In this document: one piece after another, positions 1-34,906 of the stretch
Layout of the letters: every line of letters begins with the position of its first letter
Position numbering within the stretch: position 1 is the stretch's first letter
Assembly: GCA_030148745.1 (NCBI GenBank)
Contig: JASBSV010000092.1
Coordinates: forward strand, 1 to 34,906
Length of the DNA: 34,906 nt
Source: Paracoccaceae bacterium
GTDB lineage: Bacteria > Pseudomonadota > Alphaproteobacteria > Rhodobacterales > Rhodobacteraceae
Direction of reading: 5' to 3'
The notes under the pieces: model-generated
The model's database searches: none
Told to the model about the DNA's origin: nothing
What the model saw: only the letters and a program-made list of their open reading frames with translations
Translations under genes and position numbers: made by a program

Positions 1-324
1 TACAGCCGCGCAGGCGTTCCCATGCTGACCGTCACCCATGGGCGCACCTCGACCCGAAAGCACATATTCACCTATGCCTGCCTTCTGGCCGTCACCGCGA
101 TCCTGCCCGGCCTTCTGGGCCTCTTCGGGCCGATCTACCTGATCACCGCGACCGTGCTGAACATCAGCTTCGTCTATGGCGCATGGCGCATCCTCAGACG
201 CAGTGAAACGCAGGCAAAACAGGATGGCTATGCCCTCGAAAAAAGCTACTTCAAACAGTCGCTGCTGTTTCTCTTCCTGCATTTCGCCGCCCTGACGGCG
301 GATGCCGCGCTTGGCCTGATGTAG
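1..324 (+). CDS. ctaB: Protoheme IX farnesyltransferase (heme O synthase), C-terminal part only
   Basis: The reading frame is open from base 1 and ends with TAG at 322-324, so only about the last 107 residues are in the window. The visible part begins YSRAGVPMLTVTHG, which matches the conserved segment near the C-terminus of CtaB/CyoE. This inner-membrane UbiA-family enzyme puts a farnesyl group on heme B to make heme O for heme-copper oxidases. Two or three hydrophobic stretches follow, separated by a charged segment (RRSETQAKQDGYALEKSYF), as in the family. In many Rhodobacterales ctaB lies inside a cox operon. Here the next gene is an unrelated flavin oxidase, so it may end its operon or be a separate copy. 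The aspartate-rich prenyl-binding motifs would lie upstream of the window. Confidence 0.85.
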   Translation, partial: YSRAGVPMLTVTHGRTSTRKHIFTYACLLAVTAILPGLLGLFGPIYLITATVLNISFVYGAWRILRRSETQAKQDGYALEKSYFKQSLLFLFLHFAALTADAALGLM

Positions 325-354
325 CCGCCGGCCCGGGCGCCGAACCTGCAGAAC

Positions 355-391
355 GCTGCCGCCGCCCGCCCGCCGCAAGGGCCGCGGCAGC
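355..391 (+). terminator. Possible hairpin after ctaB
   Basis: An 8-bp perfect inverted repeat (gctgccgc at 355-362, gcggcagc at 384-391) lies 30 bases past the ctaB stop in very GC-rich sequence. No T-run follows, so an intrinsic terminator is only a possibility. Confidence 0.3.
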
Positions 392-443
392 GCCCGCCAT
401 CAACGCTCTGGCGCCGCCCCCGCGATTACGCTAGGTCAGGGTC

Positions 444-1856
444 ATGAGCACGCTTCTGACTGAAATCTCCGCCGAAATCGGACCCGCCCATGTCCTGACC
501 GGCGCCGATATGGCGCCCTTTGTGCATGACTGGACGGGCGTTTATACCTCAACGCCCGTCGCCGTTGTCCAACCGGCCAACACCGCTGAAGCGGCCTTTG
601 TCATGCAGCGCGCCTTTGCCAGCGGCACGCCGGTGGTGCCGGTCTCGGGCAACACCGGCCTTGCCGGCGGGGCGGTGGCGCGCGACGCGCTGATGATCTC
701 GCTCGCCCGGATGAACCGGCTGCGCGAAATCCGCCCCGACGCCCGGATCGCCATTGTCGAGGCCGGCGTCGTCCTCGCCAATATCCATCAGGCGGCAGAA
801 GCGCATGATCTTGTCTTTCCGCTGATGTTCGGCGCCCGCGGCTCGGCGATGATCGGCGGCGCGCTCTCCACCAATGCCGGCGGCTCGAACGTCTTGCGCT
901 ACGGCAACACCCGCGCCCTATGCCTTGGGCTCGAAGTGGTGCTTCCCAACGGCGAGATCCTGAACATCATGTCACAGCTGCATAAGGACAACACCGGCTA
1001 TGACCTCAAGGATCTCTTCATCGGCGCCGAAGGCACACTCGGCCTGATCACGGCAGCAACCCTCAAACTCTTCCCCCGGCCCAAGGCCTATGCCACCGCA
1101 ATGGTCGCCACGCCCGACCTCGACAGCGCCCTGACCCTGCTCAACCACCTGCAAGAGCTTTCAGGCGGCGCCGTCGAAGCCTTCGAATATATGCCCACCA
1201 GCTATATTCAGCGACACCTCGATCACTTCCCGCAGGCGCGCGCACCCTTCGCCGAACGCTATGACGTCAACATATTGGTGGAAATCGGCGCCACCGCGCC
1301 CGCCGCCGCAACCGCCACCCAAGACGGCCGCATCCCGATCCAGAGCCAGCTCGAAGAGGCGCTCAGCAGCCACCTGCAATCAGGCCTCATCCTCGACGCG
1401 GTCATCGCCCAATCCGAAGCTCAGCGCAGCGAGATCTGGGCCCGCCGCGAGGCGGCCGCCGAAATCACCCTCGGCGCCGTGCCGATCATCAATACCGATG
1501 TCTCCCTGCCGCTGGATCAGATCGCCAGCTTCCTGACCCGCTGCGAGGCGGCCACAGCCCGGCTCGACCCCGCCGCCGGCACCATGGCAATCGCGCATTT
1601 GGGCGATGGCAACGTGCATTTCACCGTCACCCCGTCCCGCGATGCGCCCGACCTCAGTTCAGCCATCGTCGAAGCGATGGAAGAGATCCTGACCGATCTC
1701 GGCGGCAGCTTTTCGGCAGAACACGGCATCGGTCTGACCAAACGCCCCTCGATGGCGCGCTGCAAAGACCCCGTCGCCCTCTCGGTCATGCGCCAGATCA
1801 AAACCGCGCTCGACCCAAAGGGGATCATGAACCCCGGCAAGGTCCTGCCTGACTGA
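444..1856 (+). CDS. FAD-binding oxidase of the GlcD / D-2-hydroxyacid dehydrogenase family
   Basis: A 470-residue protein of the D-lactate / D-2-hydroxyglutarate / glycolate oxidase GlcD family. It should oxidise a D-2-hydroxyacid to the 2-oxoacid with FAD and pass electrons to a quinone or flavoprotein. The N-terminal FAD-binding fold holds VVPVSGNTGLAGGAV (near residues 65-80), GGALSTNAGGSNVLRYGN and KDLFIGAEGTLGLIT. The C-terminal oxidase domain holds HLGDGNVHF, SAEHGIGLTK and the closing DPKGIMNPGKVLPD. The start ATG at 444 is preceded by AGG at 433-435. No iron-sulfur partner (GlcF) is adjacent, which favours a stand-alone D-lactate or D-2-hydroxyglutarate dehydrogenase. The substrate cannot be settled from sequence. 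Confidence 0.88.
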   Translation: MSTLLTEISAEIGPAHVLTGADMAPFVHDWTGVYTSTPVAVVQPANTAEAAFVMQRAFASGTPVVPVSGNTGLAGGAVARDALMISLARMNRLREIRPDARIAIVEAGVVLANIHQAAEAHDLVFPLMFGARGSAMIGGALSTNAGGSNVLRYGNTRALCLGLEVVLPNGEILNIMSQLHKDNTGYDLKDLFIGAEGTLGLITAATLKLFPRPKAYATAMVATPDLDSALTLLNHLQELSGGAVEAFEYMPTSYIQRHLDHFPQARAPFAERYDVNILVEIGATAPAAATATQDGRIPIQSQLEEALSSHLQSGLILDAVIAQSEAQRSEIWARREAAAEITLGAVPIINTDVSLPLDQIASFLTRCEAATARLDPAAGTMAIAHLGDGNVHFTVTPSRDAPDLSSAIVEAMEEILTDLGGSFSAEHGIGLTKRPSMARCKDPVALSVMRQIKTALDPKGIMNPGKVLPD

Positions 1857-1871
1857 TCTTCCACTTGGGCG

Positions 1872-1890
1872 AAATATCCCCGCCGGAGGC
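1872..1890 (+). repeat. Short dispersed repeat, copy 1 of 3
   Basis: Sequence AAATATCCCCGCCGGAGGC, 15 bases after the stop of the FAD oxidase and between convergent genes. It differs at two positions from the copy at 22574-22592. A small perfect hairpin (tttaccc-gaa-gggtaaa, 1891-1907) follows directly and could help end transcription from either side. Confidence 0.6.
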
Positions 1891-1938
1891 TTTACCCGAA
1901 GGGTAAAAGATCACCCAACGCGCCAGGCCCGCGCTTGC

Positions 1939-2832
1939 TCAAACCCATTTGGCCAGCGGCGGCAGCGACATCAAAACCGCATTGGCATCATGCCCGGTCT
2001 CAAGGCCGAACTTGGTTCCCCGGTCATAAACCAGATTATATTCGGCATAGAGCCCGCGATGAACCAGCTGCCGGTCCTTGTCGGCCTCGCTCCATGGATC
2101 GTTGCGGTGCTTTTCGGTGACCGGCAGAAAGGCCATCAGAAAGGCCCGCCCGACATCCTGGGTAAAGGCGAAATCGGCCTCCCAGTCGCCGCTGTTGTGA
2201 TCGTCATAGAATATCCCGCCAACGCCGCGTGCGCGGCCCCTGTGCGGGACATAGAAATACTCATCCGCCCAGGCCTTGTAGCGGGGGTAATACTGAGGAT
2301 CATGCAGATCGCATTGCGCCTTCTGCACCGCATGAAAGGCGGCGGTGTCCTCATCATACTCGATGCAGGGGTTCAGGTCCGATCCCCCGCCGAACCACCA
2401 TGCGTGCGGGGTCCAGAACATGCGCGTATTCATATGAACCGCGGGCGTATGGGGGTTTTGCATATGCGCCACAAGGCTGATGCCTGAGGCCCAGAAACGC
2501 GGATCATCGGCCATGCCGGGCAGGTTCTTGCGCGCCGCCATCGCCGCCTGCGCCCGCGCGCCAAGCTGGCCATAGACGGTCGAGACATTGACGCCCACCT
2601 TCTCGAAAACCCGGCCCCCGCGCATTACGCTCATCAGCCCGCCGCCCGCGTCGCTGCCATCATCTGATGCGCGCCGGGTGCTGGTCACTTCGAACCTGCC
2701 GGCGGGCTGGCCGGCAAAGGGGCCTTCTGTCTGCCGGTCCTCCAGATGCTCAAAGGCCTGCACGATCTGGTCGCGCAGCTGCCGGAACCACGCCGCCGCC
2801 CGCGCCTTTTCATCGTCCATACTCATCTGCAT
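1939..2832 (-). CDS. hemF: Oxygen-dependent coproporphyrinogen III oxidase
   Basis: A 297-residue protein with the full length and signature blocks of aerobic HemF. This cytosolic enzyme uses O2 to decarboxylate two propionates of coproporphyrinogen III to protoporphyrinogen IX in heme synthesis. Seen are HMNTRMFWTPHAWWFGGGSD, GVGGIFYDDHNSGDW, and the C-terminal RGLYAEYNLVYDRGTKFGL with a following GHDANAVLMSLPP. The start is either ATG 2832 or ATG 2826; an AGGGG in the leader spaces better to the second. It is the last gene of a probable minus-strand cluster (clpS, methyltransferase, SDR, hemF), 76 bases after the SDR. Confidence 0.96.
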   Translation of the reverse strand: MQMSMDDEKARAAAWFRQLRDQIVQAFEHLEDRQTEGPFAGQPAGRFEVTSTRRASDDGSDAGGGLMSVMRGGRVFEKVGVNVSTVYGQLGARAQAAMAARKNLPGMADDPRFWASGISLVAHMQNPHTPAVHMNTRMFWTPHAWWFGGGSDLNPCIEYDEDTAAFHAVQKAQCDLHDPQYYPRYKAWADEYFYVPHRGRARGVGGIFYDDHNSGDWEADFAFTQDVGRAFLMAFLPVTEKHRNDPWSEADKDRQLVHRGLYAEYNLVYDRGTKFGLETGHDANAVLMSLPPLAKWV

Positions 2833-2908
2833 CTACCCCTGCCCATCATGTTCCCGCCGCCGCAACGGCGGCCCCGTTTCTCTGCCCGCTGCCCGTTGGT
2901 CGCTGGCG

Positions 2909-3718
2909 CTAATGCGCCGGCGCCGCCACCGGATCGACCAATGTGCGCCCGCCGTCCACCGTGATGATCTGGCCGGTCACGAAATCCGAAGCCTCGGAGG
3001 CCAGATATTGCACCGCCTCGGCAACCTCGCGCGCATTGGCGATACGCGCCAGCGGCGTATGCTCGGTGATATCCTCACGAAAGTCCGAGTTTTCGTTCAG
3101 CGCCCCTCGCAGGCTGGCGCTCATCACGCTGCCAAAGGCAACACCATTGACCCGGATCTTATGCGGCGCCAGCGCCACCGCAAGCGAGCGTGTCATCTGA
3201 TCCAGCGCCGCGGTTGAGACCGAATAGGCCAAAAGCCGCGGATGCGTGCGCCGCGCCGCAATCGACGACAGGTTCACGATACTGCCGGCCATCTCTTCGC
3301 CATTGCCGTCCTTTTCCGCCTGAAGGATCATCCGCCGCGCGATCAACTGGCTCAGGCGCAGGCTGATCATCAGGTTTTGCTGCATCAAAAGCTCAACCGC
3401 ATCATCTTCGATGTTCAGCGGGTCCGAGGCGATGGTCTGCCGGCTGGCGTTGACCAGAATATCGACCCGGTCAAAGGCATCTATCGTCGCCGACAAAAGG
3501 TTGGCCAGCGTCAGCCGCTCGCGCAGATCTCCGGCGAAAATGCGGGCGCTGGTGTCATCGCCCGCCTTCTCGCCCAGTTCCTCAACCAGTTTGGCCTCAT
3601 CCATATCGGCAAAGACCACATTGGCGCCCTCATCCAGAAAATGGCGCCCGATCGCCAGACCAACGCCGTTGGCCGCGCCGGTCACAATGGCGGTCTTGCC
3701 CTGTATCGAAAATGACAT
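2909..3718 (-). CDS. Short-chain dehydrogenase/reductase-like protein lacking the catalytic lysine
   Basis: A 269-residue classical-SDR-sized protein. The Rossmann glycine motif TGAANGVG (13-20), an acidic D38 after strand two (suggesting NAD(H)), the structural N115, S152 and Y165 are all present. The usual YxxxK reads YSVST, so lysine is replaced by T169. The NNAG element is also altered (VNASR, 89-93). The C-terminus VTGQIITVDGGRTL is typical of the family. Without the lysine, normal oxidoreductase chemistry is doubtful, so it may bind a nucleotide or act by a changed mechanism. An AGGGA element 6 bases before ATG 3718 supports the start. It lies 41 bases after the methyltransferase gene and before hemF. 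Confidence 0.85.
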   Translation of the reverse strand: MSFSIQGKTAIVTGAANGVGLAIGRHFLDEGANVVFADMDEAKLVEELGEKAGDDTSARIFAGDLRERLTLANLLSATIDAFDRVDILVNASRQTIASDPLNIEDDAVELLMQQNLMISLRLSQLIARRMILQAEKDGNGEEMAGSIVNLSSIAARRTHPRLLAYSVSTAALDQMTRSLAVALAPHKIRVNGVAFGSVMSASLRGALNENSDFREDITEHTPLARIANAREVAEAVQYLASEASDFVTGQIITVDGGRTLVDPVAAPAH

Positions 3719-3759
3719 CTGCTATCCCTGTGATTCTTTGACGCCGAGGCTAGGCGATT

Positions 3760-4752
3760 TCAGCGCCGCGTTCGAGCTTTCCCCAGCGGACGCCCGCCAA
3801 AGAGCACCTTGAACGATGTCGTTCCGGCAACTTCGCGCACATCGCGAAAACTTTCGGCCATCGCCGCCTCATAGGGCAGATGCCGGTTTGCCACCAGCCA
3901 CAGCTCTCCGCGCGGGGCCAATATCCGCGCCGCAGAGCTGATAAACCCCCGCCCCAGCGACGGATCGGCCTTGCGGCCGGTGTGAAACGGCGGATTGGTG
4001 ACCACCGCGTCATAGCCGGCCGGCTCGAATGTCAGGGCATCGGTCCAGTGAAACCGCGCCCTTGGATCGGTGATATTCTGGCGCGCGCAGTCAAGCGCGG
4101 CATGTTCGGCCTCGACCAGATCCAGCGCCTGCACCCCCGCCCGCGACAGGATCTCCCGCGAAAGAAAACCCCAGCCGGCCCCAAGATCACAGACCTTCGC
4201 CGGAAGCCGCGCCGGAAGGTTTTCGGCCAGAAGCGCGCTGCCCGCATCGATGCCATCGGCGGAAAATACCCCCGGCACGGTCACGAACCCCTCGGGCGGC
4301 GCGGCGCGCTCTGCCAGCCAGTCGTCAAAAACCGCTTCGCCCTGAAACCAGAAAATCCGCCCATGCGCCTTGGGGATCGACCCGCCGATGGCGACCCTTT
4401 TGCGCACATCCCTCAAAAGGCTGTCGACACCATCGGTTTTCTGCCCGTCAACGATCACCACGCCCCCGCCGACCCGGCGGGCGGCGTCCGCGATCAATGC
4501 CCGCGCCTCAAGCTTTGAGCGCGGCAAAACAACCAGCGCCGCGTCATACTCGCCCGAGGGCGCAACATCGACCGCCAGCCCCATGGCCTGAAACACCGCA
4601 TGATCGGGGTAAAATCCCTGAATGATCCTCAGCCGGTCGCGACCTGCCGCCGACAGGTCATAGCCGGCCGTCGGGCGGTAAACCGCCAATGTGCCCTGAT
4701 CGGGCAGAACCAGCCCCTCGTTCAGGGCAAGAGAAAGACGTGATACCTGCAT
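3760..4752 (-). CDS. Class I SAM-dependent methyltransferase, RsmC-like
   Basis: A protein of about 330 residues with the two-part layout of RsmC-type rRNA guanine-N2 methyltransferases: a degenerate N-terminal half and a catalytic C-terminal half. The SAM-binding motif I reads DLGAGWG (189-195) and the target-base motif is NPPFHTGR (253-260). The family modifies 16S rRNA guanines such as G1207. I chose ATG 4752 because the protein then begins MQVSRLSLALNEG, like its relatives. An in-frame ATG at 4794 would add 14 residues and overlap the end of clpS. Neither start has a clear Shine-Dalgarno, so translation may be coupled to clpS. Confidence 0.82.
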   Translation of the reverse strand: MQVSRLSLALNEGLVLPDQGTLAVYRPTAGYDLSAAGRDRLRIIQGFYPDHAVFQAMGLAVDVAPSGEYDAALVVLPRSKLEARALIADAARRVGGGVVIVDGQKTDGVDSLLRDVRKRVAIGGSIPKAHGRIFWFQGEAVFDDWLAERAAPPEGFVTVPGVFSADGIDAGSALLAENLPARLPAKVCDLGAGWGFLSREILSRAGVQALDLVEAEHAALDCARQNITDPRARFHWTDALTFEPAGYDAVVTNPPFHTGRKADPSLGRGFISSAARILAPRGELWLVANRHLPYEAAMAESFRDVREVAGTTSFKVLFGGRPLGKARTRR

Positions 4753-4772
4753 GGAATGCCGGGCCCCAGGCC

Positions 4773-5090
4773 CTATTCCTTTTCCATCGTGCATTGCAGC
4801 GGATGCTGGTGGCGTTGCGCGAAATCCATCACCTGCGCAACTTTCGTTTCCGCAATCTCATGGCTAAAGACGCCAACCACCGCCAGCCCCTTTTTATGCA
4901 CCGTCAGCATCAGCTCGAAGGCCTGCGCATGGTTCATCCCGAAAAAACGCTCCAGCACATGAACAACGAATTCCATGGGTGTATAATCATCATTCAAAAG
5001 CATGACCTTATAGAGCGGTGGCCGCTCTGTTCTGGTCTTCGTCTCGGTCAGAAGTCCGGCGTCGCTGTCGCTGTCTTTGCCGTCTGACAT
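4773..5090 (-). CDS. clpS: ATP-dependent Clp protease adaptor ClpS
   Basis: A small adaptor of about 105 residues that binds substrates with N-degron residues and delivers them to ClpAP. The core contains [39 protein letters not shown] and the C-terminal RQHQHP-type end ([14 protein letters not shown]). The N-terminal tail is short, acidic and Ser/Asp-rich, as expected for the flexible ClpS arm. ATG 5090 is the conservative start. An in-frame GTG at 5111 would add VSDGPII, so the peptide SDG would occur twice, and it has somewhat better upstream spacing. It is the first gene of the minus-strand cluster ending in hemF and is divergent from the HAD gene. Confidence 0.93.
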
Positions 5091-5209
5091 GATGATGGGC
5101 CCGTCACTCACGTTGTAATTTCCATCAAACTCAGGTGGAATGCTCTGCCGCCAACTATATAAGGCCTCGCAACCCCGTGAAAAGGGGATAGCGTCCGGAG
5201 TGACATAAA

Positions 5210-5917
5210 GTGACCGCAAAACTCACGACAATTGCTTTCGATGCCGATGACACACTTTGGCATAACGAAGAGATTTTTCGCCTGACACAGGACAGATTTG
5301 CCAGCCTTTTGTCCGATTACGTCGAAGGCGAGCATCTGGCCGAGCGGCTGCTGGCGGCCGAACGGCGCAATCTGGGGCACTACGGCTATGGCGTCAAAGG
5401 CTTTGTCCTGACCATGATCGAAACCGCGATTGAGGTTAGCGAGCACAAGGTCCCGCCAAGTGTCATCGCCGAGATAATGGAGGCCGGGCGCGCCATGCTC
5501 GACCATCCGATCAAGCTTCTGGCGGATGTGGAAAAGACCGTCACCGATCTGGCCCCGGACTATCAGATCCTGCTGATCACCAAGGGCGATCTTCTGGATC
5601 AGGAACGCAAACTGGCGCAATCGGGGCTGGGCGATCTCTTTGACGGGGTCGAGATTGTCTCGGAAAAAACGCCTCAGGCCTATCACCGCATTTTCAACCG
5701 CTACGCGACTGCCCCGCAAAGCGCGATGATGGTCGGAAACTCGCTTCGGTCCGACGTCAACCCGGCGATTGAGGTCGGCGCATGGGGCATCCATATCCCC
5801 CACGATCTGACCTGGGAACTTGAACATGCCGACGCGCCGGTGAACCACCCAAGGTTTCATCAGCTTGATCGGATGGGGTCACTTTCCGGGCTGATTGATG
5901 ACATTCAAAAAAATTGA
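5210..5917 (+). CDS. HAD-superfamily phosphatase
   Basis: A 235-residue haloacid-dehalogenase-fold hydrolase, probably a phosphatase of a small metabolite or nucleotide. Motif I is FDADDTLW, with nucleophile D11, D13 and T15. Motif II is the threonine in LLITKGD. Motif III is probably the lysine of [12 protein letters not shown], and motif IV is [12 protein letters not shown] helical cap lies between motifs I and II (about 20-110), giving the YjjG/YigB type of layout. The start is GTG 5210, with GGAG at 5197-5200 nine bases before it. It is divergent from clpS; the shared 119-base gap holds an AT-rich TATATAAG stretch near 5155 that could be a promoter element. Substrate unknown. Confidence 0.85.
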
Positions 5918-5942
5918 CCCAGGGGAAGGTCGCGCCCCTATC

Positions 5943-5970
5943 TAGTGGGTGGCGCGCCCGCGACCCACTA
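5943..5970 (+). terminator. Strong hairpin after the HAD gene
   Basis: Arms tagtgggt (5943-5950) and acccacta (5963-5970) pair perfectly. Inside, gcg (5952-5954) pairs with cgc (5959-5961) around loop CGCC after one G/G mismatch. It lies 26 bases past the stop. There is no T-run, so it may end transcription only weakly or protect the 3' end. Confidence 0.45.
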
Positions 5971-6116
5971 CATCTGCCTGGATTTGGTTGATTTCGTGGT
6001 TCGAAATAAACATGGATAAGGGTATTTTCTGATATATTTCTTTGTGTTAGCGTGAGTGCAGATATCTTACCTGCCCAAAGAGGCGGGAAGACAGAGGCAG
6101 AAAATAGGCAAGCGTC

Positions 6117-7577
6117 GTGAAAACGCGTCTAGGGCAGTGCAGCATCTCTTGGTTATTCCGGACAATCCTGGGTTGTCTTCTGGCGTTCGCGCCGCTGATG
6201 GCGATATCGGCCCCTTACGCGGCCTTTGTGATCGACGCGCGCACCGGCAAGGTTCTGCATTCGCAGAACGCCGACACCCGGCTCTATCCCGCCTCTCTGA
6301 CCAAGATGATGACCCTCTACATCACTTTCGAGGCCATCAAGAACGGCGAGATCTCACTTGATACCGTGGTGCGCATTTCGCGAAACGCCGCCTCCGAGCC
6401 GCCTTCGAAACTCGGGCTCAGGACCGGGCAGCGAATCAAACTGCGCTATCTGATCCGCGCCGCGGCCGTGAAATCGGCCAATGATGCCGCCACCGCCATC
6501 GGCGAGGCCGTCAGCGGCAGCGAATCGGCCTTTGTCGCCCGGATGAACCGGACCGCCAAAGCGCTGGGGATGACCAGAACGACCTTTCGCAACGCCAACG
6601 GGCTGACCCTGTCGGGGCATCTGTCGACGGCGCGCGACATGACCAAACTGGGCCGGCATCTGTTTTACGACTATCCGCAGTATTACAACCTCTTCTCGCG
6701 CCGCAGCACCGATGCCGGGGTCCGCGATGTGCGCAACACCAACCGGCGCTTTCTGGCGAAATATCGCGGCGCCGACGGGATCAAGACCGGCTATACCAAC
6801 GCCGCCGGCTTCAACCTTGTGGCTTCGGCCCGGCGCGGCAACGAACGGATCATCGCTACCGTCTTTGGCGGCCGCTCGGTCGCCGACCGCAACAGGCGCG
6901 TGGCCAAGCTTCTGGATCTGGGTTTTGCCAAAGCGCCGTCATCGGTTGCCGTGCGCAAACCGGCGCTGCCGACCTATAACAACGGCGGCAACTCCGGCAA
7001 AACCCTGCGCGTTGCGCTTGCCGTCAAGAAAAGCCCCCGCCCCGGGCGCCGGCCCGCTCAATCGACCCCCGCGCCTTCGGAAGATCTGCTGCTGGCGATC
7101 GAAAACAGCGTCAGCAAGGCCGTCGCCGCCGCGGGCGAGGTTAAACTGGCCAGCGCCACACCCGCGCCGACGCCCACAAACAAATCCAAGCCCAAGGCTC
7201 TGCAAACCGCGCCCACAACCCTGTCGACCACCCCCCCGCCGCGCCCGGCCGATACCGTGCTGGTCAGCGCCGAGGCCGAGATCGACGCCCCCGTCCAGGA
7301 TCCGCTGCGCGAGGTTGTCACCCGGCTTTCCACCTCGGGCGGGCGCTATTGGGGCATCAATATCGGCCGCTACACCACCCGCAATCAGGCCGAGCGTGTG
7401 CTGCTGAAAACCGCCCTGACCGAGATGACGACACTTGATGGCGCGCTGCGCAAAGTGACCAACAAACCGCAGGGCTGGGAGGCGAATTTCGTCGGCATGA
7501 CACAGGAAATGTCAGCGCTGGCCTGCCGCCGGCTTGAGGCGCGCGGCGTCAGCTGCACAACCCTCGGGCCGGGCTAA
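6117..7577 (+). CDS. D-alanyl-D-alanine carboxypeptidase with C-terminal SPOR domain
   Basis: A 486-residue penicillin-binding protein of the DacA/DacF class, which trims the terminal D-Ala from peptidoglycan side chains in the periplasm. All three active-site motifs are present: SLTK (60-63), SAN (120-122) and KTG (223-225). The first 32 residues are a signal peptide ending LMAISA. After the catalytic domain comes a long Pro/Ala/Thr-rich linker (about 280-400), then a SPOR-like domain (about 410-486) that should bind denuded septal glycan. The start is GTG 6117 with a weak AGG eight bases upstream. The stop TAA overlaps the stop of yejF on the other strand. Confidence 0.93.
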   Translation: MKTRLGQCSISWLFRTILGCLLAFAPLMAISAPYAAFVIDARTGKVLHSQNADTRLYPASLTKMMTLYITFEAIKNGEISLDTVVRISRNAASEPPSKLGLRTGQRIKLRYLIRAAAVKSANDAATAIGEAVSGSESAFVARMNRTAKALGMTRTTFRNANGLTLSGHLSTARDMTKLGRHLFYDYPQYYNLFSRRSTDAGVRDVRNTNRRFLAKYRGADGIKTGYTNAAGFNLVASARRGNERIIATVFGGRSVADRNRRVAKLLDLGFAKAPSSVAVRKPALPTYNNGGNSGKTLRVALAVKKSPRPGRRPAQSTPAPSEDLLLAIENSVSKAVAAAGEVKLASATPAPTPTNKSKPKALQTAPTTLSTTPPPRPADTVLVSAEAEIDAPVQDPLREVVTRLSTSGGRYWGINIGRYTTRNQAERVLLKTALTEMTTLDGALRKVTNKPQGWEANFVGMTQEMSALACRRLEARGVSCTTLGPG

Positions 7578-9181
7578 ACCTCCTCGGTCTCGGCCTTCAT
7601 GTCAAAGGCCGCCGCCAAAAGCGCGCGGGTATATTCGGTCTGGGGCGCCTTGAATATCGCCTCTCCCTCGCCCGCCTCAACGACATCGCCGTTCTTCATC
7701 ACCATGATCTTGTGGCTCAGCGCGCGCACGACCTTCAGATCGTGGCTGATAAAAACATAGGCCAGCTGATATTTCTGCTGAAGATCGCGCAGCAATTCGA
7801 CGATCTGCACCTGAACCGTCATGTCCAGCGCGCTGGTCGGCTCGTCCAGCACCACAAGTTTCGGGCGCAGGATCATTGCCCGCGCAATGGCGATCCTCTG
7901 GCGCTGGCCGCCGGAAAACTCATGCGGATAGCGGTCCATCATCGCCGGGTCCAGCCCGACCTCGCCCATGATCTCGGCCACCATCTCGCGCGGCTTGCGG
8001 CCCGGCTCGACCCCGTGCACGGTCAGGCCTTCGGCAATGATCTCAAAGGCCGACAGCCGCGGAGAGAGTGAGCCATAGGGATCCTGAAACACGATCTGCA
8101 TATCACGGCGCAGGCTGCGCATCTCGGCATTGCGCCGGCCCTGAATATCCTGCCCCTGAAACCAGATCGGCCCTTCGGAACGGATCAGCCGCATGATCGC
8201 CAGCGCCAGCGTCGTCTTGCCCGACCCGCTTTCGCCCACCACGCCCAGTGTCTCGCCCTGCCGCACGCTGATGCTGGCCGAATTCACCGCCTTTACATGA
8301 CCCACGGTCTTGCGCAAAAGCCCGCGCTGGATGGGGAACCATATGCGCAGATCCTCAGTCTCGACCACCACCTTTGCCCCCTCGGGCACCGGGCCGGGCT
8401 TGCCCGCCGCCTCGGCTGCCAGAAGCATCCGGGTATAGGGGTGTTTGGGCTCGGAAAAGATCGCCTCGGTCGGGCCCTGCTCGACAATCTCGCCGCCCTG
8501 CATCACGCAAACCCGGTCGGCGATCTTGCGCACCACACCCAAATCATGGGTGATGAACAAAAGACTCATCCCCTCGGCAGCCTTCAGATCGGCCAGAAGA
8601 TCAAGGATCTGCGCCTGAATGGTCACATCCAGCGCCGTTGTAGGTTCGTCTGCAATCAAAAGCTCGGGCCCGTTTGCCAGCGCCATGGCGATCATCACGC
8701 GCTGGCGCTGCCCGCCCGACAACTGATGCGGGTAATCCTTCAGCCGACTTTCAGGGTCGCGAATGCCCACCTTGTTCAAAAGCTCAATGATCCGCCGCTG
8801 CGCCTCCGGCCCCTGCACCCCCTGATGCAGGGCTATGCTTTCGGCCAACTGCCGTTCCAGCGTGTGCAGCGGGTTCAGCGATGTCATCGGCTCCTGAAAG
8901 ATGAAACTGATGTCATTGCCGCGCGTGGCCCGCAGATCGGCCTCCGATGCGCCGATCATCTCGCGGCCCATATAAGTGACGCTGCCGCCCACTTCGGCGC
9001 TGTCGGGCAAAAGCGATACAGTGCTGAGCGCCGTGACCGATTTGCCCGATCCGCTTTCGCCGACCAGCGCCACGGTTTCCCCCTTGTCGACATGAAAACT
9101 CACGCCCTTGACCGCAGGCAACACCGCGCCGTCCTGCCGGAAACCGACGGTCAGATTCCTGACATCCAGAACGCGGCTCAC
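7574..9181 (-). CDS. yejF: Oligopeptide / microcin C-type ABC transporter, fused double ATPase
   Basis: A protein of about 535 residues with two ABC ATPase domains in one chain, which powers import through YejBE. Domain 1 has Walker [10 protein letters not shown] and signature [15 protein letters not shown]. Domain 2 has GESGSGKTT and [15 protein letters not shown]. Both have LLIADEP / LVVLDEP Walker B and ITHDLGVV / ISHDLKVV switch histidines, and the first domain ends with the peptide-transporter oligomerisation segment ([10 protein letters not shown]). GTG 9181 is chosen because GGAG lies 8 bases upstream; longer in-frame openings run into the palindromic repeat before it. It is the last gene of yejABEF, 121 bases after yejE. 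Confidence 0.94.
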
Positions 9182-9199
9182 GACGCGGACTCCAGCATA

Positions 9200-9262
9200 G
9201 GGCAGCGCCCGTCCCGGGGTGGGCGTGAAGCGCCCGCCCATGGGGCGGGGCGGGCGCTGCCC
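9200..9262. repeat. Palindromic intergenic element, copy A
   Basis: Arms at 9200-9216 and 9246-9262 form a 17-bp stem with a single G/T wobble (9212 with 9250); the outer 12 bp are perfect. A small hairpin (gggcg-tgaag-cgccc, 9221-9235) lies inside. It fills the gap between yejE and yejF. A related element is at 34465-34522, with the same stem end, wobble position and inner hairpin. It resembles a REP-type element and may tune expression of yejF against yejE. Confidence 0.75.
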
Positions 9263-9302
9263 GGTCCGCTCAGCGAACCTGGCGCCAGCTCTACACAAGC
9301 CG

Positions 9303-10409
9303 TCATTGAAAGGTCTTTCTTGGGTCAAAGGCATCACGGATACCCTCGAATATGAAAACCAGCAGCGACAGCATGATCGCAAAGGTGAAAAACGCAGTGA
9401 AGCCCAGCCACGGCGCCTGAAGGTTCTGTTTCGCCTGCAACGTCAGCTCGCCCAGCGACGGCGCCGAGGATGGCAATCCAAAGCCCAGAAAATCCAGCGA
9501 GGCAAGCGTCCCGATCCCGCCGGTGATCAGAAACGGCAAAAGCGTCAGCGTGGCCACCATCGCATTGGGCAGCATATGGCGGAACATGATCACGCGGTTC
9601 GACACACCCAACGCCCGCGCCGCCCGCACATATTCGAAATTGCGCGCCCGCAAAAACTCGGCCCGCACGACGCCGACCAAGGCGGGCCATGCAAAAAGCG
9701 TGGTGATAAAGACCAAAAGCCAGAAACTTCGCCCCAGTATCGCGAAGAGGATAATGATGATGTAAAGACTGGGCGTGGCACCCCATATCTCGATGAACCG
9801 CTGGAACAAAAGATCCGTCCAGCCGCCGAAAAACCCCTGCACCGCCCCGGCCACAATCCCGATAAGCGACGCGATCGTCGTCACGATCAGCGTAAACAGG
9901 ATCGACAGGCGGAACCCGTAGATCACCCGCGCCAGCACATCGCGCTTGGTATCGTCGGTGCCCAGCCAGTTATTGGCATCGGGCGGCGACGGCGCCACCC
10001 CGCGAATATCGACGATGGTGTTATAGGAATAGGGAATCAGCGGCCAGATCGCCCAGCCCTTTTGGATCTTCTTGCCATCCACCACACCATCCCGCGCGTC
10101 GGCCATCACCCCCTTTGGATCGTCAAAACAGCTATCCAAACCGCCCGAGACGATCAGGCACTGAACCTCGGCATCGCGATAGATCGCTTCGGTCTTGAAG
10201 TCGCCACCAAAGGCCGTCTCGGGATAGAATTTGAAGATCGGGACGTAAAGCTCTCCGTGATAGCTGACCAATATCGGCTTGTCGTTCGCGATCAACTCGG
10301 CAAACAGCGACAGACCGAACAGGATCCCAAAAATGACAAGCGACCAGAAGGCGCGCCCGTTCTTGCGGAAATTGCGCCAGCGGCGCCGGTTCAGCGGGGA
10401 CAGGCGCAT
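9303..10409 (-). CDS. yejE: Oligopeptide ABC transporter, inner-membrane permease
   Basis: A permease of about 368 residues from the DppC/OppC class. A first membrane segment is at residues 20-40, followed by a periplasmic stretch of about 110 residues. A five-helix core then carries the EAA loop for contact with the ATPase (EYVRAARALGVSNRVIMFRH). The TGGIGTLASLDFLGFGL segment and a C-terminus ending in GIRDAFDPRKTF are typical of YejE. ATG 10409 overlaps the yejB stop as TGATG, with GGGAG just upstream, so translation is probably coupled. An in-frame GTG at 10412 is one codon longer. Confidence 0.94.
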   Translation of the reverse strand: MRLSPLNRRRWRNFRKNGRAFWSLVIFGILFGLSLFAELIANDKPILVSYHGELYVPIFKFYPETAFGGDFKTEAIYRDAEVQCLIVSGGLDSCFDDPKGVMADARDGVVDGKKIQKGWAIWPLIPYSYNTIVDIRGVAPSPPDANNWLGTDDTKRDVLARVIYGFRLSILFTLIVTTIASLIGIVAGAVQGFFGGWTDLLFQRFIEIWGATPSLYIIIILFAILGRSFWLLVFITTLFAWPALVGVVRAEFLRARNFEYVRAARALGVSNRVIMFRHMLPNAMVATLTLLPFLITGGIGTLASLDFLGFGLPSSAPSLGELTLQAKQNLQAPWLGFTAFFTFAIMLSLLVFIFEGIRDAFDPRKTFQ

Positions 10410-11491
10410 CACGTCTCCCTCTTTTCAAAGTCGATGCGCGGATCGACGAAGACATACATCAGATCGGACAGGATCCCGACGACCAGACCGATCAGACCAA
10501 AGAAAAAGAGCGTGCCGAATATCACCGGATAGTCCCGCGCCACCGCCGCCTCGAACCCCAGCCGGCCCAGCCCATCCAGCGAAAAGATCGTCTCGATGAT
10601 GATCGAGCCGCCGAAAAAGACCGAGATGAAAAGACCCGGGAAACCCGCGATCACGATCAGCATCGCGTTGCGAAAGACATGGCCATAAAGCACCGCATGT
10701 TCGCTCAGCCCTTTGGCCTTGGCGGTGATGACATATTGCTTCTTGATCTCGTCCAGAAAGCTGTTCTTGGTCAGCAGGGTCAGGGTGGCAAAGCTGGATA
10801 TGGTCGAGGCGATGACCGGCAGGGTGATGTGCCACAGATAATCCAGTATCTTGCCGCCCCATGACAGGCTGTCCCAATTGTCCGATGTCAGCCCGCGCAG
10901 CGGGAAAATTTTGTAAAACGATCCCCCCGCGAAGAGAACCAGAAGGAGGATGGCAAACAGAAAGCCCGGGATCGCATAGGCCACGATGATCGCCCCCGAG
11001 GTCCATGTATCAAAGGACGATCCGTCCTTTACCGCCTTGCGAATACCCAGCGGGATCGAGATGAGGTAAGCGATCAGCGTCGACCACAGGCCCAGCGTGA
11101 TCGACACCGGCATCTTTTCGATCACCAGATCGCGCACGCTGATCGAGCGGAAATAACTCTCGCCAAAGTCAAAGCGCATATAGTCCCACATCATGTTCAG
11201 GAACCGCTCAAGCGGCGGCTTGTCAAAGCCGAACTGCTTTTCCAGATTCTTGATGAAATCCGGCGGCAGCCCGCGCGCGCCCAGATACCCCTGATCGGCG
11301 GTGCTTGAACTCAGCGTCTCCGACCCGGTGCCCGAGATCGTCTCGAACACATTTCCGTTGCCCTCAAGCTGCGCCAATATCTGCTCGATCGGCCCGCCCG
11401 GCACGAACTGGGTCAGGGCAAAGTTGATGATCATGACCCCCAACAGCGTGGGGATCACCAGCATCAGACGTCTCAGGATATAGGCGCCCAC
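10409..11491 (-). CDS. yejB: Oligopeptide ABC transporter, inner-membrane permease
   Basis: A 360-residue permease of the DppB/OppB class that pairs with YejE. The N-terminus [20 protein letters not shown] is the usual first helix, followed by the FVPGGPIEQ element. A long insert of about residues 40-90 is characteristic of YejB. The EAA-like loop reads [20 protein letters not shown]. The start is GTG 11491, one base after the yejA stop, with no strong Shine-Dalgarno, which suggests coupling to yejA. Confidence 0.94.
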
Positions 11492-11492
11492 C

Positions 11493-13385
11493 TCAGATCG
11501 CGCCGCTGGCTTTCAGCGCGTCGGCCTTTTGCGGGTCCACCCACCAGAAATCCAGATAGCCCAGACTGTAAGGCGGCAGTTTCGCGGGATGCTCGAACAT
11601 GTTGTAATAGGCGACCGTATGCTTGTCCTTGAACCACTGCGGGATCCAGAACCGCTTGGCGCGCAACACCCGGTCAAGCGCACGAACCCCGGTTGTCATC
11701 GCATCTTTGGTATTGGCCGCAACGATGATGTCGATCAGCTTGTCCACCGCCGGGTCTTTCAGACCCATGGCGTTAAAGACACTTTGGTCCGCCGTCTCGG
11801 ACCCGAAATACTGGCGCAGGCCCGATCCCGGCTCATAGCCCATGGGGAACTGATCGGTGATCATGTCAAAATCGAAATTCCGCGTCCGGTCGGTATATTG
11901 CGCCGGGTCGATCCGGTTATAAACGGCATCGACGCCCAGACGGCGCAGGTTTTCGACAAAGGGGTTGATCACCCGGTCAAAGGTCGGGCTGTCCTCGATC
12001 AACTCCACGCGCAGGGTCTTGCCGTCCTTGCGACGCATCCCGTCATCGCCCACGATCCACCCCGCCTCTTCCAAAAGCTTCGAGGCGCGGCGCAGGTTCT
12101 TGCGGTCAAGCTGCCGGTCGCTTGAGGTGGGCGCCATCACCGCATCCTCGGTCAGGATGCCGGGGTCCAGCAGCCCTTCTTTGACCAAAGGCTCCAAAAG
12201 CGCCTTTTCGCCCGCCGTCGGCTTGCCCTTGGCGGCCAGGTCCGAATTTTCCCAGAACGAGTTGATCCGCTCGTAAAGCCCGTAAAACAGGGTCTCATTC
12301 GACCATTCGAAATTGAACATCAGGCCCAGCGCCTCGCGCACCCGGATGTCGTCAAACTTGGGCCGGCGCAGGTTCATCACGAAACTCTGGCCGGTCGCGA
12401 TGGTGCCATCGGGCAATTCCGCCTTGATCACCGACCCGTCCTGAATCGCCGGAAAATCATAGCCCGTGGCCCATGTTTTCGACGAGTTTTCAATCCGGAA
12501 GGTATAGGCGCCCGATTTGAACCCCTCAAAGGCGGCATTGGAATCGCCGAAATACTCAACCCGAATGCTGTCGTAATTATTGCGCCCGACATTGATCGGA
12601 AGATTGGCCCCCCAGTAATCGGGGTTGCGCTTATAGACGATCCGCTGGTTGACGTCATAGCGATCCAGAACATAAGCCCCCGTGCCAAGCGCCGGCTCGA
12701 ACCGGCTTTCGTCAAGGCCGGCGTTATTGTCGATAAACCATTTTTTCGAAAACACCGGCAGACCGCCGACACTTTCGATCGCATCGCGGCGCGGCGCATC
12801 GGCCTTGAAAGTGAACTTGATCCGGCTCTTGTCCAGAACCTCGGCCTTTTCGACCAGTCGGCCCAGAACCGCCCGGAAGGATGGCAAACCCTCCTTGAGG
12901 AAAAGCTCGTAGGTATAGGCCGCATCCTCCGCCGTCACCGGCGTGCCGTCGGAAAACTTCGCCTCGGGGCGCAATTCGAATATCACCCAATCCTTGTTGG
13001 CCGGATACTCAAGCGATTTACACAAAAGACAATAGGACGCCCCGATCTCATCTGCCGTATTGGTCAGCATGCTTTCGAACATGATCGACGACAGCGCGCC
13101 GGCCCGGCCCTTGCGGGTATAGGGGTTCATGGAATCGAATGTGCCCGGTGCCCAAAGCGATATCTCGCCCCCTTTGGGCGCATCGGGGTTCACATAGTCC
13201 AGATGTTTGAAATCCGCCGGATATTTCAATTCGCCAAAGGTCGAGATCCCGTAGGATTTGATCACATCGCTTTTGGCCCAGACGCCCGATCCGCCAAACA
13301 TCAGGGCCGCCCCGACTGCCGCGGCGGCGGCAAGGCGCGCGGGCGAAAATCCTCGGGGGCTGGCAATGGCGTGGGATCGGGTCAT
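11493..13385 (-). CDS. yejA: Extracellular solute-binding protein of the YejABEF importer
   Basis: A periplasmic binding protein of about 630 residues (SBP family 5) that captures oligopeptides for YejBEF. In enterobacteria this system imports peptides and microcin C. A signal peptide covers residues 1-37, ending GGSGVWA. Typical segments are [19 protein letters not shown] and the family 5 pattern around [22 protein letters not shown] 13385 is preceded by a strong GGAGG ten bases upstream. It leads a minus-strand operon A-B-E-F with gene gaps of 1, -1 and 121 bases. The ligand is inferred only from family. Confidence 0.95.
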
Positions 13386-13513
13386 GGCGTGGTTTCCTCC
13401 ATCCAGGCGCGGGGTCGTCTCGACATGCGTTAAGCTAAAGTCCCCGGTGCCCCTCATACAACCCGAGAATCCCTGAACTTTCGGTGATCCGCAAGCTTTG
13501 GCCGCAAAATGTA

Positions 13514-13553
13514 AAAAAGGGGCCGTCCGGCAGCTGCCGGACGGCCCCTTTTT
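13514..13553 (-). terminator. Perfect 40-base palindromic terminator
   Basis: Twenty bases (13514-13533) are followed directly by their exact reverse complement (13534-13553), with A-run and T-run ends. It works as an intrinsic terminator in either direction. Its main role is to end the cytochrome c transcript, 15 bases past that gene's stop, and isolate it from yejA. Confidence 0.9.
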
Positions 13554-13568
13554 CAGGCATAGGCGGAA

Positions 13569-14570
13569 TCAGCCGCCCAGCGATTTAAGATAGGCGATGA
13601 CGTTGATCCGGTCGGCCTCGCTCGACAGCCCGCCGAATCCCATCTTGGTGCCAGGCGCAAAAGCGCGCGGCTTGGTCAGGAACTTGTCCAGATTGTCTGG
13701 CGTCCAGACCTTGGCAGCCGCCTCAAGCTTGCCCGAGTAACGATACCCCGGCTCGCTATCTACCTTGCGGCCAACAACACCGTAAAGCGACGGGCCGGTC
13801 TTGTTCTTGCCGTTCTCGATGCTGTGGCAGGCCTTGCATTTGTTGAACACTTTCTTGCCCTTGGCCAGATCGGCCGAGGCAAGTTTCGCCTCAATCCCTG
13901 CCGGTGCAGCAGCGGCCTGATCGGCTGCGGGCGCGGCTGCCGGCGCCGGTTGCGTGCTTGCGGCGGGCGCGGTTGTTGTCGCAGCCGCAGGCGCGGTTGC
14001 CGTGCTGTCGGCGGTCTTGGTCGCGGCCGGCGCTGCCGGCGCCTGCGAACGTGTGCCCGCCACCGTCTCAAGATAAGCGACCACATTGGCGCGGTCGGTT
14101 TCCTTTTTCAGACCGGCAAAACCCATCTTGGTGCCGGGAGCGAACTTCTTGGGGTTCTCCAGGAACTTGTTAAGGTTCTCGGGGGTCCAGACATCGGCCA
14201 CCGCCTCAAGCTTGCCCGAGTAGCTATAGCCGGGAACGCTGTCCACCTTGCGCCCGACAACACCGTAAAGCGACGGGCCGGTTGCATTGACGCCTTTTTC
14301 CAGCTTGTGACAGGCCTTGCACTTGGTAAAGACCTTCTCGCCCTTGGCCGGGTCAGCCGCGGCCAGAAGCGTCGCGAAATCCGGGCCCTGCTGCGCCGTT
14401 GCGGCAGGCGCGGCCTCACCGGTATCGATGATATAGGCCTGAGTTTCGCTCTCACCATGCCCCGCTGAGGCAAGGTAAAGACTTTCCGCCGCCCACGAGC
14501 CCATAAGAAAGATCAAAAGCGGGGCACAGACCGCCGCAACGATTTTTGTAACTGTCATTGTGTCGAACAT
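13569..14570 (-). CDS. Membrane-anchored tandem diheme cytochrome c
   Basis: A 333-residue protein with an N-terminal membrane anchor (about 8-28) and two class I cytochrome c domains exposed to the periplasm. Each has a CKACH heme site (84-88 and 245-249) and an axial methionine in GTKMGF (M149 and M310). The two 97-residue domains (76-172 and 237-333) are about 72 percent identical, so they arose by recent internal duplication. The linker (about 173-228) is almost all Ala, Pro and Thr. Anchored c_y-type cytochromes of this group carry electrons from the bc1 complex to terminal oxidases; here a second heme domain is added. It is monocistronic, with its own terminator, and divergent from pheA. 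The ATG 14570 start has only a weak ribosome site. Confidence 0.92.
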   Translation of the reverse strand: MFDTMTVTKIVAAVCAPLLIFLMGSWAAESLYLASAGHGESETQAYIIDTGEAAPAATAQQGPDFATLLAAADPAKGEKVFTKCKACHKLEKGVNATGPSLYGVVGRKVDSVPGYSYSGKLEAVADVWTPENLNKFLENPKKFAPGTKMGFAGLKKETDRANVVAYLETVAGTRSQAPAAPAATKTADSTATAPAAATTTAPAASTQPAPAAAPAADQAAAAPAGIEAKLASADLAKGKKVFNKCKACHSIENGKNKTGPSLYGVVGRKVDSEPGYRYSGKLEAAAKVWTPDNLDKFLTKPRAFAPGTKMGFGGLSSEADRINVIAYLKSLGG

Positions 14571-14685
14571 GTCGCAATCCGTCTGGCTATTCGTTGAGGT
14601 TATCTATCCGCTTCCGCCCCCCGGACACAAGGTATAGAAAGCGCGACCAAACGCCCATGATGAAAAATAGTGAAAAGCCGACCCG

Positions 14686-15519
14686 ATGACAGGAACAATT
14701 GCATTTCAAGGTGAACCCGGCGCCTATTCGCATCAGGCCTGCCTTGATGCCCGCCCCGACATGACGCCGATGCCGTGCCGCACCTTCGAAGATGTCATCG
14801 AAGCGGCCCGCAGCGGCGCCGCCGATCTGGCCATGCTGCCGGTGGAAAACACGACCTATGGCCGAGTAGCCGATATTCACCGGATGCTCCCCGCCAGCGG
14901 GCTTCATATCATAGACGAGGCTTTCGTGCGCGTGCACATCAGCCTGATGGCCGCGCCCGGCGTCACCCTGGATCAGGTCGAGGTGGTGCGCGCCCACCCC
15001 GTGTTGATCCCGCAATGCGCCGATTTTCTGGCCAAGAACAACATCCGGGGCGAAAGCGCCGTCGACAGCGCCGGCGCGGCGCTGGAACTGGCTGAAAGCG
15101 GCGCCCGCAATCAGGCGGTGCTGGCATCCGACCTTGCCGCCGCAACCTATGGGCTGAACATTCTGGCGCGCCATATCGAAGATCAGGATCACAACACCAC
15201 CCGGTTTCTGATCATGTCGCGCGAAATGGACATGCGCCGGCGTGGCAGCAGCGGAATGATGACCTCATTCGTGTTCCGGGTCAGAAACATTCCCGCCGCG
15301 CTTTACAAGGCGATGGGCGGCTTTGCCACCAATGGCATCAACATGACCAAACTGGAAAGCTATATGGTCGGCGGAAATTTCACCGCGACCCAGTTCTATG
15401 CCGATATCGAAGGCCACCCCGAGGACGAACATGTCGTCCGCGCGATGGAAGAGCTGGAATATTTCACCGACTACCTGAAAATTCTGGGCACGTACCCCGC
15501 CGACCCGCGCCGCCACTGA
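14686..15519 (+). CDS. pheA: Prephenate dehydratase
   Basis: A 277-residue monofunctional prephenate dehydratase, which converts prephenate to phenylpyruvate in phenylalanine synthesis. The periplasmic-binding-like catalytic part includes LPVENTTYGRV and the catalytic T-R-F (T172, R173, F174). A C-terminal ACT domain (about 192-270) should sense phenylalanine; its effector loop reads KLESYMVGG, where enterobacterial enzymes have ESRP. No chorismate mutase domain is fused. ATG 14686 opens in a 115-base gap shared with the cytochrome gene. No attenuator-like leader peptide rich in Phe codons is visible upstream. Confidence 0.95.
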   Translation: MTGTIAFQGEPGAYSHQACLDARPDMTPMPCRTFEDVIEAARSGAADLAMLPVENTTYGRVADIHRMLPASGLHIIDEAFVRVHISLMAAPGVTLDQVEVVRAHPVLIPQCADFLAKNNIRGESAVDSAGAALELAESGARNQAVLASDLAAATYGLNILARHIEDQDHNTTRFLIMSREMDMRRRGSSGMMTSFVFRVRNIPAALYKAMGGFATNGINMTKLESYMVGGNFTATQFYADIEGHPEDEHVVRAMEELEYFTDYLKILGTYPADPRRH

Positions 15520-15533
15520 CGGCGCCGACGGCG

Positions 15534-16001
15534 CTAGCCCTGCCGATAGAACCGGTCTTCGATCTCATCGGCAAAGGCGCTGGTGCGTTTGCGGAACCGG
15601 CGCGTCAGATTGGGCTTGGCAAGGCGCAGCGACTGCAACAGCAGCCGCGCCGACAGCGATTTCGACGTCAGATCGATCACGATGCTCATCCGGGTGCGGC
15701 GCGGCGACAGCGCCACAAGATCGACGTTGATATTGCCGAACAGCCCACCGGTCTCGGAGACAAGTCCCAGCCCGTTGGGCGCATCATAGGCGACAAGCCT
15801 CGCGTCGGCCTTACGCTCCTTGCCCCGAAACGGAAACGTCGCGGTCCATGACATGCCCGGGCCATGCGCGCTCAGCGTATCGGTTCGCTGCAGATCCGCA
15901 CCCCGGCGCAGCACCTGCCGCTCCAGCGCGTCGAAATCCGAGACCACGCTGAAAACAAACCCGATCGGTGCTTCAATGTCCTCTTTTGACGCAAATTTCA
16001 T
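15534..16001 (-). CDS. SRPBCC (START-like) domain protein
   Basis: A protein of about 155 residues with the SRPBCC hydrophobic-pocket fold. It starts MKFASKEDIEAPIGFVFSVV, where a strand and the pattern APxxxVF open the domain, and continues with beta-strand-rich sequence and a C-terminal amphipathic, Arg/Lys-rich helix (about 118-150). The ligand is unknown. ATG 16001 is chosen because an upstream extension would run into nudC. It lies 41 bases after nudC on the same strand and may be co-transcribed. Confidence 0.75.
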   Translation of the reverse strand: MKFASKEDIEAPIGFVFSVVSDFDALERQVLRRGADLQRTDTLSAHGPGMSWTATFPFRGKERKADARLVAYDAPNGLGLVSETGGLFGNINVDLVALSPRRTRMSIVIDLTSKSLSARLLLQSLRLAKPNLTRRFRKRTSAFADEIEDRFYRQG

Positions 16002-16042
16002 TGAACACCATACCCTGCACAAATTTTCGCCGATTATGCGCG

Positions 16043-16999
16043 TTAATCCAGACTGTCCGCAAGCCAGTTGGTCAAAAGAAAACGCGCGATCGAGCCGCCC
16101 CGCGCCGGCTTGATTTTCGGATGATCCCCGGCAATTGCCTGCATCGCCTCCTCGCGGGTGATCCACATCGCGTCATCCAGTTCCTGAGGATCGAGTGTGA
16201 CCTCACGGCTCAGCGCCGTGCCGTGACATCCCAGCATCAGAGAGCTTGGGAAAGGCCAGGGCTGGCTGGCCAGATAATCGACCTGCCCGACCCTCACGCC
16301 CGCCTCTTCGAAAATCTCGCGGCGCACGGCGGCTTCGACGCTCTCGCCCGGCTCGACAAAACCGGCCAGCAGGGAATACATTCCCTCGGGCCAGCCGTGC
16401 GAGCGGCCGATCAGAACGCTGTTGCCATGGGTAATCAGCATGATCACCACCGGATCGGTGCGCGGGAAATGATGCGCCCCGCAGGCGCTGCAGTCACGCT
16501 GCCAGCCGGCCATCGACATCTGCGATCCGCCGCCGCAGCGGGCACAGAACCCATGCGTCCGGTGCCACTCCAGCAAGGCCCGCGCCGTAGCCAGCAGTTC
16601 GGCATCGCGGGCGCTGATCCGGGTCATTCTGCCGCGAAGCTCGGCAAAGACATGCCCGTCTTTCATCCCCGGATAGACCTGCTCGCTGGGATCGAAAAAC
16701 GCGCCCAGAGTGTCGGGCTTTTCTTCGGGCTCCCAGCCCGAGACATCGAGCGCAAATCGCGGCCCCGCCTCGTCCTGACCCAGAAATATGGGGACAGAGA
16801 CACCGTGCTTGAAAATCTCATGCGAGGGCGCCAGCCATGCCGCTGCCTCGCCCGCGAACATCGGCTTGCCGCGCCAAAATGGAACAACACCCGCCGATGG
16901 ATCGGCCCAGCGCGCCGCAATCGCATCGCCATTGCCCCGCAACTCGGCCGCGCGGTTCAGACCCGATCCGCCAAATGTCACCGTTTCGGCCCGCTTCAT
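16043..16999 (-). CDS. nudC: NADH pyrophosphatase / NAD-RNA decapping hydrolase
   Basis: A Nudix hydrolase of about 318 residues that splits NAD(H) to NMN(H) and AMP and, in E. coli, removes NAD caps from RNA. It has an N-terminal domain, a four-cysteine zinc ribbon (CARCGG and CSACG), the Nudix box GFVEPGESVEAAVRREIFEE followed by AGV, and the NudC-specific SQPWPFPSS. ATG 16999 is supported by GGAGG five bases upstream. It is divergent from cpdB across a 209-base gap. Confidence 0.94.
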   Translation of the reverse strand: MKRAETVTFGGSGLNRAAELRGNGDAIAARWADPSAGVVPFWRGKPMFAGEAAAWLAPSHEIFKHGVSVPIFLGQDEAGPRFALDVSGWEPEEKPDTLGAFFDPSEQVYPGMKDGHVFAELRGRMTRISARDAELLATARALLEWHRTHGFCARCGGGSQMSMAGWQRDCSACGAHHFPRTDPVVIMLITHGNSVLIGRSHGWPEGMYSLLAGFVEPGESVEAAVRREIFEEAGVRVGQVDYLASQPWPFPSSLMLGCHGTALSREVTLDPQELDDAMWITREEAMQAIAGDHPKIKPARGGSIARFLLTNWLADSLD

Positions 17000-17078
17000 C
17001 CCTGCCTCCGTTTTACCGCCGTTGTGACACGAACGCCTCAGACAGACAATTACGCGCAGGAAAAAGGCCCGCTCTCCT

Positions 17079-17103
17079 TTAAGGTGATTAACGGTTCCAT
17101 TAA
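17079..17103. promoter_or_regulatory. Cluster of three TTAA half-sites between nudC and cpdB
   Basis: TTAA occurs at 17079-17082, 17088-17091 and 17100-17103 in an otherwise GC-rich gap. The CtrA cell-cycle regulator binds TTAA-N7-TTAA; here the spacings are 5 and 8, so this is at best a near-match. The sites are about 80-105 bases before nudC and 105-130 before cpdB. The remainder of the 209-base gap shows no other clear signal. Confidence 0.25.
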
Positions 17104-17208
17104 CTGTAATGCAATGTGATCGCCGGGGCTGAAACACTTTGGCGGCGTCATTTTCGTGTTACGCTCAAGGGGCATCCATTTGTCGATTCTGAACCAGAGG
17201 ACCAGCCG

Positions 17209-19185
17209 ATGTCACACCGCCCCTTACCCTTTTCCCGTCGTCAGTTCCTTGCAGGCACCGCTGCCGGTGCCGCTTTGACCCTGCTGCACCCCTTTTCGGC
17301 GCGCGCCGCTGCGGGTCAGGCGCATCTGCGCATCATGGAAACGACCGACCTGCATGTGCATGTCTATCCCTACGACTATTATTCCGACAAACCCCGCGAC
17401 ACCGTGGGCCTTGCCCGGACCGCCTCCTATATCGGCGAGATCCGCAAAGAGGCCACAAACTCGATGCTGGTCGATAACGGCGATTTTCTTCAGGGCAACC
17501 CGATGGGCGATTACATCGCCTATGAACGCGGCATGAAAGAGGGCGATATGCACCCCGTCATCACCGCGATGAACGCCGTGGGCTTTGACGCCTCGACCCT
17601 TGGCAATCACGAGTTTAACTATGGCCTCGATTTCCTGATGAAATCCATCGCGGGCGCGAATTTCCCCATCGTCTCGGCCAATATCGCCAAGAAAGAGGGT
17701 GCCAATCCGACCGGTGACCAGACCCTGATCAAACCCTATACGATCCTTGAACGTACCGTCACCGACGGCGCCGGCGCCCAGCACAAGATCAAGGTCGGGC
17801 TGATCGGCTTTGTCCCGCCGCAGATCATGAACTGGGACCGCCGTCATCTGGAAGGCAATGTCACCACCCGCGACATCGTCGATACCGCCGCCGCCTATGT
17901 GCCGCAGATGAAGGAAGAAGGCGCCGATATCATCATCGCCCTGTCACACTCCGGCATCGGCAGCGCCGATCACTCCGACCTGATGGAAAACGCCTCGGTC
18001 CCGCTGGCCATGGTCGATGGCATCGACGCCATCATGACCGGCCACAGCCATCTGGTCTTTCCCGGCCCGCGCTATGACGGCTTTGCCGCGGTCGATTCCA
18101 AGGCCGGCACACTGCACGGCAAACCGGCCGCGATGGGCGGCTTTTGGGGCAGCCATCTGGGCGTGATCGACCTGATGCTGGAAACCTCGGGCGGCGAATG
18201 GAAGGTCATGAGCTTCGAGACCAAGGCCCGCCCGATCTCGAAACGCAACGAAGACCGCTCAATCACCGCGCTCGTTCCTAGCCAGCAATATGTGCTGGAT
18301 TCCATCAAGAAAGAGCATGAGGCGACGCTGGAATATATCCGCCGCCCGGTCGGCAAAACCTCGGCCCCGCTACAAAGCTATTTTGCTCTGGTCGCCGATG
18401 ATCCCTCGGTCCAGATCGTCTCGATCGCGCAGAAATGGTATATCGACCAGATGATGAAAGGCACGCCCTACGAAGGTCTGCCGATCCTCTCGGCGGCCGC
18501 GCCCTTCAAGGCCGGCGGACGCGGCGGGCCGGAATATTACACCGATGTTCCAAAAGGCAGCGTCGCGATCAAGAACGTGGCCGATCTCTATCTTTATCCC
18601 AACACGGTGCGCGCGGTGAAAGTGAACGGTGCGCAGGTTCGCGGCTGGCTCGAACGCTCGGCGGGGATCTTCAATCAGGTCAAACCTGGCAGCGCCGATC
18701 AGGTTCTGCTCAACCCCAGCTTTCCATCCTATAACTTCGATGTCATTGACGGTGTGACCTATCAGATCGACCTGTCGCAACCCTCGCGCTTCGGGCCCAA
18801 GGGCAAGCTGCTGAACCCCGACGCAAGCCGCATCACCAACCTGATGTATAACGGCAAGCCGGTGACCGACGAGATGGAGTTCATCGTGGCCACCAACAAC
18901 TACCGCGCCTCGGGCGGCGGCGATTTCCCCGGTGCCAAGGGCGACACGATCGTTTACGAGGCGCCCGATACCAACCGCGACGTCATCGTGCGCTATATCG
19001 TCGAACAGGGCACGATCAACCCGACAGCCGATGCCAACTGGACGTTCAAACCCCTGCCGGGCACGAGCGTCCTGTTCGATACCGGCCCCAAGGCCCGCGA
19101 CTATATCCACGATGTCAAAGGCGTGAAAATCGAACCGGCCGGCGACGGCCCCGACGGCTTTGCAAGGTTCCGCATCACGCTGTGA
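17209..19185 (+). CDS. cpdB: 2',3'-cyclic-nucleotide 2'-phosphodiesterase / 3'-nucleotidase, Tat-exported
   Basis: A periplasmic metallophosphoesterase of about 658 residues that hydrolyses 2',3'-cyclic nucleotides and 3'-nucleotides to nucleosides and phosphate. The signal is twin-arginine type: SRRQFLAG (R10, R11), a hydrophobic stretch and a cut after FSARAAA. Metal-site motifs are TTDLHVH (D47, H49), NGDFLQGNPMG, GNHEFNYG, LSHSG and GHSHLVFPG. The C-terminal 5'-nucleotidase domain has VATNNYRASGGGDF for base stacking. ATG 17209 has AGAGG eight bases upstream. It ends in an intrinsic terminator. With the RNase T2 gene at 24865 it could form a periplasmic RNA-salvage route. Confidence 0.95.
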   Translation: MSHRPLPFSRRQFLAGTAAGAALTLLHPFSARAAAGQAHLRIMETTDLHVHVYPYDYYSDKPRDTVGLARTASYIGEIRKEATNSMLVDNGDFLQGNPMGDYIAYERGMKEGDMHPVITAMNAVGFDASTLGNHEFNYGLDFLMKSIAGANFPIVSANIAKKEGANPTGDQTLIKPYTILERTVTDGAGAQHKIKVGLIGFVPPQIMNWDRRHLEGNVTTRDIVDTAAAYVPQMKEEGADIIIALSHSGIGSADHSDLMENASVPLAMVDGIDAIMTGHSHLVFPGPRYDGFAAVDSKAGTLHGKPAAMGGFWGSHLGVIDLMLETSGGEWKVMSFETKARPISKRNEDRSITALVPSQQYVLDSIKKEHEATLEYIRRPVGKTSAPLQSYFALVADDPSVQIVSIAQKWYIDQMMKGTPYEGLPILSAAAPFKAGGRGGPEYYTDVPKGSVAIKNVADLYLYPNTVRAVKVNGAQVRGWLERSAGIFNQVKPGSADQVLLNPSFPSYNFDVIDGVTYQIDLSQPSRFGPKGKLLNPDASRITNLMYNGKPVTDEMEFIVATNNYRASGGGDFPGAKGDTIVYEAPDTNRDVIVRYIVEQGTINPTADANWTFKPLPGTSVLFDTGPKARDYIHDVKGVKIEPAGDGPDGFARFRITL

Positions 19186-19208
19186 TCGCGGCAGAGCGAC
19201 CCAATACC

Positions 19209-19243
19209 CGCCCCGCCGCGCTCCTGCCCGGCGGGGCGTTTTT
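19209..19243 (+). terminator. Intrinsic terminator of cpdB
   Basis: A perfect 10-bp stem (cgccccgccg at 19209-19218, cggcggggcg at 19229-19238) is followed by five T. It lies 24 bases past the cpdB stop. Confidence 0.92.
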
Positions 19244-19286
19244 CCTTCTGCTTGCACATCGCCCCCCGCGCCGCTTAGATCCTCCC

Positions 19287-19628
19287 ATGTTCAGGATCCT
19301 CATCGCGCTCACCTTTATCGCCGCCATGGCGGCCGTCGTCACAAAACCCCGCCCCGACCGGGTAGAGCTTTTGCTGCGCGACAAGGTCCAAAGCGCCATC
19401 GCCGCACAAAGCAGCGCCTCAACCACCAACCCGGCCGCCAAAACCGCGCTGGCGCTCTGCAAACTTGACGCCAACGCCTGTTTCCGGCTGATCCGCGCGG
19501 GGATCGACCTGACATATACCGACCGATGGCTCTTTGCCCGGGTCGATCTTGCCGGCTTTGGCAAGACCACAACCTGTTATGCGCTCTTTACGCGCCTGAT
19601 CTGCACCGGCGATATTCTCTCGGGCTAG
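19287..19628 (+). CDS. Small membrane-anchored protein of unknown function (DUF4359-like)
   Basis: A protein of about 113 residues. The N-terminus MFRILIALTFIAAMAAVV is a single membrane segment or signal anchor. The rest is a small soluble domain with four cysteines in KLDANACF, TTTCYALF and flanking segments. The general pattern resembles the DUF4359 family; that is from memory, not a search. It opens 44 bases after the cpdB terminator, so it has its own promoter or is read through. No clear ribosome site precedes ATG 19287. It is followed by the SRP RNA gene. Confidence 0.65.
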   Translation: MFRILIALTFIAAMAAVVTKPRPDRVELLLRDKVQSAIAAQSSASTTNPAAKTALALCKLDANACFRLIRAGIDLTYTDRWLFARVDLAGFGKTTTCYALFTRLICTGDILSG

Positions 19629-19658
19629 CCAGGCGCGCCGAAAACACAACAGCCCCCC

Positions 19659-19687
19659 TTGCAGCACGCACCCCTTGCCTTTACATA
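19659..19687 (+). promoter_or_regulatory. Sigma-70-type promoter of the SRP RNA gene
   Basis: A -35 TTGCAG (19659-19664) and -10 TACATA (19682-19687) are separated by exactly 17 bases. The predicted start near 19693 agrees with the first paired bases of the RNA. Confidence 0.6.
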
Positions 19688-19690
19688 ACC

Positions 19691-19791
19691 GGCTGAGAGG
19701 TTGGCGCGGGCAGGCACCTCGCCAACCCGGTCAGATCCGGAAGGAAGCAGCCGTAACGAGCCTCGCTTGGGTCGTTGTCCAGCCTCTCACC
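19691..19791 (+). ncRNA. ffs: Signal recognition particle RNA, small bacterial (4.5S) type
   Basis: The conserved SRP domain IV is unmistakable: ggtcagatccggaaggaagc, then agccgtaacgag, with the GGAA apical loop and the asymmetric loop that bind Ffh. The ends pair as gagaggttgg (19695-19704) with ccagcctctc (19779-19788). The length of about 100 bases matches the short bacterial form. The RNA scaffolds Ffh and helps target nascent membrane proteins to the translocon. The exact 3' end is uncertain because no T-run terminator follows. Confidence 0.96.
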
Positions 19792-19824
19792 CACCACCCC
19801 CGATAATCAGGCGCCATAGCGGCC

Positions 19825-20313
19825 CTAAGACCGCGCCGCGCTGGCCCAGTCATACTGCCCCTCGGTCTCAACCGCACAGGGCCGCACCGCGCGCAGCCGC
19901 CGTAGGGCCACCTCCGGCGCCTCGCCGGCCTCGACCATCAGACGCAGCAGCGCCATGCCCGACCGGCCACAGCCGCCATAGCAATGCGCCAGAACCCTGC
20001 CCCGCGCCGCCAGAATCGCCAGCGCCGCCGCCGACACCCCGGGCCAAAGCGCCGCCACATCGGCTCCGGGCGCCCCGAAATCGCTGACCGGCAGATGCCG
20101 CCACGCAACACCGCTCTGCTCCAGATCATCGCCCAGCCCCCCGGCGCCCGCATAATCCAGCTCGCGCTGCGGCGTCATCGTCAGAACCATCGCCGGCGAC
20201 CAGCGCAGGATCTGCGCCAGATCCCGCCGATAATCCCCGCCGCGCCCCGGCATCGCACAGATGCCTATGCGCCCGCCCAGAACCTCCAGATCGCTGATCA
20301 CATAATCTGCCAT
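19825..20313 (-). CDS. Tyrosine / dual-specificity protein phosphatase family protein
   Basis: A protein of about 162 residues with the cysteine-phosphatase signature HCYGGCGRS (110-118): nucleophile C111 and phosphate-binding R117. A candidate general acid is D78 in PVSDFGAPG. This is the minimal dual-specificity phosphatase core. ATG 20313 is chosen because AGGA lies five bases before it; an in-frame ATG two codons upstream has poorer spacing. It faces the SRP RNA gene and is divergent from dnaX, so it interrupts the usual order. The substrate could be a phosphoprotein, an RNA end or a small molecule. Confidence 0.85.
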   Translation of the reverse strand: MADYVISDLEVLGGRIGICAMPGRGGDYRRDLAQILRWSPAMVLTMTPQRELDYAGAGGLGDDLEQSGVAWRHLPVSDFGAPGADVAALWPGVSAAALAILAARGRVLAHCYGGCGRSGMALLRLMVEAGEAPEVALRRLRAVRPCAVETEGQYDWASAARS

Positions 20314-20425
20314 TACCATCCTTTCCGCCTGCACCCGCCCACCAGATCCCCTGCTGCCGTCTGAGCGGTGGACGCCCACGCCCCGGCGCTTTAACCTCAG
20401 GCGACAGGCGAATCCCGAGAGGCAA

Positions 20426-22189
20426 ATGACCCAAACCCCCGATACCGTCTATCAGGTTCTGGCGCGCAAATACCGCCCGGCCACTTTTGCCGACCTGATC
20501 GGCCAGCAAGCGATGGTCAAAACGCTGAAAAACGCGTTCAAGGCCGACCGCATCGCTCAGGCTTTCATCATGACCGGTATTCGCGGCACCGGCAAAACCA
20601 CCACCGCGCGGATCATCGCCAAGGGGCTCAACTGCGTCGGCCCCGACGGTCAGGGCGGCCCGACAACCGACCCCTGTGGCCAATGCGAGCCCTGCATCGG
20701 CATCGCCGAAGGGCGCCATGTCGATGTGATCGAAATGGACGCCGCCTCGCGCACCGGCGTCGGCGATATCCGCGAGATTATCGAAAGCGTGCACTACCGC
20801 GCCGCCTCGGCCCGCTACAAAGTCTATATCATCGACGAGGTGCATATGCTCTCGACCAGCGCCTTCAACGCGCTGCTCAAAACACTGGAAGAGCCGCCCG
20901 CCCACGTCAAATTCATCTTCGCCACGACCGAGATCCGCAAAGTCCCGGTCACCGTCCTGTCGCGCTGCCAGCGCTTCGATCTGCGCCGGATCGAGCCCGA
21001 GACGATGATCGCACATCTGCAATCCATCGCCGCTCTCGAAAACGCCCCGATCACCGAAGACGCTCTGGCCCTGATCACCCGCGCCGCCGAAGGCTCGGTC
21101 CGCGATGCGATGTCGCTTCTCGATCAGGCGATCGCCCATGGCGCCGGTGAGACCACCGCGCTCGAGGTGCGCGCGATGCTCGGACTGGCCGATCGCGGCC
21201 GGGTCCTCGATCTGTTCGAGCTGATCCTCAAAGGCGATGCCGCCGCCGCGCTGGCCGAACTTTCGGCGCAATATGCCGATGGCGCCGATCCCATGGCGAT
21301 CCTGCGCGATCTGGCCGAAATCACCCATTGGACCAGCGTGATCAAGATCACGCCGCAGGCTGCCGACGACCCAACCGTCAGCCCCGATGAACGCGACCGC
21401 GGCCGCGCCATGGCCGAACGGATTGCCATGCGCATCCTGTCGCGCATGTGGCAAATGCTGCTCAAATCGCTCGAAGAGGTCTCGCGCGCGCCCAACGCCA
21501 TGATGGCCGCCGAAATGGCGATCATCCGCCTGACCCATGTGGCCGATCTGCCCTCGCCCGAAGATCTGGTGCGCAAACTGAACGATGCCGCCCCGCACGA
21601 AACGCGCGCAACCCCCTCCGCACCCGGCCCGTCCGCCACGGCCTCAACCACCACCTCCGCCTCCGCCGCCCCAACATCGGCCCACACCGCCCCGCCGCCA
21701 AATACCCGGGGCGCACAGGCCACGGCCCTCGCCCCGCAATCGCAAACCGCTCTGGCCCGCTATGCCCGCTTTGACGACGTGGTTCAGCTGATCCGCCAGC
21801 ACCGCGATGTCCAGCTTCTGGTCGAGGTCGAAACCTCCCTGCGTCTGGTCAGCTACAGCGCCGGACGGATCGAGTTTCAGCCAACCGAAACCGCACCACA
21901 GGATCTGGCCGCCAAACTCTCAAGCCGCCTGCAACGCTGGACCGGCGCCCGCTGGGGCGTCTCGGTCGTCAACGAAGGCGGCGGCGAGACCATTGCCGAA
22001 AAACGCGACGCGGCCGAGCTTGCACTTCAGGCCCAGGCGCGCGATCACCCGCTGGTAATGGCCGTCTTCGACGCCTTCCCGAACGCAAGGATCATCAGGA
22101 TCACAACCCCCGAAGAGATCACCTCAGACGCCGCCGCTCAGGCCCTGCCCGAGGTCGACGACGAATGGGATCCCTTCGAAGAAGATTAA
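20426..22189 (+). CDS. dnaX: DNA polymerase III subunit gamma/tau
   Basis: A 587-residue clamp-loader ATPase of the replicative polymerase. The AAA+ module has Walker A GIRGTGKTT (51-59), a zinc site (C70, C84, C87, C90) and Walker B IIDEVH (135-140). The SRC arginine-finger motif is in LSRCQRFDLRR. Domain III follows, then a Pro/Ala/Thr-rich linker (about 390-440), then a C-terminal tau-like domain that would contact the polymerase. I see no A-rich slippery site near the linker, so a shorter gamma form by frameshifting is not indicated. It leads a dnaX-ebfC-recR cluster. Upstream GAGAGG supports ATG 20426. Confidence 0.97.
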   Translation: MTQTPDTVYQVLARKYRPATFADLIGQQAMVKTLKNAFKADRIAQAFIMTGIRGTGKTTTARIIAKGLNCVGPDGQGGPTTDPCGQCEPCIGIAEGRHVDVIEMDAASRTGVGDIREIIESVHYRAASARYKVYIIDEVHMLSTSAFNALLKTLEEPPAHVKFIFATTEIRKVPVTVLSRCQRFDLRRIEPETMIAHLQSIAALENAPITEDALALITRAAEGSVRDAMSLLDQAIAHGAGETTALEVRAMLGLADRGRVLDLFELILKGDAAAALAELSAQYADGADPMAILRDLAEITHWTSVIKITPQAADDPTVSPDERDRGRAMAERIAMRILSRMWQMLLKSLEEVSRAPNAMMAAEMAIIRLTHVADLPSPEDLVRKLNDAAPHETRATPSAPGPSATASTTTSASAAPTSAHTAPPPNTRGAQATALAPQSQTALARYARFDDVVQLIRQHRDVQLLVEVETSLRLVSYSAGRIEFQPTETAPQDLAAKLSSRLQRWTGARWGVSVVNEGGGETIAEKRDAAELALQAQARDHPLVMAVFDAFPNARIIRITTPEEITSDAAAQALPEVDDEWDPFEED

Positions 22190-22200
22190 GGAGAACAACA

Positions 22201-22545
22201 ATGCTCAAAGGTCTCGGCGGCCTTGGCGACATGGCCAAGATGATGAAAACCGCACAGGAAATGCAAACCAAAATGGCCGAGCTTCAGGACAGCCTGAGCG
22301 CAATGACAGTGACCGGCGAAAGCGGCGCGGGTCTGGTGCGCGCCACCGCCACCGCCAAGGGAGAGCTGACCGCGCTCGACATCGACCCCTCCATCTTCAA
22401 CCCCGACGAAAAGGAAGTGGTCGAAGATCTGATCCTCGCCGCGATCAAGGACGCCCAGCAGAAGGCTCAGGAAAAATCCGCCGCCGAGATGGGCAAACTG
22501 ACCGAAGGCATGGGCCTGCCGGCGGGAATGAAGCTGCCCTTCTGA
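22201..22545 (+). CDS. ebfC: Nucleoid-associated protein of the YbaB/EbfC family
   Basis: A protein of about 114 residues that binds DNA as a dimer with a tweezer shape. The sequence starts [20 protein letters not shown], typical of the family, with a long first helix, a central sheet ([20 protein letters not shown]) and a last helix. ATG 22201 has AAGGAG about seven bases upstream. It starts 11 bases after the dnaX stop, in the conserved dnaX-ebfC-recR order. Confidence 0.95.
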
Positions 22546-22573
22546 TGCGCCTGCCCCGCTTCTTCTTTGCACC

Positions 22574-22592
22574 AAATACTCCCGCCGGAGGC
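22574..22592 (+). repeat. Short dispersed repeat, copy 2 of 3
   Basis: Sequence AAATACTCCCGCCGGAGGC in the ebfC-recR gap. The preceding TTCTTCTTTGCA (from about 22560) is shared with copy 3 at 32006-32024. Confidence 0.65.
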
Positions 22593-22605
22593 ATGATCCC
22601 TTCAC

Positions 22606-22620
22606 CCCGGCAGCGCCGGG
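22606..22620 (+). promoter_or_regulatory. Hairpin at the recR ribosome-binding position
   Basis: A perfect 6-bp stem (cccggc / gccggg) with loop AGC ends one base before the recR ATG, exactly where a Shine-Dalgarno would be. No Shine-Dalgarno is seen in the hairpin or directly beside it. A 10-codon reading frame (22593-22625) ends across the recR start as ATGA, so coupling is conceivable. Confidence 0.4.
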
Positions 22621-22621
22621 C

Positions 22622-23218
22622 ATGAGCGATACACCCAAAGAGATCGATGCGCTGATCGCGCTAATGGCCAAACTTCCCGGCCTTGGGCCACGCTCGGCCC
22701 GGCGCGCGGTTCTGCATCTGATCAAAAAGCGGGCGCTGCTTCTCACCCCGCTGGCCGATGCGATGCATGCCGTCGGCGCCTCGGCCCGCGAATGCCTCAA
22801 CTGCGGCAATATCGGCACCTCCGAGATCTGCGCGATCTGCACCGACGAAGCCCGCGCCACCGGCCAGATCTGCGTCGTCGAAGATGTCGCCGATCTCTGG
22901 GCTATGGAACGCGCCGGGGTCTTTCGCGGCCGCTATCACGTTCTGGGCGGCACGCTTTCGGCGCTCGATGCGGTCGGCCCCGAAGATCTGGGCATCCCGC
23001 GCCTGACAACCCGCGTCAAAGCCGAGGCGATCACCGAGGTGATCTTGGCCCTCAACGCCACCATCGACGGGCAGACCACCGCCCATTACATCGCCGATCA
23101 GCTTGAAAACAAGGTCACCGTCACCAGCCTTGCGCAGGGCGTTCCCATCGGGGGTGAGCTTGATTACCTCGACGACGGCACAATCAGCGCGGCGCTCAGG
23201 GCGCGCAAGACGCTCTAG
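22622..23218 (+). CDS. recR: Recombination mediator protein RecR
   Basis: A 198-residue protein that acts with RecF/RecO to load RecA at gaps. The N-terminal helix-hairpin-helix reads [17 protein letters not shown] four-cysteine zinc site follows (C58, C61, C70, C73), then a Toprim domain beginning [19 protein letters not shown], then a Walker-like C-terminal segment. ATG 22622 fits the family start, although no ribosome site is visible (see the hairpin). The TAG stop is shared on the other strand with the next gene through CTAG. Confidence 0.97.
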
Positions 23219-23787
23219 CCGCCCTCGTCGCAATAGCCGCTCTGGCCCAGCGCCTGCTGCGTCAGATCGCTCTCAAACCAGCCCGCGCCGACATATTCGG
23301 ACGACCGCTGGACCGTCACGAATTGCCATTTGCCGCGGGGCTCATGGGCAAAGACCACATTATCGCCCGCCTCGATCTCGCCGGTCCGCTTCGCGGTTGT
23401 CGGCTCGATACTGTCATAAAGCTTGATAAAGGGGCCGCTCCAGTCCTTGCAGGTAAAGCGCGCGGCGCGGGCCACCGGCAATGTCTTCATCTGCAAACGC
23501 AGCCAGATGACATTGACCGGCAGGCGGGTGGCGTCGGCATCGACCTTGCAATCCAGCGTCTTTTCCCTGCGCTTCAAAAGGGCGATCAGATCCTGATCCT
23601 GCTTCGAAAGATCCGGCGATCTTGTCAGGCAGTCCGAGTTGTTGAAAACCGCGCTGCCCAGATTGGTGCCGAAACATTGCCCGGCGCGGTCAAGGATCAG
23701 GTTGCGGGTGAACCACAGATCGTGACAGGCATCTTCGGCCTGTACCGACATCACCGAAAAAACCCAGAACAACAGCGCCAGCCGCAT
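23215..23787 (-). CDS. Secreted YARHG-domain protein (DUF4453-like)
   Basis: A protein of about 190 residues with a signal peptide (1-17, ending SVMSVQA). The mature N-terminus, [19 protein letters not shown], is a YARHG-type domain with paired cysteines. The C-terminal part (about 115-185) is beta-rich with spaced glycine and aromatic residues and may be an SH3-like fold. Six or more cysteines suggest disulfides in the periplasm. ATG 23787 has GGGGAG seven bases upstream. Function unknown. It is convergent with recR and lies after trcR on the same strand, but an inverted repeat separates the two. Confidence 0.78.
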
Positions 23788-23864
23788 CCCTACACTCCCC
23801 GCACTCAACCGGGCCGCTGGCGGCGACCGGCTGTTGAGGGGTATTTTTCCCTGCCCGGCCCAAA

Positions 23865-23909
23865 AGGTAAAGACACAGCCGGGCGATCTGCGCGGCTGTG
23901 TCTTTACCT
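23865..23909 (-). terminator. Long inverted repeat, probable trcR terminator
   Basis: Sixteen bases at 23865-23880 are exactly repeated in reverse complement at 23894-23909, plus one more pair inside (23881 with 23893), around an 11-base loop. Read on the minus strand it ends in a short T-run. A second 7-bp hairpin (23947-23953 with 23959-23965) lies nearer the trcR stop. Nothing else is seen in the 202-base gap. Confidence 0.65.
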
Positions 23910-23989
23910 GACTGGAATCTCAGCAAAACAAACATCCCGCCAAAGCGTCCGGCCAATCGCCGGACCGCCCTTGCGCACGGGATCAGCGA

Positions 23990-24739
23990 TCATTTATCGC
24001 TGTCGTCCTCATCGTCATCGGCATCGCTGGGAAGATTGAAGAAACTGTCGGCATCGACAGGATCGTCTTTCTTTTCGTGATCATCGCTCAGCGTAAAGGT
24101 CTCAAGACCGGAAATCGCCGTCGGCATCTTGGGCTCGGCCGCCATGCCCAGCGATTGCTCGGTCGAGACAAGCTTGCGCCGCTCGTCATCGGTCATCACG
24201 CCGCCTTCCTTGGCCTTCTTGGCGTTGGCCTTCTGAACTGCGGCATCCAGTTCGGACTGACGGCACAGGCCCAGCGCGACCGGATCGATCGGCTGAATGT
24301 TCGATATGTTCCAGTGGGTACGCTCGCGGATCGCCTGAATGGTCGGCTTGGTCGTGCCCACCAGTTTCGAGATCTGGCCATCCGACAGTTCGGGATGGAA
24401 CTTGACCAGCCACAGGATCGACGCCGGCCGATCCTGACGCTTGGACAGGGGCGTGTAACGCGGCCCGCGGCGCTTTTCCTCGCCCACGGCGGCGGCGTTG
24501 AACTTCAGCTTCAGCTTGTGCAGCGGATCGGCAATCGCCTTGTCGATCTCTTCCTGCGTCAGCTGGTTGTTGGCGATGGGATCAAAACCTTTGACACCGG
24601 CGGCGACATCGCCATCGGCAATGCCCTGTACCTCAAGCTCGTGCATACCGACGAAATCGGCGATCTGCTTGAAGGTCAGTGTCGTGTTATCCACCAGCCA
24701 GACTGCGGTGGCTCGTGCCATGATCGGTTTGCCGTCCAT
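23990..24739 (-). CDS. trcR: TrcR / DUF1013 family regulator
   Basis: A 249-residue protein of the alphaproteobacterial DUF1013 family, named TrcR for a cell-cycle transcription regulator. The opening ATAVWLVDNTTLTFKQIADF and the later QISKLVGTTKPTIQAIRER each look like helix-turn-helix units (about residues 8-40 and 118-145). The C-terminal tail (226-249) is almost entirely Asp, Glu and Ser. No membrane segment is present. ATG 24739 is supported by AGGAG seven bases upstream. It is divergent from the RNase T2 gene and may be single-gene. The regulatory role comes from family knowledge; targets cannot be read here. Confidence 0.88.
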   Translation of the reverse strand: MDGKPIMARATAVWLVDNTTLTFKQIADFVGMHELEVQGIADGDVAAGVKGFDPIANNQLTQEEIDKAIADPLHKLKLKFNAAAVGEEKRRGPRYTPLSKRQDRPASILWLVKFHPELSDGQISKLVGTTKPTIQAIRERTHWNISNIQPIDPVALGLCRQSELDAAVQKANAKKAKEGGVMTDDERRKLVSTEQSLGMAAEPKMPTAISGLETFTLSDDHEKKDDPVDADSFFNLPSDADDDEDDSDK

Positions 24740-24809
24740 CGGATATCTCCTAAACCCATATCTTCCCCGATGCCCGTTTCAGGGCGGACCGCGCGGGCCC
24801 AAGTTCACA

Positions 24810-24837
24810 TTGTCGGGGAACTCAGAGCCTATATAGT
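24810..24837 (+). promoter_or_regulatory. Sigma-70-type promoter of the RNase T2 gene
   Basis: A -35 TTGTCG (24810-24815) and -10 TATAGT (24832-24837) are 16 bases apart, which places the transcript start near 24844 and leaves a leader of about 20 bases with AAGGAG. Confidence 0.5.
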
Positions 24838-24864
24838 CACCCTGAGTTAAGGAGAAAACCCCAA

Positions 24865-25494
24865 ATGCGCTGGCTCGCCGCCCTTGTGATATCCGCCTCG
24901 ATGGCTATGGCAGCCGGCGAAAAATCGGGGGATTTCGATTATTACGTCCTGTCGCTGTCCTGGTCGCCGAACTGGTGCGATCTGGAAGGGCGCGCCAAAA
25001 ACAGCGACCAATGCCGCCCGGACAAGGGATTCGGCTGGGTGCTGCACGGGCTCTGGCCGCAGTATGAAACCGGCTGGCCCTCCTATTGCCCAACCGCCCA
25101 GCGCCCGCCCTCGCGCGCCCGAACCCGCGCCATGGCCGATATCATGGGCACCGCCGGCCTGGCCTGGTATCAGTGGAAGAAACACGGCACATGCTCGGGC
25201 CTGACGGCGGATGAATACTTTGCCGCCGCGCGCCGCGCCTTTGATGCGGTGAGCCGTCCGGCGGTCTTTCGCAAACTTGATAAGCCGGTGAAACTGCCCG
25301 CTTCTATCGTTGAAGAGGCGTTTCTGAGGGCCAATCCCACATGGGACAAAGACATGCTGACCATCACCTGCAAGGCCGGCCGCATCCAAGAGGCGCGCCT
25401 TTGCCTCAGCAAGGATCTTCAGCCGCGCATCTGCGGCCGCGATGTCAGGCGCGACTGTTCGATGTCAGACGCCCTTTTTGCGCCGCTGCCCTAG
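24865..25494 (+). CDS. Secreted ribonuclease of the T2 family
   Basis: A 209-residue protein with a signal peptide (1-16, ending ASMAMA). The first active-site block is VLHGLWPQ (H61) and the second is QWKKHGTCSG (K106, H107). The second block normally begins His-Glu-Trp; here it is Tyr-Gln-Trp (102-104), so the catalytic glutamate is a glutamine. Eight or more cysteines, including C38, C50, C75 and C110, can form the family's disulfides. T2 enzymes cut RNA in the periplasm to 2',3'-cyclic and then 3' nucleotides, which CpdB could take further. ATG 24865 has AAGGAG upstream. Confidence 0.9.
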   Translation: MRWLAALVISASMAMAAGEKSGDFDYYVLSLSWSPNWCDLEGRAKNSDQCRPDKGFGWVLHGLWPQYETGWPSYCPTAQRPPSRARTRAMADIMGTAGLAWYQWKKHGTCSGLTADEYFAAARRAFDAVSRPAVFRKLDKPVKLPASIVEEAFLRANPTWDKDMLTITCKAGRIQEARLCLSKDLQPRICGRDVRRDCSMSDALFAPLP

Positions 25495-25500
25495 GGGCGA

Positions 25501-25971
25501 TTACGGCGCCGGCGGCGCCTTGTCCTCCATCGTGCTCAGCTTGTGATCGGCACTGACGTCCAGCTCGCCCTTGATCCGGCCCGGCCCGTCTTCGGCCAGC
25601 CATTTGCGGGCCTCTTCACGCTCGGACAGATGGAACAGATGCATCTTCGACGGCATCAGCGGGGCAAACATCTTGACCCCCATCCGCACCCATTCGACAT
25701 CCGTAACCACCGCAACGCGCGCAAAATCGCCCAGATGCATCAGCCCCAGAGCCGCGTCATTCCACGCTGCCCCGGCTGAAAATCCCGAAAAATCCGCGCC
25801 CAGCTCGTAATAGAATTTGATTCGCCCCTCTTCGGCGATCTTCTTTTCCGTCAGCGGAACCAGCGTTTTGGTGTAATCCTCGCGATCCACATGGCCATGC
25901 GCCACAACCGCGACCACATCGGGCGGAAAGTCTTTCAGAATCTCGAAATGTCCTTCGGTGTCCCTGGTCAT
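25501..25971 (-). CDS. SpoIIAA-like / STAS-SEC14 type protein
   Basis: A protein of about 156 residues with the SpoIIAA-like fold pattern: strand (VVAVVAHGHV), helix (REDYTKTLVPLTEKK), strand (IKFYYELG), the loop GFSAGAAWNDAALGLMHLGD, strand (RVAVVTDVEWVRM) and helix. A charged tail follows the core. Such proteins are often found near stress or membrane functions and may bind lipids or nucleotides, but no role is known. ATG 25971 is supported by AAAGGAG six bases upstream. It converges on the RNase T2 gene with a 6-base gap. Confidence 0.75.
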   Translation of the reverse strand: MTRDTEGHFEILKDFPPDVVAVVAHGHVDREDYTKTLVPLTEKKIAEEGRIKFYYELGADFSGFSAGAAWNDAALGLMHLGDFARVAVVTDVEWVRMGVKMFAPLMPSKMHLFHLSEREEARKWLAEDGPGRIKGELDVSADHKLSTMEDKAPPAP

Positions 25972-26050
25972 CCCCAACTCCTTTCATTTCCGTCCACCGG
26001 AAACCTCAGCGCCCCGGCGATCCTGCAATTGAGATGGGTGCCTGCGCCGC

Positions 26051-26455
26051 TCAGTTCAACGGCGCGCCGTTCCAAAGCGCCAGAACCATCATGACAAGCC
26101 CCACATGCCCCACCGTCCAGACGGCCGAGCGCAGGCCGGGAATTCCGCTGACATAGGCCGGCACATAGGCCGCCCGCGCCCAAAAGAAGATCGCGGCGCC
26201 AGTCCAAGCACCCCCGCCGGTGATGCCCTTGACCTCCAAAAGAACCGCGACCGGCAAAAAGATCACCAGCGCCTCGAACATGTTCTTCAGCGCCCGGTCA
26301 AACCTTGCCCCGATCTTCGGCATCTCGGGCGCGGTGTCCCGCGGGCCCATCGCATCGGGAATGAACTTCACGCCGCCCTGAAGCCATTGCACCAGCGGGG
26401 CTGCCAGCGACTGTACGAAGTAGAGCGCCAGTACGGCGAGTATCCAGCCTGTCAC
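26051..26455 (-). CDS. MAPEG family membrane protein
   Basis: A 134-residue protein with four hydrophobic segments (about 4-22, 60-77, 85-103, 112-130), the layout of the MAPEG family of membrane glutathione- and eicosanoid-related proteins. The loop between segments one and two is polar (PRDTAPEMPKIGARFDRALKNM), and the helix 2 start RALKNMFEALVIFLPV is typical. The start is GTG 26455 with AAGGAAA upstream. Enzymatic activity cannot be inferred; bacterial members are poorly known. Upstream lies a pair of direct repeats (26491-26520). Confidence 0.82.
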   Translation of the reverse strand: MTGWILAVLALYFVQSLAAPLVQWLQGGVKFIPDAMGPRDTAPEMPKIGARFDRALKNMFEALVIFLPVAVLLEVKGITGGGAWTGAAIFFWARAAYVPAYVSGIPGLRSAVWTVGHVGLVMMVLALWNGAPLN

Positions 26456-26490
26456 GCGATTTCCTTTTCGTTAACCATTCAGCCCCCGGT

Positions 26491-26520
26491 AAAATGTAAC
26501 AGACAGCGGCACAAAATGTA
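26491..26520. repeat. Direct repeat pair AAAATGTA upstream of MAPEG
   Basis: AAAATGTA is present at 26491-26498 and 26513-26520, 22 bases apart, which is about two DNA turns. It lies 36-65 bases upstream of the MAPEG start and could be an operator. The same eight-base string plus A also occurs at 13506-13514, upstream of yejA. Confidence 0.35.
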
Positions 26521-26542
26521 CCTATCGCAAGGTTTTTGCCGC

Positions 26543-27532
26543 TCAGCCGACCTTCAGAACGATCTTCCCGATATGGGCCGAGCTTTCCATCCGGGCATGC
26601 GCAAGGGCGGCATCCTCCAGCGCGAACTCCTGATCCATCACCGGCGCGATCTGCCCCGCCTCCAGCAGAGGCCAGACCTCGCGCTGCAGCGCATCGGCAA
26701 TGCGTTTCTTGGCCAGATCGCTTTGCGGGCGCAGGGTCGATCCGGTGACCGTCAGCCGCTTGACCATGATCTGCGCAAAGTTCAGATCCCGCTCTGGCCC
26801 CGACAGAAACGCGATCTGAACAAGCCGCCCATCAGGCGCCAAGGCCCTGATATTACGCGGAATATAATCCCCTCCGACCATATCAAGGATCAGATCGGCG
26901 CCCCCTGCTTCTTCCAGGACCTCGACAAAATCTTCATCGCGGTAATTGATCGCCCGCTCGGCGCCAAGCGCTTTGCAGGTCTTGCATTTCTGGTCGGTCC
27001 CGGCGGTCGCAAAGACTCGCGCCCCAAAAGCATGGGCCATCTGAATCGCCGTCGTCCCGATCCCGGAAGAGCCGCCATGCACCAGAAAAACCTCGCCCGC
27101 CCGCAACCCGCCGCGCATGAACACATTGCTGTAAACGGTAAAAAACGTCTCAGGCAAACAAGCCGCAGATTTCAGATCCATCCCCTCGGGAACCGGCAAA
27201 GCATGCGCCGCCGGCGTCCTGACATAGTCCGCATAGCCCCCGCCGGGCAAAAGCGCACAGACCCGGTCGCCGACCGCCCATTGCGACACGCCCGGCCCGA
27301 CCGCCGCAACCTCGCCCGAGGCTTCTAGGCCGGGCAGGTCCGAGGCGGTGGGCGGGGGCGCATAGTTTCCCGCGCGCTGCAAGGCGTCGGGACGGTTCAC
27401 ACCGGCATAGGCCACCTTGATGACAATATCGCCATAGCCCGGCACAGGCGCCGGGCGTTCCGTAATCTTCAGAACCTCCGGCCCGCCGGGCTGAGTTATC
27501 TCGATCGCGCGCATCATCTTGGGAATAGTCAT
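26543..27532 (-). CDS. NAD(P)H quinone oxidoreductase, PIG3-type zinc-free medium-chain dehydrogenase
   Basis: A 329-residue protein of the quinone oxidoreductase (zeta-crystallin/PIG3) branch of the medium-chain dehydrogenases. The N-terminal domain has AYAGVNRPDALQRAGNY and no zinc ligands. The cofactor domain has VHGGSSGIGTTAIQMAHAFG, with the AxxGxxG-type turn for NAD(P)H. It should reduce quinones, probably by single-electron transfer as in PIG3. ATG 27532 overlaps the COQ9 stop as ATGA, so the two are translationally coupled. This suggests a link with the ubiquinone pool. Confidence 0.93.
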   Translation of the reverse strand: MTIPKMMRAIEITQPGGPEVLKITERPAPVPGYGDIVIKVAYAGVNRPDALQRAGNYAPPPTASDLPGLEASGEVAAVGPGVSQWAVGDRVCALLPGGGYADYVRTPAAHALPVPEGMDLKSAACLPETFFTVYSNVFMRGGLRAGEVFLVHGGSSGIGTTAIQMAHAFGARVFATAGTDQKCKTCKALGAERAINYRDEDFVEVLEEAGGADLILDMVGGDYIPRNIRALAPDGRLVQIAFLSGPERDLNFAQIMVKRLTVTGSTLRPQSDLAKKRIADALQREVWPLLEAGQIAPVMDQEFALEDAALAHARMESSAHIGKIVLKVG

Positions 27533-28236
27533 TCGGGGCCTCTGCTTTCCTTGTCGTGATCTTGCCAGTGGCCGGGAAAATCGCTCATCGGGGCCGGGGC
27601 CCTGACCCGGCTCAGCAGGGCATTGGGGCCGGCCATAAGCCGTGACAGAACGGGGTTATTGCGCAAACCGGCCTTGGCTTTTTCGATGCGCATCACATCC
27701 TCGATCCGCCGGTCCAGAAACTCCCATGTTGCCTGATGGCCGGGGCTGTCATCACCCAGCCAGAACAGAACGCATGATGAATAAACCCCTGAAAGCGTTG
27801 CACGTTTGGTGTACCAGTTGATATCGCGCGACGGATCGTTCAGCACGTTCCAGATGGTATCGGCGGTCTCCCAGATCAGGCGCGCGCCATCGCCGGCATG
27901 ATGCGGCAAGGCAAAAAGCGTCGTTGCCCGGCGCACCAGATCCTTGTCGGTTACCACTTCAAGCCGGGTGCGCACCGCAAGCGTGATCCTTTCGCGGATC
28001 TTCAGCACCGCCAGATCGCGCGCCCGGAGCCGCCGCACCATTTCGGCGTCACCGCGTTTGTGAAAAGCAATCGCCAGATCCAGACCGCCGCGTGGACAGA
28101 CCGCCCGCGCAAGCCCCGGATCTATTCCGGCATCGGCGACGGCAGCGGCAAAGCTGGCATCGCCCCAGCCGTCAAAGGGCACATGGGGCAGGATGGCATC
28201 AACAAGTGAATCTCGGGTCAGGTCATTGGGCTGCAT
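27529..28236 (-). CDS. COQ9 family ubiquinone biosynthesis protein
   Basis: A protein of about 235 residues of the COQ9 family, which binds lipid or quinone intermediates and helps COQ7-type hydroxylation in ubiquinone synthesis. It resembles the TetR fold: an N-terminal part (DSLVDAILPHVPFDGW) and a middle segment (SRDINWYTKRATLSGVYSSC followed by VLFWLGDDS) that is the family hallmark. A C-terminal amphipathic helix (FLDRRIEDVMRIEKAK) should sit on the membrane. ATG 28236 has CGGAGG five bases upstream. It is divergent from rpsU and the first gene of COQ9-quinone oxidoreductase. Confidence 0.93.
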   Translation of the reverse strand: MQPNDLTRDSLVDAILPHVPFDGWGDASFAAAVADAGIDPGLARAVCPRGGLDLAIAFHKRGDAEMVRRLRARDLAVLKIRERITLAVRTRLEVVTDKDLVRRATTLFALPHHAGDGARLIWETADTIWNVLNDPSRDINWYTKRATLSGVYSSCVLFWLGDDSPGHQATWEFLDRRIEDVMRIEKAKAGLRNNPVLSRLMAGPNALLSRVRAPAPMSDFPGHWQDHDKESRGPE

Positions 28237-28265
28237 ATCGGCCTCCGTTCCATATATCGCGGCAC

Positions 28266-28294
28266 TCGACAAGCTATATAGGCTTTGCTATACG
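28266..28294 (+). promoter_or_regulatory. Sigma-70-type promoter of rpsU
   Basis: A -35 TCGACA (28266-28271) and -10 TATACG (28289-28294) are separated by 17 bases. The transcript would start near 28301 and have a leader of about 47 bases. Confidence 0.5.
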
Positions 28295-28327
28295 GCCACT
28301 TCCTGCAAACTCTTGCAACTCAAACTT

Positions 28328-28347
28328 AGGAAGGTGGTGAAAACCAC
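28328..28347 (+). promoter_or_regulatory. rpsU ribosome-binding site with hairpin
   Basis: The Shine-Dalgarno AGGAAGG (28328-28334) is 13 bases from the ATG, longer than usual. Between them, gtggt (28334-28338) and accac (28343-28347) form a 5-bp stem capped by the GNRA tetraloop GAAA. When folded, the hairpin shortens the effective distance. Confidence 0.6.
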
Positions 28348-28554
28348 ATGCAGGTTAGCGTACGCGACAACAATGTCGATCAGGCCCTCCGGGCCCTGAA
28401 AAAGAAGCTCCAGCGCGAGGGTGTCTTTCGTGAGATGAAACTCCGTCAGGCATACGAAAAGCCCTCCGAGAAAAAAGCGCGCGAGAAGGCCGAGGCCATC
28501 CGCCGTGCTCGCAAGCTGGCGCGGAAAAAAGCGCAGCGCGAAGGGATGCTCTGA
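28348..28554 (+). CDS. rpsU: Small ribosomal subunit protein bS21
   Basis: A 68-residue, very basic protein matching bS21: it starts [20 protein letters not shown] and is followed by [20 protein letters not shown]. bS21 sits at the platform of the 30S subunit beside the anti-Shine-Dalgarno of 16S rRNA and helps initiation. The C-terminal helix is Lys/Arg-rich. It is flanked by a promoter at 28266-28294 and an intrinsic terminator at 28594-28628, so it is a single-gene unit. Confidence 0.97.
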
Positions 28555-28593
28555 GCATTGCTTTGTGCCGGCGGAACATCCCGCCAAACGACG

Positions 28594-28628
28594 ACCCCCG
28601 GTGCGAAAGCTCGGGGGTTTGTTGTTTT
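28594..28628 (+). terminator. Intrinsic terminator of rpsU
   Basis: A 7-bp stem (acccccg at 28594-28600, cgggggt at 28612-28618) continues inside to a GAAA loop and is followed by a T-rich tail. Two smaller hairpins lie further on (28633-28649 and 28652-28677), before the lytic transglycosylase gene. Confidence 0.88.
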
Positions 28629-28722
28629 AAGGGGCGGCGTAAATCCGCCATCCCGGGACAAGGGTTCTGTTCCCGGGGCCGGGCCGGGGTAAACTGCGAC
28701 GAGCCAAGCCCGAGGGCCCCAG

Positions 28723-29181
28723 ATGCCGATGCACCGCCGCCGTTTTCTGTTTTTCGCCCCGCTGATCCTTGTGGCGGTCACCGGATGCGGGCGGCGGGCA
28801 CATACCCATCCCGCGCGGCAAACATCCGGCCGCGCCGGCCTTGATCGCCTGATCACGAAATACGCCGCCATCTATGATGTGCCCGCGCCCCTGATCCACC
28901 GGGTGGTCCAGCGCGAAAGCAGCTATAACCCCCGCGCCCGCAACGGGCCCTATATGGGCCTGATGCAGATCCACCCCAAAACCGCCCGCGGCATGGGATA
29001 CCGGGGATCGCCCGAGGGGCTTCTGGATGCCGAAACCAATCTGAAATACGCGGTGAAATACCTGCGCGGTGCCTGGATGGTGTCAGACGGAAGCTATGAC
29101 CGGGCGGTTATGTGGTACGCCCGCGGCTATTATTACGAGGCGAAACGGCGCGGGATGCTGAAACAAACCGGCCTGCGCTAG
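28723..29181 (+). CDS. Lytic transglycosylase lipoprotein, SLT domain
   Basis: A 152-residue protein with a lipoprotein signal: MPMHRRRFLFFAPLILV followed by a VTGC lipobox (Cys22), so it is anchored to a membrane in the periplasm. The SLT domain has the catalytic glutamate in VVQRESSYNPRARN, followed by GLMQIHPKTARGMG and NLKYAVKYLR, typical of family 1 transglycosylases. It cuts peptidoglycan glycan strands to anhydromuramyl ends. It is short, consisting of the catalytic core only. ATG 28723 has GAGG seven bases upstream; a second in-frame ATG lies two codons later. The TAG stop is shared through CTAG with the Lrp gene on the other strand. Confidence 0.92.
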   Translation: MPMHRRRFLFFAPLILVAVTGCGRRAHTHPARQTSGRAGLDRLITKYAAIYDVPAPLIHRVVQRESSYNPRARNGPYMGLMQIHPKTARGMGYRGSPEGLLDAETNLKYAVKYLRGAWMVSDGSYDRAVMWYARGYYYEAKRRGMLKQTGLR

Positions 29182-29642
29182 ACCGGAAGCGCCGTTGTCT
29201 TGAACACGGTGCGCAGGGCAAAGGATGAATGCATCTGCGCCACCCCCGGAAGACGGGCCAGATAGCGGCGGTGAATGCGCGCAAAGTCTTCGGTGTCTTC
29301 GGCAACCACCTTCAACAGGTAATCCGCCGTCCCCGCCATCAGATGGCATTCCAGAATATCGGGCACTTTCGCCACCTCGCGCTCGAACGCGTCCAGAACC
29401 TCATCGGCCTGACCCGACAGGGTGATCTCGACAAAAATCGTCGATGGCCGGCCCAGTTTTCTGGGGTCCAGAAGCGCCACGTAATCGCGTATAATCCCCT
29501 CGGCCTCAAGCCGCTGCACACGCCTGTGACAGGCCGAGGGCGACAGGTTCACACGTTCAGAAAGCTCGGCATTGGTCATTCTTCCTTTCTTTTGAAGAAT
29601 CTCCAAAATCCGGGTGTCTGTTCTATCAATTTCCATTTTCAC
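29178..29642 (-). CDS. Lrp/AsnC family transcription regulator, probably of ald
   Basis: A 154-residue Lrp-family regulator. The N-terminal winged helix-turn-helix covers about residues 5-55 (RMTNAELSERVNLSPSACHR is the core). The C-terminal domain (about 70-145), with FVEITLSG and GTADYLLKVVAEDTEDF, binds amino-acid effectors and forms octamers. It is divergent from alanine dehydrogenase, the classic layout of AldR-type control, so it is probably alanine-responsive. That role is inferred from position. Confidence 0.9.
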   Translation of the reverse strand: MKMEIDRTDTRILEILQKKGRMTNAELSERVNLSPSACHRRVQRLEAEGIIRDYVALLDPRKLGRPSTIFVEITLSGQADEVLDAFEREVAKVPDILECHLMAGTADYLLKVVAEDTEDFARIHRRYLARLPGVAQMHSSFALRTVFKTTALPV

Positions 29643-29774
29643 ACATGTTTCTTCGATGGTTTACTAAATGATCGCATATTTCTGCTCAGGTTTCACCCTT
29701 AGGTCACCTGTCTTTTCAAAGAAATTGCGCGGCCCCCGAAATAGACTTGGCGCAATGCCAGAGGAGGATAGGCC
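29643..29774. promoter_or_regulatory. Shared control region of the lrp-type gene and ald
   Basis: The 132-base gap is AT-richer than its surroundings on the lrp side. It should hold both promoters and the Lrp-family binding sites. A GAGGAGG sequence before ATG 29775 is the ald ribosome site. I could not pick a convincing -35/-10 pair or operator by eye. Confidence 0.45.
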
Positions 29775-30893
29775 ATGAAAATCGGGTGCCCGAAAGAAAT
29801 CAAACCACAGGAATTCCGCGTCGGCCTGACGCCAAACGCCGCCCATGAGGCCACAGCGCACGGCCATCAGGTTCTGATCGAAACAGGTGCCGGAACGGGC
29901 GCTGGTTTCACCGACGATGACTATATCGCGGCGGGTGCCGAAATCATTGGCACCGCCGCCGAGGTCTTTGAAAAGGCCGATATGATCGTGAAGGTGAAGG
30001 AACCGCAGGCGGGCGAGCGCAAGATGCTGCGCGAGGGGCAGCTTTTGTTCACCTATCTGCATCTGGCCCCCGACCCCGATCAGACCCGGGATCTTCTGGC
30101 CTCGGGCTGCACCGCCATCGCCTATGAAACCGTTACCGACCGCCACGGCGGCCTGCCGCTTTTGGCGCCGATGTCCGAAGTGGCCGGCAAACTTGCACCT
30201 CAGGTCGGCGCCTGGACCCTGCAAAAGGCCAATGGCGGGCGCGGCGTTCTGATGGGTGGGGTGCCCGGCGTGGGCCCGGCCAAAGTGGCGGTCATCGGCG
30301 GCGGCGTTGTCGGCACACATGCCGCAAGGGTTGCCGCCGGCATGGGGGCCGAGGTGACGGTTCTGGATATGTCACTGGGGCGGATGCGCTATCTTGACGA
30401 TGTGTTCGGCGCGCTCTTTCAGACGCGCTATGCCTCGCGCGCGAATACCGCCGAACTGGTGGCGCAGGCCGATATGGTGATCGGCGCGGTGCTGATCCCC
30501 GGCGCCGCCGCACCCAAACTGGTCAGCCGCGCCCAGCTGTCAACAATGAAACCCGGCGCGGCCATCGTCGATGTGGCCATCGATCAGGGCGGCTGTTTTG
30601 AAACCTCTCACGCAACCACCCATCAGGACCCGATCTATGAGGTTGACGGGATCATGCATTACTGCGTGGCCAATATGCCCGGCGCGGTGGCGCGCACCTC
30701 AACGATCGCTCTTGGCAACGCCACCATGCCCTTCATGCTGGCACTGGCCGACAAAGGCTGGCGCCAGGCCTGCGAGGATGACGCCCACCTGATGGCTGGC
30801 CTCAACATCCACGCCGGGCAACTGACCTATTATGCCGTCGGTAAGGCGCTGGGCATCGATGTGATCTCGCCACTGATCGCGATGAAAAAGTAA
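29775..30893 (+). CDS. ald: Alanine dehydrogenase
   Basis: A 372-residue enzyme that interconverts L-alanine with pyruvate and ammonia using NAD. The start [20 protein letters not shown] contains the substrate-binding arginine, and VKVKEPQ contains the catalytic lysine. The active-site histidine is in [10 protein letters not shown]. The NAD-binding segment is [20 protein letters not shown], followed by [23 protein letters not shown] is the family's second signature. ATG 29775 has a strong GAGGAGG upstream. It is adjacent to and divergent from its probable regulator. Confidence 0.97.
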
Positions 30894-30916
30894 CCCGCCA
30901 AGGCGCATTACCTCTC

Positions 30917-30951
30917 AAAAAAACAAGCCCCACAGACCCTGCGGGACTTGT
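30917..30951 (-). terminator. Intrinsic terminator of mscL
   Basis: On the minus strand a 12-bp stem with two G/T wobbles (30940-30951 pairing with 30923-30934) is followed by seven T. The wobbles pair in minus-strand RNA but are mismatches in plus-strand RNA, so it serves mscL more than ald. It lies 20 bases past the mscL stop. Confidence 0.82.
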
Positions 30952-30971
30952 TACTTCACTGCTGCAAGCTG

Positions 30972-31397
30972 CTATTTTTTCAGGGCGTCGCGGATCTCAA
31001 CCAGAAGATCAATCTCCGACGGACCCGTCGGCACTTCAGGCGCCACGTCATCGGGCTTTTCGGCAAGCGATTTCACCTTGTTGACGTAACGAACCAGCAT
31101 GAAAACAACAAAGGCGATGATCAGAAAATTGATCACCGCCATGACAAAAGCACCATAGGCAAAAACCGCCGCCCCCGCATCCCGCGCCGCGGCCAGAGAG
31201 TCATAGGGCCCACCACCCGACAACACAACGAACAGATTGGTGAAATCCACACCGCCAAGAAACAGACCGATGATCGGGTTGATCAGATCACCGACCATCG
31301 ATTTGACAATCGCGGTGAACGCCGCCCCGATGATGATGCCAACAGCCATGTCCATGACATTGCCCTTGGCGATAAAGTCCTTGAATTCCTGAAGCAT
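30972..31397 (-). CDS. mscL: Large-conductance mechanosensitive channel
   Basis: A channel of about 141 residues that opens under high membrane tension and saves cells from hypo-osmotic shock. It has the N-terminal helix [20 protein letters not shown], the pore helix [16 protein letters not shown], a periplasmic loop (about 55-75), a second membrane helix near residues 78-103 and a cytosolic C-terminal helix ([13 protein letters not shown]). ATG 31397 is preceded by AAAGGGA. A promoter and a 5' hairpin lie upstream. Confidence 0.96.
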
Positions 31398-31424
31398 GAT
31401 ATGTCCCTTTATAGCTTCGGTTAT

Positions 31425-31457
31425 GCCGTTCCACGCTCTTGCCGGCGTGGGAACGGC
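31425..31457 (-). promoter_or_regulatory. Hairpin at the predicted 5' end of mscL mRNA
   Basis: Arms 31425-31436 and 31445-31457 form 12 base pairs with one bulged base (31449) around an 8-base loop. The transcript from the promoter at 31461-31487 would begin at about 31454, inside the distal arm. Confidence 0.5.
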
Positions 31458-31460
31458 CCG

Positions 31461-31487
31461 ATCATAGCATATTTTTGGGAATATCAA
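31461..31487 (-). promoter_or_regulatory. Promoter of mscL
   Basis: On the minus strand, -35 TTGATA (31487-31482) and -10 TATGAT (31466-31461) have near-consensus sequence. The 15-base spacing is short, but a TG one base before the -10 makes it an extended -10 promoter. Confidence 0.6.
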
Positions 31488-31529
31488 TCACTTGACCGAA
31501 ATGGCCCGAAACCGGCCAGCCCCGCGCCC

Positions 31530-31979
31530 TCAGCCCGGCAGCGATCCGGTCAGCACATAGCGCAGAATATCGACCACCTGCGAAGGCTCCTGCGCCACGG
31601 CCAGCGCCGCCGCATCCACCTCCTTCAGTGCATGCTGATGATCCTCGCCATGCAAGACGATCAGCGATTTGCCAAGCGCGGCGGCATAGCCGGCATCAAA
31701 GGCAGCATTCCACTGCTTGTATTTCTCGCCAAAACGCACAACCACCACATCGGCCTCTTCGATGCCTTTTCGCGTCCGGATCGCGTTGATCTGGGCGCCT
31801 TTGCGGTCATGCCAGAATTTCTTCTCCTCGGCGCCCAGAATGGCAACGCCACAATCGTCCGACGCGGCATGATCCGTCACAGGGCTCTGAAACGACACAT
31901 CCAGCCCCGCCGCCCCTTCGATAATCTGCTCACGCCAATCGGTGTGGATCTCACCTGAAAGATAAACTCTGAGCGTCAT
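31530..31979 (-). CDS. YtoQ family protein
   Basis: A 149-residue protein of the YtoQ family, structurally related to nucleoside deoxyribosyltransferase-like folds. It begins TLRVYLSGEIHTDWREQI and contains SPVTDHAASDDCG, FWHDRKGAQINAIRTRKGIE and VVVVRFGEKYKQWNAAFDAG, all typical of the family. No membrane segment is present. Function is unknown. ATG 31979 is preceded by a G-rich stretch. It follows pheT on the same strand by 60 bases containing a short repeat. Confidence 0.85.
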   Translation of the reverse strand: MTLRVYLSGEIHTDWREQIIEGAAGLDVSFQSPVTDHAASDDCGVAILGAEEKKFWHDRKGAQINAIRTRKGIEEADVVVVRFGEKYKQWNAAFDAGYAAALGKSLIVLHGEDHQHALKEVDAAALAVAQEPSQVVDILRYVLTGSLPG

Positions 31980-32005
31980 GACACCCCCCTGTTTCTTCTT
32001 TGCAA

Positions 32006-32024
32006 AAATACTCCCGCCGCAGGC
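32006..32024 (+). repeat. Short dispersed repeat, copy 3 of 3
   Basis: Sequence AAATACTCCCGCCGCAGGC, one mismatch from copy 2, preceded by the same TTCTTCTTTGCA stretch (31993-32004). It lies in the pheT-ytoQ gap, antisense to both genes. Confidence 0.65.
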
Positions 32025-32039
32025 GGAATACTAACACCA

Positions 32040-34436
32040 TCAACCGCGTAGCACGCCGCCGGTCGCCTTGATCACCTTGTCGATGATCTTCTGGCCGACC
32101 ACCTCGATTTCCTCATCGGTCAGGGTCTTTTCCACCGGCTGCATCCTGACCGTGACGGCCAGCGATTTCTTGCCCTCGCCCAGCGATCCGCCGATAAACT
32201 CGTCAAAGACCCGAACCCCGGAAATCAGCCCCTTATCCGCGCCAGCCGCGGCATTGACCAGCGTCAGCGCCTCAACCCCGGCATCCACCACAAAGGCGAA
32301 ATCGCGTTCGACCGCCTGCAGATCGCGCAGCTCCAGCCGCCCGCGCGTGGCCGATTTCACCTTGGGAAAGGGAATATCCTCCAGAAACAGGCTAAAGGCC
32401 ACAACCGGTCCTTTGACATCCATCGCCGCGATCACCTTTGGATGCAATTCGCCAAAGACGCCCATGATTTTCTTGGGCCCAAGGCACAGCTTGCCCGACC
32501 GCCCCGGATGCCACCAGCCGCTGGTGCCGCGCAAAATCTGCATCTTTGCGGGCGCGCCAACGGCGGCCAGAACCGCTTCGGCATCCGCCTTGGCATCATA
32601 AAGATCGACGGGACGGCGCTCGGCATGGACATCTTTGGGCCCGGTGTGCCCCACAAGAATGCCGCTGGCCAGCAGGCACTGCTCGCCCGGCTCGCCGCCG
32701 CTGAAGGCCGCGCCCACTTCGAACAGCGCCAGATCCATGAAACCGCGCGCCTGATTTCGCGCGGCCGCCTGCATCAGCCCGGGCAATAGCGACGGGCGCA
32801 TATGGCTCATCTCGCTCGAGATCGGGTTTTCCAGCATCGTCGCGTCATCGCCGCCGCCGAATATTTCCGCCGAAGCCTGATCGATAAAGGAATAGGTCAC
32901 GCATTCATCATAACCCAGCGCGGCAATCTGCCGGCGCGCGGTTTTCTCGCGCCGCTGCATGGGCGTCAGGATCGGCCGTGTGACACCCGGATCGGTGCGC
33001 GGCAAGGGGCGCCCGACCAGTTTGGTCAGCGATGCGATACGCGCCACTTCCTCGACCAGATCGGCCTCGCCCTGCACATCGGGCCGCCATGAGGGCACAT
33101 GCGCCATATCCCCTTCCAGCCGGAACCCCAGATTGGTCAGGGTCTGGCGCTGGGTGTTTGCCGGAATATCCATCCCCACCAGCGATTGCACCCGCGCGGT
33201 ATCCAGACGATAGCATCGGTCGGTAACGGGAACGGCGCCGGCCACCACGACCTGCGAGGCCTGCCCGCCCGCATGTTCAAGGATCATCTGAGTGGCAAGC
33301 TCCAGCCCCTCGGGAGTGAACGCCGGATCCACCCCGCGCTCGAACCGATAGCGCGCGTCCGAGTTGATCTTGAGCGCGCGGCCGGTATAGGCGATCTGCA
33401 CCGGGTCCCAATAGGCGCTTTCGACAAAGACATTCACCGTCTCGCCCGTCACACCGGTCTGGGCGCCGCCCATGATCCCGGCGATACTTTCGGGCCCGTT
33501 GTCATCCGAGATGACCATCTGGCCCGGCTGAAGCCTATATTCCTTGTCGTCGAGCGCCAGCAGGGTCTCACCACCCTTGGCGCGATGCACCCGAAGCCCG
33601 CCGGCCATCTTGTCGGCGTCGAACACATGCAACGGGCGGTTGCTGTCGTAGGTATAAAAATTCGTGACATCGACCAGAAAGCTGATCGGGCGCAGGCCAA
33701 TGGCGCGCAACAGATCCTGAAGCCACTGCGGCGAAGGCCCGTTCCTGACCCCGCGGATCAGACGGCCCATGAACACCGGGCAGCCATCCCGCGTATCGTC
33801 GTCGATCGAGACCGTGACGGGACATGCAAATTCGCCCGCAACCGGCACCGTGTCGCGGGGCTTGAGCGTACCCAGCCCGCGCGCCGCCAGATCCCGCGCA
33901 ATGCCCCGGACGCCCAAAGCGTCGGGGCGGTTGGGCGTGATCGCAATCTCGATCACCGGATCGACCTTGGCCGGATCATTCGCGGCAAGCCAGTCGGTAA
34001 ACCGCGCGCCCACTTCGCCCGAGGGCAGCTCGATAATGCCGTCATGTTCGTCCGACAGCTCCATCTCGCGCTCTGAGCACATCATGCCGTGGCTTTCGAT
34101 CCCCCGGATCTTGCCCACGCCGATGGTGGTGTCGATACCCGGCACGTAAACGCCCGGACTGGCGATCACCACGGTGATGCCTTCCCGCGCGTTGGGCGCG
34201 CCGCAAATGATCTGGGTCGGGCCATCGGCGGTTTGCACCTGACAGACCTTCAGCTTGTCTGCATCGGGATGTTTTTCGGCGCTGATCACCTTGCCGATGG
34301 TAAATTCGGCCAGCCGCTCGGCCGGGTTCGAGACACCTTCGACCTCAAGCCCCAGATCGGTCAGGGCATAGGTGATCTCGTCCACCGTTGCGGTGGTGTC
34401 GAGGTGGGTTTTCAGCCAGGAGAGGGTGAATTTCAT
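32040..34436 (-). CDS. pheT: Phenylalanine-tRNA ligase beta subunit
   Basis: A 798-residue subunit of the alpha2-beta2 enzyme that charges tRNA-Phe. It begins MKFTLSWLKTHLDTTATVDE. A tRNA-binding OB domain follows (about 40-150, with VGKIRGIESHGMMCSEREME). Then come the B3/B4 editing domain (about 210-390), the B5 domain (about 400-475), the catalytic-like core (with a DECVTYSF-type element) and a C-terminal anticodon-binding FDX-ACB domain (about 704-797). The length is the family norm. It lies 125 bases after pheS, with a palindromic element in that gap and only a weak ribosome site before ATG 34436. Confidence 0.97.
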   Translation of the reverse strand: MKFTLSWLKTHLDTTATVDEITYALTDLGLEVEGVSNPAERLAEFTIGKVISAEKHPDADKLKVCQVQTADGPTQIICGAPNAREGITVVIASPGVYVPGIDTTIGVGKIRGIESHGMMCSEREMELSDEHDGIIELPSGEVGARFTDWLAANDPAKVDPVIEIAITPNRPDALGVRGIARDLAARGLGTLKPRDTVPVAGEFACPVTVSIDDDTRDGCPVFMGRLIRGVRNGPSPQWLQDLLRAIGLRPISFLVDVTNFYTYDSNRPLHVFDADKMAGGLRVHRAKGGETLLALDDKEYRLQPGQMVISDDNGPESIAGIMGGAQTGVTGETVNVFVESAYWDPVQIAYTGRALKINSDARYRFERGVDPAFTPEGLELATQMILEHAGGQASQVVVAGAVPVTDRCYRLDTARVQSLVGMDIPANTQRQTLTNLGFRLEGDMAHVPSWRPDVQGEADLVEEVARIASLTKLVGRPLPRTDPGVTRPILTPMQRREKTARRQIAALGYDECVTYSFIDQASAEIFGGGDDATMLENPISSEMSHMRPSLLPGLMQAAARNQARGFMDLALFEVGAAFSGGEPGEQCLLASGILVGHTGPKDVHAERRPVDLYDAKADAEAVLAAVGAPAKMQILRGTSGWWHPGRSGKLCLGPKKIMGVFGELHPKVIAAMDVKGPVVAFSLFLEDIPFPKVKSATRGRLELRDLQAVERDFAFVVDAGVEALTLVNAAAGADKGLISGVRVFDEFIGGSLGEGKKSLAVTVRMQPVEKTLTDEEIEVVGQKIIDKVIKATGGVLRG

Positions 34437-34464
34437 GTTATCGACTTTCTATGCACGAAGCAGG

Positions 34465-34522
34465 GCGCCCGGCCCGGGGGTGGGCGCAGAATTGCGCCCG
34501 CCCTGGGGGGCGGGTCGGGCGC
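34465..34522. repeat. Palindromic intergenic element, copy B
   Basis: Arms at 34465-34476 and 34511-34522 form 12 base pairs with one G/T wobble. An inner 7-bp hairpin (34482-34488 with 34493-34499) has loop GAAT. It aligns in the same orientation with copy A at 9200-9262. A further 6-bp hairpin (34527-34542) follows on the pheS side. Confidence 0.75.
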
Positions 34523-34561
34523 AATGCGGGGCTGACGCCCCGAAGAACAAGTAACTGGCGA

Positions 34562-34906
34562 TCACCCGCTCAGCCCCCCATGCAGGCTGGGCACATTCAG
34601 CGCCGAAAACCCATAGTGGCGCAGCCAGCGCAGGTCTGAATCAAAGAAGGCGCGCAGATCGGGGATGCCGTATTTCAGCATCGCGATCCGGTCGATCCCG
34701 ACGCCAAAGGCAAAGCCCTGCCATTTGTCCGGGTCGATCCCGCCTGCCTGCAGCACCTTGGGATCCACCATGCCCGAGCCCAGAATCTCCAGCCAGTCGT
34801 CGCCTTCGCCCACTTTCAGCGTTCCGCCCTCCCACGAACAGCGGATATCGACCTCGGCCGAGGGTTCGGTAAAGGGAAAATGCGAGGCGCGAAAGCGCAG
34901 CTCGAC
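34562..34906 (-). CDS. pheS: Phenylalanine-tRNA ligase alpha subunit, C-terminal part only
   Basis: The reading frame is open to the last base, so only the last 114 codons and the stop are visible. The segment begins [20 protein letters not shown], the catalytic-core motif of PheS, and continues with [37 protein letters not shown] (class II motif 3) and the closing [10 protein letters not shown]. It forms the catalytic side of the alpha2-beta2 enzyme with PheT. It should be the promoter-proximal gene of pheS-pheT, though its start is outside the window. Confidence 0.96.

Follow-up and report, generated by a model that had tools for sequence, protein, structure and literature searches.

The rpsU gene in the stretch of Rhodobacteraceae DNA analysed here (34,906 nucleotides, hereafter the window) is preceded by a short leader whose conservation is well supported. 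The leader combines an exceptional Shine-Dalgarno (SD) sequence, a hairpin (H2) that shares bases with this SD and abuts the AUG, and an mRNA 5′ segment complementary to the start codon region (H3, the clamp). We read positions 28300-28354 as a leader that controls translation of rpsU by allowing 30S subunits deficient in bS21 to favour the rpsU message, and put the chances of this reading at a little under even.

The rpsU gene (28348-28554, + strand) encodes bS21, a protein of 68 aa that matches Pfam PF01165 (Ribosomal_S21, E 1.6e-20). Judged by Pfam, it is flanked by a divergent gene of the COQ9 family on one side (PF08511, 27529-28272, - strand) and by a transglycosylase gene on the other. 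The listed TTG start of the COQ9 gene at 28272 is probably too far upstream, and an in-frame ATG is found at 28236. The rpsU start region reads CCUGCAAACUCUUGCAACUCAAACUUAGGAAGGUGGUGAAAACCAC-AUG-CAGG. A possible extended -10 element (TGCTATACG, 28286-28294, + strand), recognised by eye in the window and in aligned relatives, would put the transcript start near 28299-28302; a consensus promoter scan of the window found nothing for the rpsU leader. Downstream of the gene a terminator-like stem with a T-rich tail (CCCCCG...CGGGGG, 28595-28625, + strand), also recognised by eye and absent from the list produced by the consensus scan, suggests that the transcript contains one gene. The window additionally carries a bacterial small signal recognition particle RNA at 19695-19791 (Rfam RF00169, 50.7 bits).

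The extended SD (AGGAAGG-U-GGUGA, 28328-28340, + strand) is the segment of the leader with the strongest predicted pairing to the 16S 3′ tail. Of its 13 positions, 12 are complementary to UCACCUCCUUUCU, one of them through G-U, and a U:U mismatch stands at 28335. The 16S 3′ end (GGATCACCTCCTTTCT) was taken from two relatives, the window's own assembly having given no 16S match. The predicted energy of the SD:anti-SD duplex is -17.2 kcal/mol in the window. For comparison across the family we used alignment A1, which holds 133 of 134 unique Rhodobacteraceae leaders (141 collected, 7 duplicates removed; L037 excluded; the L167 row lacks 3 bases at the 3′ end). Over these leaders the mean predicted duplex energy is -17.3 kcal/mol (range -17.8 to -13.2), all 133 being at -13.2 kcal/mol or below; among the 181 family leaders read, 180 reach -13 kcal/mol, the exception being L037 at -11.2.

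This strength sets rpsU apart from the two other ribosomal protein genes that we compared in the same 30 related genomes. Mean SD energies were -17.2 kcal/mol for rpsU, -8.2 for rpsP (bS16) and -6.5 for rpsT (bS20); the weakest rpsU SD (-15.7) is stronger than the strongest of bS16 (-9.7) and of bS20 (-12.7). Values below -13 kcal/mol were obtained for 30/30 rpsU genes, 0/30 rpsP genes and 0/30 rpsT genes. The rpsP genes of these genomes have ordinary AAGGAG-type SDs, and Rhodobacteraceae do use SDs outside rpsU too. Beyond the family, an SD at or below -13 kcal/mol is found in 16 of the 66 rpsU loci that could be read, and the mean is -10.8, with one 16S tail assumed throughout (L333 and L338 were unreadable and left out). 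The pattern RRAAGGNGGTGA occurs beyond rpsU as well, with 14 places in the window's genome, counted wherever they stand relative to genes, versus 2 for the reversed control.

Two features of the sequence around the SD deserve mention in their own right. The sole mismatch, U28335 facing a U at the centre of the SD core, is a U in 131 of the 133 aligned leaders and a C in the other two; the matching A occurs in 0/133. In addition, at window positions 28325-28329 and in relatives the complementarity to 16S extends beyond the usual tail: CUUAG stands ahead of the AAGG element in 56/133 leaders and matches AAG after CCUUUCU in the rRNA gene. Pairing of the rpsU leader with unprocessed 16S rRNA is conceivable.

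H2 (GUGGU-GAAA-ACCAC, 28334-28347, + strand) is formed by GTGGT at 28334-28338, the loop GAAA at 28339-28342 and ACCAC at 28343-28347, directly ahead of the start codon at 28348, and masks the 3′ half of the SD. Its core pairs have a mean probability of 0.998 in the predicted ensemble of the window leader. The original prediction had placed this 5-bp GAAA stem between the SD and the AUG and had proposed that it alters their effective spacing. The stem does abut the AUG, but it is not located between the two elements: its whole 5′ arm is contained in the SD, so H2 and full SD pairing are mutually exclusive, and the idea of altered spacing is not supported. A true spacing device, in which the stem shortens the distance from an upstream SD (AGGA/AGGAAGG) to the AUG by looping out bases, is highly improbable; while an AG(A/G)AAGG element does lie upstream of most of the stem, the 5′ arm pairs with 16S within one predicted SD duplex, and with the stem closed the remaining half of the SD would lie nearly against the AUG.

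As a single instance H2 is unremarkable, because an abutting hairpin of 5 Watson-Crick pairs occurs by chance at 20 of the 3014 ATG/GTG/TTG triplets on both strands of the window (~0.7%); it is conservation that makes H2 real. Likewise, the 81 bases around H2 do not fold much better than shuffled sequences (z -1.83; 12/200 as good). Over the 133 aligned leaders, 97.6% of the H2 cells are paired and the commonest pairs are kept in 125-131 leaders while the loop varies, which means that the stem is indeed retained in Rhodobacteraceae relatives. The changes are one-sided only, with 0 double-sided, and H2 therefore rests on conservation. The compensatory changes for which the original prediction had suggested searching the stem are thus lacking there; some are found in an upstream hairpin that it did not mention (H1, see below). 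Two-sided changes are not expected in H2, because variation of the 5′ arm would spoil the SD.

The tetraloop itself varies: GAAA and GACA occur equally often (59 leaders each), column 53 of the loop being C in 74 leaders, A in 58 and U in 1, and 3-nt loops also occur. We dropped the notion of a short out-of-frame leader peptide read from the GTG codons of the SD: loop deletions would shift its frame, yet ACCAC stays. Where the loop has 3 nt (31 leaders), and with some altered 3′ arms, GGUG-GUGA-CACC is the most favourable fold, shifted by one base, and the same one-base shift is found in L035, L068 and L342. L347 has H2 in the register AGGU-GGUG-ACCU, and L051, with a variant spacer, belongs with L342 and L347 as an other-register form. 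Of the distinct tails that were sorted, 28/30 fold and two, from the basal leaders L076 and L153, do not; in these two the SD is present and H2 is absent. L341 lacks both CCTGC and a clean H2. Seven leaders with AGAGAGG stood outside the sorted tails and so were not folded; six of them end in GTGGTGAAAACCAC and one (L296) in GTGGTGTCTACCAC.

Comparison with the control genes sharpens this picture. A 5-bp hairpin at the AUG is shared by 29/30 rpsU leaders, as opposed to 0/30 for rpsP and 0/30 for rpsT, the spacers of both being unconserved in these genomes, and only 2.9% of permuted rpsU leaders have 5 bp or more at this position. Chance as the sole cause of H2 is rejected on the strength of the shared hairpin. 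With a random A/C-rich spacer placed after the SD, an equally good fold arises in 2-6% of cases if the common forms are the reference, and in 6-33% if the folded paralogues are. Since single folds are thus attainable by random spacers, the claim for H2 is carried mostly by the retention of pairs and by the contrast with rpsP and rpsT.

The predicted energy of H2 is marginal, about -6 to -7 kcal/mol. Marginal hairpins that mask the SD are typical of RNA thermometers, and such an energy would fit a leader in which a hairpin opposes a strong SD so that translation runs at a fixed or temperature-dependent rate, with no feedback by bS21. Such a leader would, however, leave both the strength of the SD and the alternative folds H1 and H3 unexplained, and we regard it as rather unlikely.

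The clamp H3 would join the very 5′ end of the mRNA to the start codon. Its 5′ half, CCUGCA (28302-28307, + strand), contains CCTGC, which is found in 130/133 aligned leaders and 175/181 family leaders read; its 3′ half, UGCAGG (28349-28354, + strand), comprises positions 2-3 of the start codon, codon 2 and the first base of codon 3. Standard pairs make up 99.0% of the H3 cells in the 133 leaders, with a G-U replacement in 13 sequences and 8 cells unpaired, and the RNAalifold consensus consists of the H3 helix alone. In the 133 aligned leaders there are no double-sided changes in H3, only invariance and one-sided changes, and H3 consequently also rests on conservation. Codon 2 is CAG in 133/133 genes, while CAG makes up 454/568 of the remaining Gln codons in these genes (122/133 each at codons 12 and 22). 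In the 66 rpsU genes from outside the family codon 2 is CAG in 25 versus CAA in 29, and the paralogue L293 has CAA.

It is predicted that H3 together with H2 forms the more stable arrangement in 120/133 leaders. A probability above 0.5 is predicted for H3 in 122/133 ensembles, for H2 in 103/133 and for H1, which shares UGCA with H3 and excludes it, in 4/133. The two arrangements differ little in predicted energy in the window (-12.1 and -11.0). Overall the rpsU leader does not fold more stably than the rpsP leader (mean -15.9 vs -15.1).

H1 (UGCAA-ACUC-UUGCA, 28304-28317, + strand; general form UGCAN-loop-NUGCA) is a second hairpin 16 nt upstream of H2. Taken alone on alignment A1, 82.6% of its cells pair versus 79.0% in shuffled alignments. 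Cells with double changes number 23 against 7.3 in shuffles, a value reached by 0/500 shuffles, and slid versions of the hairpin give 2-13. These changes fall on two inner pairs: A-U is replaced by G-C in 6 leaders at one, and by C-G in 11, U-A in 5 and G-C in 1 at the other. On a rough FastTree phylogeny of the coding sequences, which carries no support values, the C-G, U-A and G-C replacements need approximately 5 changes each, and therefore do not represent one inherited event. The two measures of H1 that are least swayed by relatedness show no excess: pairs with a double change (2 vs 1.9 shuffled, reached by 435/500 shuffles) and further pair types (7 vs 7.2 shuffled). An H1 of 4-5 bp is present in 119/154 unique leaders as against 7.8% of permutations, in a test uncorrected for relatedness, and 35/154 lack a 4-bp H1. 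On balance, H1 is likely, though not proven, to be real. Its loop length is variable, and UGCAA/UUGCA as a dyad for a DNA-binding protein is disfavoured by this widely varying spacing.

Conservation by itself could in principle have arisen on DNA, with CCTGC and its neighbours kept as promoter or initially transcribed sequence and ACCAC kept for an unrelated reason. In 92 leaders CCTGC lies at a near-constant 17-18 bases after a TTGCTA-like element, and the lack of double changes in H2 and H3 would fit this explanation as well. The double changes and variable loop length of H1, on the other hand, are seldom shown by DNA sites, and ACCAC or its pairing survives loop deletions and register shifts; we accordingly consider a purely DNA-level origin improbable. 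Part of the conservation of CCTGC may nonetheless be at the DNA level. H1 does not explain the conservation of the CC, because these two bases lie outside it.

The leader is widespread in the family. A covariance model with H1 and H2 as structure, run with stricter filters that lose weak matches, found it in 269/295 family genomes at E 0.01 or better and in 241/259 of those of good quality. In a search of the class, likewise under stricter filters, 6/190 genomes had a match at E 0.1; strong matches (E about 1e-18) were limited to three, all Rhodobacteraceae, and the others ranged from 0.01 to 0.1. The rpsU region 28200-28660 has no counterpart in Rfam at E up to 1, and a leader of Rhodobacteraceae rpsU was not among the matches listed for the open-licence literature.

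Some Rhodobacteraceae have extra copies of rpsU (L290-L300) that carry additional copies of the leader, at least one of them on a plasmid. In the diverged paralogues L294-L300 the SD has changed, yet 4-5 bp of H2 persist; in L295 and L298-L300 the clamp is lost. On the Sulfitobacter dubius plasmid NZ_CP085145.1 (L381) the clamp sequence is likewise gone and a 4-bp hairpin remains. The rpsU copy L292 looks internally deleted. A search of viral contigs for the string of SD, hairpin and start found none; among at least 20 records of phage bS21 there are distant forms only, the best having 62.5% identity over 59% of the protein.

Within the family the start codon of rpsU is ATG in 177/181 leaders read and GTG in four (L037, L076, L153 and L347), these four being the ones in which H2 is weak, missing or shifted. 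At the aligned position of the 66 readable loci from outside the family we found 33 GTG, 7 TTG and 7 ATG; one codon earlier there is TTG or ATG in 4 of the 66 and ATC, ATA or CTG in 15. In L132, L139, L335 and L340 no ATG, GTG or TTG occurs between the in-frame stop and the conserved region, and rpsU in these four appears to start with AUC or AUA. A rare start codon is also used by infC. Initiation of rpsU thus looks restrained throughout the class, perhaps by different means, and elsewhere in Alphaproteobacteria the very weak starts AUC and AUA may serve the same end as the proposed lock in the Rhodobacteraceae leader.

How might such a leader work? For the cell we infer the fold of the leader, its transcript start, the switch and the feedback by bS21, and the following steps are proposed on that footing. 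In the ground state the CCUGCA at the mRNA 5′ end would clamp the UGCAGG at the start and H2 would cover the 3′ half of the SD, so that with both closed ordinary initiation would be poor. A 30S subunit with a free 16S tail could form the full 12-pair duplex, at approximately -17 kcal/mol versus approximately -12 for H2 plus H3; its tail would invade H2, the clamp would open, and H1 would be able to absorb the released 5′ strand. As bS21 sits beside the 16S tail, subunits that lack it would differ in tail availability and so prefer the rpsU message; as bS21 fills up, translation of rpsU would drop. A message that combines an exceptional SD with a closed start could report whether the 30S tail is bound by bS21, in either direction. 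The most specific version, a ribosome-sensing RNA switch in which the rpsU mRNA uses its 5′ end to clamp the start codon and can be invaded only by a 30S subunit whose tail is left unshielded by the lack of bS21, is possible yet doubtful.

Alternatively, free bS21 could act as a classical ribosomal protein repressor that binds the leader and stabilises H2 and H3 or the single strand ACUCNAACUUAG. This stretch, conserved between H1 and the SD and thus between hairpins, stands ahead of what appears to be a one-gene ribosomal protein transcript, as such a mechanism might lead one to expect. A repressor alone does not explain the near-complete complement of 16S, however, and PMC10931766 describes bS21 as a loosely attached protein and one of the last to assemble, which also speaks against this role; we think it unlikely. 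Autoregulation that involves bS21 and the anti-SD, as originally suggested, is still the best reading of the sequence. If true, it would mean that control of bS21 by ribosomes lacking it is not peculiar to bacteria that hide the anti-SD and arose more than once; it would also offer a compact leader in genetically workable genera (Rhodobacter, Ruegeria and Phaeobacter), in the form of an RNA element new to Rfam.

The closest known parallel is the autoregulation of bS21 in Bacteroidota. According to PMC9976891, ribosomes of Flavobacterium johnsoniae that lack bS21 favour rpsU through an extended SD, and pairing below -13 kcal/mol marks rpsU in that scheme. The Rhodobacteraceae leader is similar in the gene concerned and in an unusually strong SD along the 16S tail, with energies below the same value. 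Unlike the Bacteroidota case, its SD carries a conserved U:U mismatch at the centre and is predicted to form a hairpin, and the mRNA 5′ end may cover the AUG. Applying the Flavobacterium scheme unchanged is disfavoured, because other Rhodobacteraceae genes carry SDs, as seen for bS16 in the same 30 genomes. Hiding of the tail by the ribosome (bS21-bS18-bS6) is a Bacteroidota trait, whereas for Rhodobacteraceae the lock seems to lie in the mRNA. By this analogy the rpsU leader is best read as convergent with the Flavobacterium johnsoniae scheme, with a barrier that would reside in the message. Autogenous ribosomal protein leaders, such as several S15 leaders, also are conserved, apparently structured 5′ leaders confined to one bacterial family; here, in contrast, recognition would be by the ribosome through the SD and not by a bound repressor. 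Finally, as in RNA thermometers that mask the SD, a hairpin with the SD in one arm stands right before the AUG. Unlike in thermometers, the rpsU SD is far stronger than those of the two control genes and is accompanied by a second, mutually exclusive fold upstream.
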